Source of the DNA: Eubacteriales bacterium SKADARSKE-1
GTDB taxonomy: Bacteria; Bacillota; Clostridia; Oscillospirales; Acutalibacteraceae
Assembly (NCBI GenBank): GCA_030920305.1
Contig: JARLUB010000001.1
Location: 62,001-126,000 of the forward strand
Reading direction: 5' to 3'
DNA length: 64,000 nt
The stretch's first letter is position 1, and each line of letters opens with the position of its first letter. Below are positions 1-64,000 of this stretch, in pieces. A program made the position numbers and the translations under genes. The notes under the pieces were generated by a model. That model made no database searches. It was not told the DNA's origin and saw only the letters and a list, made by a program, of their open reading frames with translations.

Positions 1-1
1 A

Positions 2-1957
2 TCATATAATAAATACTACTATGTTATAGAAACCGATAGTGTTAAAATAGATGGCGTAGATGACGCTCCACAAAACATTAAAATGCGGCTTTCCATTTCA
101 AAAGCATTCGATGCAGATGTGTATGATAAAGTTAATGGAAAGGTCCATCTTTTTACTAAAGACCCAGACGGCGCTTTTTCATCAAAAAGTTCTTATGCTG
201 CAAAAGGTATACATATATTCTCTTATCTTTACGAATTTGAAGATTATAGCACACAAGATGGTGACCAAAAACCAATTTACTATTATTGTTTGAAATGCCG
301 TCAAGCTTTAGAATCTTCACTTAGAATGATATTTCCCAGTAAATATTGGCCTGTTGCCGAAGGGATTTTATTGGGAGACACATATGCAATTGACGAAGAT
401 ATAAAATCAGATTTTAGAGATGTAGGAATATCACATTTATTATCTGTTTCAGGGTTTAATGTCTCTATTATTGCACAATTTTTTATAATGATTTTACTAT
501 TCTTTAAAGTGCCAAGAAGGTGGGCTTGTCTTTTTTCTTGTTTTGGAATACTATTATTCATGGGTATTACTGGGTTTACTCCCTCTGTTGTCAGAGCAGG
601 TATTATGTTAATACTTTGTTTTATTGCACCAATTTTCAAATTAACTGCTGATTCATTAAATTCTTTAGGTTTTGCTGTTTTAATTTTTACTATCTTTAAA
701 CCTTTTTCTGGCGGAGATATTGGTCTTTTATTATCGTTTTTTGCAACACTCGGAATAATATTGCTATCAGCTAAATTAGAACTACTTTTAAAAAGCACTG
801 CAGACCATTTAAAATATGGCAAAAAAGCATTAAGTTATCTTATACCATCAATTTCAGTTACCATGAGCGCAACAATATTTATTCTTCCAATTACTATGCT
901 ATTTTTTAAAAAATTTTCATTAGTTAATATAATTGCAAATATGTTGGTGGTTTTTCCTTCCATGATAATGCTGATTTTAACCCTGATTGCTGCTATCTTA
1001 TATCTTTTATGGCCACTTCAGTTTATCGCTATGCCACTAGGTTTAATTTCTGGAGTCTTAATAAACTACATAACTGCTTGTGCAAATATTTTAGCTAAAT
1101 TCCCGTTTGCTACTGTCTCAACATCACAACCATTTATAGTTTTTTGGTTGGGTTGTGCTGCCTTGCTGCTGGCTGTTTCTTTGTTTATTGGAAAAGGTAC
1201 AAGCCTTGTTAAAATATCAGCTATACTATCTTGTATATTGCTTTTTACTGGAGTGATATCTTACCAACTTGTTACAAGAGACCTTACCAGCCTGGCCGTT
1301 TTAGATACTGGTGACGGCTGCTCTCTTGTTCTTACTAAAGCTAATCGTTCAGCCGTTATTTCTTGCGGCGGCGATAAAATTAAATACAATAAGTTGTCAC
1401 AGTATTTAGATTCGCAAAACATATCAAATTTAGATTGTGTTCTTTTAAGCGACTTTGAAGACGAAACTTCGCGTTATGCTCAAAATGTAATAGATGAATA
1501 TAACCCTTACTATGTGGTTCTGCCCGACCGAGACGACATAGATAGTAAGCTTTCTAAATCTATTTCGGACAGCAGCACAGCTCAATATTTCACTTCTAAG
1601 TCAACACTAAACTTTTGGAACAATATAAAAATTTGTGCTATAAATTCTGATGATCAGAGTTTTTTGTTTCTTACTGTTAATGATATTAATATTTTGATTT
1701 GTCCGTCTGGCGGTAACGCTGGATATATTCCAAATGAATATAGAAATTGTCAAATTTTTATAGAAGGTAATTTAACTACTTCCCTAGATAAAATAAATTC
1801 AACTTATGCTATTATGGGAAACAGTTTGGATGTTGCAACTAAAAATGTGAATGCAGTTGCGCAATCTGGTAAAATACCCATAGCTACCGCTGGCGATGGT
1901 AATGTTATTGTTGACTTTTTAGGCGGACAAAATGTTTCTATGAGAAGGGTAAAATAA
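2..1957 (+). CDS. comEC: ComEC/Rec2-type DNA uptake channel, 5' end missing
   Basis: ComEC forms the inner-membrane channel that carries single-stranded DNA into the cell during transformation. The reading frame is open from base 2 with no stop, so the gene starts outside the window; the first ATG at 83 is internal. The visible part has the end of an OB-like N-terminal region, then the competence domain with about ten hydrophobic segments and the family stretch ISHLLSVSGFNVSII. After the last membrane segment comes a region aligned with the metallo-beta-lactamase-like domain (VLDTGDG), but the histidine-rich metal motif is absent: VLLSDFEDETS stands where an HxHxDH-type motif is expected. The stop overlaps the holA start by one base (TAATG), so the two are probably cotranslated. 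Confidence 0.9.
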   Translation, partial: SYNKYYYVIETDSVKIDGVDDAPQNIKMRLSISKAFDADVYDKVNGKVHLFTKDPDGAFSSKSSYAAKGIHIFSYLYEFEDYSTQDGDQKPIYYYCLKCRQALESSLRMIFPSKYWPVAEGILLGDTYAIDEDIKSDFRDVGISHLLSVSGFNVSIIAQFFIMILLFFKVPRRWACLFSCFGILLFMGITGFTPSVVRAGIMLILCFIAPIFKLTADSLNSLGFAVLIFTIFKPFSGGDIGLLLSFFATLGIILLSAKLELLLKSTADHLKYGKKALSYLIPSISVTMSATIFILPITMLFFKKFSLVNIIANMLVVFPSMIMLILTLIAAILYLLWPLQFIAMPLGLISGVLINYITACANILAKFPFATVSTSQPFIVFWLGCAALLLAVSLFIGKGTSLVKISAILSCILLFTGVISYQLVTRDLTSLAVLDTGDGCSLVLTKANRSAVISCGGDKIKYNKLSQYLDSQNISNLDCVLLSDFEDETSRYAQNVIDEYNPYYVVLPDRDDIDSKLSKSISDSSTAQYFTSKSTLNFWNNIKICAINSDDQSFLFLTVNDINILICPSGGNAGYIPNEYRNCQIFIEGNLTTSLDKINSTYAIMGNSLDVATKNVNAVAQSGKIPIATAGDGNVIVDFLGGQNVSMRRVK

Positions 1958-2988
1958 TGCCAAATATTACGGAAAACGACTTAAATACTCAAATAAATTC
2001 TAAAAACTTTAAAAATCTCTATTTTTTATTTGGTGAGGAAAAATACCTCGTCAATTATTATACAGATCAACTTGTTTCTAGTATTTTGGGGAATAATAAA
2101 AATGATTTTAACTTCCAAACCTTTAAATCTTTAGAAGAAATAGTTGATTTGGAAACCGCTGTTGAAGCTTTACCTCTTATGAGCAGTGTTAAGTGTATTA
2201 AAATGGTTGATTTAAATATTGAAACACTATCGCAGGAAAACTTAAAAAAGTTCAAAGAAATTATTTCTAGCTTGCCTGAAACTACAACACTTATCATCAG
2301 CCAAATAAACGTTGAGGTAAATTTAAAAAAATCTTCGAAGTGGTTAAGTCTTCTTAAACTGTTAAGTAAACACGGTGATGTTTTAGAATTAAAAAAGCTC
2401 TCTAAAAATTTCCTCTGTAAACAAATTGTAAGCTGGACAAAAAATTTATCTTGCGAAATATCTCAAAAAAATGCAGAAATTCTTATAGATTATGCAGGAG
2501 AAAATTTAATAGACCTAAAAAGCGAAATTGAAAAGCTATGCGCTTTTTGCAATAGCCAAGAGATTACAGCTGAAAATATAGAAATGCTTGTAATAAAAAA
2601 GCTTGAAGCAAACATTTTCGAGCTTTCAAAAGCTATTGCCAATAAAAATGTTACTAAAGCATTAAATATATTAAATGTTTTGTTTTATAAAAGAGAAGAA
2701 CCTATAGCCATTTTGGCAATACTTTCAAGCGCCTTTATAGATATGTATAGGGTTAAAGTTGGAAAAAGTGCTGGTGAAAAGCCTGCAAAGTTAGCTGATT
2801 ATTTTGATTATAAAGGAAAAGCCTTTAAACTAGATATCGCAGACCGAAACAGTTACAACTTATCATTAAAAAGTATAAGAAAATGTATCAATGCTTTATT
2901 AGAAACTGATTTTAAGCTTAAAAGTTCCCGGGTTGATAATAAAATATTAATGGAAGAATTAATAGTTAAGCTTGTTTCTTTTTGCTAG
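1957..2988 (+). CDS. holA: DNA polymerase III delta subunit
   Basis: HolA is the clamp-loader subunit that opens the sliding clamp on DNA. The 343-residue protein has the usual family length and begins with the typical FLFGEEKYLVNYY stretch near residue 23, followed by an AAA+-like fold and a helical C-terminal collar domain (LAILSSAFIDMYRV near residue 265). Start ATG overlaps the comEC stop by one base. In many clostridia comEC-holA is followed by rpsT and gpr; here rpsT is absent and dapL follows after 34 bases. Confidence 0.93.
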   Translation: MPNITENDLNTQINSKNFKNLYFLFGEEKYLVNYYTDQLVSSILGNNKNDFNFQTFKSLEEIVDLETAVEALPLMSSVKCIKMVDLNIETLSQENLKKFKEIISSLPETTTLIISQINVEVNLKKSSKWLSLLKLLSKHGDVLELKKLSKNFLCKQIVSWTKNLSCEISQKNAEILIDYAGENLIDLKSEIEKLCAFCNSQEITAENIEMLVIKKLEANIFELSKAIANKNVTKALNILNVLFYKREEPIAILAILSSAFIDMYRVKVGKSAGEKPAKLADYFDYKGKAFKLDIADRNSYNLSLKSIRKCINALLETDFKLKSSRVDNKILMEELIVKLVSFC

Positions 2989-3022
2989 CAAGACTTAAAA
3001 ATCATAAAATAGGAGTTTAATT

Positions 3023-4204
3023 ATGAAAATAAATAAAAATCATTTAAATTTAGTTGATAGTTACCTTTTTTCAAAAATTGGAAAAAAAGTTGCTGATTTT
3101 TCAAAATTACATCCTGATGCAAAAATCATAAAGCTTGGTATTGGTGATGTAACTTTGCCTCTTTGTAGTGAAGTAATTAAAAGTATGCAAAATGCCGTGC
3201 TTGAAATGAGCAAAAAGGAAACATTTAAGGGTTACGGCCCCGAACATGGTTATGAATTTTTACGGTCTGCTATAAAAGATTATTATCTTAATAAAAAAGT
3301 AAATTTAGATTTAGGTGAAATTTTTGTAAACAATGGTGTTAAAAGTGATATTGCAAATATTTTAGGGCTTTTTGATAAAGACAATATTGTGTTGATTCCA
3401 GACCCTGTTTACCCGGCGTATGTTGATGCAAATGTTATGGGTGGAAGAATCATTAAATATATTGATGCAACTGAAGAAAACAAATTTTTACCGCTACCAG
3501 ATGAAAATGTAAAAGCTGATATAATATATATTTGTTCGCCAAATAATCCAACTGGTGCAGTCTATAACCACAAGCAGCTTAAGGTTTGGGTGGATTATGC
3601 TATTTCAAACAAAGCTGTTATACTTTTTGACGCAGCCTATGAAGCTTTTATCTCTGATAAAAGTTTACCAAGCAGTATTTTTGAAATTGATGGCGCCAAA
3701 AAATGTGCAATAGAATTTTGTTCGCTCTCAAAAACTGCAGGGTTTACTGGAACTAGATGTGGATATACTGTTATTCCATACGAATTGGAACTTGAGGGCT
3801 GTAATTTGAATAAAATGTGGGAAAGGTGCCTTGCTGCAAAATTTAATGGTGTTTCTTATATTGTTCAAAAAGGTGCTGCAGCTATTTTTACAGATGCTGG
3901 TCAAAATGAAGTTAAAGATATTATAAATTACTATAAGGAAAATGCTAAAATTATAGCTTCGGCCCTTGAAGAAATGAATATTTTCTTTACCGGTGGAAAG
4001 AATTCTCCTTATATATGGCTTAAATGCCCGGGCAATATGAAATCATGGGACTTTTTTGATTATCTCTTAAACGATGCAAACGTTGCTGGCACCCCTGGAA
4101 GTGGATTTGGCAAAAACGGAGAAGGATTTTTTAGGTTAACTGCTTTTGGTGACCGAGAAAATACAATTGAAGCTGTAAACAGAATAAAAAATTTAAAATT
4201 CTAA
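3023..4204 (+). CDS. dapL: LL-diaminopimelate aminotransferase
   Basis: DapL converts tetrahydrodipicolinate directly to LL-diaminopimelate with glutamate as amino donor, bypassing the succinylase or acetylase branches. The 393-residue protein is a class I PLP aminotransferase: substrate-loop KGYGPEHGYEFLR near residue 69, SPNNPTGAV at 172-180, FDAAYEAFI at 202-210 and the PLP lysine in SLSKTAGFTGTRCGY (Lys237). RBS AGGAG lies 8 bases before the ATG. Its product is the substrate of DapF, encoded at 57297-58139. A hairpin with a T-run follows the gene. Confidence 0.93.
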   Translation: MKINKNHLNLVDSYLFSKIGKKVADFSKLHPDAKIIKLGIGDVTLPLCSEVIKSMQNAVLEMSKKETFKGYGPEHGYEFLRSAIKDYYLNKKVNLDLGEIFVNNGVKSDIANILGLFDKDNIVLIPDPVYPAYVDANVMGGRIIKYIDATEENKFLPLPDENVKADIIYICSPNNPTGAVYNHKQLKVWVDYAISNKAVILFDAAYEAFISDKSLPSSIFEIDGAKKCAIEFCSLSKTAGFTGTRCGYTVIPYELELEGCNLNKMWERCLAAKFNGVSYIVQKGAAAIFTDAGQNEVKDIINYYKENAKIIASALEEMNIFFTGGKNSPYIWLKCPGNMKSWDFFDYLLNDANVAGTPGSGFGKNGEGFFRLTAFGDRENTIEAVNRIKNLKF

Positions 4205-4212
4205 TACTTATT

Positions 4213-4270
4213 AGGAGCTTATAATCTACCACTTGTTAATATTTTGGGTAGCCTATAGCTCCTGTTTTTT
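4213..4270 (+). terminator. Rho-independent terminator after dapL
   Basis: An imperfect stem of about 17 pairs (AGGAGCTTATAATCTACC against GGGTAGCCTATAGCTCCT) is followed by GTTTTTT. Confidence 0.75.
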
Positions 4271-4336
4271 GTCGTGTTAATTATTATATAAAAAAATGAT
4301 TAAACTATTATGTATTTACAAAAATTTGTTAGGCTC

Positions 4337-4364
4337 TTGAAAAAGTTTAAATTTGTGCTATATT
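4337..4364 (+). promoter_or_regulatory. Promoter-like sequence for the ABC importer
   Basis: TTGAAA and TATATT are separated by 16 bases, about 200 bases ahead of the lipoprotein gene. The leader holds a nested inverted repeat at about 4373-4413 (GACAAT, CGCAA ... TTGCG, ATTGTC), which could be regulatory. I see no gene or known riboswitch in the 4271-4564 gap. Confidence 0.5.
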
Positions 4365-4564
4365 TATGGAAGACAATCGCAAATTAAGTAATATTGCGTC
4401 GAATATTGTCCATCATAGAAATGAAAAGTGAGCATGCAAGCTGAAGTAACAGATTTTTATTTAATAAAATACTTTACATATTTTTTTTGTAACGTTATTT
4501 TTGCAAAATAGCTCTTTAACACTTATCCTAACTTAAAATTTTAGTAAATTAATGGAGGCCGCTT

Positions 4565-6076
4565 ATGAGAAAATCAATTAAAATTTCTGGTCTTTTAATG
4601 TTAGTAATCTTTATTGCTTCCTTGCTTTTCACTGGTTGTGACTCTTCAGGTGTAAGTGCCTCTAAAAAAGATTATGATCTTTATATTTTTAGTTCTAAAG
4701 GTGAAATAACCAATCAATTTGAAGCAATGTGTAAAGCCTATGAAACTGAAAAAGGTATAAAAATCAAATTGTATCAAATTGGATCTGGTACAGACCATAT
4801 GGAACCACTTAGGATAGAAATGAATTCCAGCAATAAACCCTCAATATTTTCTATTCAAGGACTTCGTGAATTAAATGAATGGGAAACTAGTTGTTCCGTA
4901 ATGGATTTAAATACTGCCACCGTTCCTGAATTTATAAACCTTGCTAACAATATACCAGAAAACTTAAAACTAACTTTAGATGGCAAAGCAAATTACGGAA
5001 TTCCATACAATATAGAAGGGTATGGATATATAGTTGATAAACAAATGGTAACAGAGCTTTTTCCTTCTGCTAATGTTGACAAATTAATCAATGATATTAA
5101 ACTTTCATCTTATGATGAATTTGAAAAGTTTGTTATTGCGGTTGATAATTACATAAAAAATAATACATCTACTAAAGTTATTTTAAATTCTAATAGTTAT
5201 GAGCTATCTAAAACAAAAACAAACTTAACTAAAAATTTAACCGGAGTTTTTTCTGTTGCAGGTGCTGAACGATGGACTTATAGTGATCATATGATGAATG
5301 TAACACTAGGTGCTATATTTAAAAACCCAGCTGAAGCTAGAAACGCAACAGATGAAAAGCTTGATTCTATGAAAGGCGCTCTTACAAAATATATGAAGGC
5401 GCTTGACTTTAAAACCTCTCATGCAGCTGGAAATGAAGGTGCTCTTTCTAGAGGCGCTGATTTTATAAACACAACAACCTGTGATTACAATAAGGCAATT
5501 CAAAGATTTGCTCAAAACAAGGCCTTATTTATAAAACAGGGAAACTGGGCTAATACCAATATAGAAAAAATTAACCCCGAAATGACAAAACGACTTGTTT
5601 TATTGCCGGTAAAAATGCCGATGGCATCATCTGATATAAAATGTGAAGGAATGAATGTTGAAAAATTTAATAGTTCAATTCCTGTGTACGTACCAAATTA
5701 CTTTGCTATCAATAACTTAGTCAGTCCAGAAGAACAAAAGCTCGCACAAGAATTTTTAGTATGGCTGAATACTTCTGAAACCGGAAAACATTACATAACT
5801 AACAAGTTTGATTTTATTCCATACAATGCCGATAAAAACCTTGTTTTAAAAGATTCTATAAACGACTCCATTTTAAGCTATGTAAATGAAAATAAAACCT
5901 TACCTGCTGCATACCATGGAATAACCGAAACCTGGTCAAAAGAAGTTGTAGGGCTAGAACTTATGGAAAAGTATATGACAAAACCTAATTGGACCACTTC
6001 CGACTATGAAAACCTTGCAGACTTTGCAATAAAAAAGTGGAAAGAATTAAGGTATCCTGATTGTATAAATCATTAA
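4565..6076 (+). CDS. ABC transporter sugar-binding lipoprotein
   Basis: This is an extracellular solute-binding protein of family 1 (carbohydrate type). The 503-residue protein starts with a lipoprotein signal ending in the lipobox LFTGC, so Cys25 should be lipidated and anchor it to the outer membrane face. The YDLYIFSSKGEI start of the mature part and the GNWANTNIEKI stretch late in the protein fit the MalE/UgpB-like fold. RBS GGAGG lies 7 bases upstream. Two permease genes follow after 100 bases, so it is the substrate-capture part of that importer. The substrate cannot be read from the sequence; an oligosaccharide or glycerol-phosphate compound is plausible. Confidence 0.85.
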   Translation: MRKSIKISGLLMLVIFIASLLFTGCDSSGVSASKKDYDLYIFSSKGEITNQFEAMCKAYETEKGIKIKLYQIGSGTDHMEPLRIEMNSSNKPSIFSIQGLRELNEWETSCSVMDLNTATVPEFINLANNIPENLKLTLDGKANYGIPYNIEGYGYIVDKQMVTELFPSANVDKLINDIKLSSYDEFEKFVIAVDNYIKNNTSTKVILNSNSYELSKTKTNLTKNLTGVFSVAGAERWTYSDHMMNVTLGAIFKNPAEARNATDEKLDSMKGALTKYMKALDFKTSHAAGNEGALSRGADFINTTTCDYNKAIQRFAQNKALFIKQGNWANTNIEKINPEMTKRLVLLPVKMPMASSDIKCEGMNVEKFNSSIPVYVPNYFAINNLVSPEEQKLAQEFLVWLNTSETGKHYITNKFDFIPYNADKNLVLKDSINDSILSYVNENKTLPAAYHGITETWSKEVVGLELMEKYMTKPNWTTSDYENLADFAIKKWKELRYPDCINH

Positions 6077-6176
6077 CAATTAGACTTTTAGTATAAATAA
6101 ATCTTTGAAAAATTTTTAAGTTATGCACAAAAATGTTCTCCTGCTTATTCTTTAATAAATTTTAAGGGGAATTATT

Positions 6177-7085
6177 ATGAACATATATTATAAAAAGTGG
6201 TTTTTTCCGCTTATAGGTTTAGCTTTCATACTTTTTTTAACGGTAATTTTAATACCATTTGTTGTAGGGGTTTTTTATTCTTTTACAGCATGGAAAGGCA
6301 CATTTTTTTTTAAAAACAACGCTCTTACTTATAACCCTTTTAGCGCAATAGTTGGTTTTGATAATTATATTGCCGCAATTAATAATGAAAAATTTTGCAA
6401 TGCATTTTTATATACCATAAAGTTTACAGTAATTGCAGTTATTGTGATTAATATTGTTGCACTAGTTTTTGCGCTAATTCTTACGAAAATAAACCAAGGT
6501 GCCGGAATTTTTAGAACCGTATTTTTCATGCCAAATTTACTTGGGGGCTTAGCTCTAGGATTTATTTGGAAATTTATTTTTGAAATAATCTTTTCTAAAG
6601 TATTTTTTGGGCCCGATGGTTTAATTGCAATAGATGCCTTAACTAATATGACTCAGGGAAACTTTAAGCCCTTACTTGCGCTGGTTATTTTAGTGGTTTG
6701 GCAAATGGCAGGCTACATGATGCTTATATATATAACCGGTCTAAACAACATTCCTACAGACCTTTATGAAGCTGCTAAAATTGATGGCGCTAGTAATTTT
6801 CAACAATTCAAACATATAACATTACCTATGTTAGCGCCGGCATTTACAATTGTTTTCTTTTTGACTTTAGCTAGTTGTTTCAAATTGCTAGATCAAAATA
6901 TAGCACTTACAAATGGTGCCTTTGATACCCGGTTATTAGCACTTCAAATTCTACGCACTCCTTCAGATACGAGCCCACCAAATTACGGTCAAGCTCAAGC
7001 CCAAGCTGTTATATTTTTTGTATTAATAGCGATCGTTACATTGACACAGGTAATACTAACAAAGCGAAAAGAGGTAGAGATGTAG
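6177..7085 (+). CDS. ABC transporter permease, MalF/UgpA type
   Basis: This is the first membrane subunit of a carbohydrate ABC importer, 302 residues with six predicted membrane segments. The cytoplasmic EAA loop that docks to the ATPase is clear (LYEAAKIDGASNFQQF near residue 196). RBS AAGGGG precedes the ATG. The stop TAG overlaps the GTG start of the second permease by one base, indicating translational coupling. Confidence 0.9.
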   Translation: MNIYYKKWFFPLIGLAFILFLTVILIPFVVGVFYSFTAWKGTFFFKNNALTYNPFSAIVGFDNYIAAINNEKFCNAFLYTIKFTVIAVIVINIVALVFALILTKINQGAGIFRTVFFMPNLLGGLALGFIWKFIFEIIFSKVFFGPDGLIAIDALTNMTQGNFKPLLALVILVVWQMAGYMMLIYITGLNNIPTDLYEAAKIDGASNFQQFKHITLPMLAPAFTIVFFLTLASCFKLLDQNIALTNGAFDTRLLALQILRTPSDTSPPNYGQAQAQAVIFFVLIAIVTLTQVILTKRKEVEM

Positions 7086-7921
7086 TGCCTTCAAAAAATA
7101 ATTTTGGGAAAATTGTAAGGTATATAGTTCTTATAATTATGTCGCTATATACATTATCCCCTCTTGCTCTTTTAATTTTAAATTCATTTAAGTCACAAGT
7201 CGAAATTGATTCTTCGCCCACTAATTTTCCTACAACATGGAACTTCAAATATTTGATATCTGCAATGAAACAAATAAACTTTTTACAGTCTTTTTTTATA
7301 ACACTTATTATTACCATAATTTCCGTTACAATAATTACGCTTATTTCATCAATGGCAGCCTGGGCCATGGTTAGGTGCAAAACCAAACTTTCGTTTGTTT
7401 TGTTTTTAATGTTTGTTTCAGCAATGTTAATTCCATTTCAATCTGTCATGTTCCCGCTTATTCATTTAGCTGACATTTTAAATTTAAAAAACATTCCTGG
7501 ACTTATAATAATGTATTCTGGATTTGGCCTTAGTTTATCTGTATTTTTATATCATGGGTTTATAAAAAGTATTCCAAAATCAATAGAAGAAGCAGCGATT
7601 ATAGACGGCGCAAATATTTTTCAATTGTTTTGGCATATTTTATTTCCGCTTTTAAAACCAATAACTATTACAGTCATCATTTTAAATTCTATGTGGATTT
7701 GGAATGATTATCTGTTGCCTTTTTTAGTTTTAGGCAATTCAAGCACTAAAACACTCACACTAGAACTTTATTTTGCAAAAATGCAGTCATCTCAATTTGG
7801 TAGCCCGTGGGAGCTAATATTCCCCGCCGTTTTAGTCTCAATTATTCCAATCATAGTAATATTTTTACTTCTTCAAAAGCACTTCGTTAAAGGCATTTCA
7901 GCGGGTGCTATAAAGGAATAA
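7085..7921 (+). CDS. ABC transporter permease, MalG/UgpE type
   Basis: This is the second membrane subunit, 278 residues, six predicted membrane segments, with the EAA loop IEEAAIIDGANIFQLF near residue 165. It starts at GTG (7085-7087), overlapping the previous stop, with AAGAGGTAGAG as ribosome binding site. No ATPase gene follows; the operon ends in a strong hairpin. In Bacillota a shared MsmX-type ATPase encoded elsewhere often energises such importers, which is the likely case here (inference). Confidence 0.9.
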   Translation: MPSKNNFGKIVRYIVLIIMSLYTLSPLALLILNSFKSQVEIDSSPTNFPTTWNFKYLISAMKQINFLQSFFITLIITIISVTIITLISSMAAWAMVRCKTKLSFVLFLMFVSAMLIPFQSVMFPLIHLADILNLKNIPGLIIMYSGFGLSLSVFLYHGFIKSIPKSIEEAAIIDGANIFQLFWHILFPLLKPITITVIILNSMWIWNDYLLPFLVLGNSSTKTLTLELYFAKMQSSQFGSPWELIFPAVLVSIIPIIVIFLLLQKHFVKGISAGAIKE

Positions 7922-7926
7922 ATTAA

Positions 7927-7963
7927 CAAAAAACTTCCCCGGCGATAAACCGGGGAAGTTTTT
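7927..7963. terminator. Bidirectional terminator
   Basis: A perfect 9-bp stem CTTCCCCGG/CCGGGGAAG with a 7-base loop is flanked by A5 and T5 tracts, so it can end both the importer operon and the converging secreted-protein gene. Confidence 0.92.
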
Positions 7964-9074
7964 ATGACTTTAATGATGCACACAAGCGATTAAGTGCATT
8001 TTCGATCTCAGTAAATGTCTTATGCATATCAAAAATCCTATTTGCTGATGGATAATATCTAGGTGGAATATCATCGAAGTACTTCTGTATATTTTGCTCT
8101 GTAAATCTAAGACGCCCAAGATTGCCTAGCAAAAGATTCTTTTGGGTATTAATTATTTGGCTGTAAATCGTTGCAGCTATTAAAATTGGAATCATAATAA
8201 CAGCGCAAATGACAGTTGGTTTATAACTATCCCAAAAGCCAATGCTTTCAACTTGTTTTGCATCATAAGTTACATCATCATCATCTGTTATATCATTACC
8301 TACTGGAACGCTTGCATTAACTTTAGTGTCTAGTTTCTGTTCATCGTTCCCTGTTGCAGTAATTGCTGATGCATTTTTTGCAGTGGTTTCCACACTACCA
8401 ATTAAATCATATTTAAGACTCGGTGCAGGTATAGCTAATTGAGATTGACCAAGCTTAGAATCATCAGCAATGGTTGTTTCTTCTGTGCTTTGTGTATTTG
8501 TTGCATTGGTTTTTACGCTGCTGGACACTGTATAATATTCATCAATTTGTAAGCAAATATTTTCTCCTCCAGGTAAACACATATCATCTTTATTGCTTAG
8601 TGTTTGTTCAGTTATAGCTAGTTGAGTTTGACCAAGCTCAGCACCACTAGCAAGGTTTATTGTTTCTGTGCTTTGTGTGTCTGTACCTATTGCACTATCT
8701 ACCGGAGCTTCTTTACCAGCTTTAGTATCTAAATCTGGTATTACTGGTTTAGATTGACCAAGCTTAGAATCATTTAAATTTTCTGCAGCTAAAGCGCTGT
8801 CCGACCCTTTACAATAATACATAGCAGCTACTGCAGCGGCAGCAGACAAAATAGCTCCACCTGCTACTATTGCATATTTACCTTTATTTTCATTTGCATT
8901 TTTTATTGAGGACTTTGCCTTGCTAACAACATAATCTTTCGCTAAACCTACGTATCCTTTTGTAGCTGTCACGCTTGAATCATTAGGTTCTGAGCCATCA
9001 GCAAAAACTGCAGCTGGCCCTATAGTACTAATTAACATTGTTATAGTGAGAACACTTGACAATACCTTTTTCAT
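7962..9074 (-). CDS. Secreted/membrane-anchored repeat protein, paralogue C
   Basis: I do not recognise this protein family. The 370-residue protein has a signal peptide (MKKVLSSVLTITMLIS, cleavage likely after VFA near residue 25), a Gly/Ala-rich membrane segment (IVAGGAILSAAAAVAAMYY, about 69-87) followed by Cys88, and a Ser/Thr/Gln-rich linker of imperfect repeats (LGQSK.V.PDLDTKAG and ETINLASGAEL types). A second hydrophobic segment lies near 285-307, followed by a short helical C-terminal domain. Its first 100 residues are nearly identical to the proteins at 9181-10329 and 10617-11498, while the C-terminal domain differs. RBS GGAG sits in an intergenic sequence shared by all three paralogues. 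It is the last gene of a tandem array. Surface, host-interaction or envelope roles are possible but unsupported. Confidence 0.75.
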   Translation of the reverse strand: MKKVLSSVLTITMLISTIGPAAVFADGSEPNDSSVTATKGYVGLAKDYVVSKAKSSIKNANENKGKYAIVAGGAILSAAAAVAAMYYCKGSDSALAAENLNDSKLGQSKPVIPDLDTKAGKEAPVDSAIGTDTQSTETINLASGAELGQTQLAITEQTLSNKDDMCLPGGENICLQIDEYYTVSSSVKTNATNTQSTEETTIADDSKLGQSQLAIPAPSLKYDLIGSVETTAKNASAITATGNDEQKLDTKVNASVPVGNDITDDDDVTYDAKQVESIGFWDSYKPTVICAVIMIPILIAATIYSQIINTQKNLLLGNLGRLRFTEQNIQKYFDDIPPRYYPSANRIFDMHKTFTEIENALNRLCASLKS

Positions 9075-9108
9075 TTATTTTTCTCCTTTTTAATTTTAAC
9101 ATTTTTAA

Positions 9109-9180
9109 GTTATTAAAAACCAAATAAATAGTTAACCCATTTCCTTACAGTATCATAGCAACTTTTATAGACAGAATAAA
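9109..9180 (-). pseudogene. Short remnant of the repeat-protein gene 3' end
   Basis: This stretch is almost identical to the last 72 bases of the gene at 11537-12739, encoding the tail CYDTVRKWVNYLFGF and stop. It abuts the stop of the paralogue B gene at 9181. It has no start or upstream part, so it is the scar of a deleted copy of the repeat-protein gene between duplicated paralogues. Confidence 0.8.
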
Positions 9181-10329
9181 TTACTTCAAAAAACTCTCCT
9201 GTAAACTTTTAAATTCATCAATAAGTGTCTCCTCAGCCCATTCATGTCCAGCAAGAATCAAGTTAAAATAACCAAGCACGCGTCCCATATTCTTAGGATT
9301 TATGCATGCTAATATCCTGCTAACAGCATCTGCTTCAAACCCATCATTCACTAGTGCCTGTTTAAATTTATAGGAAGAGGAAAACAATAAATTATCAGCT
9401 ATCTGTGCAATAATCCCGGTAATTAATAAATAGCCGGCTGGAAGCACCACAAATGAGTTAAATTTACCCCAAAGGCTACTAAAAAAACTATTACTTAAGT
9501 TTGCGTTTGGGGTTATATAATTATCTCCCAAATCTTCGCTTATTACATCTTTTAATTCAGCTTCAGTGTCTAACTCCTGTTCATCGTTCCCTGTTTCAAT
9601 AATTGCTGATGCATTTTTTGCATTAAACCCCATATCGGTTAGACTACCTTTATCAATTTGATTAAGATTATATGGGTTTATTGTTTCTGCTCCTTGTGTT
9701 TTTGTTGAATTGGGTTTTGCCCTGCTGCTTGCATAATATTTAAGACTCGGTGCAGGTATAGCTAGTTGAGATTGACTAAGACTATCTGGGTTTTGGTTTT
9801 CTTCACTTGGTATGTTTTTTGCACCATCTACCGGAACTTCTGCACCAGCTTTAGTATCTAAAACTGGTGTTACTGGTTGAGATTGACTAAGCTCAGCACC
9901 ACTAGCAAGATTTATTGTTTCTATGCTTTGTATGTCTATACCTGTTGCACTATCTACCAGAGCTTCTGTACCCGCTTTAGTATCTAAATCTGGTGTTACT
10001 AGTTTAGATTGACCAAGCTTAGAATCATTTAAATTTTCTGCAGCTGAAGCGCTGTCCGACCCTTTACAATAATACATAGCAGCTACTGCAGCGGCAGCAG
10101 ACAAAATAGCTCCACCTGCTACTATTGCATATTTACCTTTATTTTCATTTGCATTTTTTATTGCGGACTTTGCCTTGCTAACAACATAATCTTTCGCTAA
10201 ACCTACATATCCTTTTGTAGCTGTCACGCTTGAATCATTAGGTTCTGAGACATCAGCAAAAACTGTAACTGACCCTAGAGCACTAATTAACATTGTTATA
10301 GCGAGAATACTTGACAATACCTTTTTCAT
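9181..10329 (-). CDS. Secreted/membrane-anchored repeat protein, paralogue B
   Basis: No recognised family. The 382-residue protein has the same layout as its neighbours: signal peptide (cleavage after VFA), Gly/Ala-rich membrane segment at about 69-87, an extended linker with at least two copies of a P.LDTKAG..(V/L)VD.A unit, a second hydrophobic segment (LPAGYLLITGIIAQIADNLL) and a helical C-terminal domain (FKQALVNDGFEADAVSRIL, CINPKNMGRVLGYF). That C-terminal domain resembles paralogue A (LKIALEGQGF, NIKPENIAAALL) but not C. The nearly identical 5' part and diverged 3' part suggest duplication followed by recombination or fast evolution of the tail. Confidence 0.75.
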   Translation of the reverse strand: MKKVLSSILAITMLISALGSVTVFADVSEPNDSSVTATKGYVGLAKDYVVSKAKSAIKNANENKGKYAIVAGGAILSAAAAVAAMYYCKGSDSASAAENLNDSKLGQSKLVTPDLDTKAGTEALVDSATGIDIQSIETINLASGAELSQSQPVTPVLDTKAGAEVPVDGAKNIPSEENQNPDSLSQSQLAIPAPSLKYYASSRAKPNSTKTQGAETINPYNLNQIDKGSLTDMGFNAKNASAIIETGNDEQELDTEAELKDVISEDLGDNYITPNANLSNSFFSSLWGKFNSFVVLPAGYLLITGIIAQIADNLLFSSSYKFKQALVNDGFEADAVSRILACINPKNMGRVLGYFNLILAGHEWAEETLIDEFKSLQESFLK

Positions 10330-10368
10330 TTATTTTTCTCCCTTTTTAATTTTAACGTTTTTAAGTTA

Positions 10369-10610
10369 TTAAAAACCAAATAAGTAGTTAACCCATTTCC
10401 TTACAGTATCATAGCAACTTTTATAGACAGAATAAATTTTTCCATAAACTGTAGACTTACTTGATGAACTCTCATCCGATTTTTCAATTTCTGCAGACTC
10501 TGACAGAACCTCAGATATATTTTCTGCCTTAGCAGCTATAACATCCATTTTTCATAATAGTTCAAAAGCTTTAGGAGTATTTATATTACACACACTATTT
10601 TTAAGTAATT
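10369..10610 (-). pseudogene. Remnant of the repeat-protein gene with its repeats deleted
   Basis: Read on the minus strand this matches the repeat protein at 11537-12739: the part SVCNINTPKAFE is followed, after an in-frame TGA, directly by KMDVIAAKAEN and the normal C-terminal tail ending in VNYLFGF. All the 39-residue repeats and the N-terminal signal region are gone. An open frame of 59 codons with ATG at 10548 remains (10369-10548), so a small peptide could still be made, but there is no convincing ribosome binding site. It is best read as a collapsed copy left by tandem duplication. Confidence 0.8.
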
Positions 10611-10616
10611 TTTTAG

Positions 10617-11498
10617 TTAAAACAGTGTCCTAAGTTGTTTGTTAAGCTGAGTTTTAGAAAGAGTTTGGCCACAAAGTAAAAGTGCTGCTGCTATATTTTC
10701 AGGTTTTATATTTGCCAAGAAGTGGGCAACATTATTAGATGAAAAGCCTTGTCCTTCAAGAGCAATTTTTAAATTAGCAGAATTATTTGAATCACTGAGC
10801 AAGCTACAAACCCAAGCAAGTAGGGGAACGCCAATCACAGTAACAGCACCAGTGATAGGAATTACAACAGATAATTTAAAACGATCCCAAAGGCCAATGC
10901 TTTCACTTTCGTTTACGTAATTAGCTAAAAACTGCTCCTCCGTTGTATCTTTATCTGCCGGAACGTTTTCATTAGATTCAGAGCCGCTTAGTTTCTGTTC
11001 ATCGTTCCCTGTTGCAGTAATTGCCGATGCATTTTTTGCATTGGTTTCTACGTTGCTAATTTCATCATATTTAAGACTCGGTGCAGATATATCTAGTTGA
11101 GATTGACCAAGCTTAGAATCATCAGCAATGGTGGTTTCTTCTGTGTTTTGTGTGTCTGTACCTGTTGCACTATCTACCGTAACATCTTCAGCACCTTTTA
11201 AATTTTCTCCAACTGAAGCGTTGTTCGACCCTTTACAATAATACATAGCAGCTACTGCAGCGGCAGCAGACAAAATAGCTCCACCTGCTATTATTGCATA
11301 TTTACTTTTGCTTTCGCTTACTTCTTTTATTGCGGACTTTGCCTTGCTAACAACATAACCTTTCGCTAAACCTACGTAACTTTTTGTAGATGTCACGCTT
11401 GAATCATTAGGTTCTGAGCCATCAGCAAAAACTGTAACTGACCCTAGAGCACTAATTAACATTGTTATAGTGAGAACACTTGATAATATTTTTTTCAT
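10617..11498 (-). CDS. Secreted/membrane-anchored repeat protein, paralogue A
   Basis: No recognised family. At 293 residues it is the shortest of the three paralogues: signal peptide (cleavage after VFA), membrane segment IIAGGAILSAAAAVAAMYY, a shortened linker (TGTDTQNTEETTIADDSKL and LGQSQLDISAPSLKYDE), second membrane segment (VVIPITGAVTVIGVPLLAWV) and the helical tail LKIALEGQGFSSNNVAHFL. The linker units LGQSQL.I.APSLKY are shared with the other two copies, so length differences come mainly from repeat number. It lies 38 bases downstream of the intact 39-residue repeat gene, probably on the same transcript. Confidence 0.75.
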   Translation of the reverse strand: MKKILSSVLTITMLISALGSVTVFADGSEPNDSSVTSTKSYVGLAKGYVVSKAKSAIKEVSESKSKYAIIAGGAILSAAAAVAAMYYCKGSNNASVGENLKGAEDVTVDSATGTDTQNTEETTIADDSKLGQSQLDISAPSLKYDEISNVETNAKNASAITATGNDEQKLSGSESNENVPADKDTTEEQFLANYVNESESIGLWDRFKLSVVIPITGAVTVIGVPLLAWVCSLLSDSNNSANLKIALEGQGFSSNNVAHFLANIKPENIAAALLLCGQTLSKTQLNKQLRTLF

Positions 11499-11536
11499 TT
11501 GTTTTTCTCCTTTTTAATTTTAACATTTTTAAATTA

Positions 11537-12739
11537 TTAAAAACCAAATAAATAGTTAGCCCATTTCCTTACAGTATCATAGCAACTTTTATAGACAGAA
11601 TAAATTTTTCCGTAAATTGTAGACTTACTTGATGAACTCTCATCCGATTTTTCAATTTCTGCAGACTCTGACAAATCCTCAGCTATATTTTCTGCCTTAG
11701 CAGTTATAACATCCATTTTTTCAACCGGCTCAATGTAGTCAGAAACATTAATTTCATCAGCTGGATAATCAGTTTTTACCGGTTCTAATAAATCTTCTAC
11801 AATATCTTCTAACTTAGCCGCTATAGCATCCATTTTCTCAACTGGTTCAATGTACTCAGTAACATTAGTTTCAGCAATTCGATAATCAGTTTTTACTGGT
11901 TCTGATAAATCTTCTACCATGTCTTCTTCCTTAGCAGCTATAATATCCATTTTCTCAACCGGCTCAATGTACTCATAAACATTAATTTCATCAGCTGGAT
12001 AATCAGTTTTTATTGGCTCTGATAAATCTTCTACAATATCTTCCGCCTTAGCCGCTATAACATCCATTTTCTCAACTGGTTCAATGTACTCAGGAACATT
12101 AATTTCATCAGCTGGATAATCAGTTTTTACTGGTTCTGATAAATCTTCTACAATATCTTCCGCCTTAGCCGCTATAGCATCCATTTTCTCAACTGGTTCA
12201 ATGTACTCAGGAACATTAATTTCATCAGCTGGATAATCAGTTTTTATTGGCTCTGATAAATCTTCTACAATATCTTCCGCCTTAGCCGCTATAACATCCA
12301 TTTTTTCAACGGGTTCAATGTACTCAGGAACATTAATTTCATCAGCTGGATAATCAGTTTTTACTGGTTCTGATAAATCTTCTACAATATCTTCCGCCTT
12401 AGCGGCTATAACAAAGGTTTTTTCTAATGGTTCAAAAGCTTTAGGAGTATTTATGTTACACACACTGAAAAAATCAGTAGCTCCTAATTTTTTTAAATTT
12501 GTACCGACATCAGATTTTACTTCTATTTTAAAGCTTTTATCTGTAGCGCTTGTAGTTAAAAGATCAGTATTTTCTGATTCCGTCAAATCCTCGGCAACAC
12601 TTTTATTTTTTGTAATATAAGCATTAGAGCTTATTGGCAATTGAAAAAACTTATATCCAAAATACGCAGCTGTTCCAGCCGCTCCAATCAAGCTCACTGT
12701 TATAACGCCAGAGATAATACCAGATGTCACCTTTTTCAT
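11537..12739 (-). CDS. Membrane-anchored acidic tandem-repeat protein
   Basis: Function unknown. The 400-residue protein has a signal peptide or signal anchor (GIISGVITVSLIGAAGTAAYF, about 7-27), a linker to residue 111, six full copies plus a partial copy of a 39-residue acidic repeat (AAKAEDIVEDLSEP.KTDY, then PADEINV.EYIEPVEKMD.I), and a short basic-aromatic tail ending in KWANYLFGF. No cysteines occur in the repeats. The repeats look like an extended or helical stalk. The gene is the only intact copy; two remnants of it lie downstream at 9109-9180 and 10369-10610. A clear start ATG follows GAGAAACAATAA, which is a weak ribosome binding site. Confidence 0.75.
   Translation of the reverse strand: MKKVTSGIISGVITVSLIGAAGTAAYFGYKFFQLPISSNAYITKNKSVAEDLTESENTDLLTTSATDKSFKIEVKSDVGTNLKKLGATDFFSVCNINTPKAFEPLEKTFVIAAKAEDIVEDLSEPVKTDYPADEINVPEYIEPVEKMDVIAAKAEDIVEDLSEPIKTDYPADEINVPEYIEPVEKMDAIAAKAEDIVEDLSEPVKTDYPADEINVPEYIEPVEKMDVIAAKAEDIVEDLSEPIKTDYPADEINVYEYIEPVEKMDIIAAKEEDMVEDLSEPVKTDYRIAETNVTEYIEPVEKMDAIAAKLEDIVEDLLEPVKTDYPADEINVSDYIEPVEKMDVITAKAENIAEDLSESAEIEKSDESSSSKSTIYGKIYSVYKSCYDTVRKWANYLFGF
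11705..12406 (-). repeat. Six tandem 117-bp coding repeats
   Basis: Six in-frame units of 117 bp encode the 39-residue repeat, with a degenerate partial unit beyond. Val/Ile differences (SEPVKTDY in units 1 and 3, SEPIKTDY in units 2 and 4) show a two-unit (234-bp) higher-order duplication, so unequal exchange has been recent. Units 5 and 6 are more diverged (KTDYRIAETNV, LEDIVEDLLEP). Confidence 0.92.
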
Positions 12740-12821
12740 TTATTGTTTCTCCATATTAAAAAATAAAAGTAATCGCCATTAAATTTGATTTGCAGTGATT
12801 ATTCTAAATATCAACAATATG

Positions 12822-14135
12822 CTATATAGTATGAGTTTGAGTTATAGACTTAACAATTTCTAACTTGATTGCTGGAATAATAACATTAGCTATAGACCCG
12901 ATTATGCTTAATATGCTAGTGCTAATCAACATTCCGGTTGAGACGATTGTTGTAAAAGGATCGAATTTAACTGGACAAGTTCCGTTCTCACCTTCTGTGT
13001 CATCAATGGTTTCTTCACTTATTAAGCCTTCGCCTTCTTTTTCTTGTGTACTGTTAACTTGTAAGTTTTGGATTTGACCTGAGGTTGAAGCTTCGTCTCC
13101 AGCGAAGTTTATAGATGTGTCTGCACCCGAACTTGCAGCTGGGTCTGATTTTAATTTTTGGGCTTGGATTAAGGTTTGAGACTCAGTAGGTTTTAAAGTC
13201 TTAATACGACATGAAGATAGTTCTGAAGCTGCACGAAGAAAGTCTTTTTCAGTTTCAGCGCTATAAGCTTCATGAGCAGCACTTCTCTTATTAACTAAAT
13301 CTTCACAAATCATTGAGGAACTAAGTATCTCTGGTTGAGATTGCTCATATTCTTTAGCTTCTTTAGCATGACATTCCATAAAATCAATTTCTAACTTTCC
13401 TATCATTCTGCAGGGCATATGGTAGTCTCGAGCTTGTTCTTGTGAAAGGTTACCATTATTTCGAACCTCTTCGGAAAACCCAGCAGAACAATCATCTGAA
13501 ACTGCACCTAGCTCATTAAATAAACCTTCACATTTATCATATTCTTGAGCTTTACATTGAAGAAATTTATCATTTAGCAAATCAGCTTTATCTTTACTGC
13601 TTATGATTTGTTCTCTGTTTAAAGGGTCTTGCGTACCTTTATATTTGTCATAAATCCTATCACGTTCAAGGCGAGCTTCCGTTCTTTCATTAAAAAGATC
13701 TTCACAACTTGTTTGTTTTTCATGTGTTGCAGCTGGGTCTCCAGTTTGGGTTTGGCTTTGGTCTTGGCCTCCAGCAGGAACATTATTACCTTCGGTTGAA
13801 ATTTGCTCTGGGTTTTCAGTTATAATATTAGCCCCTAAATACTTGTTTCCAAAATGCAGGGCTGCTGCAGTTGCGGCAGCAGCTAACACTCCACCAGTAA
13901 CTTTTAAAATTGTGCCTTTATTTCTTTGCCAGAAAGATTTTACTTCTAATTTTGTTATGTTTTCTTTAAGATTTCCTATAGCTTCACCTAATTCTATGTT
14001 AGTAGTGATAGTTTCGGAATTTGCTTTTGCAGTAGCTGAAACACTTGTTTCTGCCTCATCAGCAAAAATTGAGATGGCTCCCATGGAACTAATTAACATA
14101 GTTCCAACTAAAATGCTTGATAATACCTTTTTCAT
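12822..14135 (-). CDS. Secreted Cys-containing helical-repeat protein
   Basis: No recognised family. The 437-residue protein has a signal peptide of the same type as its downstream neighbours (MKKVLSSILVGTMLISSMG, cleavage likely after IFA), a Gly/Ala-rich membrane segment (LKVTGGVLAAAATAAALHFG) and a Gln-rich linker. A charged helical region carries three related units, each opening with C(E)(D/G)L(F/V)N (CEDLFNER, CEGLFNEL, CEDLVNKR) and closing with a second Cys (FLQCKA, FMECHA, LSSCRI), suggesting paired cysteines. After a Ser/Gly-rich stretch, a final hydrophobic segment lies near the C-terminus. It is the promoter-proximal gene of the minus-strand block. RBS GGGGAAATTAAAC precedes the ATG. 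Confidence 0.72.
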   Translation of the reverse strand: MKKVLSSILVGTMLISSMGAISIFADEAETSVSATAKANSETITTNIELGEAIGNLKENITKLEVKSFWQRNKGTILKVTGGVLAAAATAAALHFGNKYLGANIITENPEQISTEGNNVPAGGQDQSQTQTGDPAATHEKQTSCEDLFNERTEARLERDRIYDKYKGTQDPLNREQIISSKDKADLLNDKFLQCKAQEYDKCEGLFNELGAVSDDCSAGFSEEVRNNGNLSQEQARDYHMPCRMIGKLEIDFMECHAKEAKEYEQSQPEILSSSMICEDLVNKRSAAHEAYSAETEKDFLRAASELSSCRIKTLKPTESQTLIQAQKLKSDPAASSGADTSINFAGDEASTSGQIQNLQVNSTQEKEGEGLISEETIDDTEGENGTCPVKFDPFTTIVSTGMLISTSILSIIGSIANVIIPAIKLEIVKSITQTHTI

Positions 14136-14310
14136 GTTTAATTTCCCCTAACTTTACAATATGATAATTGATTCTAACTAATGTAAAAATTTACACTCAC
14201 ATAATCATTTTATCACAAGGGAAGCGATTTATAATTCTAATTTAGAAATATAGTTAAGTTCTGCTATTAACACTGTTTTTAACAGTATTTATTTGCTAAT
14301 TTGTGACATT

Positions 14311-14412
14311 TTAACAATTAAAATAGATCCCTTGGGTAATAAATAAAAAAATTCCACCCATGGAACTAATTAACATAGTCCCAACTAAACCACTTGATAA
14401 TGCCATTTTCAT
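14311..14412 (-). pseudogene. Duplicated 5' fragment of the Cys-repeat gene
   Basis: The minus strand reads MKMALSSGLVGTMLISSMGG, nearly the signal peptide of the protein at 12822-14135, then runs into unrelated codons and a TAA after 33 residues. The upstream DNA is duplicated too: ATAATTCTAATTTAGAAATAT near 14231-14251 matches ATAATTCCAATTTGGAAATAT near 14507-14527, at the same distance (about 110 bases) from each ATG. Promoter region and signal sequence were therefore copied together. The remaining 14136-14677 sequence holds no gene that I can see. Confidence 0.8.
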
Positions 14413-14589
14413 GTTTGGTTTTTCACTTAAATATAAAAACTATAGCTATTAATTTAAAAATACTTATACAACCACTTAACTAAATGTAACACAAGGCTAA
14501 TAATACATAATTCCAATTTGGAAATATGGCGGAATTCTTATATTGTTCCTAAATTTAACAAAGTTTAATTCTTTTTGTGGCATTTAGCC

Positions 14590-14634
14590 AAAAACAATAG
14601 ACAACCACACGGTCAATGCATGGTTGTCTATTAC
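14590..14634 (-). terminator. Terminator of the YabE-like gene
   Basis: A perfect 12-bp stem AATAGACAACCA/TGGTTGTCTATT with a 13-base loop lies 44 bases past the stop and is followed on the minus strand by GTTTTTGG. Confidence 0.85.
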
Positions 14635-14677
14635 AAAAAGAAATCAATATTAGCGTGAATTCTTTTTTGATATTTAA

Positions 14678-15769
14678 TTAATCTAAAACGTAAACTAGCA
14701 TATTGCGGCGTCCAAACCTATTACATTCTGCCTCAGAATTATAATATAGGTCAACTAAAGCTCTCCCTGACCTCATCGCTCCTCCAGTGTCGGAAGCTAC
14801 GGCGTATCCGTAAACAAAAGAACCATTTGGAGAACAAATATAAAGTTTTGTTCCATAAGGAATCTTTCTTGGGTCAACCGCAACGTTTCCCTGTTTCAAC
14901 GGTCTTCCGGTTGCACTTCCTTCGCCTTTCTTTGCTGTATACGCTGTACAATTACCAGTTAAAAGTCTTGAATATTTTATGCTGTTCCCATTAGAATCAA
15001 CTAATGTTCCTCCACCTAAGCTACTTGCCACAGCAACTGCTTTTTGTTTTGAGGTTTTTGCGGCACTCGTTGCAATTTTATTATTCTTTGTACCAATTAA
15101 ACTAACTTGTTTTACAGCAGGTTTTACTATGTTTTCACCCAATTGTTGGCTCTCAACTAAATTTCCGTTAACATACTTTTCTCGCTTTGTTACTTCTTTT
15201 ATACCCTCTTGCCCACTTGTTTCTACTTTTGTTTCACCTTTACTTAGAATATTAGTTTTCTTTGTAATGGTTTCAAAAGGTACCTTTAAACTTTCCTTAG
15301 TCTCTTTGAACTCAACTCTATCAATGTTTATTTTCATCTCCGCATAAAGTTGCGCATCGAATGAAACATTAGTTGTATCATCATTGCCAAGAGCTATTCC
15401 GTTAGCGTCAAAAAGTTCTTTAACAGTATCAGTATTTACAGTCAAAATGTGCTTTTCTGTTCCATCTGTGAGTTCTACACTAAAAGCTCTTTTTATGTTT
15501 ATATTAGTAACCTCAGGGTTTGATTCGTCAACTACTACTCTATCTTGATCGTTTAGTGTAAATCCAGCTTTTTCAATTATCTTATCTGTAGTGTTTGATA
15601 ATGAAGAAATTGTCACTACATTATCTCCATCTGTTATAATATACTTTTTGCTTAAAGCAGAAACAGAAATGGCTGAACTTAATCCAATAACAATTAATAA
15701 TACTACAGATATTAAGACTTTAAATTGCATAACTGTTATGCGCTTTAATTTGTTTTTTATGTTTAAAAT
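14678..15769 (-). CDS. YabE-like wall protein with DUF348, G5 and 3D domains
   Basis: This is a secreted cell-wall protein of the YabE/RpfB-like group; the 3D domain is related to lytic transglycosylases. A signal peptide is followed by two DUF348 units (YIITDGDNVVTISSLSNTTD and HILTVNTDTVKELFDANGI), a G5 domain (VPFETITKKTNILSKGETKV) and a C-terminal 3D domain with its aspartates (AVDPRKIPYGTKLYI, VASDTGGAMRSGRALVDLYY). The first ATG is at 15730, but the strong AGGAGGT (15776-15782) lies about 45 bases before it. In frame, six bases after AGGAGGT, stands ATT (15767-15769), which would give a better signal peptide with a basic start (LNIKNKLKRITVMQFK). I give that start; with ATG the protein has 350 residues. 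The next step in doubt is only the start, not the family. Confidence 0.88.
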   Translation of the reverse strand: MLNIKNKLKRITVMQFKVLISVVLLIVIGLSSAISVSALSKKYIITDGDNVVTISSLSNTTDKIIEKAGFTLNDQDRVVVDESNPEVTNINIKRAFSVELTDGTEKHILTVNTDTVKELFDANGIALGNDDTTNVSFDAQLYAEMKINIDRVEFKETKESLKVPFETITKKTNILSKGETKVETSGQEGIKEVTKREKYVNGNLVESQQLGENIVKPAVKQVSLIGTKNNKIATSAAKTSKQKAVAVASSLGGGTLVDSNGNSIKYSRLLTGNCTAYTAKKGEGSATGRPLKQGNVAVDPRKIPYGTKLYICSPNGSFVYGYAVASDTGGAMRSGRALVDLYYNSEAECNRFGRRNMLVYVLD

Positions 15770-16034
15770 AAAATTACCTCCTATGAGAAAAACTTAAATG
15801 AATATATGACAAATGTATAACAATAAATTAAACTCATATATCATTTTACTTGTGAGTACTTTACTCACTGTAAATAATTGTATTATACATTCTTTCAACA
15901 GTCAAATTCATAAATATAATGTTTTTGTTTATTTTTCACTATTGTTTCCCCTTTTTTAGACGTCATTCGGCCCCTGACAACTATATTCACGCTTTGTTTT
16001 ATCGTTATTTTTGTATAAACAGGAGAAAATAGAG

Positions 16035-16061
16035 ATTACAAAAAGATTACAATTTGTTACA
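16035..16061 (-). promoter_or_regulatory. WalR-box-like direct repeats upstream of the YabE-like gene
   Basis: On the minus strand TGTAAT-N5-TGTAAT (16035-16051) matches the WalR/YycF consensus TGTWAH-N5-TGTWAH exactly, with a further TGTAAC half-site four bases away. WalR controls cell-wall hydrolases in Bacillota, so the neighbour fits. The site is about 265 bases from the start codon, farther than usual. The rest of the 15783-16356 gap shows no gene, only AT-rich sequence. Confidence 0.45.
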
Positions 16062-16356
16062 AGCCTTGTTTTAAGAAAAAACCACTCATGTTTATACATT
16101 TAGATTTTAAAAATACCATAATAAGTACTATAAAAATTTTATAAAAAAACTTGTTATTGTTGGTATAACTAGAGCTTTCATTATAATCCTTAATTTTTAG
16201 TACCAGTTTTTATGTCACGATTTTTTCTAATCTAATATTATGTAATAACAAGAATATTATAAAAAACAACAAATGAAAAATTATGTTTAAAATGCTATTA
16301 TTTCGGTAAAAATATTCTTGTTAAGCTTGATATAAAAATTTCGGAGCGTGAAAAAC

Positions 16357-16728
16357 GTGAATATAAAACGAGGGGATATATTTTATGCTGACCTAAGTCC
16401 AGTAATAGGTTCTGAGCAAGGTGGAATTCGGCCTGTTTTGATTGTTCAAAATGATGTTGGAAATCGGTTCAGTCCAACCGTTATAGCAGCTGCTATAACC
16501 AGCCAACATTCAAAAGCAAAGTTGCCAACTCATATTAGTCTTAGAGCTACTGGAAGTGGTCTTTCTAAAGATTCTGTTGTTTTGCTGGAACAAATCAGAA
16601 CTATTGATAAGAAAAGGCTAAAAGAAAAAATGGGTGCTCTTGATACTATTTCAATGAATCAAGTTGACGAAGCTTTAACTATTAGCTTTGGTTTAGCATC
16701 AGATTTTATTATAAAAGAAGCTACATAG
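16357..16728 (+). CDS. ndoA: MazF/NdoA-type mRNA interferase toxin
   Basis: This is a PemK/MazF-family endoribonuclease very like Bacillus subtilis NdoA (EndoA), which cuts mRNA at UACAU-type sites. Family stretches are clear: [20 protein letters not shown] at the start, [17 protein letters not shown] and [17 protein letters not shown] exists at 16348, but it is only one base from GGAG; the GTG at 16357 is 10 bases from it and gives the family-typical start MNIKRGD, 123 residues. No antitoxin gene lies upstream; more than 500 bases there are empty. In Bacillus the antitoxin gene is directly upstream, so here it is missing or encoded elsewhere. Confidence 0.9.
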
Positions 16729-16762
16729 TTAAAGACATTTGTCTCTCCTATGTAGCCTCATT

Positions 16763-16797
16763 AAAGAAGAAAGCAGCCTTGTTTTCTTCTTTTTTAT
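16763..16797 (+). terminator. Terminator after the MazF-type gene
   Basis: AAAGAAGAAA and TTTCTTCTTT form a 10-bp stem with a 9-base loop and a T-rich tail. Confidence 0.75.
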
Positions 16798-16897
16798 TTA
16801 AACCTCATACTGACGTGTGATAAGTTGAAAAAGCTCATATATTATGATAATATTTTAAATTATAAAATCCACAAAAACATAATTAAGAAGGTTTAAT

Positions 16898-17410
16898 ATG
16901 AAAAGTAAACCCAAAATAAGTTTTAATTCTAAAGATTTAGTTTTTTTTCTCCTTGAAAAAAATTTAAAAATAGCTACAGCTGAAAGTTGCACAGGAGGCT
17001 TAATTTCTAAAAAAATTACGGATATTCCCGGTGCATCTAATGTTTTTGAATGCGGAATATGCTCTTATTCAGAAAGAATTAAAGAAAAGGTTTTGGGTAT
17101 AAAAAAAGAAACTATAGAGGAATTTGGAGTGGTCTCTGAAGCTGTAGCAAAACAAATGGCTAAAAGTATAAGATTACTGTCTAATTCTGACATTGCCGTT
17201 TCTACTACCGGTTTTGCCGGCCCTAAAACCTCTAGCTCAGATGACAAAGTTGGACTTGTTTATATTGGAATAGATTGTGAAAAATTTAATAAAGCAATAA
17301 AATTAAATTTTGATCATAACTGCGAAAATGCAAGGGATTATATTAGAAATGCAGCCAGCGATCTAGCTATTGACGCTGCTGCAACCATTGTAAAAGATTG
17401 GAGAAGTTAA
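16898..17410 (+). CDS. pncC: CinA C-terminal-type nicotinamide-nucleotide amidohydrolase
   Basis: PncC deamidates nicotinamide mononucleotide to nicotinic acid mononucleotide in pyridine-nucleotide salvage. At 170 residues only the CinA C-terminal domain is present, not the N-terminal MoCF-like domain of full CinA. Family motifs are AESCTGGLISKKITDIPGAS near residue 27, YSERIKEKVLGI, and STTGFAGP near residue 108. RBS GAAGG lies before the ATG. malQ starts 3 bases after the stop, so they are cotranscribed although functionally unrelated. Confidence 0.9.
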   Translation: MKSKPKISFNSKDLVFFLLEKNLKIATAESCTGGLISKKITDIPGASNVFECGICSYSERIKEKVLGIKKETIEEFGVVSEAVAKQMAKSIRLLSNSDIAVSTTGFAGPKTSSSDDKVGLVYIGIDCEKFNKAIKLNFDHNCENARDYIRNAASDLAIDAAATIVKDWRS

Positions 17411-17413
17411 AAA

Positions 17414-18889
17414 ATGAAACGAGCTGCCGGAACTTTAATGCATATAACCTCATTGCCAAGTAATTTTGGGATTGGCACCATGGGTAAAGAAGCTTACCAT
17501 TTTGCAAACTTTTTAAAAAACTCCTCTCAAAGTTACTGGCAAATACTGCCCATTGGGCCTACTGGTTTTGGAGATTCTCCCTATCAGTCGTTTTCTATGT
17601 ATGCTATAAATCCATATTTAATTGATTTAGATATGCTTTGTGAAGACAGCCTTTTAAAAAAGGAAGATTATTATAGCTTAGACTGGGGAATTAACAAGTT
17701 TTCTATAGATTATGGAAAAATATATGATACCCGATTCAACGTTTTAAAAATAGCCTTTGAAAACTTCAAAAGTAAAAATCAGGACAAGTTTAATATCTTT
17801 ATAAATGAAAACATTTGGCTTTCTGATTATGCTTTATATATGGCGGTCAAACAACATTTTGGAATGATTTCATTTACCCAGTGGCCAGATAGCGATATTC
17901 GTCGAAGAACTGAAGATAGTATAAAAAAGTATTCTTTTATGTTAAGTAAAGAAATTAAATTTTGGATGTTTCTGCAGTTTCTGGCATTTAACCAATGGAA
18001 CAAATTAAAAAAATATGTTAACTCTTTGGGCTTAAAAATAATTGGCGATATCCCTATTTATGTTGGACTAGATAGCGTTGAAACTTGGGTTAACCCAGAG
18101 CTTTTTATGTTGGATGAAAACCATATGCCAACTTGTGTTGCAGGTTGTCCGCCGGACTCTTTTTCGGACAAAGGTCAATTATGGGGAAACCCTATTTATA
18201 ATTGGGAACGTCTTAAGAAAGATAATTATAAGTGGTGGATAAAAAGATTTGGTGCAGCTTTAAATCTGTTCGATATTATAAGAATAGACCACTTTAGGGG
18301 ATTTGATTCTTATTATTCCATACCATATCCGGCAGAAAACGCTAAAAAGGGTAAGTGGCAAGATGGGCCCGGATTAGAATTTTTTAACATATTAAAAAAA
18401 GAGCTTGGAGATCTTCCAATTATAGCAGAAGATCTTGGATTTTTAACCCCTTGTGTTAAAAAAATGTTATTAGATACAAAATATCCTGGGATGAAAATTT
18501 TACAGTTTGCATTTGACTCTTCTAAATCCAGCGATTTTTTGCCTCACAATTATAACAAAAATTGCGTAGCATATACAGGAACTCACGACAACAGCACTAT
18601 TGTTGGTTGGGCCAAATCTGCTAAAGAAAATGAAGTTGCTTATGCTTTTGAATATGGAGCCTTTTCAAAAGAAGAGGGCACTAATTGGGGCATGATTCGG
18701 CTTTTGTATTCAAGTGTAGCAGACTTAGCTGTTGTTCCACTGCAAGATTATTTAGGCCTTGACGATGAAAGCCGCATGAATATCCCCTCTACACTTGGAG
18801 GAAATTGGAAATGGAGAGTTGACAAAAATTCTTTAACCGATGACCTTGCAAACAAAATAAAAAAAATGGTGAAATGTTATGGGCGCTAA
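17414..18889 (+). CDS. malQ: 4-alpha-glucanotransferase (amylomaltase)
   Basis: MalQ transfers alpha-1,4-glucan segments between malto-oligosaccharides (GH77). The 491-residue length is normal. Visible motifs include HITSLPSNFGIGTMG at the N-terminus, IIGDIPIYVGLDSVETW, the nucleophile region IRIDHFRGFDSYY, the acid/base region IIAEDLGFLTPCV, and AYTGTHDNSTIVGW. It starts 3 bases after pncC. It may act on glycogen- or maltodextrin-derived sugars; the ABC importer at 4.5-7.9 kb could supply such substrates, but that link is only inferred. Confidence 0.95.
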   Translation: MKRAAGTLMHITSLPSNFGIGTMGKEAYHFANFLKNSSQSYWQILPIGPTGFGDSPYQSFSMYAINPYLIDLDMLCEDSLLKKEDYYSLDWGINKFSIDYGKIYDTRFNVLKIAFENFKSKNQDKFNIFINENIWLSDYALYMAVKQHFGMISFTQWPDSDIRRRTEDSIKKYSFMLSKEIKFWMFLQFLAFNQWNKLKKYVNSLGLKIIGDIPIYVGLDSVETWVNPELFMLDENHMPTCVAGCPPDSFSDKGQLWGNPIYNWERLKKDNYKWWIKRFGAALNLFDIIRIDHFRGFDSYYSIPYPAENAKKGKWQDGPGLEFFNILKKELGDLPIIAEDLGFLTPCVKKMLLDTKYPGMKILQFAFDSSKSSDFLPHNYNKNCVAYTGTHDNSTIVGWAKSAKENEVAYAFEYGAFSKEEGTNWGMIRLLYSSVADLAVVPLQDYLGLDDESRMNIPSTLGGNWKWRVDKNSLTDDLANKIKKMVKCYGR

Positions 18890-18910
18890 AAATTTAGCGC
18901 CCTGATTTTA
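18881..18910. terminator. Hairpin ending malQ, possibly bidirectional
   Basis: GGGCGCTAAA/TTTAGCGCCC is a perfect 10-bp stem with a 2-base loop that contains the malQ stop codon; the downstream T-tract is weak (GATTTTATT). It lies between converging genes. Confidence 0.65.
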
Positions 18911-18943
18911 TTCTTGCCTGTTAAATAGTACTTTTTTGATATC

Positions 18944-19132
18944 TTAATCTCCAATATGAAACTGATTTTTCTTAAGCTTTTCTGCCAACGTTATCAACTC
19001 TTTTGCAGCATACTCTTCGGCCATGCCACCTACAACAGAACCAGCTATATCATCGTTTATTTCCATAACACTAGAACTTGACTTTTTAATAAAATTAAGT
19101 GAGTCATTCATCTTTTTGCTTTTTTCACTCAT
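18944..19132 (-). CDS. Small double-glycine leader peptide, candidate RiPP/bacteriocin precursor
   Basis: The 62-residue peptide starts at the ATG at 19132, ten bases after GGAAG; an upstream ATG at 19162 has no ribosome binding site. Its middle reads VMEINDDIAGSVVGGM, a double-glycine type cleavage motif, followed by a 25-residue charged tail ending in KKNQFHIGD. The same motif occurs in the neighbour at 19286 (VMEISDDAAGFVAGGV). No processing peptidase, transporter or modification enzyme is in the window. The tail has no Cys, which argues against a lanthipeptide. Precursor function is inference from the motif only. Confidence 0.55.
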   Translation of the reverse strand: MSEKSKKMNDSLNFIKKSSSSVMEINDDIAGSVVGGMAEEYAAKELITLAEKLKKNQFHIGD

Positions 19133-19227
19133 TACTACGACACTTCCTTTTTCCATATGCATTTTATTATATTATGCCCAAAAGGCAAATTATAAAACCT
19201 TTTACGATTAATAATATCAAAACCTAT

Positions 19228-19275
19228 AAAAAACTATTGCAGGCACTAATTTTTTAGAATTTAGTGCCTGCTGTT
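19228..19275 (-). terminator. Terminator after the second double-glycine peptide
   Basis: A perfect 11-bp stem GCAGGCACTAA/TTAGTGCCTGC (19239-19271) lies just past the stop of the gene at 19286 and is followed on the minus strand by AATAGTTTTTTAT. Confidence 0.8.
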
Positions 19276-19285
19276 TTTATAATAA

Positions 19286-19516
19286 TTATAATTTTGAATA
19301 ATCAAATTTATCTAACTGATTAGCCTTATCAAGAGCTTGCTCCTTAGTTAACCCTGTATCTCCACCCCAAGTTACTTTTGATTTAATTGCGCCCATTCCA
19401 GTGGTATTAAAAACCTCAAAAAACATTTTTTTCGAATCTTCCTTTACCACCCCACCTGCAACAAAACCGGCCGCATCATCACTTATTTCCATAACACCAT
19501 CAATAGAATTGTTCAT
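19286..19516 (-). CDS. Small double-glycine leader peptide, candidate RiPP/bacteriocin precursor
   Basis: The 76-residue peptide starts at the ATG at 19516, right after AAAGGAGAAAGAA; an earlier in-frame ATG at 19537 lacks a site. It has the leader motif VMEISDDAAGFVAGG, then a 53-residue tail (VVKEDSKKMFFEVFNTTGMG ... DYSKL) containing a GG and no Cys. The leader is related to that of the neighbour at 18944-19132, while the tails differ completely, as expected for leader-plus-cargo families. It has its own terminator. The cargo function is unknown. Confidence 0.6.
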   Translation of the reverse strand: MNNSIDGVMEISDDAAGFVAGGVVKEDSKKMFFEVFNTTGMGAIKSKVTWGGDTGLTKEQALDKANQLDKFDYSKL

Positions 19517-19643
19517 TTCTTTCTCCTTTTTAATCATACAATTTCTCCCTTTTAATTAAAATCTATTCTTTAAATATATTGTACCAAAAAAAAGAATATT
19601 ATCAAATTTTATTGTTAATGGTGTTAATTATTCTAATGATAAA

Positions 19644-21269
19644 TTATTTTGCATTTATAAGGAATTTTTCTGGAAAGCCGCTGTAGATTTTATCAACTAT
19701 TTTTTTAAATATAGGTCCACAAGAAGCTCCTCCACCATTTGAATCTTCTGATAATATAACTATAGAGTATTTGGGATTTTCAGCTGGATAAAACCCGGCA
19801 TACCAAGCTTGTATTACACTTCTTTCGCCATCTTTTATGCCTGTTTGAGCCGTACCAGTTTTTGCTGCAGCTAAATAATTTTCAGGCTTACCATGTATTC
19901 CAGTTCCCATTTCTACCGCTGCTATCATGCCAGATTTTAGTACATTGGCGCACCTTTTTGTAATAATTTGCTTAGGTGGTTTTGGTGCATTTTTTTTAAC
20001 GTATTCAAGGTTTTCATTTACAAGGCCTAAAACTAGCTTTGGCGAAACATATTTTCCCTTGGCGGCAATCGTATTTATAAGCCCTGAAATTTGAACAGGG
20101 GTTGCCATGAGAGTTCCTTGTCCAAAAGAAAAATTAGCCATAGAGCTTGCGTTTTTTAAAACCTCAAACTCTGGTAAGTTACCGCTGCTTAAAAACATTT
20201 CTGGAGCTAACTCAATAGGTTTTCCAAATCCAAAATCCATTGCTAATTTTAAAAACTTTTCACCATCAAATCCTCGGGTTAAATTTACAAAGTAACTATT
20301 ACATGAAAGCGAGATAGCTCCCATTAAATCTATTTCTCCGTGAACTTTACTGTTTGAACAATGAAATGTTGAATCATTTACATTAATTGAACCTGTGCAA
20401 CAAAATTTATTATCAGGTGAACTGCCATTTTCAACTGCGGCCGCGGCAGTTACCAATTTAAAAATTGAACCAACATTATATGATAAAAAAGCTCTGTTTA
20501 AAAGAGGGGAATTTTCATTATCTAAAGCTTGTGAAATATTATTTGGAGAAAAGTTAGGCATACTTACACAAGCTCTTATTTCGCAATTTGGAACTGAAGT
20601 TACAATAATAGCGCCTTTTGGAAGATCTTCTTGAGCAATACTTTGAACTATTCTTTGTATATCTTTGTCAATGGTTAAAACAACGCCGCTGGTTTGTTTA
20701 TACATAGTATTTTCAACAGCTATATCTTCACGAGAAAGCATCCGCCCTAGAGCATCAACTTTATACTTTAAATTTATATAACCCTTTGAATCATCAAGAT
20801 AATTATTAAAAGCTTTTTCTATTGCACAAACTCCTTTTCCATCACTGTCAAGATATCCTATAATATGTGGTGCCAATTGGTCATCAGAATACCTTTTAGG
20901 GACTTTAAAACTTTTTATATAATTATCTGAAATAAAACTGTTTTTTATGTTAACACAAAATGGTTTTCCTGATTTTAATTTAGGTAAAATTTCACTTATT
21001 TCATCAACAGACAAAAGTTTACTTAAAGACTTTGCTGTTTGAATACAAGGAAATACTGTAGCTATTGTATCCTTTTCTTCCCCCACAATAGGATTTTTTT
21101 TATAATCATAAATATTGCCACGGCTACTTGCAACTTTAAGCTTATATGAACTATGTTGCAAAGCTGCAGTTTGCAAATGTTCCTCGTGTGATAACCAATA
21201 TATTTTAAATATTGAAAAACAAATACAAGCTATCATCAAAGAAAAAAATATAATAATTCTTTTTTGCAT
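19644..21269 (-). CDS. Class B penicillin-binding protein (FtsI/SpoVD-like transpeptidase)
   Basis: This is a monofunctional peptidoglycan DD-transpeptidase. An N-terminal membrane anchor (about 4-26) is followed by a short PBP dimerisation-type region (SSRGNIYDYKKNPI) and the penicillin-binding domain: active-site SIFK at 268-271, SCN at 322-324 and KTGTAQT near residue 467. At 541 residues it is smaller than typical FtsI or SpoVD and has no PASTA domains. It is divergent from gpr and near spoIIP, so a sporulation or cortex role is suggested by context, but it could be a general elongation or division enzyme. Confidence 0.85.
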   Translation of the reverse strand: MQKRIIIFFSLMIACICFSIFKIYWLSHEEHLQTAALQHSSYKLKVASSRGNIYDYKKNPIVGEEKDTIATVFPCIQTAKSLSKLLSVDEISEILPKLKSGKPFCVNIKNSFISDNYIKSFKVPKRYSDDQLAPHIIGYLDSDGKGVCAIEKAFNNYLDDSKGYINLKYKVDALGRMLSREDIAVENTMYKQTSGVVLTIDKDIQRIVQSIAQEDLPKGAIIVTSVPNCEIRACVSMPNFSPNNISQALDNENSPLLNRAFLSYNVGSIFKLVTAAAAVENGSSPDNKFCCTGSINVNDSTFHCSNSKVHGEIDLMGAISLSCNSYFVNLTRGFDGEKFLKLAMDFGFGKPIELAPEMFLSSGNLPEFEVLKNASSMANFSFGQGTLMATPVQISGLINTIAAKGKYVSPKLVLGLVNENLEYVKKNAPKPPKQIITKRCANVLKSGMIAAVEMGTGIHGKPENYLAAAKTGTAQTGIKDGERSVIQAWYAGFYPAENPKYSIVILSEDSNGGGASCGPIFKKIVDKIYSGFPEKFLINAK

Positions 21270-21392
21270 AAAAAATCACCCATCAATATAATTGACAGAT
21301 ATTTTCTATAAATTCAATATACCATAGTGGACTTTTTGTAGCATAAGTGTTGAAACTTACGACAATAATATAAAAAAGGAGCTGATTGGAAA

Positions 21393-22277
21393 ATGATATT
21401 TAGGACTGACTTGGCACTGGAAGCTAGTGAAAATCTTCCAGAAAAAATAGACGGAATAACCCAAAAAACAGAAACCATAGATGGCATTAAAGTTACCGAA
21501 ATTACTATAAAAACAAATGAAGCTTCCAAAAAAATTGGAAAACCAATTGGCGAGTATATTACAATAGAGCTTCCAAACTTTACTGACAATGCAAGAAATT
21601 CGCAAAATAAAGTAAAAACAATTTCAACTAAATTACAAGCGCTTTTGCCTGAAAGCGGCTTGGTTTTTGTTGTAGGGCTTGGTAACTACGCCATAACTCC
21701 CGATGCCTTAGGTCCTAAAACTGTAAAATCTATTCTTGCAACACGGCACATAACAGGTGAAGTAGCTAGATCTACAGGCCTTGAAGCTTTACGACCTGTC
21801 GCCATTTTAGCCCCTGGAGTTTTAGGGCAAACCGGGATAGAGGTTAGTGAAATTATTTTAAGTATTTCAAAAAAAATAAACCCAACTGCAATTATCGTTA
21901 TAGACGCTTTAGCTTCAAAAGAAACCAAACGCTTAGGCTCAACAATTCAAATATCAAATACAGGTATATCTCCAGGCGCTGGTGTTGGAAACTCCCGCCC
22001 TTGTATAAACAAGGATGTTATTGGAATTCCCGTAATAAGCATTGGTGTTCCAACTGTTGTGGATGCTATAACGCTTGCAGGCGATTTAATTCCAGATATT
22101 GATAAAAAAATGTCTGCACAAATAAAAAATAAAATTAATCCAAGAGGCGAACCCATGATGGTAACACCCAGAGAAATTGACCTATTAATTGATAGAGCAT
22201 CTGAATTGATCGCTATGTCAATTAACTGTGCGCTGCAAAAGGAGTTTTCTTTAAATGACATAATGGCTTTGGTTTAA
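21393..22277 (+). CDS. gpr: Spore germination protease
   Basis: GPR is the aspartic-type endopeptidase that degrades small acid-soluble spore proteins on germination; it is made as a zymogen in the forespore. The 294-residue protein carries the family N-terminus (FRTDLALEASE), VGLGNYAITPDALGPKTV and VIDALASKETKRLG. RBS AAAGGAG precedes the ATG. spoIIP follows after about 155 bases, the usual gpr-spoIIP order. A short GPR N-terminus leaves only a few residues for the propeptide. Its presence is strong evidence of a spore-forming host. Confidence 0.94.
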   Translation: MIFRTDLALEASENLPEKIDGITQKTETIDGIKVTEITIKTNEASKKIGKPIGEYITIELPNFTDNARNSQNKVKTISTKLQALLPESGLVFVVGLGNYAITPDALGPKTVKSILATRHITGEVARSTGLEALRPVAILAPGVLGQTGIEVSEIILSISKKINPTAIIVIDALASKETKRLGSTIQISNTGISPGAGVGNSRPCINKDVIGIPVISIGVPTVVDAITLAGDLIPDIDKKMSAQIKNKINPRGEPMMVTPREIDLLIDRASELIAMSINCALQKEFSLNDIMALV

Positions 22278-22432
22278 TTTTTCATAAAAGATACCGCAAA
22301 ACATTAAAGAGGCTCCAGTGTTTGGTAAAGGGCCTCTCGTTGCTATAAGAGGTATAACTATTACTTTTTTTTCATACTTTTATAAAGCTTGTTATTTTTT
22401 TGTGAAAGTAAAAAACTGTGAGGTATAAAAGT

Positions 22433-23560
22433 ATGTATAGTCGTAACCCTCCCAAAAAAAGTAAAACTTTTATTTACTTTCTTTCTCTATTATCAGCTGC
22501 GCTATCTATCTTTACTTTTTTTTTGAGTCTATCAAATGTTCTTACTAGTAAAAAAGGCGCCTTGCGCATCCTTGCTGCAAGTTTTGTTTTGCCAAGTGGA
22601 AAAAATACTAAAATCAATGTTGAACATGTTGCAAATAATGGGATATACACAGACATAATAAGCTTAAAAAATAAAAATTTTTCATCCAATACTCAAAACA
22701 TATTTTCAGATAGTTCTATTGATGAAATTGCTAAAAATACGCCCATTTTTAATTGGCCTCACGAAGATGGAGAATCGACATACAAAATTGTAGAATGTTT
22801 GTTTGGTGCTAGCGGTTCAAAATTTGAAAATTTTTTTATAAACAACAAAACGAGCTTGGATATAAATTTTGGTGCCAAACTCAACGAAAGACCTGATATA
22901 AATATAAAAAAAGATGGATCACCCCAAGTCTTAGTTTTTCACACTCATACAACTGAAGCATATATGGACAAAGATCAGGGGTTTTATTATCAAAATTTTC
23001 ATCCCCGGTCCTTAGACCCAAAGTTTAATGTTGTACAAGTTGGTGATGCTATTTGCAAAAGCCTTGAAAACTCAGGAATTAAAACAATCCACGATACGAC
23101 TTGTCATGATGATCCTGGATATAGTGGTTCTTATAATAGATCAGCTCAAACAATTGATAAAAATTTAAAAAAGTACCCTTCTATATGTGTGGTACTTGAT
23201 ATACACAGAGATACTATAGAAAATAAAGAAAAAACAAAAATTAAACCGACATTTTCTATAAATGGAAAAAAAGCTGCTCAGATTATGATAATCGCAGGTT
23301 GCGACGCAGATGGAACTTTAGAACACCCTGATTGGGAACATAACCTCAAATTTGCACTAAGGCTTCATAAACAAGTTGAAACTATGTTTCCAGGGATGAC
23401 AAGATCTTTATTGTTTAAAAATTCACGATACAATATGCATAAATCCCACGGCTCATTATTAATAGAGGTAGGTTCTGATGCCAATACTTTAAACGAAGCT
23501 GTATATTCTGGTGCATTGCTAGGCCGCGCCCTTTCGGAAGTTTTAAATAAGTTAACTTAA
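22433..23560 (+). CDS. spoIIP: Stage II sporulation protein P
   Basis: SpoIIP is the amidase/endopeptidase of the DMP complex that thins septal peptidoglycan during engulfment. An N-terminal membrane anchor (about 10-32) precedes the catalytic domain with VLVFHTHTTEAYMDKD (metal-binding HTHxxE), CVVLDIHRDTIENKEK, and the C-terminal SHGSLLIEVGSDANTL. The ATG at 22433 lies 8 bases after GTGAGGT, so I prefer it to the GTG at 22418, giving 375 residues. A small membrane protein gene follows after 12 bases. Confidence 0.92.
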   Translation: MYSRNPPKKSKTFIYFLSLLSAALSIFTFFLSLSNVLTSKKGALRILAASFVLPSGKNTKINVEHVANNGIYTDIISLKNKNFSSNTQNIFSDSSIDEIAKNTPIFNWPHEDGESTYKIVECLFGASGSKFENFFINNKTSLDINFGAKLNERPDINIKKDGSPQVLVFHTHTTEAYMDKDQGFYYQNFHPRSLDPKFNVVQVGDAICKSLENSGIKTIHDTTCHDDPGYSGSYNRSAQTIDKNLKKYPSICVVLDIHRDTIENKEKTKIKPTFSINGKKAAQIMIIAGCDADGTLEHPDWEHNLKFALRLHKQVETMFPGMTRSLLFKNSRYNMHKSHGSLLIEVGSDANTLNEAVYSGALLGRALSEVLNKLT

Positions 23561-23572
23561 CAGGAGAAAAAA

Positions 23573-23845
23573 ATGAGCAATTTTAAATTATCATGGAAAA
23601 CAATTCTTATAAGTTCGCTAATTACAGGAATTTTACTTATGTTACCGGTAGGTTTTATAATAGCTGAAAAAAATACAAAACAAATTGGTTTTGAAGATAA
23701 TTCTCCTTTTCTGGTCTTTCAAAACAGTCCTACAGAAAAATTTATAAATTTTAACTTTATGGGTAAAACTTACAAACTAGATTTTACACCATGCTATAAT
23801 GTTATAAATGACGTGTCTAGTTGCATTTATAGCTTTACAAAATAA
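23573..23845 (+). CDS. Small single-span membrane protein of unknown function
   Basis: I do not recognise this 90-residue protein. It has one hydrophobic segment (ILISSLITGILLMLPVGFII, about 11-30) and an outside C-terminal domain with two Cys (FTPCYNV, SSCIYSFTK). It starts 12 bases after spoIIP with a good site (CAGGAGAAAAAA), so it is probably cotranscribed and may serve sporulation. Confidence 0.65.
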   Translation: MSNFKLSWKTILISSLITGILLMLPVGFIIAEKNTKQIGFEDNSPFLVFQNSPTEKFINFNFMGKTYKLDFTPCYNVINDVSSCIYSFTK

Positions 23846-23856
23846 TTGGTTATTAG

Positions 23857-23884
23857 TTGCAATAGCTTAAAAACATGTTATAAT
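23857..23884 (+). promoter_or_regulatory. Promoter of the Ser/Thr-rich protein gene
   Basis: TTGCAA and TATAAT are separated by 16 bases, with an extended -10 (TGTTATAAT). It is directed to the gene at 24022, 138 bases downstream. Confidence 0.65.
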
Positions 23885-24021
23885 ATACACAAAAAGTAAA
23901 ATTTTGTACTACTTCAATGAGTTAATCATTTTTATTTTAAAAAGTTAGAAAGGAGATCTTTTGTGAGCAAAGTTTAAAATTATAATTTTTGCACATAAAA
24001 GTTTAACACGTAACATTTTAA

Positions 24022-24786
24022 ATGAATATTAAAAAAAGTTGTATATGCCATTTTATTGCATTTGTTTTAATGTGCTTTCCTTCTATTTCTGTGTTTGCAG
24101 ATCCAACATCTTCTGATGCTAATAGTTCAACAGGTGCTACTTCTCAATCATCTATTTCCCAAAACTCTTCGTCAAATACTTCTTCTCAGCAAAAATCATC
24201 AACCACACAATCAAGCTACACTTCTTCACAAGCTAGAGCATCAAACACACAATCTAGTCTTACTTCTTCGCAGACTAAATCGTCAACAACACAATCAAGT
24301 AACCCTTATTCAAGCTCTATATCCTCTTCGCCTGCTAGTTCTTCTTCTCCAAAAACTTCAACCTCAACACAAGAAAGTCAACCAAGTTCTAGTTCGGTTT
24401 CAACCAATGTTACTTCTAGCCAAGTTCCAAAAACAAAATCAAGCACAGATAAAAATTCAATAGAGCCTTCTTATAATATGTCAAGCGTAGATTACCCTCA
24501 ACCGTTTAAATGGACAGAAGCTCCTGCTGATTTACCAGAAGTTGATTCATCTGAAATAACGTTGCCTGAAGTTGTCGCTTCAACAGACGAAAATAATAAA
24601 GGTGGCTTTACTGCTGGAATAATAGCTTGGGTTTGTATTGGAATAGGCGTAGCTATTATTTTATTTGTAATTTTTAGTGGTAAACGCGAAGGTGAAATTA
24701 GCTTAAATACAGCATCTAAAGTCAAAAAAGGCAAAAAAAGTTCCAAGAAACTTTTATCAGATAAATATTATAAAAATAATTATTAA
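24022..24786 (+). CDS. Ser/Thr/Gln-rich secreted protein with C-terminal membrane anchor
   Basis: No recognised function. The 254-residue protein has a signal peptide (cleavage likely after VFA near residue 27), a low-complexity stretch of about 110 residues almost entirely Ser, Thr, Gln and Asn with repeats of the type (S)SQTKSSTTQSS, a more complex part (YPQPFKWTEAPADLPEVD), a membrane segment (IIAWVCIGIGVAIILFVIF, about 199-217) and a basic tail of about 35 residues. It looks like a wall-spanning stalk or mucin-like surface protein. The ATG has no good ribosome binding site; a strong AAAGGAGATCTTTT lies 60 bases upstream before a four-codon frame. Confidence 0.7.
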   Translation: MNIKKSCICHFIAFVLMCFPSISVFADPTSSDANSSTGATSQSSISQNSSSNTSSQQKSSTTQSSYTSSQARASNTQSSLTSSQTKSSTTQSSNPYSSSISSSPASSSSPKTSTSTQESQPSSSSVSTNVTSSQVPKTKSSTDKNSIEPSYNMSSVDYPQPFKWTEAPADLPEVDSSEITLPEVVASTDENNKGGFTAGIIAWVCIGIGVAIILFVIFSGKREGEISLNTASKVKKGKKSSKKLLSDKYYKNNY

Positions 24787-24818
24787 AAAAACACCTCAGA
24801 TACACCGAGGTGTTTTTT
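24785..24818 (+). terminator. Terminator after the Ser/Thr-rich gene
   Basis: ACACCTC/GAGGTGT stem with A6 before and T6 after; may also act on the minus strand. Confidence 0.85.
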
Positions 24819-24863
24819 ATTTATTTTCTAGATTTCTTTCTGAAGCTCTATCATTCCTAAATT

Positions 24864-24965
24864 TCAGTCCTTTAGGATACTTCCCATAAATCCAACGCCT
24901 GAAACTGAATTTAAATCTTCCTCGCTCAAAGCTTCATTTTTCTCTAATAAAACAATTGACTTCAT
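24864..24965 (-). CDS. Very short leader-like peptide, candidate bacteriocin/RiPP precursor or remnant
   Basis: A 33-codon frame encodes MKSIVLLEKNEALSEEDLNS followed by VSGVGFMGSILKD. The LSEEDLNSVSG part closely matches the double-glycine-type leader pattern LS..EL..V(S/A)GG, here with SG, followed by a short Gly-rich core. It lies 84 bases past the serS stop on the same strand. There is no clear ribosome binding site, and the core is only about 12 residues, so it may be a decayed gene. Nothing else is seen between 24819 and 25049. Confidence 0.4.
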   Translation of the reverse strand: MKSIVLLEKNEALSEEDLNSVSGVGFMGSILKD

Positions 24966-25049
24966 CTTTAAAATTAGTATTTTAACATGTTTTTAAAGGT
25001 AAGGATCTGTTTTTAGCTCTATTGTTAAACGTTTTATCTTCCGACATCT

Positions 25050-26321
25050 TTACTTTATTATATCTGTACCCATGTAAGGTTGTAAAACTTTTGGTATATT
25101 TACACTACCATCTGCATTTTGAAAATTTTCTAAAATTGCTGCAACTGTTCTTCCTATTGCTACACCAGAGCCGTTTAAAGTATGAACTAGTCTTGCTTTA
25201 TCAGATTTATCATTTTTAAATCTAATCGCAGCGCGCCTAGCTTGATAATCTTCAAAATTTGAACAAGATGATATTTCTAAATATCTGTCGTATGATGGCA
25301 TCCAAACTTCTATATCATAAGTTTTTGCTGAACTAAACCCTAAATCCCCTGTAGATAAGCAAACAACTCTATATGGCAATTCTAGAAGCTGCAAAACATT
25401 TTCGGCGTCAAGGGTTAAGGATTCCAACTCATCATAAGACTCTTCAGGTTTTGCAAATTTTACTAGCTCTACTTTGTTAAATTGATGTTGTCTTATAATC
25501 CCTCTTGTATCACGGCCAGCTGAGCCAACTTCAGCTCTGAAGCAAGCTGAATATGCACAGTGCTTTATTGTTAAATCGTTACCGTCTAAAATTTCATCTC
25601 TATATAAATTGGTAACGGGCACTTCCGCTGTTGGAATTAAAAAATAATCTTCGTTAGAAAGTTTAAATGCATCCTCTTCAAATTTTGGAAGTTGCCCAGT
25701 TCCAGTCATTGAAGCTCTGTTTACCATAAAAGGAGGGAAAATTTCCTTATATCCTCTTTTGGTATGTGTGTCAAGATAAAAGTTTATAATTGAACGCTCA
25801 AGTCTAGCCCCTTGTCCTTTATAAAAATGAAACCTTGCACCGGTAACTTTAGCAGCTCTTTCTGGATCTAAAATATCAAGGTCTTTTCCAATTGTCCAGT
25901 GCGCCTTTGGCTCAAAATCAAAAATTTTCGGGGTTTTCCAACGCCTAATTTCAACATTATCAGTATCATCTTTTCCTATAGGAACACTTTTGTTTGGTAT
26001 ATTGGGAATTGAAAGCAATATACCCCTTTGCTTTTCGTTAAGTTCTGAAAGCTCTGCGTTATTCTCTGTGATTTTGTCAGATAATACTTTCATCTCACTC
26101 ATTATTTCAGAAACATCTTTACCATCTTTTTTTAGCTGTGGAATTTTTTTAGTTACAGCATTCTGTTCGGCCTTCATTTTTTCTACTGTCGCGGTTAATT
26201 CCCTTCGAGCTGCATCTATAGATAAAATTTCATCTATTTTATCATCTAAATTCATGTTTCTATTTCTTATGGCGGTTTTTATCAATTCAGGGTTATCCTT
26301 TATTACTTTTATGTCAAGCAC
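25050..26321 (-). CDS. serS: Seryl-tRNA synthetase
   Basis: SerS charges tRNA-Ser (class II synthetase). The 423-residue protein has the N-terminal coiled-coil tRNA-binding arm (about 25-105), motif 2 ([20 protein letters not shown]) and motif 3 ([18 protein letters not shown]). It starts with GTG (26319-26321) after AAAGGAGAGATTTTT. No T-box leader is seen in the 110 bases upstream. Confidence 0.96.
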
Positions 26322-26431
26322 AAAAATCTCTCCTTTTAGTAGCTATTAAAATCACTAGTATTTGGTCAATTAAAAAATCATACCTCTTTCTAAACAGTTA
26401 TTGCTATACTCTTTAATATAGCGCAGAGTAT

Positions 26432-27304
26432 TTACATAACAATATCATGATTTTCTAATGCACGCGCTAATTTCGCCAAATCATCATCGCTATAAAATTC
26501 TATTTGCAATGTTCCTTTATTCTTAGCTGAATTCAAAACTTTTACTCTACGTCCTAAAATTTCTTTTAAAGATAACTCCACCTCATCAAAAAAAGGATTT
26601 CGCCTTTTTATAGCTTTTCCCTTTACCTTAGTATCATCAGCTTCATTTAAATTTTTGCAAAGTTTTTCGAGTTCGCGAACAGATAAAAGTTTTTCTACAG
26701 CCATCTTAGAAACTTTTTCAATATATTCAGGTTTTTTCAACGATAGCAGTGTTCTTGCATGACCTGAGCTCAGTGTACCTTGTGAAATCATGTCAATTAC
26801 ATCTTGTGGTAAGGTTAATAACCTTAATGCATTTGCTACAGCTGAACGTGACTTCCCAACCGATTTTGAAACTTGTTCTTGTGTCAGCGAATAGGTTTCC
26901 ATAAGTGATTTATAACCTGTTGCTTCTTCTATTGCTGATAAATCTTCTCTTTGCAAATTTTCAATTAGAGCAACTTGCATAACTTCCGTGTCTGTAAGTT
27001 CCCTTATAATAACTGGTACTTCTTGAATACCCGCCATTCTAGAAGCTCGCCACCTGCGCTCGCCCGCAACAATCTGGTAAAAATCTGTTCCAACAGGCCT
27101 TACTAAAAGCGGTTGTAAAACACCATGTTGAGCTATGGAATCAGCTAATTCTGCTAAAGCTTCTTCATTAAAATCGTGTCTTGGTTGGTTTCTGTTTGGC
27201 TCTATATCTGAAATTTTCAAATATGTAGTGTTTTTATTTTCGGTGTCATTTTCTATAAAAATGGCTCCCAGCCCTTTACCTAAACCACCTTGTTTTGCTG
27301 CCAT
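26432..27304 (-). CDS. parB: Chromosome-partitioning protein ParB/Spo0J
   Basis: ParB is the CTP-dependent clamp that loads at parS and spreads, working with ParA/Soj to segregate origins and load condensin. The 290-residue protein has the ParB N-terminal domain with GERRWRA near residue 82, ENLQRED (CTP/spreading region), the helix-turn-helix (LTQEQVSKSVGKSRSAVANA) and a C-terminal dimerisation region. Its start overlaps the parA end by 25 bases. Two perfect parS sites are close by, at 28233 and 30551. Confidence 0.95.
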   Translation of the reverse strand: MAAKQGGLGKGLGAIFIENDTENKNTTYLKISDIEPNRNQPRHDFNEEALAELADSIAQHGVLQPLLVRPVGTDFYQIVAGERRWRASRMAGIQEVPVIIRELTDTEVMQVALIENLQREDLSAIEEATGYKSLMETYSLTQEQVSKSVGKSRSAVANALRLLTLPQDVIDMISQGTLSSGHARTLLSLKKPEYIEKVSKMAVEKLLSVRELEKLCKNLNEADDTKVKGKAIKRRNPFFDEVELSLKEILGRRVKVLNSAKNKGTLQIEFYSDDDLAKLARALENHDIVM

Positions 27305-28086
27305 ATTTTTGCTCCTTTTTGTTTTTTATTGTTTTTTAAAAGTTCTTTTGCTAAGTCTATATAAGCTTTTGAACCTTTACAATATTTATCAAAATATATT
27401 ACAGGTTTACCAAAACTTGGGGATTCTGAAAGCCTAACCGTTCTTGGAATAACTGTTTTAAAAACTTTTTCAGGGAAAAACTTTTTAACTTCATCTATAA
27501 CCTGTAAAGTTAATTTTAATCGCTTATCATACATTGTTAAAAGCACACCTTCCATATCAAGGGTACTATTATATTGCCGTTTTATTCTTCTAACGGTGCT
27601 CATAAGCTGAGATAAGCCTTCTAATGCATAAAACTCACATTGAATTGGAACCAAAATACTCTCGCAGCAACACAATGCATTTGTTGTTATAAGCCCCAAT
27701 GAAGGCGGGCAGTCAATAAAAATATAATCGTAATTATCTTTTATTGAGACAAGAGCTTCTTTTAAGGAATCCTCTCTTTTTTCAAATGCAACTAACTCAA
27801 GTTCAGCCCCAGACAAAGCCATACTAGACGGAATGACAGATAAATTTTTAAATTCTGTATTTATTATAGCTTCACTAGCTGGTAATTTATTTATTAAAAC
27901 GTCATAGACAGATGTTTTTATAGATCGTTTATCAATTCCAACTCCGCTTGTTGTGTTTCCTTGAGGGTCCATGTCAATCAGCAAAACCTTCTTACCTAAA
28001 GAACCTACTGCTGCAGCCAAATTGACTGCTGTTGTTGTTTTCCCAACTCCACCCTTTTGATTTGTTATTGCAATTGTTTTTTCCAT
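27280..28086 (-). CDS. parA: Chromosome-partitioning ATPase ParA/Soj
   Basis: This MinD/ParA-family ATPase drives origin segregation and in Bacillus regulates DnaA. The deviant Walker A motif KGGVGKTTTAVNLA is at residues 10-23, with YIFIDCPPSLGLIT as Walker B region. 268 residues is the normal length. RBS AAAGGAGGGAAAA precedes the ATG. It overlaps parB and forms the usual soj-spo0J pair. Confidence 0.96.
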   Translation of the reverse strand: MEKTIAITNQKGGVGKTTTAVNLAAAVGSLGKKVLLIDMDPQGNTTSGVGIDKRSIKTSVYDVLINKLPASEAIINTEFKNLSVIPSSMALSGAELELVAFEKREDSLKEALVSIKDNYDYIFIDCPPSLGLITTNALCCCESILVPIQCEFYALEGLSQLMSTVRRIKRQYNSTLDMEGVLLTMYDKRLKLTLQVIDEVKKFFPEKVFKTVIPRTVRLSESPSFGKPVIYFDKYCKGSKAYIDLAKELLKNNKKQKGAKIWQQNKVV

Positions 28087-28232
28087 TTTTTCCCTCCTTT
28101 GTTAATATCCAAGATGATTATAGCATGTATATTTCTTTAAAAGCAAGTAAAATTGGTGCTTTTTCTTACAAAAAAGCATGTTATAATTTGTGATTTATTT
28201 GATCGCAAGAAAAATTGATAAAACAAACATTA

Positions 28233-28248
28233 TGTTTCACGTGAAACA
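28233..28248. promoter_or_regulatory. parS site
   Basis: The perfect 16-bp palindrome TGTTTCACGTGAAACA, the ParB binding site, lies in the intergenic region between noc and parA. Confidence 0.97.
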
Positions 28249-28277
28249 TAAAACAAAACTTTAAAAGTGAATTGCAC

Positions 28278-28318
28278 ATAAAAAAAGAGCGCGCGCAAAC
28301 CCGCGTTCTCTTTTTTTG
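28278..28318 (-). terminator. Terminator after noc
   Basis: AAAAAAGAGCGCG pairs with CGCGTTCTCTTTTTT around a short loop and lies immediately past the noc stop at 28325; it separates noc from parA. Confidence 0.85.
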
Positions 28319-28324
28319 TTTTTA

Positions 28325-29140
28325 TTAATTTGCTTTTTTTAGGGCCATTATTTTAGGGATTCTAACCATGTATTCTATGTATTCTTCGGTCTCTCGCTGT
28401 TCTCTTTGCGCCTTTATTCCGGAAAGGTTCATAGTATCTATCGCTTTGTTTATAGTGTTCATAAATATTCTTAAATCTTTAATCACTATTGTTTTATGTG
28501 AATTTAAGCCCTTTTTATTTTTATGCTCCAACATTGAGTCTATTAATATTTCAGATTTTTGAACATTTAATCCTTTTAAAATAATCCTGCTAAGCGCTAC
28601 TTCCCGAAGTTCTATATCGTCTACTTTTAAAAGTGCTCTTGCGTGTCGTTCAGTAAGTCCAGCACCTACTATTTTTTGACGTTCTTCTTTTGTAAGTTTT
28701 AAAAGTCTTAATTTGTTTGCAATAGTCGATTGTTTCTTTCCTAATTTTTGAGCAGCCATTTCTTGAGTCATTCCGCTTCCATTAATAAGTCTTTGTATCC
28801 CTTCTGCCTCTTCAAATGGACCTAAATCAGCTCGCTGGAGGTTTTCAAGTAGAGCAAATACTGCTGATTGTGTTTCGTCGCAATCTAAAATTATGCATGG
28901 TACACTTTTAAAACCCGCCATAATTGAGGCTCTAAGGCGCCTCTCTCCTGCAATTAGCTCATATCTTGATGCTAAAATTTTTCTAACCGTTAGTGGCTGT
29001 AATATTCCGTTTTCTTTTATGCTTTGAGATAAACTTTCTAGTTCTTGCTTTGAAAAATGTGTTCTAGGTTGCGCTCTATTAGATTCAATTTGAATTACCG
29101 GTACACTTCGTATTTTGTCCGTTGTTTGGTTAAAAAACAA
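28325..29140 (-). CDS. noc: Nucleoid occlusion protein Noc (ParB paralogue)
   Basis: Noc is a ParB-family DNA- and membrane-binding protein that blocks division over the nucleoid. The 271-residue protein has GERRLRA, ENLQRADLGPFEEAEG and a KKQSTIANKLRLLKL helix-turn-helix. It is called Noc rather than ParB because it directly follows rsmG, the conserved Noc place, and a separate parB lies beside parA. It starts with TTG (29138-29140), six bases after GGGGGGA. I found no Noc site (ATTTCCCGGGAAAT) in the window. Confidence 0.85.
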   Translation of the reverse strand: MFFNQTTDKIRSVPVIQIESNRAQPRTHFSKQELESLSQSIKENGILQPLTVRKILASRYELIAGERRLRASIMAGFKSVPCIILDCDETQSAVFALLENLQRADLGPFEEAEGIQRLINGSGMTQEMAAQKLGKKQSTIANKLRLLKLTKEERQKIVGAGLTERHARALLKVDDIELREVALSRIILKGLNVQKSEILIDSMLEHKNKKGLNSHKTIVIKDLRIFMNTINKAIDTMNLSGIKAQREQRETEEYIEYMVRIPKIMALKKAN

Positions 29141-29340
29141 ATTTATCCCCCCTATTTAATTAAACTCCTATTATTTAATTGTTAAAAATAAAGATTTTTA
29201 TTCTTTATAAATTAAATATAGCATGTACTTTTATGGACTTATTAGCTTTTTGTGTAAGGGGAAAAACATATCTTTTTGATGGATTTATTATTTAGTTGTT
29301 AAATGAAGGAAACGTAAAGTCAATATATGAGATAAAAAGT

Positions 29341-29457
29341 TAGAGGGCGGCGATACGATTTTTCGTATTTGCCAATTGTCCATTTAACTTTATTTTTAGT
29401 TTAGACAATTGGCAAGCGCAAAACTCATATATATGAGTTTTGCACCGCCGCCCTCTA
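29341..29457. repeat. 117-bp cloverleaf-like palindromic element
   Basis: Terminal inverted repeats TAGAGGGCGGCG (29341-29352) and CGCCGCCCTCTA (29446-29457) enclose three further hairpins: ATACGA/TCGTAT (29353-29368), TTGCCAATTGTC/GACAATTGGCAA (29369-29380 with 29404-29415) and the perfect palindrome at 29418-29443 (GCAAAACTCATAT and its complement). Together they form a four-way junction. The ends are GC-rich in AT-rich surroundings and are bounded by TA, as in TA-targeting miniature elements. The element supplies the TAG stop of rsmG. It may be a MITE, a structured RNA or a terminator. Confidence 0.85.
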
Positions 29458-30168
29458 CAGTGCTTTTTTCGATATTTTAGATCCGTATCTTGGGTATTTG
29501 TCTGGAGTAACTCCAACCTTTTTAATAACAAGCACAGATCTTGCATTTTCGCCTGGCAAACTAAAACTATCGACTTTTTCAATTTTTCCGCCAAGTATAT
29601 TAATTGCAGTTTTAGCGTTTTCTAACTCTATATCTAAACCCGGACCTTTTTGCGCAACAAAAGCACCACCTATTTTTACAAACGGAATGCAGTACTCTGA
29701 CAAAACATTTAACGGTGCAACTGCCCGTGAAACAGCAATATCAAATTTTTCTCTGTATTTTTTATTTTGTGCTGCTTCTTCTGCCCTGCTATGAATTAAT
29801 TCGGCATCTAATTCTAATTCATTCAAAAGTTCACGCAAAAAAATTAACCTTTTATTAAGACTATCAAGCAAAGTAAGCTTTATATCCGGTCTTGCTATCT
29901 TAAGTGGCATTCCGGGAAATCCTGCTCCTGTACCTACATCTATCACTTTTGCGTCTTTGCTCGCATCAACACAACTCAAAATCGTTAAACTATCAAGAAA
30001 ATGCTTTATTATTATCTCTTGAATATCGGTTATAGCAGTAAGATTCATTTTTTCATTCCACAAAATTAAAAGTCTTGCATATTTTTCTAACCTATCCAAC
30101 GCTTTCTCATCTAAAAAAATACTATATTCTTTAAAAACCTTATTGGAAAAAAGTTTAAAATCATTCAT
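29455..30168 (-). CDS. rsmG: 16S rRNA G527 N7-methyltransferase
   Basis: RsmG (GidB) methylates G527 of 16S rRNA with S-adenosylmethionine. The SAM-binding motif IDVGTGAGFPGMPLKIARP is near residue 70. The in-frame ATG at 30168 lies 6 bases after GGAG and is preferred to the ATG at 30180, giving 237 residues. The C-terminal KYPRYGSKISKKAL is normal for the family, but the stop codon lies inside the terminal repeat of the palindromic element at 29341-29457. It follows mnmG by 13 bases. Confidence 0.93.
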   Translation of the reverse strand: MNDFKLFSNKVFKEYSIFLDEKALDRLEKYARLLILWNEKMNLTAITDIQEIIIKHFLDSLTILSCVDASKDAKVIDVGTGAGFPGMPLKIARPDIKLTLLDSLNKRLIFLRELLNELELDAELIHSRAEEAAQNKKYREKFDIAVSRAVAPLNVLSEYCIPFVKIGGAFVAQKGPGLDIELENAKTAINILGGKIEKVDSFSLPGENARSVLVIKKVGVTPDKYPRYGSKISKKAL

Positions 30169-30181
30169 AAATTTCTCCATT

Positions 30182-32050
30182 TTACTTGTTTTTAGATAGC
30201 CAAATAAGCAGTACCGAAATATCTGCAGGGCTAACCCCAGAAATTCTAGAAGCTCTACCTATACTATCAGGCCGAACTTTTTGCAGCTTTTCTATAGCCT
30301 CTAACCTAAGTCCCGATATTTTAGAATAATCTATATCCGCTGGCAGCCTTTTAACTTCCAATCGTAACATTTCATCAATTTTAGACTTCTGGCGCTTTAT
30401 ATAACCTTCATATTTAACTTCAATTTCAACAGACTCAAAAATCTCTTTAGGGTAATCTGGGCGAGTCTTATCAACTGGCGCTAAGGCTGCATAATCCAAT
30501 TGAGGTCTCTTTAATAAATCTATTAACCTATTTCCCGACATTACCTTGTTTGTTTCACGTGAAACAAGTATATTATTTAGCTCATTGCTTGGCGGTATTA
30601 CTGTTGTTTGTAGCCTTTTTAGTTCTTTGTTTTTCAAGTCTAGTTTTTTGTTAAACTCGTTCCACCTTTCATCACCTATAAGGCCTAACTCTCGTCCTAG
30701 CGGGGTTAACCTTTCATCCGCATTGTCTTGCCTTAAAATAAGTCTATATTCCGAACGTGACGTCATCATTCTATAAGGGTCGTTAACGCCTTTTATAACT
30801 AAGTCATCAATCAGCGTGCCAATATATGAACTTGACCTGTCTAAAATAAACTTTTCTTGGCCCAATGCTTTTCTGGCTGCATTTATCCCAGCAACAAGCC
30901 CTTGCGCAGCAGCTTCTTCATAACCCGAGCTGCCATTAAATTGTCCAGCTCCAAACAAACCCGGAAGATCAATAAATTCTAGTGATGCATCCATTTGCCG
31001 CGGGTCCACACAATCATATTCAATAGCATATGCCGATCTCATAATTAAAACGTTTTCAAGGCCTTTTATACTGTGATAAAATTTGAGCTGCACATCTTCA
31101 GGTAAGCTCGACGACATCCCCTGTAAATACATTTCGTCAGTGTCTAAACCGCACGGCTCAATAAACAGCTGGTGCCTTTCTTTGTCAGGAAACCGAACAA
31201 TCTTGTCTTCTAAGCTTGGGCAATATCTAGGGCCTATTCCTTCTATTTTGCCCGAATAAAGCGGTGACCGGTGAATATTTTCTAAAATTATTTTCTTAGT
31301 GTTTTCGTTTGTCCAGCTAATGTGGCACACAACTTTATTTTCTAGTTTTTCTTTTGTATCGTAAGAAAAAGGAACTATTGGATCATCGCCAACTTGTTCT
31401 TCCAGCTCACTAAAATCTATGCTTGACTTTAATGCTCTAGCTGGAGTTCCTGTTTTAAACCGTCTTAACTTTACCCCCAACTTTTTTAAAGGTTCGCTCA
31501 AAAAGCTTGCTGGAAATAGCCCGTCTGGTCCACTTTCAAAAGAAACATCACCAAGAAAAATTTTACCTTTTAAATATGTTCCGGTGGCTAAAATTACTGA
31601 TTTTGTATTAAAAACAGCATCCATTCGAGTGGTAACTTGCCACGTTTTGTCTTCGTTTTGTTTTATAGAAACTATTTCAGCTTGTCTTAAATCTAAATTA
31701 TCAGTGGTTTCAAGTTTTCTTTTCATGACAGTTTTATATTTTTCTCTATCTATTTGAGCACGAAGAGAATGAACTGCCGGCCCTTTTCCTCTATTTAGCA
31801 TTCTGCTTTGAAGGCAACATTCGTCCGCAGTTTTTCCCATTTCGCCACCCAAAGCATCTACTTCTCTAACTAAATGGCCCTTAGCTGTACCTCCAATAGA
31901 AGGGTTACAGGGGCAATTTCCAACCGCATCCATGTTTATAGTAAAAACTGCAGTTTTAGCACCAAGTCTAGCCGAACTAAGAGCTGCCTCAATTCCAGCG
32001 TGGCCTGCACCAATAACTATAACATCATAATTTCCTGCTTGATATAACAA
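30182..32050 (-). CDS. mnmG: tRNA uridine-5-carboxymethylaminomethyl enzyme MnmG
   Basis: MnmG (GidA) is the FAD partner of MnmE and modifies the wobble uridine of certain tRNAs. 622 residues; the FAD site VIGAGHAGIEAALSSARLG is at 11-29, followed by CNPSIGGTAKGHLVREVDAL and the C-terminal helical MnmE-binding domain. The start is TTG (32048-32050), seven bases after AAGGAGGT. A perfect 10-bp hairpin abuts that ribosome binding site upstream. A parS site is embedded in the coding sequence and reads as part of VSRETN. Confidence 0.96.
   Translation of the reverse strand: MLYQAGNYDVIVIGAGHAGIEAALSSARLGAKTAVFTINMDAVGNCPCNPSIGGTAKGHLVREVDALGGEMGKTADECCLQSRMLNRGKGPAVHSLRAQIDREKYKTVMKRKLETTDNLDLRQAEIVSIKQNEDKTWQVTTRMDAVFNTKSVILATGTYLKGKIFLGDVSFESGPDGLFPASFLSEPLKKLGVKLRRFKTGTPARALKSSIDFSELEEQVGDDPIVPFSYDTKEKLENKVVCHISWTNENTKKIILENIHRSPLYSGKIEGIGPRYCPSLEDKIVRFPDKERHQLFIEPCGLDTDEMYLQGMSSSLPEDVQLKFYHSIKGLENVLIMRSAYAIEYDCVDPRQMDASLEFIDLPGLFGAGQFNGSSGYEEAAAQGLVAGINAARKALGQEKFILDRSSSYIGTLIDDLVIKGVNDPYRMMTSRSEYRLILRQDNADERLTPLGRELGLIGDERWNEFNKKLDLKNKELKRLQTTVIPPSNELNNILVSRETNKVMSGNRLIDLLKRPQLDYAALAPVDKTRPDYPKEIFESVEIEVKYEGYIKRQKSKIDEMLRLEVKRLPADIDYSKISGLRLEAIEKLQKVRPDSIGRASRISGVSPADISVLLIWLSKNK
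30551..30566. promoter_or_regulatory. parS site inside mnmG
   Basis: A second perfect TGTTTCACGTGAAACA lies within the mnmG coding region, 2.3 kb from the first site and about 6 kb from dnaA. Confidence 0.97.
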
Positions 32051-32373
32051 AATTTAACCTCCTTCCGCTTTTCTTTGCAAAAAGAAAAGCTTGGCAAAAG
32101 AAACGATTTCGCGAAAGAAAATATCATAAACACCAAATCTTGCGCCCGCGACTTGGTTGTGTAATATACAGTTTTAATCTGTAGTGTCTCTATAGATTAT
32201 TTCGCAAACTTAAGGTTTTTTTCTAATCAGTGCACTTTGCTCGCGATTTGGTTTTGTGGCAAGAAATGCATGCGCAGGCTTTCGCTCCATAAAATCACTA
32301 TACATATTTTTCAAATTTAAAGCTTTTTTTCTTGCCAATCGACTTCATTGGCGAATTTATGCCTGGTTCTTTA
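32051..32373 (-). other. 323-bp gap between mnmE and mnmG with a hairpin next to the mnmG ribosome binding site
   Basis: No gene is supported here. At 32067-32090 a perfect 10-bp stem GCTTTTCTTT/AAAGAAAAGC with loop GCAA stands directly upstream of the mnmG site AAGGAGGT. A second small stem GCCAAT/ATTGGC is at 32334-32352, beside the mnmE stop. The upstream hairpin could act as an mRNA stabiliser or regulator. Confidence 0.55.
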
Positions 32374-33741
32374 TTATTTCCCCACACAAAAATGAGAAAA
32401 AACCTCATTTGTTACTTTTTCTGTTACTCTTTCGCCCGTCAATTTCAAAAGTTCCTCAATCGCCGATTCAATAGATACATCAACCGCGTCTAGCGTCATG
32501 CCTATATCTATTGCGTTTTTTGCCTCAACTATACATTCAAGTGCCATTTTTGCGGCAGCATATTGCCGGCTGTTATATAAAATACCGTCGGTAAAATCAG
32601 AACCGCTCGTATAAAACATTTCAGATATTGTCTTTTCGAGTTCATTTAAACCTTTTCTAGAAATCGCTGAACAATATATAACTTTTTTAATATTTTCTTC
32701 AATATATTTGCAATCTATTTTTGTTTCTAAGTCCATCTTGTTTACTATTGCAATGGCATTAGTGTCTTTTAAATTTTCTATAATAGAAATATCTTCTTGA
32801 TCTAAATTTTTTGAAGCATCAAAAACAGCCAAAACTAACTGTGCGCCGCTAATTTTATTTTTAGCCATTTCAACACCAATAGATTCAACTGGATCGCTAG
32901 TCTCTCTAATCCCTGCAGTATCTGAAATTTTTAAAATAACGTTTCCGATAGAAACAGTCTCTTCAATTATATCTCTTGTCGTTCCAGGAATATCTGTAAC
33001 AATACAGCGCTCAAAGCCAGATAAAAAATTCATTAGAGTGGATTTTCCAACATTTGGTTTCCCCACAATCACCGTATCTATCCCATCACGAATAATTTTT
33101 CCGTTTCCATATTCGCAAATAAGTTCTGTTAAAATTTTCTCCGACAAATTCAAAGTGTTTATCAATTCGTCCATTTCAACTTGAGGAATATCATCCTCCG
33201 GATAATCTGCAAATGCCGCTAAATGTGCTGCTTGTGCTATTAGCTCTTTTTTTATCTTATTTATTTTTTGGCTTAAAGCTCCATCTCTTAAAGAAATCGC
33301 CACCCTCGCTGCTTCTTTGCCTTTCGCCCCAATAATATCCATAACAGCTTCAGCTTGCGTTAAATCCATTTTACCGTTTAAAAATGCTCTTTTTGTAAAT
33401 TCACCTGGACCCGCCGGAATGGCGCCGTTATCTATAACCAATTTCAATACTTGTTCTGTTACAAATACCCCGCCATGGCAAGAAATTTCTACAACATTTT
33501 CTCCTGTATAACTATGTGGAGCTCTAAAAACCAGCGCCACCACTTCGTCTATACATTCATTTTTGTCAAAAATTCTCCCGTATCTTGCCGTATATCCCGG
33601 TGTATCTTTTAATTTTTTGTTTAGGTAAGATACAAATATTTTATCTGCAATTTCAATTGAATCTTCACCTGAAATTCTAATTACACCTATTCCGCCTTGC
33701 CCCCGCGCTGTAGCAATAGCGGCAATTGTCTCTGTTTCCAT
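32374..33741 (-). CDS. mnmE: tRNA modification GTPase MnmE
   Basis: MnmE (TrmE, ThdF) is the GTPase partner of MnmG. The 455-residue protein has the N-terminal tetrahydrofolate-binding domain, a helical domain interrupted by the G domain (VGKPNVGKSTLMNFLSG near residue 224, DIPGTTRD, NKMD) and the C-terminal family signature FCVGK. RBS AAAAGGAGACAAAA precedes the ATG. mnmG follows after 323 bases. Confidence 0.96.
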   Translation of the reverse strand: METETIAAIATARGQGGIGVIRISGEDSIEIADKIFVSYLNKKLKDTPGYTARYGRIFDKNECIDEVVALVFRAPHSYTGENVVEISCHGGVFVTEQVLKLVIDNGAIPAGPGEFTKRAFLNGKMDLTQAEAVMDIIGAKGKEAARVAISLRDGALSQKINKIKKELIAQAAHLAAFADYPEDDIPQVEMDELINTLNLSEKILTELICEYGNGKIIRDGIDTVIVGKPNVGKSTLMNFLSGFERCIVTDIPGTTRDIIEETVSIGNVILKISDTAGIRETSDPVESIGVEMAKNKISGAQLVLAVFDASKNLDQEDISIIENLKDTNAIAIVNKMDLETKIDCKYIEENIKKVIYCSAISRKGLNELEKTISEMFYTSGSDFTDGILYNSRQYAAAKMALECIVEAKNAIDIGMTLDAVDVSIESAIEELLKLTGERVTEKVTNEVFSHFCVGK

Positions 33742-33868
33742 TTTTGTCTCCTTTTTTCAACAAACTCCCCTTAATGTGTTGAAAGATTTTTAAAAATAAT
33801 CGTTAACAACTCAAATTTACTTTTATTTTATGCAAAAATTTCAATTCAACATATATTTTAAAAATTAG

Positions 33869-33896
33869 CTAGTGGTGGCCGATAAAAATCGGCCAC
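33869..33896 (-). terminator. Strong hairpin between jag and mnmE
   Basis: GTGGTGGCCGAT/ATCGGCCACCAC is a perfect 12-bp stem with an AAAA loop. The T-rich tract on the minus strand is offset (TAGCTAATTTTTA), so termination of the rpmH-jag transcript is likely but not certain. The remaining gap (33742-33987) looks empty. Confidence 0.7.
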
Positions 33897-33987
33897 CACA
33901 ATTTTTCTTTGATCTGTTTCTTTTTCATATAGTTTTTTATAAGTCTTTTTAATAAAAACCTTTCCAGATGGCTATTTTTTACACATG

Positions 33988-34653
33988 CTATGCCATTACA
34001 CAATTTTCTCTATTGTTTGTTATTGCAAGCTTAGCTGGTGCAACCAACATGTGTCGCTCTAAACCTTCGCCTTCAGACCATGACTCAACGCCATCTATCT
34101 TTTCTATGGCTAAATGCACTACTTTTCTTTCATAAGTTGACATTGGCTCAAGTCTTACTTTTTTTCCAGATTTTAGCGCTTTAAGCGCAACTTTTCGACC
34201 AAAAGACTCAAGTGACTTTTCTCTGCGTTGCCTAAAATCGCCAGCATTTATTGTAAGCCTATAATATTCCTTTTCTTGGCTGTTGGCAACAAGCCCTGCT
34301 AAATATTGAATACTATCTAAAAGCTCACCGCGTCTACCTATAATTGGGCTAATTTTATCTCCTGAAATATTAAGTTCAGCGCCATCTTCTTTCTCTTTTA
34401 CGCCTATGGTAAACTCTTGAATTCCAAAATTTTTTAAAAGGTCCTCTACATACTTATGTGCTTTTTCAGCTGGAGAAACTGATATGTATGCTCGAACTTT
34501 TGCTGGCCTTCCGCCAAACAATCCTAAAAGCTTTTTTGTTGGTAATTCAACTATCTCAAAATTAACATCTTGAGAATTGATTCCCAACGCATTATACGCA
34601 TTCTCCTGCGCTAAACTAACAGTCTGTCCAAAACCTATAGCTTCTTTTACCAA
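33988..34653 (-). CDS. jag: Jag/KhpB RNA-binding protein (SpoIIIJ-associated)
   Basis: Jag (KhpB) has an N-terminal Jag domain, a KH domain and an R3H domain and binds RNA; it is linked to cell elongation and sporulation. Visible: VKEAIGFGQTVSLAQENAYNA at the start, the GRRGELLDSIQYLA KH loop and the R3H-type LEPMSTYERKVVHLAIE. I take the TTG at 34651-34653 as start because GGAGGT lies 7 bases before it; a GTG at 34668 lies within that site. The gene follows yidC by 57 bases, the usual partner order. Confidence 0.9.
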   Translation of the reverse strand: MVKEAIGFGQTVSLAQENAYNALGINSQDVNFEIVELPTKKLLGLFGGRPAKVRAYISVSPAEKAHKYVEDLLKNFGIQEFTIGVKEKEDGAELNISGDKISPIIGRRGELLDSIQYLAGLVANSQEKEYYRLTINAGDFRQRREKSLESFGRKVALKALKSGKKVRLEPMSTYERKVVHLAIEKIDGVESWSEGEGLERHMLVAPAKLAITNNRENCVMA

Positions 34654-34710
34654 AACAAACACCTCCACTAATAATGCAATGTCATTCTACTGTTTGTATA
34701 CTTTATATTA

Positions 34711-35643
34711 TTAATATCTTTTCTGTACTTTTCTTTCTTCTATATCACGAAGAGCTATTCTAGCCGCTTCTTCTCTTGCTGTTAAGATATGCGAGTTGTA
34801 AAATTTAGAAATTACAAAATTTTGCCCAATGGTTAATATGTTTACTATTAAATAGTAAAAACCAATTGCTGCAGGAGCATAAAAAACAAAGAAAATATAA
34901 GGAAGCGACATCGCATAGGGCATAAATTTCATGCAACCCTGGCCTTCTGGTGTTGGCATTGTATTTAACTTTTGGCCAATAAACACAGAAAGTACCATCG
35001 TTAACACGCACAACACAGGCCAAATCCAAACAAATTCATAAAAAGAACTTCCAGCTGGGGTTGGCGACAGATCCATCCCAAAAAAATTAAAACCCATATG
35101 AAAATCATGAATATCATGAGCTTCAGACTCGCTAAACATATTAAAGAGACTTTGTGCTTTAGGAAAATATTTTATTACATCAAGCTGCGAATAGTATTGA
35201 TTTAACTTTACCCCTGAACCAACAATACTTGGTAAAATAGCTTCCGCTTGAGAAACTTTATCCGCTGCTATGTGAAACATATTTGTAAGCGGGCGAACAA
35301 TTGCAAAGTAAACACCCATAAAGGAAAAAGCAGGTATAAGTTGAGGCAAGCAACCACCAGCTGGATTTACGCCCTCTTGCTCATATAGTTTTGCAATTTC
35401 TTCGCTTTGTTTTTGTCTATCGTTTTTATACCTTTTTTGAATTTCTAGACGTTTTTTATTTAATCCCATTGTTTTAGCATTTGCTTTTCTTGATTTTAAT
35501 TCAAACGGAAACATAAATAATTTTATAACTACAGTAAAGCAAATAACCGCTAAAATATAATTGTCAAATAAATCAAAGAAAAACCACAGCACATAGCCAA
35601 AAAGTTGACCCAGTCCATTTCCTACTGCTGAAAAAATTTGCAT
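34711..35643 (-). CDS. yidC: Membrane protein insertase YidC/SpoIIIJ
   Basis: YidC inserts membrane proteins alone or with SecYEG. The 310-residue protein lacks the large periplasmic domain of Gram-negative YidC and has about five membrane segments, with the insertase core starting in FTVVIKLFMFPFELKSRKANA. Unlike many Gram-positive YidC proteins it has no lipobox Cys near the N-terminus. RBS TAGGGGG precedes the ATG. Confidence 0.94.
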   Translation of the reverse strand: MQIFSAVGNGLGQLFGYVLWFFFDLFDNYILAVICFTVVIKLFMFPFELKSRKANAKTMGLNKKRLEIQKRYKNDRQKQSEEIAKLYEQEGVNPAGGCLPQLIPAFSFMGVYFAIVRPLTNMFHIAADKVSQAEAILPSIVGSGVKLNQYYSQLDVIKYFPKAQSLFNMFSESEAHDIHDFHMGFNFFGMDLSPTPAGSSFYEFVWIWPVLCVLTMVLSVFIGQKLNTMPTPEGQGCMKFMPYAMSLPYIFFVFYAPAAIGFYYLIVNILTIGQNFVISKFYNSHILTAREEAARIALRDIEERKVQKRY

Positions 35644-35841
35644 AAAAACCCCCTACGTTAGTAATCTATATTAAAACTTAAATTTTAGCTAATAAGTTTA
35701 GGCAAATTGATTTTTTATAAATTGTGTTTCAATTTAACGTTTAATAAAATAATTAAAAGGGTGCAAACTTAACCTTTTCTAATACCCCTAGAAATTATAA
35801 ACCCAAAAAGTGCCAATAGGTCGGCTCTTAAAAATTACTGC

Positions 35842-36075
35842 CTATTTTCTGTTCTTCACCTTTTTTTGCGGGACTGGATCGAAACCTCCTCTAAAAAGAG
35901 GATTGCAACGAAGCAACCTAAATAAAGTTAAAAAACCACCTTTAAAAAAACCAAACCTACTTACTGCCTCTTTTGCATATTCTGAACAAGTAGGATAAAA
36001 TCTACATCTTGCTGGTTTTGTTGGAGAAATATTTTTTTGATAAAATTTAATTAATTTAATTAAAAATTTCGCCAT
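35842..36075 (-). CDS. yidD: Membrane protein insertion efficiency factor YidD
   Basis: YidD is a small protein that assists YidC. The 77-residue protein has the family pattern LIKFYQKNISPTKPARCRFYPTCSEYAKEA, shown here as LIKFYQKNISP and CRFYPTCSEYAKEA, and GFDPVP near the end. It lies between rnpA and yidC as is usual. RBS GAGGAT precedes the ATG. Confidence 0.93.
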   Translation of the reverse strand: MAKFLIKLIKFYQKNISPTKPARCRFYPTCSEYAKEAVSRFGFFKGGFLTLFRLLRCNPLFRGGFDPVPQKKVKNRK

Positions 36076-36118
36076 TTAAAATCCTCTTCTTAAGCGAAAA
36101 ATAAAATTTTACTTGCAA

Positions 36119-36454
36119 CTACGAAACCAATCCCGCCAACTTAAGTTGCTTTAACATTTGCTCCATAATTTTTGTGCTCAACGTGTTAGTTGCAGGACGT
36201 CTTGCAACAAAAACAATATCAAAATTACCACTTATTTTAGGAGCTATTTGTCGGTAAGCTTCTTTTATTACCCGCCTAGCTCTGTTTCGTTCAACCGCGT
36301 TTCCTATTTTTTTACTGGTAGTAATTCCTATTCTTGTACCTTTTTTGTAATTTTTTATAATATAAACAACCAGGGCATGGCAAACATAAGACCTTCCTTT
36401 TGAATAAGCTCTATTAAAATCTTTATTTTGATTTAAGGTTGTTATATCGCCCAT
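36119..36454 (-). CDS. rnpA: Ribonuclease P protein component
   Basis: RnpA is the protein subunit of RNase P, which trims the 5' ends of tRNA precursors. The conserved RNR-type motif ERNRARRVIKEAYR and the start LNQNKDFNRAYSKGRS are present. The frame is open 20 codons farther upstream, but the ATG at 36454, after GGGAG, matches the family start, giving 111 residues. It is 85 bases downstream of rpmH. Confidence 0.94.
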   Translation of the reverse strand: MGDITTLNQNKDFNRAYSKGRSYVCHALVVYIIKNYKKGTRIGITTSKKIGNAVERNRARRVIKEAYRQIAPKISGNFDIVFVARRPATNTLSTKIMEQMLKQLKLAGLVS

Positions 36455-36539
36455 AAATAAAGCTTTGCTCCCTACAAAAAAACTTAAATTTATTTTAGAA
36501 AAAATAAAGACCACCTGATTTTTAAGTGGCCTTTAAAGT

Positions 36540-36674
36540 TTAGTATGACAAGCGATTTCTCCCTTTTCGTCTTCTACGTGCCAAAACTTTTCGACCATTT
36601 CTGTCGGACATTCTTTTTCTAAAACCATGCTCCTTTTTCCTGTGGAGCTTTTTTGGCTGATAGGTTCTCAACAT
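36540..36674 (-). CDS. rpmH: 50S ribosomal protein L34
   Basis: The 44-residue basic protein [20 protein letters not shown] continues with the L34 pattern [15 protein letters not shown] and ends [27 protein letters not shown] precedes the ATG. It begins the conserved rpmH-rnpA-yidD-yidC-jag group and is divergent from dnaA. Confidence 0.97.
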
Positions 36675-36715
36675 AAAAAATCCCTCCTTTTTTATCCATA
36701 ACCTTACAAAGTAAC

Positions 36716-36745
36716 ATTATATCTTAACTGGCTTTTTATTGTCAA
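36716..36745 (-). promoter_or_regulatory. Promoter of the rpmH operon
   Basis: TTGACA and TATAAT with an 18-base spacer, 41 bases ahead of the rpmH start. Confidence 0.85.
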
Positions 36746-36805
36746 GTTGTAGTTTCATGCCTATACTTTTTTCATGAAAACTTATTTTCATAAATTAAAG
36801 TAAAT

Positions 36806-36834
36806 TTGAAAACTATAATCATTTATGATATTAT
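36806..36834 (+). promoter_or_regulatory. Promoter of dnaA
   Basis: TTGAAA and TATTAT with a 17-base spacer and an extended -10 TG (TGATATTAT), about 90 bases before dnaA. A TTATCCATA near 36692-36700 resembles a DnaA box with one changed base. Confidence 0.7.
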
Positions 36835-36924
36835 TAATTTATATAGTCTTGTCTTTCTTTTGGACAAGTTTTTTCCAACTTAAAATCAATTGTTGTTTAT
36901 TAATTATCCGGGGGTAAATTTTAC

Positions 36925-38244
36925 ATGGAATCATTTAATGAAGCCTGGGACCTTATTTGTAACTATTGTAAATCAAGCATTACAGATGTAGCTTACAAAA
37001 CGTGGATCAGCAGAATAGAGCCAATTAATATTGACTTTACTACGGGCGATGCAAAGCTTTTAGTACCAAACGAATTTCACAGGCAAACTCTTACAAGGTG
37101 TTATACACCGCTTTTAAACAGTGCTTTTGAAGAAATATTCGGTTCAAACGAAATAAATTTATGTTTCGTAACACCAGATTCATCTTCAAATAAGGCATCT
37201 GTTCCAAACAGTAAATTAGCAATTGATGCAGCACCAGAACTTACATTTGATACATATATAGTCGGATCATCAAATAAATTTGCTCACGCAGCTGCACTTG
37301 CAGTTGCTGCAAACCCAGCGGGGTCTTACAACCCACTGTTTATTTATGGTAATTCAGGGCTTGGAAAAACACATTTACTTTCTGCAATATGTAACGACAT
37401 AAAAAAATCTCGTCCTCAAATGAAATCCCTTTACATAAAAGGAGATGAGTTTACAAATGAATTAATTGATTCTATCAGAAAAGGAACAACTAGAGATTTT
37501 CATCAAAAGTATAGACAAACTGATATTCTTCTTGTCGATGATATTCAATTTATTGCAGGAAAAGATTCAACCCAAGAAGAATTCTTCCACACATTTAATA
37601 CTTTATATGAGGCAAAAAAACAAATAGTTTTAACTTCAGATAGACCACCAAAAGAAATTCAAACGCTTGAAGATAGACTCAGAACTAGGTTTGAATGGGG
37701 TTTAATAGCAGATATTCAGCCACCTGATTTTGAAACAAGAATTGCCATTATAAAAAGAAAAGCAGAATTATTGGATATTGATATTCCTAACAACGTATCA
37801 GAATATATAGCAACTAAATTAAAAACCAATATACGGCAACTTGAAGGCGCTGTTAAAAAAATGAAAGCATATTATTTACTTCAAGGTGATCAACCTGGAA
37901 TGGCAACAGCTCAAGCTGCCATTTCAGACATATTAAATAACGATCAACCACCGCCACTTACAATAGAAAAAATAGTAGAAGAAGTTGCAAGAACATTTGG
38001 CGTTTCATCTACCGACATTCGTTCTTCCAAAAGGGCTTCAAATATATCAAGTGCTCGACAAATAGCTATTTTTGTAGCTCGAGAAATAACTCAACTTTCA
38101 ATGAACTCAATCGGAAGTGAGTTTGGCGGTCGTGACCATTCAACAATTGTTTATGCGGTACAACAAGTTGAGAAAAATATGAAGAAAAACGCTAAAACAA
38201 AAGCCATGATTGAAGATATAATAAAAAATATTCGAGACAGATAA
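36925..38244 (+). CDS. dnaA: Chromosomal replication initiator DnaA
   Basis: DnaA binds and melts the origin. The 439-residue protein has domain I (AWDLICNYCKSSITDVAYKTW), the AAA+ core with Walker A YGNSGLGKTHLLSAI near residue 143 and Walker B ILLVDDIQFIAGK, and domain IV with the box-binding FGGRDHSTIVYAV. RBS CCGGGGG precedes the ATG. It is the point where coding strand flips from minus to plus. Confidence 0.98.
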   Translation: MESFNEAWDLICNYCKSSITDVAYKTWISRIEPINIDFTTGDAKLLVPNEFHRQTLTRCYTPLLNSAFEEIFGSNEINLCFVTPDSSSNKASVPNSKLAIDAAPELTFDTYIVGSSNKFAHAAALAVAANPAGSYNPLFIYGNSGLGKTHLLSAICNDIKKSRPQMKSLYIKGDEFTNELIDSIRKGTTRDFHQKYRQTDILLVDDIQFIAGKDSTQEEFFHTFNTLYEAKKQIVLTSDRPPKEIQTLEDRLRTRFEWGLIADIQPPDFETRIAIIKRKAELLDIDIPNNVSEYIATKLKTNIRQLEGAVKKMKAYYLLQGDQPGMATAQAAISDILNNDQPPPLTIEKIVEEVARTFGVSSTDIRSSKRASNISSARQIAIFVAREITQLSMNSIGSEFGGRDHSTIVYAVQQVEKNMKKNAKTKAMIEDIIKNIRDR

Positions 38245-38596
38245 CACTCTAAAAAAGTTAAAAGTTCTTTTTTTAAAGACTTCTTATTCTTAACTAAATA
38301 GTAGTTGAAAACTATTTAACAATTCCACAAAACATGTTAATTTAAAATTTTTTAGATATTGAAGTTTTCAACTTTTCCTTAAACAATTAACAAAATGTTT
38401 TCAACAAAAATGTTGAAACCTAAAAACCCCGTGGAAAAACAAATCAAATTCCCACAAAAAGTGAACAACCAAAAAGTAAAGCAATAGCTTGTCGCAGAAA
38501 AAGTTTAACGAGTTTTAAACAAATTAACAGCCCCTACTACTATTGCTATAATTTATAACTATTATTTGCTATTATATATTAAAAAAGGATGATTCG
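38245..38596 (+). other. Candidate replication origin between dnaA and dnaN
   Basis: The 352-bp non-coding, very AT-rich region holds repeated boxes related to, but different from, TTATCCACA: GTTTTCAAC at 38364-38372 and 38397-38405, its complement at 38304-38312, a GTTTCAAC complement at 38412-38419 and GTTTTTCCAC (complement) at 38431-38440. TTTCAACA-AAAA-TGTTGAAA (38399-38418) is a perfect palindrome. Position beside dnaA, strand flip and nearby parS support an origin. Confidence 0.65.
38524..38552 (+). promoter_or_regulatory. Promoter of dnaN
   Basis: TTAACA and TATAAT with a 17-base spacer and extended -10 TGC, 45 bases ahead of dnaN. Confidence 0.8.
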
Positions 38597-39700
38597 ATGA
38601 AGATAACTTGCAACAGCCAAAAATTAGTTGAAGCAGTGTCAAATGTTCAAAGAGCAGTATCAAGTAAATCTTGCCTTACCGTACTTGAGGGAATTTTCAT
38701 AAAAGCGGAAGAGAATCAAATAATTCTATGCGGATATGACCTGGAAATAGGAATAACAACTAAAATAGATGCAAACGTAAAAGCTTCTGGAGCAATCGTC
38801 CTAAGTGCAAAAATATTTTCAGACATCATAAGACGTATGCCATCCGATGAAATATCAATAAGTGTTGATGAAAAACTCGTAACAACCATTAAAAGCGGTG
38901 CGAGTGAGTTTTCTATAGTTGGAATTCCTCCAGAAGACTACCCTGAAAGACCTTTAATCAACAGCTTTTCAGATTTTACAATAAATTCAATGACCTTAAA
39001 AAGCATGATTCGGCAAACAATTTTTGCAGTGGCAACTACAGATGAAAAACCTATAAACACAGGAACACTTTTTGATGTAAGTGAAAATGAAATAAACTTA
39101 GTCTCTGTCGACGGATATAGGCTTGCTAAAAGATCAGAGAAAATAAGCTATAATGAAAAAATTGGTTTTGTGGTACCCGGAAAAACTTTAAGTGAAATAT
39201 TAAAACTTCTTCCGGACGAGGAAAAAGAAGTAAACATTTCTGTAGGAAAAAAACATATCACATTCCAAATAGACAACTATAGCATCATTTCAAGACTTTT
39301 AGAGGGGGATTTTTTAGATTACAACTCCGCAATACCATCTACTAAAACAACTGAACTTGTCTTGAACACAAAAGACTTTATCGAAAGTGTAGAAAGAGTT
39401 TCTTTAGTAATAACGGACAGATTAAAAAGTCCAATCAGATGTATTTTTTCAAACGGGCAAACCAAAATTTCATGCATAACACCACTTGGAAAAGCTAATG
39501 ACGAGTTTCAGGCAGAAATAGAAGGAGACTCTGTTGAGATTGGTTTTAACAACAAGTACCTTCTAGACGCACTTAAAAACGTAGACTCAGACAAGGTAAA
39601 AATACAAATGAATGGACCACTTAGCCCATTAAAAATATTGCCAATTGAGGGAAACTCATTTGTGTTCTTAGTTTTGCCAGTAAGGTTAAAAAGCCAATGA
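38597..39700 (+). CDS. dnaN: DNA polymerase III beta sliding clamp
   Basis: DnaN is the ring-shaped processivity clamp of replication. The 367-residue protein has the normal three-domain length; typical stretches are [39 protein letters not shown] and the C-terminal [24 protein letters not shown] lies before the ATG. The stop overlaps the next start (ATGA). Confidence 0.97.
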
Positions 39701-39921
39701 AACATAAACAAATAGTTAAAATTAACACAGAGTATATAAAATTAGACTCTTTATTAAAATACGTTGGTGCTGTTGAAACAGGTGGGCAGGCAAAACACGT
39801 AGTTCAAAATGGTGAAATCTTGGTAAATGGGGAAATTTGCACACAGAGAGGTAAAAAAATATATGCCGGATACGTTGTAACATACAACGAAAACAATTAT
39901 GAGGTAGAGGCGGACCAATAA
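39697..39921 (+). CDS. yaaA: S4-domain RNA-binding protein (YaaA/RlbA type)
   Basis: This small 74-residue protein has an S4 RNA-binding fold ([40 protein letters not shown]). It has the conserved place between dnaN and recF in Bacillota; ribosome-assembly roles have been proposed. It overlaps dnaN by four bases, and recF starts right after its stop. Confidence 0.92.
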
Positions 39922-41019
39922 TTGAAAGTATCGGAGCTAAAACTTGAAAACTACAGAAACCTAAAAAATAATAGTTTTTTACCATGTGACGGAGTAAATG
40001 TAATATACGGTAACAACGCTCAAGGAAAAACCAATTTATTGGAAGCAATTTGGTTGTTTACTGGTGGAAAATCTTTCAGAGGCACGAGGGATCTTGATTT
40101 AATCACATTTAAAGAGAAAAAATCAAACCTTTTTATGAAGTTATTTTCAGAGAACCGAAACCAAACATTAAAGATTACTCTTGAGGGAAAATCTCGATTA
40201 GTATCTGTAAACGATGTTGCCAAAAAACAAGCTTCTGAACTTATTGGAAATTTTTGTGCGGTTGCTTTTTCGCCAATACATTTAGCTTTAATAAAAGATG
40301 GGCCAGCTGCTAGGCGGAAATTTTTAGATACTGCCATCTGTCAAATTCAGCCGCTTTGCGCAAAGACTATTTTTAAATACATCCACACCTTAAATCAACG
40401 AAACCATCTACTAAAAGAAATTAAAAACAAAAAAAACCTTTATGATACACTGGAAATATGGGATGAAAAATTGGCAACGTTTGCAGCTGATTTAGTTTCT
40501 AAAAGAATAAAATATGTAGAGCTCATGAAAGAGCTTTCAAAAGAATCTTATGAAAATATTTCAGGAAAAAATGAAGTTTTAGATATAAAATACGAAACAA
40601 ACTGTTATATAAAAAGCAAAAGCGAACCCATAGATTTAATAAGCCAAATAAAAGAAAAATTAAGAAAAGCGCACAAAGAAGACATAGCTATTGGTTTTAC
40701 AACTATTGGACCACATAGGGATGATTTAAATATTTTAATAGACGGCAAATCAGCAAAAATGTTTTCATCTCAGGGCCAACAACGTTCCGCAGTTCTTGCA
40801 ATGAAGTTATCTGAAGCTACCATTTTAAACAAGATTTGCAAAAAAAATCCTGTAATATTATTAGACGACGTAATGAGCGAAATTGATAGTTACCGCCAGG
40901 ACTATGTTTTAAATTCCTTTTCAAATGAACAAATATTTATAACTTGTTGCGAACCAACAACGTTAAAAAAACTTAAAAATGGGGCTTTGTTTACAATAGA
41001 AAACGGAACAATTAATTAA
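39922..41019 (+). CDS. recF: DNA replication and repair protein RecF
   Basis: RecF is an SMC-like ATPase that loads RecA at gaps together with RecO and RecR. The 365-residue protein has Walker A YGNNAQGKTNLLEAIW near residue 31, the signature FSSQGQQRSAVLAMKLSEA and Walker B PVILLDDVMSEID. It starts with TTG directly after the yaaA stop, with GAGGCGG as ribosome binding site, indicating coupling. Confidence 0.97.
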   Translation: MKVSELKLENYRNLKNNSFLPCDGVNVIYGNNAQGKTNLLEAIWLFTGGKSFRGTRDLDLITFKEKKSNLFMKLFSENRNQTLKITLEGKSRLVSVNDVAKKQASELIGNFCAVAFSPIHLALIKDGPAARRKFLDTAICQIQPLCAKTIFKYIHTLNQRNHLLKEIKNKKNLYDTLEIWDEKLATFAADLVSKRIKYVELMKELSKESYENISGKNEVLDIKYETNCYIKSKSEPIDLISQIKEKLRKAHKEDIAIGFTTIGPHRDDLNILIDGKSAKMFSSQGQQRSAVLAMKLSEATILNKICKKNPVILLDDVMSEIDSYRQDYVLNSFSNEQIFITCCEPTTLKKLKNGALFTIENGTIN

Positions 41020-41033
41020 AAAGAGGAGTTTTT

Positions 41034-41288
41034 ATGTATTTACACATAGGTCAAAATACCACAATAAAAACAAAGAGTATAGTTGGCATTTTTGATTTAG
41101 ATAATTCTACAAAAAATAAAACAACAAGAAGCTTTCTTTACAATGCAGAAAAGGAAGGTAAAGTTAAAAATGTATCATTTGAACTGCCAAAATCTTTTGT
41201 AGTTTGTAAAAACCAAGGTCAGAATACTGTTTTTATAAGCCCAATTAGTTCAACTACGCTTACAAAACGCAATAAAAACGTTATATGA
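41034..41288 (+). CDS. remB: RemB/YaaB-type regulator (DUF370)
   Basis: This 84-residue protein resembles RemB (YaaB) by start and place: MYLHIGQNTTIKTKSIVGIF, and FDLDNSTKNKTTRSFL. In Bacillus it acts with extracellular-matrix regulation and sits between recF and gyrB, as here. RBS GAGGAG precedes the ATG. The biochemical role of RemB is poorly known. Confidence 0.9.
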   Translation: MYLHIGQNTTIKTKSIVGIFDLDNSTKNKTTRSFLYNAEKEGKVKNVSFELPKSFVVCKNQGQNTVFISPISSTTLTKRNKNVI

Positions 41289-41300
41289 GGTGAAATACAA

Positions 41301-41624
41301 ATGGTATTAAAAAAACAAAAGTGTCCTTGTTGTAATAAAGAAATAAGCTTTTCGAAAATTTTTTCAGCAAAAAATGATTTAGAATATTACTGTGACGACT
41401 GTCACAATGTTTCTTATATAAAAATGGATAAAAAGATCTATAATTTAGTAATAGCTTTGATAGCATTGTGTGTAATAATTGTTTTTGTTTTTAGTTTTGT
41501 TATTAGAATGCTATTTTTAGGAGCAATTATCATTATTTTATTGTTTTTAGGGTTTTATCTTTTAGTACCAAATTTTTTAAAACTTAGTTGCGGAAGTGAA
41601 AAACAAAAACGACAGTTTAAATAA
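41301..41624 (+). CDS. Small zinc-ribbon membrane protein of unknown function
   Basis: The 107-residue protein has an N-terminal zinc-ribbon-like part with CPCC (8-11) and CDDC (about 31-34), then two hydrophobic segments (YNLVIALIALCVIIVFVFSF and FLGAIIIILLFLGFYLLV) and a basic tail. The layout is that of small zinc-ribbon membrane proteins of unknown function. It lies 12 bases after remB, with AGGTG before the ATG, so it is cotranscribed with the replication genes. Confidence 0.7.
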   Translation: MVLKKQKCPCCNKEISFSKIFSAKNDLEYYCDDCHNVSYIKMDKKIYNLVIALIALCVIIVFVFSFVIRMLFLGAIIIILLFLGFYLLVPNFLKLSCGSEKQKRQFK

Positions 41625-41651
41625 AAATTATTGTTAAAAATATTTTGTTAA

Positions 41652-43613
<1,962 letters not shown>

Positions 43614-43711
43614 AATTTGAGTTTTAAAAATAAGGATTAAAAAATACATTTTAATTTTTTTATTGGTCGCTAGCATAAAATAATTTTTATTAATTAAAAA
43701 AGGAGAAAAAA

Positions 43712-44410
43712 ATGAAAGAGCACGACAGTATTGATTTTGTAAAAAAAGAAGATACTGCAACAGAGAACCTTAAAAAATCAAACGAAGATGGGGTTGAAGA
43801 AGAAATAGATAGTGATTCAGAGGATTATAAAGAAGATGAAGAGAAAAAGGAAGTTGAGTGGGATGGGTCGGAATCAGAGTTTGTTGAGGATGACGATTCG
43901 CTAGAGTATGAAGAAAAATATTCAGGAATAAAACTTTCCTATGCTTTAAGAAAAGAAGAGATTGTTTCATGTATAAAACATTGTAAAAGCAATAAGGTTT
44001 ATACTATTGTGGGGAGTTTTTTATTAGGTTCATTTGTTCTTGTATACTTGCTTTTATACATTTCTAATCGAAGTGTATTAAATTTAATTATTTTTTTAGT
44101 AGGTTTAATATTACTTGCACTTTGGGTTAGCAATGTAATTCCTTTGTTTCTTGAAAGGATGAATACAGATAAATTTCCAAACAATAAAAAATTATCGGTG
44201 GAAATATACTCTGATTGTATAACAATAAATGACGGCTCCTGTGAATGGGATATTTTATTAAACGGAACAAGTAAATTAAAAGAATTTAATAATATGTTTT
44301 TAATTTTTTTGCCATCACAAAAAGTATTTATAATACCTAAAAGAGCAATAGAACCAGATTTTTTGCCAGATGTAGAAGCTATGTTGGTAGCGGGAACAGA
44401 ACCATATTAA
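43712..44410 (+). CDS. YcxB-like membrane protein 1 with acidic N-terminus
   Basis: The 232-residue protein has a long acidic N-terminal part (about 1-75, rich in Glu and Asp), then two adjacent membrane segments (IVGSFLLGSFVLVYLLLYI and LIIFLVGLILLALWVSNVI), followed by a C-terminal domain with the pattern ITINDGSCEWDILLN and VFIIPKRAIEP. This pairing and the IPKRA signature fit the YcxB-like family, whose role is unknown. It is the first of three such genes between gyrB and gyrA. RBS AAAAGGAGAAAAAA precedes the ATG. Confidence 0.7.
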   Translation: MKEHDSIDFVKKEDTATENLKKSNEDGVEEEIDSDSEDYKEDEEKKEVEWDGSESEFVEDDDSLEYEEKYSGIKLSYALRKEEIVSCIKHCKSNKVYTIVGSFLLGSFVLVYLLLYISNRSVLNLIIFLVGLILLALWVSNVIPLFLERMNTDKFPNNKKLSVEIYSDCITINDGSCEWDILLNGTSKLKEFNNMFLIFLPSQKVFIIPKRAIEPDFLPDVEAMLVAGTEPY

Positions 44411-44477
44411 GAAAACATATTAAAAGGAAATAGTTTCACAAAAGTTTTCAGTAGTTAAAAGTGGAGGTGTCATCATT

Positions 44478-45056
44478 TTGGATCTAAAAGAAAAGAAACC
44501 AATTATTGTTCTAAACTCAAAATGGAAAAAAGAAAGCTATAAAAATGTTATGTATACTTGTGAAAAAAAATCTGGTGTACTTAAAAGAAGAATGATAGGT
44601 ATTTCTTTCTATTCTGTAATTTTTGCCGGTTTTTTGTTTCTTCTTTATTTCCGTATACTTGGACGATATGAAGTAAGTTTATCCTCAAATTGGCACTTTG
44701 TTTGTGGAATACTTTTTTCACTTATTTCTCTATATTATTATGTAATGTTTCTTCCAAAACTAATAAAGAAACAAGCTGAAAAAGTTTTTGACAGTAATAA
44801 AATTTTACAATTACCATTTAAAGTTTCATTTTTTGAAGACAGATTTTTATATGAAAATGAAATAGAGAGGCTTGTTCGTTATTGGACAGATATTTTGTTT
44901 TGCATAGAAACTGATGAAATTTTTGTGATCAAAGATACAGGAAACATTGTTTTTATATTAGAAAAGTCAGATTTATCAAAAAAGGAAATCGAAGATACAG
45001 CTAATTTTTTAAGGGACAAGCTTGTAAATAGATATACCAAACGTTCAAATTTATAA
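44478..45056 (+). CDS. YcxB-like membrane protein 2
   Basis: The 192-residue protein has a short N-terminal domain, two membrane segments (about 40-60 and 75-95) and a C-terminal domain (SFFEDRFLYENEIERLVRYW, then FVIKDTGNIVFILEKSDLSK). It is a divergent paralogue of its neighbours, with ILEKSD in the place of the IPKRA motif. It starts at TTG (44478) 11 bases after GGAGG. Function unknown. Confidence 0.65.
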   Translation: MDLKEKKPIIVLNSKWKKESYKNVMYTCEKKSGVLKRRMIGISFYSVIFAGFLFLLYFRILGRYEVSLSSNWHFVCGILFSLISLYYYVMFLPKLIKKQAEKVFDSNKILQLPFKVSFFEDRFLYENEIERLVRYWTDILFCIETDEIFVIKDTGNIVFILEKSDLSKKEIEDTANFLRDKLVNRYTKRSNL

Positions 45057-45070
45057 AGAGAGGGTGATTT

Positions 45071-45610
45071 TTGTTGGAACAATCTCAAAATTTAATTACA
45101 ACCACTTATCTTATAACCCGGGAAGATTATGTTAATTTATCAATATCAAAATTAAAGATAGATGGAAAAAGTCCATATACCAGAAGACAAAAAGTTGTAA
45201 GTTTTATTATTATATTTTTTGTGTCTTTGTTTTTTTTCAGACCTGGAGAACTTTCAAGTATAATTTTATGTGCGTTAATAATTTTTTCAGGTTATTTTTT
45301 CTTATTTATTTTTGATATGTACATGGTGAAAAAATTAGCTGCTAATATATATGAAAAAGAAAAAAACAATTTATTATCTCAGACTTTTAGTTTATATGAA
45401 GATGGTGTATCAATAAAAACAGATAAATATAGTGCAAATATACCATTTAACATGCTATATAAAGTTTATGAAGATGATGAAGTTTTTATAGTTTGCACAA
45501 GCATTGTTGATATGAAGTTTGTTCCCAAAAGAGCTATTGATGCAGCACAATGCAATGTTTTAAAAGGAGTGCTGCAAAAAGAGTTAAAAGATAATTTTGT
45601 AAAACTATAG
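45071..45610 (+). CDS. YcxB-like membrane protein 3
   Basis: The 179-residue protein has two membrane segments (VVSFIIIFFVSLFFF and SIILCALIIFSGYFFLFIF) and a C-terminal domain with FSLYEDGVSIKTDKYSANIP and MKFVPKRAIDAAQC, the same signature as gene 1. It starts at TTG (45071) after GAGGGTGATTT, 14 bases past gene 2. gyrA follows 35 bases later, so all three are in the gyrase transcript. Function unknown. Confidence 0.68.
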   Translation: MLEQSQNLITTTYLITREDYVNLSISKLKIDGKSPYTRRQKVVSFIIIFFVSLFFFRPGELSSIILCALIIFSGYFFLFIFDMYMVKKLAANIYEKEKNNLLSQTFSLYEDGVSIKTDKYSANIPFNMLYKVYEDDEVFIVCTSIVDMKFVPKRAIDAAQCNVLKGVLQKELKDNFVKL

Positions 45611-45645
45611 GCTAATGGTTGTTATTTGTTGTAAGGGGTGTTTTT

Positions 45646-48186
45646 TTGAATACAGATGAAACTTTAGAAAAAAAATCTAAAATTATAAACGTAGATCTTG
45701 AAAAAGAAATGAAAAAGTCATTTCTTGATTATTCAATGTCGGTTATTGTATCAAGGGCTTTACCGGATGTAAGAGACGGTTTAAAACCAGTACATAGAAG
45801 AATTCTTTATACTTTATTTGAAAATGGTTTAGGCCCTGATAAAGCATATAGAAAGTGTGCTGACACAGTAGGTTCAGTTTTGGGAAGGTATCATCCACAT
45901 GGCGATGCCTCTGTTTATGATGCATTAGTGCGCTTAGCTCAGAATTTTTCAATGAGATATACTTTAGTAGATGGCCACGGAAACTTTGGGTCTATTGATG
46001 GTGACCCTCCAGCTGCATATAGATATACTGAAGCTAGAATGAGCAAAATGTCTGTTGAAATGCTAACTGACATAGAAAAAGAAACTGTAGATTTTAGACC
46101 AAATTATGATGATAGGCTTAAAGAGCCTGAAGTTTTGCCATCACGATTTCCAAATCTTTTAGTAAACGGTTCTACCGGTATAGCTGTTGGCATGGCGACG
46201 AATATACCGCCACATAACTTAAGTGAGGTTATAGACGGAGTCTGTTGTTTAATAGACAATCCTGAAGCGGAAATTGATGAATTAACGCAGCATATAAAAG
46301 GACCAGATTTTCCAACTGGTGCACTTATTATGGGTCGAGCTGGTATACGTTCAGCGTATGCAACAGGTAGAGGTAAAATTATTGTTCGTGCCTGTGCACA
46401 AATAGTTGAAGAAAAAAATGGTCGGTTTAAAATAATTATTACAGAACTTCCTTACCAAGTTAACAAAGCAAGACTTTGTGAAACAATAGCAGATCTTGTA
46501 AAAGACAAAAGAATTGATGGCATTTCCAATATTGAAGACCATTCTGATAGAAATGGAATGCATATTGAAGTAACAGTAAAACGAGATGCAACACCTCAAA
46601 TTGTTTTAAATCAATTATATTCGTACACTCAAATGCAAACAACTTTTGGAGTAATAATGTTGGCGATTGTAAACGGAGAGCCTAAAGTTTTAACTTTAAA
46701 AGATATGCTTAGACATTATATTGATTTTCAGGTTGAAGTAATTACAAGAAGAACTGAGTTTGATTTAAAGAAAGCGCAAGAAAAATCACATATATTAGAA
46801 GGTTTAAAGATAGCTCTTGATTATATTGATGAAGTTATTTCAATTTTAAGGGCATCTAAATCAATTTCCGAAGGTAAGGCTAAACTTATTGAAAGATTTG
46901 ATTTAGATGATATACAGGCTCAAGCTATAGTTCAAATGAGACTCGGTCAATTAACAGGTCTTGAGCGCAATAAAATTGAGGAAGAATTAGAAAATTTAGC
47001 GCTTAAAATAAAGGATTTAAGAGATATATTGGGAGATAGTGAAAGATTACTTTCTATATTAAAAGATGAAATTTTAGAAATAAAACGCCGTTTTGCCGAT
47101 GAAAGAAAAACCCAGATAATGATGGTTAGCGGTGAAGTTGACGTTGAAGACTTAATTCCGGAAGAAGAATGTGTTTTAACGCTTACTAACTTTGGTTACA
47201 TAAAACGCCAAAAAACAGACACGTACAAACTACAAAAACGCGGGGGACGCGGAATTTCCGGAATGACCCGACGTGAAGAAGATGTGGCGTCAGATATGTA
47301 CATTATGAACAGTCATGACTATGTACTATTTTTTACAAACTTCGGAAAAGTATATAAATTAAAATGCTACGAAATTCCGGAAAGTTCGAGAACATCTAAA
47401 GGTACAAATATAGCCAATCTTTTACCAATATCAACAGACGAAAAAGTAACGTCTGTTGTACGGGTACCTGAATTTTTAGAGGACAAGTACCTTATCATGG
47501 TAACAAAAAAGGGCACAATAAAAAGAACATCATTAAAAGCTTATGATTCAACCAGAAAAGGCGGACTTATTGCAATTGATTTAGATTTAGATGATGAATT
47601 AGCTTGGGTGAGAATGACTGATGGGTTTTCTGAAATAATTGTTGCCACGCATGAAGGCATGGCAATAAGATTTGATGAAAATGATGTGAGAGCTGTCGGG
47701 AGATCTGCTCGAGGAGTTAGATCAATTAGACTCAAAGAAAATGATTATGTAGTTGGGATGTCTATATTAAAACCAGGTTCGAAAGTTTTAACAATTTCTG
47801 AGACTGGTTTTGGAAGACTTTCAAAAATAAGTGATTATAGAATCCAATCAAGAGGTGGCAAAGGTTTAATTAATTATCATGTAAATAAATATGGAAAAGT
47901 TGCCGCAGTTAAAGCTGTAAGTATAGATGACGATGTAATAATTATTTCTCAAGATGGTGTAATTATTAGAATTTTGGCCGATTCTATAAGGGAATGTTCG
48001 CGTCCGAGCAAAGGGGTTCGTGTTATGAGAATAACTGGAGAAAATAAAGTTGTAGCGCTAGCCAGAGCTCCACACGAAGAGGAAGAATGCGATGAGCATG
48101 AAATTAGTGATATTGAAGAGATTGAAAACAGTGAAACAGATTTAGAGGATACCACACAAGAAATAGATGTTAAAGATCAGGAATAA
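45646..48186 (+). CDS. gyrA: DNA gyrase subunit A
   Basis: GyrA is the breakage-reunion subunit of gyrase. The 846-residue protein has the core with [21 protein letters not shown], the active tyrosine in [11 protein letters not shown], and the C-terminal beta-pinwheel domain ([20 protein letters not shown], the GyrA box QKRGGRG). An acidic tail ends the protein. The TTG at 45646 after AAGGGGTG is preferred; upstream codons are open to 45619 but have no site. At the quinolone-determining positions GDASVYDA is seen (Ser present). Confidence 0.97.
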
Positions 48187-48206
48187 AAGATCAAACAGCT
48201 TAAAAA

Positions 48207-48250
48207 ATCAGCAATAATTTCATATTTTTAAATTTATTGCTGATACTAAT
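48207..48250 (+). terminator. Possible terminator after gyrA
   Basis: ATCAGCAATAA and TTATTGCTGAT form a perfect 11-bp stem with a 16-base loop; the following T-run is weak (ACTAATTTT). Confidence 0.5.
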
Positions 48251-48274
48251 TTTCTAAAACCGGAGGGTACAAAA

Positions 48275-48922
48275 ATGAAAATCGCACCATCACTTTTGGC
48301 TTGCGACTTTGCCAATCTTAATAGGGAAATAAAAAAAGTTACAGATGGTGAGGCTGATTACATTCATTTAGATGTAATGGATGGAAATTTTGTACCCAAT
48401 ATAACTTTTGGAGCACCTGTTATAAAATCAATTAGAAAGTGTACAGGCTTGCCTTTTGATGTACATTTGATGATTGATAACCCTAAAAGATATATTGAAG
48501 ATTTTGTAAAAGCTGGCGCTGATATAATTACAATTCACGTTGAAGCTGAAAATGATATAATAGGAACACTAAAAAAGATAAAATCTTATGGTGTAAAAAC
48601 TGGAATTTCAGTAAAACCAAATACAAAAATAGAAGACATATACCCGTTTTTATTGGATATTGATTTAGTATTGGTAATGACAGTTGAACCCGGGTTTGGT
48701 GGACAAAAATTTATTTTTAGTATGATGGAAAAAATTGAAACATTAAAAAAAGAATTAAAAATACAAAAATTAAATCCATTAATAGAAGTTGATGGAGGAA
48801 TAGATGAAGAAACAGTAAAAATAGCAGCTAATTTTGGCGTTGATATTTGTGTTGCAGGAACAAGTATTTTTGGCAAAGAAGATATTTTTAAAGCAATTAA
48901 ACAATTAAAAGGTAACACATAA
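48275..48922 (+). CDS. rpe: Ribulose-phosphate 3-epimerase
   Basis: Rpe interconverts ribulose 5-phosphate and xylulose 5-phosphate in the pentose phosphate pathway. The 215-residue protein has SLLACDFANLNREI, HLDVMDGNFVPNITFG, MTVEPGFGGQKF and the phosphate-binding EVDGGIDEETV. RBS CCGGAGGG precedes the ATG. It is not with its common neighbours rsgA or prkC in this window. Confidence 0.95.
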   Translation: MKIAPSLLACDFANLNREIKKVTDGEADYIHLDVMDGNFVPNITFGAPVIKSIRKCTGLPFDVHLMIDNPKRYIEDFVKAGADIITIHVEAENDIIGTLKKIKSYGVKTGISVKPNTKIEDIYPFLLDIDLVLVMTVEPGFGGQKFIFSMMEKIETLKKELKIQKLNPLIEVDGGIDEETVKIAANFGVDICVAGTSIFGKEDIFKAIKQLKGNT

Positions 48923-49005
48923 TTTTAATGCTAATATAAATCAAAAAACAACAGCCTTCATTTTTTGTTTTTGAAGCCTAAAACATCAAAAAGGAGTGTG
49001 ATGTA

Positions 49006-49938
49006 TTGGAAAGCTTACAAAAAAGTGATTTAAGAAAAGTATCTAGTAAAGCTGGAGGCTTTTTTTTACTAGTTGTATTTTTTGAAGTAAGCTTATTTTT
49101 TATAGTTGATAAAATTATTTGCACATATTATTTTCCCATTGACCAGACTTTATCAGCTATTCTTATAGCACCTTTTAGTTTTATTGTTCCTTATATGATA
49201 ATGTTAAAAGTCATGAATAAGAAACCAAGAGATGTAATGTCAATAAAAAAACCAAAAGGACAATTGTTTTCATACGTTATGATAGGAATACTTGTTGCAA
49301 ATATAGCTGATTTTATCACCATATATGTAGTTGATTTTTTAAAGAAGTACAATATAAATTCAAAAACACCAGAATCTATTTTTAAATATGAAAACACACC
49401 GCTAGGAATTTTGTTTTTTTTAATAAGTTTAGCGATAGTTCCGGCAATAAGTGAAGAGTTTGTTTTTAGAGGGGTTATATTAGGAAGTCTTAGAAAATTT
49501 GGAGATAATTTTGCTATTTTTTCATCTGCGCTGGTTTTTGGGTTAATGCATGGAAACATAGAGCAATTTGTTTTTGCTTTTATTTTAGGTCTTTATTTAG
49601 GGTATTCTGTTACAAAAACAAATTCAATATTACCAGCTATGATAATACATTTTGTAAACAATTTATTTAGCGGAATATCATATATTTTTAAGGATGTAGA
49701 AAATTTTGAATTTTTTACACAAATTTTTTATAGTGTTGTTCTTGTAGTTTCAATTTTTTATATTGTAAGGCTCTTTAACAATAATAAAAAACAAGCTCAA
49801 AAAATAAATAGGTCAAATTTAAGTTTTAGAAGTAAAATGTCAGCATTTTTTTTAAATCCGGGAATGATTTTATTTTTGATATACGTTGCCTTTAGCTTAT
49901 ATGTTTCATTGAAATATCCGGAAATAGGTAATGCTTAA
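49006..49938 (+). CDS. CPBP-family intramembrane metalloprotease
   Basis: The 310-residue protein is a CAAX-protease/bacteriocin-processing (CPBP, Abi) type membrane protease. It has about eight hydrophobic segments and the three motifs: SEEFVFRG (EExxxR), FGLMHGN (FxxxH) and MIIHFVNNLFSG (HxxxN/B). It starts at TTG (49006), after AAGGAGTGTGATGTA. tadA overlaps its stop by one base. Substrate unknown; the nearby double-glycine precursors at 50.5-52 kb make a processing or immunity role possible but unproven. Confidence 0.85.
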   Translation: MESLQKSDLRKVSSKAGGFFLLVVFFEVSLFFIVDKIICTYYFPIDQTLSAILIAPFSFIVPYMIMLKVMNKKPRDVMSIKKPKGQLFSYVMIGILVANIADFITIYVVDFLKKYNINSKTPESIFKYENTPLGILFFLISLAIVPAISEEFVFRGVILGSLRKFGDNFAIFSSALVFGLMHGNIEQFVFAFILGLYLGYSVTKTNSILPAMIIHFVNNLFSGISYIFKDVENFEFFTQIFYSVVLVVSIFYIVRLFNNNKKQAQKINRSNLSFRSKMSAFFLNPGMILFLIYVAFSLYVSLKYPEIGNA

Positions 49939-50408
49939 TGAATAAAGATGAATACTTTATGAAAAAAGCGTTACTTTTAGCAAAACTTGCAGAAAAAAAA
50001 GATGAGGTTCCGGTTGGAGCTGTAATAGTAAAAGATGGAGAAATAATAGCTACCGGAAGAAATAGACGAGAAACAAAGAAAAATGCGCTCTATCACGCGG
50101 AGATAGAGGCAATTGATAAAGCGTGCAAAGTTTTAGGTGGTTGGCGACTATGTCTTTGTGAAATTTATGTAACATTGGAACCTTGCCCAATGTGTGCTGG
50201 GGCTATTATAAATTCTAGGTTAAAGCGAGTTGTTTTTGGTGCTACTGATCCTAAAGCTGGATCAGTAGGGTCAGTAGTAAACCTTTTTGAACTACCGTAT
50301 AATCATAGACCAGAAGTAGTTTCTGGAATTTTAAAAGAAGAGTGTTCAAGAATATTAAGTGATTTTTTTAAAAAACAAAGAAATAGAGGTGCGCCACTTT
50401 CACGTTGA
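49938..50408 (+). CDS. tadA: tRNA-specific adenosine deaminase
   Basis: TadA converts adenosine 34 to inosine in tRNA-Arg(ACG). The 156-residue zinc deaminase has YHAEIEAIDKA (His ligand and catalytic Glu) and EPCPMCAGAI (Cys ligands). The start ATG overlaps the previous stop (TAATG). I looked for the SRP RNA commonly next to tadA in Bacillota and did not find it. Confidence 0.95.
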   Translation: MNKDEYFMKKALLLAKLAEKKDEVPVGAVIVKDGEIIATGRNRRETKKNALYHAEIEAIDKACKVLGGWRLCLCEIYVTLEPCPMCAGAIINSRLKRVVFGATDPKAGSVGSVVNLFELPYNHRPEVVSGILKEECSRILSDFFKKQRNRGAPLSR

Positions 50409-50435
50409 ATAAATTCAACATTTCCGCGGCGCACC
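50388..50435. terminator. Nested hairpin around the tadA stop
   Basis: GGTGCGCC/GGCGCACC (outer, 8 bp) encloses GTTGAAT/ATTCAAC (inner, 7 bp); the tadA stop lies in the inner stem. The following tract is AAAAATTTATTTT. It lies between converging transcripts. Confidence 0.6.
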
Positions 50436-50521
50436 AAAAATTTATTTTCACATCATTTTTGCTTTTTGTAAAAATTCTTTATCAATACAAAACTATTAAA
50501 AATTTAAGTGATAAAAATATA

Positions 50522-50998
50522 TTATTCTCCATTCCACCATGCAACAATAGTGTTTGCAGCTGCTCTTATTCTAGGATCCAAATCAAGGGTTCCATTTATT
50601 GCATTTGCATAGACTCGGCGCCACGAAAGATTCCCTGGATCACCTGGTGTTTGCTGCATTATACGTATATCTCTCAATGTTCCAGTTGGGTCGGCCTCTC
50701 TCTCTAACTCTGACCTTAGCAAAATCAATGCAGCTTCAGTAACAGCTGCAGAAAGCTGAATCATTGCTGCTGTACGCATTCCACCGGATACTTTTTTAGC
50801 CTCATCAACAGATAATTTTTGCTTTTTGCCAAGGATTAATTGAACGGTTTCTTTTATATTATTTAAATCCTGTTGAGTGACTTCCACACCTTTTTCAGCG
50901 AATATTTTTTTTACATCATCTTCAGTTTTTTGTACAAGCACTTTTTGCAAAAACTCTTTATTTTTACAAAGTTCTTCAAATGTTATCTTTTTATCCAT
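50522..50998 (-). CDS. Nif11-like double-glycine precursor-type protein 1
   Basis: The 158-residue protein has a leader of about 75 residues resembling Nif11-type leader peptides (FEELCKNKEFLQKVLVQK, AEKGVEVTQQDLNNIKETV) and ending in KKVSGGM, a double-glycine cleavage motif. The predicted core (about 83 residues: TAAMIQLSAAVTEAALILLR ... IVAWWNGE) has no Cys. The ATG at 50998 follows AAGGAGAATTTGT; the upstream ATG at 51025 lacks a site. It is the third and most diverged of three tandem paralogues. No modification or export enzyme is in the window. Confidence 0.7.
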   Translation of the reverse strand: MDKKITFEELCKNKEFLQKVLVQKTEDDVKKIFAEKGVEVTQQDLNNIKETVQLILGKKQKLSVDEAKKVSGGMRTAAMIQLSAAVTEAALILLRSELEREADPTGTLRDIRIMQQTPGDPGNLSWRRVYANAINGTLDLDPRIRAAANTIVAWWNGE

Positions 50999-51062
50999 AC
51001 AAATTCTCCTTAAGACAAAGTTCACAAAAATTTTTAAACTACCGATTACTTTAATTAATTAT

Positions 51063-51506
51063 TTATTTTCCACCCTTCCACCAAGTAATAATGCCATTTT
51101 GAGCGCTTTCAACAGCATGAGTCAAAGAAGGACTAAAACCAGTATCAAATCCTTGAACTTTATTCTCAAAACGAGCTTGAGATAACAATCCTCCAGGATC
51201 ATAAGTTTTTTCTAAGTCTGAACGCAAGAAATAAAGCATAGCCTCCGTCATTGCTGAATAAAAGTGAGCTCTTGCTGCAGGAGGCATGCCTCCTGCAACC
51301 TCATTTTTTTCACGGGGAGATAATTTTTGCTTTTTGCCAAGGATTAAATAAATGGTCTCTTTTATATCATTTAAATCTTGTTGCGTGACTTCTACGCCTT
51401 TTTCAGCAAACAAATTTCTTACATCATCTTCGCTTTTTTGCATAATAACTTTCTGCAAAAACTCTTTATTTTTGCAGAGTTCTTCAAATGTTATCTTTTT
51501 ATCCAT
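51063..51506 (-). CDS. Nif11-like double-glycine precursor-type protein 2
   Basis: 147 residues. The leader is nearly identical to the neighbours (MDKKITFEELCKNKEFLQKV, AEKGVEVTQQDLND) and ends NEVAGGM. The core PPAARAHFYSAMTEAMLYFL ... NGIITWWKGGK keeps the TEA.LYFLRS.LE stretch, a DPGG motif and the C-terminal WWKG. The ATG at 51506 follows AAGGAGAATTTGT. It lies 31 bases from the previous gene's start region and shares its transcript. Confidence 0.7.
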   Translation of the reverse strand: MDKKITFEELCKNKEFLQKVIMQKSEDDVRNLFAEKGVEVTQQDLNDIKETIYLILGKKQKLSPREKNEVAGGMPPAARAHFYSAMTEAMLYFLRSDLEKTYDPGGLLSQARFENKVQGFDTGFSPSLTHAVESAQNGIITWWKGGK

Positions 51507-51564
51507 ACAAATTCTCCTTAAAATAAATTTCACAAAAATTTGGATTACCGGTTATTTTACTTAA

Positions 51565-52005
51565 TCATTCCCCCTTCCACCAAGTAATAATGCCATTTTG
51601 AACGCTTTCAACAGCGTGAGTCAAAGAAGGACTAACACCAGTATTAAATCCTTGAACTTCATTCTCAAAACGAGCTTGATCCAATAATCCTTGAGGATCA
51701 AAATTTTTTTCTAAACTTGAGTTCAAAAAATAAAGCATAGCCTCACTAATTGCCGAATAAAAATGAGCTCTTGCTACAGGAGGCATGCCTCCTGCAACCT
51801 CACTTTTTTCACTGAGAGATAATTTTTGTTTTTTACCAAGGACTAAGTGAATGGTTTCTTTTATATTATTTAAATCTTGTTGAGAGACTTCCACACCTTT
51901 TTCGGCAAATAGTTTTCTTACATCATCTTCATTTTTTTGTATAAGCACTTTTTGCAAAAACTCTTTATTTTTACAAAGTTCTTCAAATGTCATCTTTTTA
52001 TCCAT
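51565..52005 (-). CDS. Nif11-like double-glycine precursor-type protein 3
   Basis: 146 residues. The leader MDKKMTFEELCKNKEFLQKV ends SEVAGGM; the core PPVARAHFYSAISEAMLYFL continues to NGIITWWKGE and is closely similar to protein 2. It is first in the array, with the best ribosome binding site (TAGGAGGGTTTTAAT). It follows rplA by 176 bases on the same strand, with no clear terminator in between, in the place where rplJ is normally found. Confidence 0.7.
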   Translation of the reverse strand: MDKKMTFEELCKNKEFLQKVLIQKNEDDVRKLFAEKGVEVSQQDLNNIKETIHLVLGKKQKLSLSEKSEVAGGMPPVARAHFYSAISEAMLYFLNSSLEKNFDPQGLLDQARFENEVQGFNTGVSPSLTHAVESVQNGIITWWKGE

Positions 52006-52181
52006 ATTAAAACCCTCCTAAAAAAAAATACCCCACAAGAAACAAAACGAGTAAAGATTTGTTCAAGAGAGGTAATTAAAACTTTTTTGACTACAAAAAA
52101 TAGAGTTTGTTTTTAATAGTATTTTTATACATTAATCAAAAATTGTTTTTATATTTAATTTTTATAAGCAAAGCAAGCTAA

Positions 52182-52874
52182 TTAGCCAACCTTGTTTGGG
52201 TTGATTTTAACACCAGGTCCCATAGTTGTTGCTACAACACAAGACTTGATATATTGCCCTTTGGAAGCGGCTGGTTTTGCTTTAACAATAGCACCAAGTA
52301 GTGCATCGAAATTTTGTAGAAGTTTTTGTGAGCCAAAAGAAGCTTTTCCAATTGGGCAATGAATAATATTGGTTTTGTCAAGACGATATTCTATCTTACC
52401 AGCTTTGGCTTCAGTTACAGCCTTTGCTACATCTGGTGTAACAGTACCAGCTTTTGGGTTAGGCATAAGGCCACGAGGACCCAAAACTTTACCTAAACGA
52501 CCAACTAATCCCATCATATCTGGGGTTGTGATAAGAACATCAAAATCCATCCAGCCTTCATTTTGTATTTTCTGAACCATTTCTTCAGAACCTACAAAAT
52601 CAGCACCGGCGTCTTGAGCCAACTTTAAGTTTTCGCCTTTACAAATTACAAGCACTTTCACGTTTTTTCCGGTTCCATTAGGAAGAACGATAGCGCCTCT
52701 AACTTGTTGGTCTGCGTGACGAGAATCAACGCCAAGCCTCACATGGACTTCAACAGTTTCATCAAATTTTGCAGATGCAGTTTTAGTACAAAGCTCAAGA
52801 GCTTCATTAGCATCATATAATTTTGAGCTATCGACAAGCTTTGAGCTTTCGATATATTTTTTTCCGTGTTTCAT
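52182..52874 (-). CDS. rplA: 50S ribosomal protein L1
   Basis: L1 forms the L1 stalk and is usually the autoregulator of its operon. The 230-residue protein has the family start ([20 protein letters not shown]), [14 protein letters not shown], and the signature [20 protein letters not shown]. It follows rplK by 62 bases. rplJ, rplL and rpoB do not follow here. Confidence 0.97.
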
Positions 52875-52936
52875 TTAGTTATCCTCCATATAAAGTGGTA
52901 AAATCGGAGTTAAAAAATTTCCTCCCACTCGGGTTA

Positions 52937-53362
52937 TCAATCAACTACTTCGATACCCATGCTGCGTGCAGTGCCAGCTACCATACTCATAGCAGTTTCA
53001 ATACTTGCAGCGTTTAAGTCTGGCATTTTTTGCTCAGCAATTTTTTTAATTTGCTCACGACTAATTTTTGCAACTTTCTTTTTGTTTGGTTCGCCAGAAG
53101 CACTTTCAATTCCGCAGGCTTTTTTAATAAGAACAGCAGCTGGCGGAGTTTTTGTAATAAAAGAAAAAGAGCGATCAGCATATACCGTAATAACAACTGG
53201 AATTATCATTCCTATGTCATTTTTTGTGCGTTCGTTAAATTCTTTTGTAAACGCCATAATATTAACACCATGTGGACCAAGAGCTGACCCTACTGGTGGA
53301 GCAGGCGTTGCTTTTCCGGCTGGTATTTGAAGCTTTATAAAACCAGTGACTTTTTGAGCCAT
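52937..53362 (-). CDS. rplK: 50S ribosomal protein L11
   Basis: L11 is part of the GTPase-associated centre. The 141-residue protein has the Pro-rich start ([20 protein letters not shown]), the C-terminal rRNA-binding domain and ends [29 protein letters not shown] precedes the ATG. Confidence 0.97.
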
Positions 53363-53434
53363 TTTGCACCTCCAAATAGTTATTAGTTAAGTTAAATGTT
53401 ATAGTCTGTTACTAAATAAAAAAGTTAAAACAAA

Positions 53435-53956
53435 CTAATCCATGATTTCTACTTGATCAAGCTCAAGTTCAACGGGAGTTTTTCTCCCAAACATGGAAAT
53501 TTCAACTCGTACAAAATTATTTTTTGTATCGAGTTCTAAAACAGTTCCAACGCTTTCTTCAAGTGGCCCATCTGTAATAATAACAGTGTCACCGACATCA
53601 TAAGAAACTTCAATGTGTTTTTTCTCAATGCCAAGTCTAGCCACTTCTTCTTTTGTAAGTGGAACTGGCTTTGAAGAAGGGCCAACAAAACCCGTGCACC
53701 CTCTAATGTTTCTAACAATATACCAAGATTCATCAGTTAATATCATTTTAACTATAACATAACTAGGAAAGACTTTACGCTCAACTTCACGCTTTTTACT
53801 GTCCTTAACTTCGGTTATAGTTTCTGTTGGAACATAAACCTCTTGTATCAAATCTTTCAAACCGCGATTTTCAACGGTTTTTTCCAGATTTGATGCAACC
53901 TTATTTTCATACCCAGAGTAGGTATGAACAATGTACCATTTTGCTTCTTCAGGCAT
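53435..53956 (-). CDS. nusG: Transcription antitermination factor NusG
   Basis: NusG binds RNA polymerase and modulates pausing and termination. The 173-residue protein has the NGN domain (WYIVHTYSGYENKVASNLE, VFPSYVIVKM) and a KOW domain (GDTVIITDGPLEESVGTV). It starts 21 bases after secE, with TGGAGGAAATTCC. Confidence 0.97.
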   Translation of the reverse strand: MPEEAKWYIVHTYSGYENKVASNLEKTVENRGLKDLIQEVYVPTETITEVKDSKKREVERKVFPSYVIVKMILTDESWYIVRNIRGCTGFVGPSSKPVPLTKEEVARLGIEKKHIEVSYDVGDTVIITDGPLEESVGTVLELDTKNNFVRVEISMFGRKTPVELELDQVEIMD

Positions 53957-53977
53957 GGAATTTCCTCCAGTTTTCTT

Positions 53978-54226
53978 TTATGTTGCAATATTCATTATAG
54001 TGCCAAGAAGCATAGTTAAGCCATAATCTAAAAGCCCAACAAAAACTGCAATGGAGATTATTGATGACAACACTACTCCAAGGTTTTTAAATGTGGTTTT
54101 TACAGTTGGCCAAACTATTTTTTTTCTTTCGCTCTTACAATCTTGAAAAAACTTTCCTATTTTTTGAATGATGTTGGGTTTTTTTTCTGGTTTCTTTTTG
54201 TTTTTATTCTCTGCTTTATCCGCCAT
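53978..54226 (-). CDS. secE: Preprotein translocase subunit SecE
   Basis: SecE is the small essential subunit of the SecYEG channel. The 82-residue protein has a basic N-terminal part and the conserved WPTVKTTFKNLGVVLSSIIS leading into the single membrane segment. The ATG at 54226 (after GAAGGGG) is preferred to the ATG at 54244. It lies between rpmG and nusG as usual. Confidence 0.93.
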   Translation of the reverse strand: MADKAENKNKKKPEKKPNIIQKIGKFFQDCKSERKKIVWPTVKTTFKNLGVVLSSIISIAVFVGLLDYGLTMLLGTIMNIAT

Positions 54227-54246
54227 ATTTACCCCTTCTTTCAAAA

Positions 54247-54396
54247 TTACTTCGTTTCTTTATGCGAAGTGTGTTTTTTACAGAATCTACAGTATTTATT
54301 CATTTCGAGTCTGTCAGGATCATTTTTTTTGTTTTTCATTGTATTGTAGTTGCGTTGTTTGCACTCTGTGCAGGCTAATGTAACTTTTACTCTCAT
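54247..54396 (-). CDS. rpmG: 50S ribosomal protein L33
   Basis: The 49-residue protein [20 protein letters not shown] continues [15 protein letters not shown] and ends with [14 protein letters not shown], keeping both CxxC pairs, so this is a zinc-type L33. RBS CCGGGAGGTG precedes the ATG. It starts the rpmG-secE-nusG-rplK-rplA operon. Confidence 0.97.
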
Positions 54397-54478
54397 AGCG
54401 GCACCTCCCGGTTATCGGAATATTTTAGCCTCCCTCGCAAGGGCACAAAAAATAAGCCCTTCACTTGAGGTAATATAT

Positions 54479-54508
54479 AATATAACACATTAAACACACA
54501 TTAGTCAA
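54479..54508 (-). promoter_or_regulatory. Promoter of the rpmG-secE-nusG-rplKA operon
   Basis: TTGACT and TATATT with an 18-base spacer (or TTATAT with 17). The leader then carries AAGGGC/GCCCTT (54431-54460 region), a small hairpin about 40 bases before the rpmG site. Confidence 0.75.
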
Positions 54509-54551
54509 GTAAATTTTAAACCGCTAGAACACATTCTCAAAGATTAACAAA

Positions 54552-55481
54552 TTATTTTTCCTCTTTAATAATATAAACTGGCCTAGATTTTGACTCTAAA
54601 TAAGTTTTTGATAAATATTGGCCTAAGATACCAATGCAAAAAAGTTGGATTCCACCAATGAACATAATAATACAAACTGTGGATGGATACCCAGAGACAG
54701 GGTCACCGAATATTAAAGTTTTAGCAATTATAATACAAATAAGTACAATGGAAATAAAAAATAAAATCATACCTATAATAGATGCTATAGCTAGTGGCGC
54801 AGTAGAAAATGCGACAATTCCGTCGAATGAATATAAAAGAAGCGTCCAAAAGGACCATTTGGTTTTTCCTGCCGCTCTTTCTACATTTTCATAAGGTATC
54901 CACTTGGTTTTAAAACCAATCCAGCTAAAAATTCCTTTAGAAAATCTGTTATATTCGCGAAGAGATAGTATTGAATTTACAACTTGGCGTGTCATAAGCC
55001 GGTAGTCTCTAGCACCGTTTACTATTTCAGTTTTAGATATTTTATTAATTAATGAATAAAAACACCGTGTAAAAAAAGAGCGAATGTGTGGTTCACCCTG
55101 ACGAGTAACCCTTTGTGTTGCTATGCAATCATAATCTTCGTTAACAATACCATTGTACATATCAAGCAAAAGCTTGGGGGGGTCTTGCAAATCAGCGTCT
55201 ATAATTGCAACAAATTCACCTTTAGCCTTTTTTAGACCAGCATAGATAGCAGCTTCTTTTCCAAAATTTCTTGAAAAGGATATGTACTTAATTCGCTCAT
55301 CTTTTTCACTTAAACTTTTTATAATAAGCAAAGTTTTATCTAAAGAACCATCGTCTATAAATACTATTTCAAAGTTTACAGAAATTTTCATTTTATCCGC
55401 TATTTCCACTATTTTATTATAAAATAAAGGTAAAACATCTTGTTCGTTATAACAAGGTACTACAACCGATAAAAGTTTCAT
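54552..55481 (-). CDS. Membrane GT2 glycosyltransferase (polyprenyl-phosphate sugar synthase type)
   Basis: The 309-residue protein resembles DPM1/GtrB-type enzymes, which transfer a sugar from a nucleotide donor to undecaprenyl phosphate. The GT2 domain has SVVVPCYNEQDVLPLFY, VFIDDGSLDKT, ADLQDPPKLLLDM, and two C-terminal membrane segments (ASIIGMILFFISIVLICIII and TVCIIMFIGGIQLFCIGILG). It probably supplies a lipid-linked sugar for wall or surface glycans. It follows comM by about 100 bases. Confidence 0.88.
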   Translation of the reverse strand: MKLLSVVVPCYNEQDVLPLFYNKIVEIADKMKISVNFEIVFIDDGSLDKTLLIIKSLSEKDERIKYISFSRNFGKEAAIYAGLKKAKGEFVAIIDADLQDPPKLLLDMYNGIVNEDYDCIATQRVTRQGEPHIRSFFTRCFYSLINKISKTEIVNGARDYRLMTRQVVNSILSLREYNRFSKGIFSWIGFKTKWIPYENVERAAGKTKWSFWTLLLYSFDGIVAFSTAPLAIASIIGMILFFISIVLICIIIAKTLIFGDPVSGYPSTVCIIMFIGGIQLFCIGILGQYLSKTYLESKSRPVYIIKEEK

Positions 55482-55583
55482 TGATTTTATTCTCCTGCAA
55501 CAAATATTATAAAAATTCTGAAACTAGTATAATTGTATCTTTTTAAAAAATTATAATTATTTTGGAGTGTAGGTTTTTTTATT

Positions 55584-57122
55584 TTAAAAATTTAACCAAT
55601 ATTTTCTGTCAAGACTTCGATACTGAATTGCCTCGGCAATATGAGATGACTTTATGTTTTCATAACCAGCCAAATCAGCAATTGTACGCGAGACTTTTAA
55701 AATTCTATCATAAGCTCTAGCTGAAAGGCTAAGGTTGTCAAAAGCTTTTTCTAAAAGGTTTTTTGCATTTTGAGATAATATGCAGTGTTTTCGTAAATCT
55801 GAAGGGCCAATCTGAGCATTACAAACGGCAGAAGTTTTTTTGTATCTATCAGTTTGTATTTGCCGGGCAGTATTTACACGTTTTCTTACCTGTTTTGAAC
55901 TTTCGGCGTCATTTGTGTCAGCTAACTCATTAAATTCAACCGGGGAAACTTCTATATGTAAATCTATCCTATCAAGAAGAGGGCCAGATATTTTTGAACG
56001 ATATTTAGAAATGGCAGATTTTGAACATTTACATTGTTTTGTTGGATGCCCAAAACAACCGCAAGGACAAGGATTCATAGCAGTTACTAACATTATAGAA
56101 CATGGGTAAGTTAGGGTGCCGTGAATTCTTGAAATAGTAACGCAGCCATCTTCTAGAGGTTGCCGCAGTGTTTCCATAGATGACCGTGCAAATTCAGGAA
56201 GTTCATCTAAAAATAATACACCATTATGTGCAAGCGAAATTTCACCAGGCCTTGGAATAGAACCACCGCCAGAAAGACCGACCGAAGAAATAGTGTGATG
56301 CGGAGCCCTGAAAGGTCTGTCAACTATAAGAGCGGTATTAACAGGCAAAAGCCCAGCAATAGAATAAATTTTTGTAACTTCGATTGCTTCTTCCTTTGTC
56401 ATGTCCGGTAAAATAGAAGGAAGCCGCTTAGCAAGCATACTTTTTCCAGAACCCGGCGGGCCAATTAACATTATGTTATGGCCACCGGCAGCAGCTATCT
56501 CAAGAGCTCTTTTGGCTTGTTCTTGGCCCTTAACTTGCGCAAAGTCTAATATGTCACAATGATATGGGTTTATATTAATATTTGAGGGAGCCGCCAAAAG
56601 AGGTGATTTACCGGTTAAGTGAGATATAAGGCTATTAATATTTTGTACGGCGTAAATGTTAATTCCTTCTACAACCGCTCCTTCAATTGCATTTTGTGCT
56701 GGAATATATAAATTTTTAATGCCAACTTTTTTTGCATAAAAAGCCATTGGCAAAACACCTTTAACTGGCCTTAATTCGCCAGAAAGAGATAATTCACCTA
56801 AAAAAGCAGAATTATCGGTGTTGCACGTTAATTGGTTTGAATTTTTAAGAAGCGAAATAAGTAAAGGCAAATCATACATAGAACCCTCTTTTTTTATATT
56901 GGCGGGAGCTAGGTTTGTTGTAATTTTTTTTAGAGGAAAAATGAAACCGCAATTTTTTATTGCAGACCTAATCCTATTTCGGGACTCTTTAACAGCAGTG
57001 TCTGGAAGCCCAACAATATCAAAAACAGGCAGCCCGCTTTCAATGCTAGTTTCAACATCTACCATAAATGCATCTAGCCCAAAAAGACCTATACTTTTTA
57101 TTTTTGAAACCACAAATTTCAC
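55584..57122 (-). CDS. comM: YifB/ComM-family Mg-chelatase-like AAA+ ATPase
   Basis: ComM-type helicases promote branch migration in recombination during transformation. The 512-residue protein has the N-terminal domain of Lon-like fold ([36 protein letters not shown]), the AAA+ part with Walker [36 protein letters not shown], a Cys motif (CPCGCFGHP) and the C-terminal helical part. Together with comEC, it points to at least partial competence machinery. Confidence 0.93.
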
Positions 57123-57296
57123 CTCCTCTTTAATATAAAATTAATAAATATATTTATATATTATACGATATTTTATTAATTTTTTCAAATTGAGCAATGT
57201 AATGGTGATTCTGAAGTTACAAAAAATATAATTTGACTTTTAATTGCAGAGAAGACGAGTATGTTTTATAATTATTTTGTTTAGGAGGAGTAAAGA

Positions 57297-58139
57297 ATGA
57301 AGCTTAAATTCACAAAAATGCATGGTTGCGGCAATGATTATATTTATTTTGATTGTATTAATAATGGAGAAATAAAAGATCCTGGGAAATTGAGTGTAAC
57401 GTTGTCAGACAGAAGGTTTGGCATAGGTGGCGATGGAATTATTTTAATATGCCCGTCAAAAATAGCCGACGCTAAAATGCGAATGTTTAATATGGATTCT
57501 AGCGAAGGCAAAATGTGCGGAAACGGAATTCGGTGTGTTGGCAAATATTTGTTTGATAATAAAATAATAGATAAAAATGTTATAAGAATAGAAACTTTAA
57601 GTGGCATTAAAACTTTAAAAATAAAAGAAAAAAACCAAAAAGCAGAGCTCATAACTGTTGATATGGGCAAAGCAATTTTTGATCCTAAAGAGATTCCTGT
57701 AAATATAAACAAAGATAAAATTATAAATTATCCAATAAAAAAAGGAAACACAGAGTATCACATAAACTGTGTGTCTATGGGGAACCCACACTGTGTGGTT
57801 TTTTGTGAAGATGTAAATAATATTAATATTGAAAAAATTGGACCTTTCTTTGAAAACTTTGAAGCTTTCCCAGAAAAAATAAATACTGAATTTATCAAAG
57901 TAATAGATGATAAGACCTTGCTTATGCGAGTTTGGGAAAGAGGAAGCGGAGAAACCTTTGCATGTGGAACCGGAGCCTGTGCAGCTGTAGTTATGGCAGT
58001 AGAAAGTGGTTATTGCAAAAAAAATGAAGATATAACTGTTAAATTAAAAGGCGGAGATCTTTTAATTAAATACACTGATGATGCAGTTTATATGACAGGT
58101 GGCGCAACAAAAGTATTTGAAGGAATAATAGAAGTTTAA
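57297..58139 (+). CDS. dapF: Diaminopimelate epimerase
   Basis: DapF converts LL- to meso-diaminopimelate, for peptidoglycan and lysine. The 280-residue protein has both catalytic cysteines: MCGNGIRCVGKY near residue 73 and ACGTGACAAVVMA near residue 221. The start FTKMHGCGNDYIYFD is typical. RBS TTAGGAGGAG lies before the ATG. It uses the product of DapL (3023-4204). Confidence 0.97.
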   Translation: MKLKFTKMHGCGNDYIYFDCINNGEIKDPGKLSVTLSDRRFGIGGDGIILICPSKIADAKMRMFNMDSSEGKMCGNGIRCVGKYLFDNKIIDKNVIRIETLSGIKTLKIKEKNQKAELITVDMGKAIFDPKEIPVNINKDKIINYPIKKGNTEYHINCVSMGNPHCVVFCEDVNNINIEKIGPFFENFEAFPEKINTEFIKVIDDKTLLMRVWERGSGETFACGTGACAAVVMAVESGYCKKNEDITVKLKGGDLLIKYTDDAVYMTGGATKVFEGIIEV

Positions 58140-58143
58140 TGAC

Positions 58144-58178
58144 AAAAAACCGATTATTATCATAATAATCGGTTTTTT
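58144..58178. terminator. Bidirectional terminator between dapF and the small secreted protein
   Basis: AAAACCGATTATT/AATAATCGGTTTT stem (13 bp) with a 5-base loop; T-runs on both sides. Confidence 0.9.
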
Positions 58179-58200
58179 CATAAATTTTTAAAGACCTGGA

Positions 58201-58713
58201 TTAATCCACTATTTTATGAGGAATACCCTCAATGCATTCATAACAGTGTTTTACTCCTGGTAAAATATCATTACAGAAGGTGTTATTATCTGAAAATTTA
58301 CTACAAAAGTCTCTTGCCATTGGCTCTTCTAATAAATATGAAGATACTATTATGGTAGAATAGATGGCCGTTCCCACAAGACCGAGAACTGTTGCAAAGA
58401 AGGCCGTTCCCACAAGACCGAGAAATATTGCATACGCAGAATAACTTAGACCGTAACTTAGACCGTAAATTAGTAATTTTTCACCTTTTGTTAGTTCACG
58501 AACCTCACTTTTTTGCACTTGGGATGCCGCAAGCTCTTCTGGTATTTTTTCTGCAACAGGTTTTGGAACATGGGTTGGTGTAGGTTCTTTTAGCGTTTTT
58601 TCTGAAACAGTTGTTGGGGCACTAGCTGCTGGCTCTTCTGCAAAAACAAGTGCCGAGGCAAATGAGCAAAGAAGCATAGAGCTAACTAGAATGATTGATA
58701 ATATTTTTTTCAT
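58201..58713 (-). CDS. Small secreted protein with duplicated membrane segment
   Basis: No recognised family. The 170-residue protein has a signal peptide of the same style as the 8-14 kb block (MKKILSIILVSSMLLCS, cleavage after VFA), a Pro/Glu-rich linker, then a hydrophobic region made by a 12-residue duplication (FLGLVGTAFFAT, VLGLVGTAIYST) and a four-residue one (YGLS twice), and a C-terminal part with four Cys (DFCSKF, TFCNDI, HCYECIEGIP) able to form disulfides. RBS AAAGGAG precedes the ATG. It is probably secreted or membrane-bound; function unknown. Confidence 0.68.
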   Translation of the reverse strand: MKKILSIILVSSMLLCSFASALVFAEEPAASAPTTVSEKTLKEPTPTHVPKPVAEKIPEELAASQVQKSEVRELTKGEKLLIYGLSYGLSYSAYAIFLGLVGTAFFATVLGLVGTAIYSTIIVSSYLLEEPMARDFCSKFSDNNTFCNDILPGVKHCYECIEGIPHKIVD

Positions 58714-58826
58714 GATTTTACTCCTTTAATATATAACGGTTTTTGTAAAAATTATACTTTAATTATAATGTTTTTTAGACTCATTGTCAAAGTTTTTTAG
58801 TTAAAAGGTTTTCGATATAAACAAAA

Positions 58827-58864
58827 AAGTAAATACTCACCAATATCTTGGTAGGTATTTACTT
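58827..58864 (-). terminator. Terminator of the LCP gene
   Basis: AAGTAAATAC/GTATTTACTT (10 bp) with an inner ACCAA/TTGGT stem; on the minus strand it is followed by a T-run. It starts 16 bases past the stop. Confidence 0.8.
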
Positions 58865-58879
58865 AATAAAATTGAATTT

Positions 58880-59968
58880 CTATTGAATAGAATCTTCGTA
58901 GATGAATTTTGCTAAATCATAACGAGCTTTTTTCATATCTGGAATGACAATAACGGACATCCCTTGAATGTTGGCCTCTTTTGTATTGTCATTTGTTGGC
59001 AGCCTGAAATCTTCAAAAGTGTAATCTAAATATTCTAAAGAATTTTTACCAAGAGACATGATCTCACTTTTTTTAAAGTTGGCGTTAATATAAGGGCCGG
59101 CTTTTTCTATTACTTCTAAAACTTGAGGTAAACTACATTTTTTCATTTTATTCATAATGGTGGAAAGCACACGTCTTTGCCTAAATGTTCTTGCAAAATC
59201 ATCATGAAGCCCTTCGGGTGTTTGAACTTTTCTTGCTCGAGCATAAGAAAGCGTTTTGTCTCCATCTAAATGGTAAGTTCCATCTTCTATTGGCAATAGT
59301 GGCGATGCACTCTTATAATAAATTAAATCACCGTTAATGTATTTAGCCTCTTTGGCGCTAAGGCTTAAATCAATGCCACCGATAATATCAACTATTTCTT
59401 TAAAGCTTTCAAAATCAACAGTGGCGTATCTATCTATTTTTATTCCAAAGGTTTTTTGAATTGTTTGAATAGCAAGTTTTTCTCCTCCGTGTGCTATTGC
59501 TACATTTAATCTGTTTGGCTTATAGCCTGGAATATCGGTCCAAATGTCTCTCATTAATGAAGTAAGTTTTATTTTTTTGCGTCTACTGTCTATTGATAAT
59601 ATAAGTGATGAGTCGCTGCGGCTTTTGGTTTCCGCTTCAGAACGTCTGTCTATCCCGAATAAAGCTACATTTAAGACCATCTTTTCTTGCAATAAACCAC
59701 TGTTATCACTATCTGAAGTAAGTTCTGCAGTGTCTTCAACAGGTTTGTAGTTTATAGAGTCTAGCTTATTGTAAACATATAACATGGCGCCTCCAACAAG
59801 CCCAATAATTAAAAAAATGATTATTCCTAAAGAACAAAGCCAATTTTTTTTATTGCTTTTTTTTGTGGAAGCATTTTCTCCTCCAGAAGTTTTTTCTTTA
59901 TAGCTATATATATATCTATCATTGTAATCTTTATTTTGATTACCTTTCTTTTTGAAATTAAAACTCAT
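58880..59968 (-). CDS. LytR-CpsA-Psr family wall glycopolymer ligase
   Basis: LCP proteins attach teichoic acids or other glycopolymers to peptidoglycan from undecaprenyl-linked precursors. The 362-residue protein has a cytoplasmic N-terminus, one membrane segment (about 42-65) and the LCP domain: VALFGIDRRS, SDSSLILSIDSRRKKI, TSLMRDIWTDIPGYKPNRLN and HLDGDKTLSYARAR. RBS AAGGAGTTCATGT precedes the ATG. It is divergent from nusA. Confidence 0.92.
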   Translation of the reverse strand: MSFNFKKKGNQNKDYNDRYIYSYKEKTSGGENASTKKSNKKNWLCSLGIIIFLIIGLVGGAMLYVYNKLDSINYKPVEDTAELTSDSDNSGLLQEKMVLNVALFGIDRRSEAETKSRSDSSLILSIDSRRKKIKLTSLMRDIWTDIPGYKPNRLNVAIAHGGEKLAIQTIQKTFGIKIDRYATVDFESFKEIVDIIGGIDLSLSAKEAKYINGDLIYYKSASPLLPIEDGTYHLDGDKTLSYARARKVQTPEGLHDDFARTFRQRRVLSTIMNKMKKCSLPQVLEVIEKAGPYINANFKKSEIMSLGKNSLEYLDYTFEDFRLPTNDNTKEANIQGMSVIVIPDMKKARYDLAKFIYEDSIQ

Positions 59969-60083
59969 ACATGAACTCCTTGTTTTTTTAAATCATAATA
60001 TTAGTATACACCAAATTTTCAATACAAGCAATTGAATATGAATTTTAAATACAAAAAAGTACAAAAATATTGTTTATTTGCTA

Positions 60084-60112
60084 TTGCAAATCTTAAAAAA
60101 ATATGGTAAAGT
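60084..60112 (+). promoter_or_regulatory. Promoter of the nusA operon
   Basis: TTGCAA and TAAAGT with a 17-base spacer and an extended -10 (TGGTAAAGT). The leader to nusA is about 160 bases and holds the hairpin at 60142-60167; no rimP gene is present in the 59969-60279 gap. Confidence 0.6.
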
Positions 60113-60141
60113 GAACTTAAAGTATTATAATTTTTAAAAGA

Positions 60142-60167
60142 AAGAGTGGGTTTTCCCGCTCTTTTGT
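60142..60167 (+). promoter_or_regulatory. Terminator-like hairpin in the nusA leader
   Basis: AAGAGTGGG and CCCGCTCTT pair (8 of 9, one G-T) around a TTTT loop and are followed by TTGTTT. A terminator-like hairpin inside a nusA leader fits attenuation or NusA autocontrol (inference). Confidence 0.6.
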
Positions 60168-60279
60168 TTATAATATCAAAAAGAAAAACATTATTATTAG
60201 AAAAGGCGGCTAAATTAAAGCATATGGGAATACTTTTATGTATTGCTGCTAATTCAACACATGGAGGATTTTGGAAAAA

Positions 60280-61341
60280 ATGAATAATAAAGAAATTTTT
60301 GGAGCACTTTTTTTACTTGAAAAAGAAAGAGGAATATCCGTTCAGTTTATGTTAGATAAAATAAGAAAAGCTATATTAACAGCCTGCAAAAATAGTTATA
60401 ATGGAAATGATGATGCTATTATAAACATTGATGAGAAAAAAAATAAATTTGAAGTTTTTCTTAGAAAAACAGTGGTAGACGAAGTAATTGACACAGGAAA
60501 AGAAATTTCTTTTTATGAAGCTAGAAAGATTGATCCTAATGTAGCACTTGATGAAAAAGTTAGTGTGAAGCTTGACACCAAGGAATTTGGAAGAATTGCT
60601 GCACAAACAGCCAGAAATATAATTCGACAAGGCATTAAAGATGGTGAAAGAGATCTTATGTTGCAAGAATTTGAAAGTCATCGTCAACAAATAGTTAGTG
60701 CCATAATTGAAAAGGTGGATCCTAAAAATGGCTCTGCAACAATAAGAATAGGAAAAGCTGAGGCATATTTACCTAAAAATGAGCAACTGGTAAATGATAA
60801 ATTAAAAGAAGGAAGCCATATAAAAGTATATATTGTAGATGTAAAAGAAGGAGATAGAGGCCCTAAAGTTGTTCTTTCTAGAACTCACCCTGATGTGGTT
60901 AAGAAAATGTTTGAAACTGAAGTTCCTGAAATACAGGAAAAAGTAGTTGAAATAAAACAAGTTTCAAGAGAAGCTGGATCTAGAACAAAGCTTGCGGTTT
61001 TAAGTCATGATGAAAATGTTGATGCTATTGGAGCTTGTGTAGGATCTAGGGGCGCTAGAGTTAACGCTATTGTTGACGAGCTTGGTGGTGAAAAAATAGA
61101 CATTATTGAATACAATGAAGATCCTGTTAAATTTATATCTGCAGCGCTGTCGCCTGCTGAAGTTTTAAATGTTGAAATAATTTCAGAGGAGTTAAAGTCT
61201 TGTAAAGTAACAGTTCCAGACAATCAATTGTCGCTTGCTATAGGTAACAGAGGCCAAAATGCTAGACTTGCAGCAAAATTGACTGGTTGGAAAATAGATA
61301 TAAAGCCGGAAAGTGAAATTAAAAAAGAAACAGAATTATAA
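60280..61341 (+). CDS. nusA: Transcription termination/antitermination factor NusA
   Basis: NusA binds RNA polymerase and stimulates pausing and termination. The protein has the N-terminal polymerase-binding domain (NNKEIFGALFLLEKERGISV), an S1 domain (GSATIRIGKAEAYLPKNEQL), KH1 (VDAIGACVGSRGARVNAIVD) and KH2 (SLAIGNRGQNARLAAKLTGW), the short Gram-positive form. The ATG at 60280 is 12 bases after GGAGG; a TTG at 60271 is only 3 bases away and less likely. rimP is missing upstream. Confidence 0.95.
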   Translation: MNNKEIFGALFLLEKERGISVQFMLDKIRKAILTACKNSYNGNDDAIINIDEKKNKFEVFLRKTVVDEVIDTGKEISFYEARKIDPNVALDEKVSVKLDTKEFGRIAAQTARNIIRQGIKDGERDLMLQEFESHRQQIVSAIIEKVDPKNGSATIRIGKAEAYLPKNEQLVNDKLKEGSHIKVYIVDVKEGDRGPKVVLSRTHPDVVKKMFETEVPEIQEKVVEIKQVSREAGSRTKLAVLSHDENVDAIGACVGSRGARVNAIVDELGGEKIDIIEYNEDPVKFISAALSPAEVLNVEIISEELKSCKVTVPDNQLSLAIGNRGQNARLAAKLTGWKIDIKPESEIKKETEL

Positions 61342-61369
61342 GATTAATTTAAGGTGGAAGCTTGACTTT

Positions 61370-61666
61370 ATGGAAGAAAAATATATACCACAAAGAATGT
61401 GCGCTGGCTGCAGAGAAAGAAAGCCTAAAAACGCGCTTTTAAGACTTACTAAAGTATTTATAAAAAACCCAGAAACTGGGCAAATTAATAAGACAGTTGT
61501 ATTTGACAAAAGTGGTAAATTACCTGGAAGAGGTGTTTATATTTGCCAAGACTTAAATTGCCTTAAAAAAATTAAAAAGATTCGAAAATTAGAAAGAACT
61601 TTTTCTTGCCAAGTTGAAGATTCTTTTTATAAAGAACTTGAGGAGGCTATGAGCTCAAGTGAATAA
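61370..61666 (+). CDS. ylxR: YlxR family RNA-binding protein (DUF448)
   Basis: YlxR (RnpM) is a small RNA-binding protein reported to act with RNase P in Bacillus. The family signature YIPQRMCAGCRERKPKNALL is at the N-terminus and GRGVYICQDLNCLKK in the second half. The ATG at 61370 matches the family start; the frame is open earlier (61313) but without a site. It overlaps ylxQ by 8 bases. Confidence 0.92.
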   Translation: MEEKYIPQRMCAGCRERKPKNALLRLTKVFIKNPETGQINKTVVFDKSGKLPGRGVYICQDLNCLKKIKKIRKLERTFSCQVEDSFYKELEEAMSSSE

Positions 61667-61982
61667 AATATTAAATTTTCTTGGTCTTTGTAAAAAGGCT
61701 GGGAAATTATCAATAGGTTTTGATGCAGTTGTTAAATCAATGGAAGAAAAAAGGTCAAGTTTAGTGCTAGTAACAAAAGATTTTGGAGCAAATTCTTTAA
61801 AAAAAACACTGAGAAAGGCGAAGTTATTTGCGGTAGAAGTTTTAGAAATAAATGAAACAATGGATGATATACATACGACTTTAGGAAAAAGGTGCGGAAT
61901 AATTTCAATTAACGATATTGAATTTTCAAGCGGAATAAAAAAGTTAACATGCGACAATTTGAGGGGGAATATAATTTTATGA
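61659..61982 (+). CDS. ylxQ: L7Ae/YlxQ-type ribosomal protein
   Basis: The 107-residue protein is an L7Ae-like K-turn-binding protein ([45 protein letters not shown]). It is normal for the nusA-ylxR-ylxQ-infB operon. It starts with GTG (61659-61661) inside the end of ylxR, after AGGAGG, and its TGA overlaps the infB ATG. Confidence 0.92.
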
Positions 61983-64000
61983 TGATTAAGTACAGGGTTC
62001 ACGAGGTTGCGAAGGATCTTAATATACCGAGCAAAGATATTATAGATCTAATAAAAAATTACTCAGGAAAAGAAAAGAAACATATGACAGCCCTGACAGA
62101 AGATGAGCTAAATATAGTTTTTGAATATTTTACTCAAAAAAATCAGGTTGAAAATTTTGACAAATATTTTTCAATGATAAGACCTGTTAGGGAGGTCAAA
62201 AAAGAAGAAACTGAAAAACCTAAAGAGACTGCAGAAAAAGCAGAAATAGCTAAAGAAGTTACGACGCCTGAAAAAGTAATTAAAAAAGTTGAAGAAAAAC
62301 AAGCTGAAGAAAAACAAGCTGAAGAAAAAACAAAAAAAGAAATTGAAAAATCTGACATTAATAAAAAAGTGACAGATAATAAAATTGTGACACAAGACAC
62401 AAATAAAACAGTTATTGATAAAAGGCCCGAACAAAAATCTCAATTTACCTCTACTACTAAAGCAACTACAGAAACGAAACCTATTAGAAATTCCGCCAGT
62501 AGTTTTGCTAATATAAAATTTGCAAAACCGTTTGAGAAAAAAAATATAAATTCAGTACCATTTAAAAAAGTAGAGAAAAATGCAGTGGTTCAAGATAGGC
62601 CTATAGCGCCTGCAAAGGCAAAACCAGCCTCGCGTGTAATTGATACTCGTTCTGCGCTTGTTGATATAGAACGCTACAATGAAAAGTACGACAAATTGGC
62701 ATCTGAAAAGATGAAAACAGAAAATGTAGTCCAAAAGCAAAAAATAACTCAAAAATCTCAACAAAAATGGAAACCTAAACATGCAAAAAGAGAAACAGAA
62801 GCGGAAAGATTAAAAAGAATTGCACTTGATCGAAAAAATAAACCAATTACAGTGTCTATTCCGGAAGAAATAACAGTTGGCGAGTTAGCTTTAAGGCTAA
62901 AAGCAACAGCCGCTGAAGTTATTAAAAAGCTTATGCTGATGGGAAATATGGCATCCATTAACGATACTATTGATTTTGATACAGCGAGCTTGATTGCCTT
63001 AGAATTTCACGCTAAGGTTGAAAAAGAAGTTGTTGTGACAATAGAAGAGAGAATTATTGATGATAGCGAAGATGCTGATGAAAATCTAGTGTCAAGGGCC
63101 CCTGTAGTTGTTGTCATGGGGCATGTTGATCATGGAAAAACCTCACTTTTAGACGCTATTAGAGAAGAAAATGTAATTTCAACTGAAGCTGGTGGAATTA
63201 CTCAGCATATTGGCGCTTATCGTGTAAAAATTAACGATAAAGAAATAACATTCCTCGACACACCTGGACACGAAGCTTTTACAACAATGAGAGCACGTGG
63301 AGCACAAATTACAGACATAGCTATTTTGGTTGTAGCAGCAGACGATGGAATAATGCCGCAAACAATTGAAGCGATAAACCATGCTAAAGCTGCAGGAGTT
63401 TCTATAATTGTTGCCATTAATAAAATGGATAAACCAGGTGCTAACCCAGATGCCGTAAAACAACAATTAACAGAACATGAATTAGTTCCAGAAGAGTGGG
63501 GCGGAGATGTTCCTTGTATTCCAATATCGGCTAAGAAAAGAGAGGGTATAGAAGACCTTTTAGAGATGGTTAACCTAATTGCTGAAATGAAAGAGCTAAA
63601 AGCAAACCCAGGCAGGGCGGCAAAAGGAACAGTTATTGAAGCAAGGCTTGATAAGGGTAGAGGACCAATTGCCACTATTTTAGTGCAAAATGGAACACTA
63701 CATGTTGGTGACACTGTAGTTGCAGGCACTTGTGTTGGAAAAGTTCGTGCAATGACAAATGATAAAGGCCAAAAAGTAAAAAAAGCAGGGCCATCGGTGC
63801 CAGTTGAAATTACTGGTCTTGATAATGTACCATCGGGTGGAGATAATTTTAATGCAGTTTCAGATGATCGTTTGGCACGTGAATTAGTTGAGCAAAGACG
63901 TTCTATGATGAAAGAAGAGCAATTTAATTCTCAAACAAAAGTTACGCTTGATAATTTATTTGATCAGATGCAACAGGGAGAAGTTAAAGAACTTAAAATT
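61979..64000 (+). CDS. infB: Translation initiation factor IF-2, 3' end outside the window
   Basis: IF-2 brings initiator tRNA to the ribosome. The first 674 codons are present and run off the window end without a stop. It has an N-terminal helical domain ([20 protein letters not shown]), a Lys/Glu-rich linker with repeated EEKQA units, a second IF2-N domain ([20 protein letters not shown]), the G domain ([45 protein letters not shown]) and domain II. The ATG overlaps the ylxQ stop (ATGA); a second ATG follows immediately. Confidence 0.97.

Follow-up and report, generated by a model that had tools for sequence, protein, structure and literature searches.

The 117-base element at positions 29341 to 29457 of the window (the whole 64,000-nucleotide stretch of Eubacteriales bacterium SKADARSKE-1 DNA that was analyzed) can fold as a DNA cloverleaf of four arms and lies at the end of a housekeeping gene, rsmG. 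By analogy with a related genome that is rich in elements of the same layout, we consider it probably a non-coding dispersed palindromic repeat, DNA-level and similar to REPINs and MITEs, with a four-way layout. Below we describe the element, its copies, the changes recorded in the copy-rich relative, and the competing readings.

A four-armed palindrome at the end of rsmG

The initial annotation, made from the same DNA, had described outer 12-bp repeats around three hairpins, one of them a perfect 26-base palindrome, and this pairing was confirmed (Table 1). The outer arms are GC-rich, and the junction is tight: 0 unpaired bases precede the first and second inner arms, and 2 precede the third. 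The proposal that the unit could fold as a four-way junction in DNA or RNA also held. Positions 29330 to 29470, folded as RNA, gave −66.8 kcal/mol and a z score of −12.0 (plus strand); positions 29338 to 29460, folded as DNA, gave z scores of −13.5 on the plus strand and −15.8 on the minus strand. None of 200 shuffles folded equally well in any of the three cases. The junction is therewith foldable as DNA on both strands and as RNA on the plus strand. As had likewise been claimed, the element supplies the rsmG stop codon: the last three bases at the outer edge of the repeat form it, and the corresponding end triplet of the left outer arm is its counterpart on the opposite side.

Table 1. Parts of the element and the two neighboring genes, in window positions
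Feature	Position	Strand	Remarks
Left outer arm, TAGAGGGCGGCG	29341..29352	.	12/12 paired with right outer arm
Small hairpin	29353..29368	.	6 pairs, loop TTTT
Central arm	29369..29415	.	29369-29380 with 29404-29415, 12/12 paired; 23-nt AT-rich loop
Third hairpin	29418..29443	.	perfect 26-base palindrome
Right outer arm, CGCCGCCCTCTA	29446..29457	.	includes 29455-29457, the rsmG stop codon (minus strand)
rsmG (name from the initial annotation)	29455..30180	-	open reading frame and relatives; gene end inside the element
noc (ParB-like)	28325..29140	-	next gene downstream of rsmG

Further copies within the genome and among relatives

The initial annotation had allowed for a single-copy structure, but the element proved to be multicopy in its own genome (G000), where three copies have sequence in common and a fourth has the same layout. 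The second copy (C1:208,511), found by BLAST and pattern searches, has the outer sequence GGGCGGCG and the central arm TTGCCAATTG..CAATTGGCAA, as in the window copy, and differs from it in the loops and side hairpins; its lowest-energy fold is a longer alternative and not the cloverleaf, although the four-way pairing is present nonetheless. A covariance model of these two copies, run on both strands, gave the third (C1:182,811). The core TTGCCAATTG of the central arm is common to the window copy and C1:208,511, and CCAATTG is common to the window copy and C1:182,811; the three copies lie at unrelated places, with outer and central sequence in common. The fourth element (C1:191,742) was identified by a finder that is blind to sequence and reads only layout (outer stem, three arms, and short junction, with Watson-Crick pairs only), and it has no similarity to the other three at an E value of 0.01. 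This finder gave four matches in 848,884 of the 1,383,341 bases of the genome, against 0, 0, and 0 in dinucleotide shuffles. It supersedes an earlier finder based on the lowest-energy fold, which gave three matches in 464,000 bases and missed C1:208,511.

All four elements lie between 91 and 209 kb on contig C1; one overlaps a stop codon (−2 bp), and the others lie 10, 12, and 41 bp behind one. They also fall within about 110 kb of a sign change in GC skew near C1:102 kb, perhaps the replication origin, and their clustering around it may be due to chance. Two other candidates were rejected as copies: C12:26,315, which is similar to the window element, looks coding and has no cloverleaf, and L010 is a chance 30-bp match.

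A covariance model matched 4 of 301 genomes of the family, namely, the genome of origin, G165, G136, and G204, the last at one AT-rich hairpin that we do not count as an element; full-length model matches came from only 3 of 136 genera. Model R1 matched 1 of 394 genomes of the order (G000), and model R2 matched 2 of 399 in the family (G000 and G136), missing G165. Absences in these large searches are weak because only 8 to 12 candidates were scored per genome, and divergent elements were missed. In the 119,914 bases of G165 examined there are two elements, the one that the model matched and a second unrelated to it in sequence, placed 25 and 27 bp past a stop codon; a 14-base match between the first of them and C1:208,511 is the sole similarity between genomes in the compared set. 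The layout finder detected no element in 99,839 bases of a congener of G165 (G046) or in 68,723 bases of a congener of G136 (G001). Applied to one stretch from each of 40 further genomes of the family (606,758 bases in all, of which three stretches, 5,776 bases, were N only), it gave two matches, both judged not to be elements. Of these two, L152:17-239 (G009) reads as a CRISPR array whose strongly palindromic repeat set off the finder, and L222 had the lowest allowed finder score in GC-rich DNA.

In the first 400 or so bases behind rsmG itself, none of the 10 relatives examined has a four-way element. A motif search placed a Noc/ParB-like N terminus next after rsmG in five of these; at L246 (G022), a ParA-like gene stands directly behind rsmG, without noc. 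Searches of plasmid records, with the window copy and one G136 copy as queries, and of phage records, with the window copy, returned no match, and the G136-type pattern occurred 0 times in viral contigs. Viral contigs with GGGCGGCG..TTGCCAATTG (n = 27) were discarded as carriers, the finder giving 0 matches in their 243,028 bases. Hairpins of the form TTTGCCAATTG..CAATTGGCAA, in 27 stretches of named genomes and two viral contigs, were discarded as copies in the same way, the finder giving 0 matches in the 182,987 bases of the stretches from named genomes. Several of these stretches matched model R1 weakly, the best being L043 (E value, 8e-6), and six loci that were inspected (L028, L029, L033, L043, L048, and L049) proved to be single hairpins, coding repeats, or contig-end palindromes.

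Stems and loops in a copy-rich relative

G136 carries 108 elements, counted by the motif at either end, in a total of 505,894 bases; they are mostly intergenic, with 8 overlapping an open reading frame call of at least 90 amino acids (example loci are L085 to L104 and L125 to L136). A sample of contigs picked by number and not by match held 26 elements in 162,995 bases, or about one per 6 kb, which extrapolates to some 350 in the 2.2-Mb MAG. The stricter four-way finder passed 69 elements in the same 505,894 bases and 0 in shuffles, and the earlier lowest-energy-fold finder had given 78 matches in 342,899 bases. Between the end motifs, 88 of the 108 elements measure 160 to 177 nt, 17 measure 94 to 148 nt, and three measure 243 to 245 nt. 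Side hairpin A is mostly GCGCATC..GATGCGC, side hairpin B is mostly CCATAT..ATATGG, and the central arm in most copies is GCAAAATAAT..ATTATTTTGC. The full repeat is about 375 bp, extending some 90 to 110 bp to each side in AT-rich sequence with loosely inverted ends. About 73 extra bases occupy the hairpin B loop at L098:18516-18760, L130:3167-3411, and L130:11968-12210, and a copy at L132, near 13318-13359, lacks nearly everything between the side hairpins, as if it had been lost by slippage within the palindrome.

The elements are oriented 55 one way and 52 the other, with one unclear. Tandem, convergent, and divergent gaps hold 57, 18, and 21 of 96 elements, close to the background of 163, 35, and 37 of 235 gaps in general; this placement is not terminator-like.

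In 40 aligned copies, 98.6% of 1518 cells are paired; two-sided changes account for 37 cells, a one-sided change (G-U) for 1, and unpaired positions for 21. Ten short copies gave 23 two-sided and 4 one-sided changes in 280 cells. The covariation score of the 40 copies was reached by 0 of 500 shuffles, a test in which related sequences can beat shuffles without any structure, and the number of pair types (9, versus 11.0 in shuffles) was not above that expected. Loops were parsable in 85 and 95 of the 108 elements. Read in stem orientation, the B loops are GAA in 19 and TTC in 18, AAA in 15 and TTT in 11; the A loops are CCTTTGG in 15 and CCAAAGG in 9, CTAAAAG in 4 and CTTTTAG in 6, and rarer classes are partly one-sided (CTTTTTAG, 3:0; CGTTTAG, 3:0). 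When 165 pairs whose copies are alike to at least 85% were compared, the B loops agreed in 46, stood inverted in 43, differed otherwise in 75, and were unparsed in 1; the A loops agreed in 35, stood inverted in 19, differed in 64, were self-complementary in 2, and were unparsed in 45. Comparison of 86 central regions gave 214 direct matches and 0 inverted ones. Only at L092:119-291 does the core run opposite to the flanks; inversion appears in 9 of 383 flank matches, and these nine all involve L092:119. Flipping thus appears to be frequent in the small hairpins and rare in the larger arms. The outer stem and central arm are almost invariant, which suggests recognition by sequence.

An RNA stem is expected to change by way of G-U steps. 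The two-sided jumps with hardly any G-U, together with loops that stand both ways, therefore lead us to read the unit as DNA and not as RNA. Polymerase template switching homogenizes the arms of inverted repeats and inverts their spacers, according to the available text of PMC8604942, and part of the covariation in G136 may therefore arise without selection. Because the G136 family has its layout, and not its sequence, in common with the own-genome family and the window copy, this DNA-level evidence is carried over to the latter by analogy. The set carries a warning, in that covariation alone could have made these elements look like structured RNA. As a natural set, the 108 copies also document the behavior of DNA hairpins inside living cells, and they give a means of measuring template switching and cruciform formation in bacteria.

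Competing readings and known systems

If the window element is a dispersed DNA repeat, its whole body, a nested palindrome, could form a compact four-way junction on either strand. Its hairpins would form either as cruciforms or where replication forks expose single-stranded DNA; template switching by the polymerase within them would keep the short arms perfect and flip the loops, and a putative enzyme might spread copies in trans. The core common to unrelated places, the same layout in unrelated sequence, the absence behind rsmG in relatives, and the DNA-type changes of the small hairpins in G136 point toward this reading. Pointing away from it are the lack of duplications in G136 and of a close relative with an exact empty site, the full-length model matches in few genera, the transfer of the DNA-level evidence by analogy, the one-sided loop classes, the pair types not above shuffles, and the lowest-energy fold of C1:208,511. 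The location of all six own-genome and G165 copies at −2 to 41 bp past a stop codon, and the TTTTT near the window copy, count against it as well, since both would suit a 3′-end function. Y1 transposases (PF01797), the only family of transposases searched, matched in 5 of 16 genomes, with 15 matches in G136 and 5 in G046; the own genome and G165 had none, a further point against. Of three Y1 loci inspected in G136, two (L235, and L231 near 1904) lie about 65 to 70 bp from an element core, and the third has no element in its 3.3 kb. The Y1 genes at L235 and L231 are of the IS200 type. G136 also has 24 unpaired element ends.

The strongest competitor, itself unlikely, is a transcription terminator or mRNA 3′-end element for rsmG and other genes, similar copies being reused behind several of them; the stem would end transcripts or protect their 3′ ends. 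The short distances to stop codons in G000 (−2, 10, 12, and 41 bp) and G165 (25 and 27 bp) suit such a role, as does the window copy, in which TTTTT stands two bases past a GC-rich stem, read in the rsmG direction. Against it, the other three own-genome copies have no T run directly behind the stem, and in G136 divergent gaps hold 21 of 96 copies, versus 37 of 235 in general, with even orientation. A terminator scan reported no site at the element, in a search that allows loops of 3 to 8 only and so excludes such structures.

Also doubtful is a class of elements recognized by shape, in which a putative junction-specific enzyme would move or maintain any cloverleaf DNA, with the small arms flipping; we raise it because unlike elements (C1:191,742 versus the other three, and the G165 pair) have the same tight junction. 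We give still less credence to palindromes that template switching during replication makes and maintains in place, without the unit being dispersed. The two-sided changes and loop inversion in G136, and elements of unrelated sequence within one genome, are what that process might leave, but the outer and central sequence recurs in three own-genome copies at unrelated places, and G136 holds many copies of a repeat of about 375 bp.

The initial annotation had offered, as an alternative, a structured RNA in the interval between rsmG and noc; such an RNA, whether a small RNA or a leader, is quite improbable. The RNA fold and the strong covariation in G136 would fit it, but nothing like the element is conserved behind rsmG in the 10 relatives, G136 shows 1 G-U cell against 37 two-sided ones, and its loops are inverted freely. 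Rfam 15 at the gathering score gave 0 families in the window, and only rRNA and tRNAs at 7 further loci; below that score, only plant and animal microRNA models appeared, far under their cutoffs. An IS630-type MITE with TA target duplication is very improbable: the window copy starts and ends with TA, but this pair is also simply part of the stem, the other three own-genome copies have no TA on both flanks, no length or offset of target-site duplication stands out in 104 G136 copies, and inspection of the own-genome copies by eye found no duplication, which may have decayed. Of the annotation's inserted miniature element, then, the dispersed family and the absence behind rsmG stand, and the TA targeting does not; its fallback of a plain terminator is weakened, although the TTTTT of the window copy still fits.

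Returning to the dispersed palindromic repeat, we compared it with known systems. A search of the open-access literature for cloverleaf or four-way-junction repeats in bacteria found no such family in the titles and abstract openings of the matches listed. Inverted terminal repeats of the AAV type are likewise GC-rich nested palindromes with small side hairpins and two orientations. They have fewer arms and form the ends of virus genomes, whereas the window element has more arms and lies inside a chromosome.

Prokaryotic MITEs, in the available text of a review (PMC10969869), are short and non-coding, with inverted repeats, intergenic AT-rich sites, and a stable fold, and the present elements resemble them: those of G000 and G165 are 95 to 134 bp, non-coding, and have outer stems of 9 to 12 bp. 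Unlike MITEs as described there, they have a four-way layout, and neither a parent insertion sequence nor direct repeats were found, although direct repeats of MITEs wane with time. The main text of that review uses none of the words cruciform, cloverleaf, and hairpin.

REP sequences and REPINs, according to the part of PMC3116915 available, are randomly placed, extragenic, present in many copies, able to form hairpins in single-stranded DNA, and subject to compensatory two-sided changes. The likeness lies in extragenic placement, many copies, inverted-repeat hairpins, and compensatory changes. In copy number it applies to G136 (108 in 505,894 bases, 8 of them overlapping an open reading frame call); G000 has only 3 related copies, and the few elements there give the impression of a population that is small or dying out. 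A REPIN consists of two inverted REP units in one long hairpin, whereas the present elements have three separate arms, a central one and two dissimilar side hairpins, all enclosed by an outer stem. REPINs go with a RAYT (Y1) transposase, whereas G000 and G165 have no Y1 gene. REP sequences carry the tag GTAG or CGTC at one end (from the title of PMC3733652), and the own-genome copies start with TAGAGGG, GGGGGCG, GGGCGCG, and TGGGGGC. Finally, the arm homogenization and loop inversion of the G136 hairpins resemble template-switch mutations as described in the available parts of PMC8604942 and PMC8794818; those cases are mutations at single inverted repeats, whereas here they run through a dispersed repeat family.
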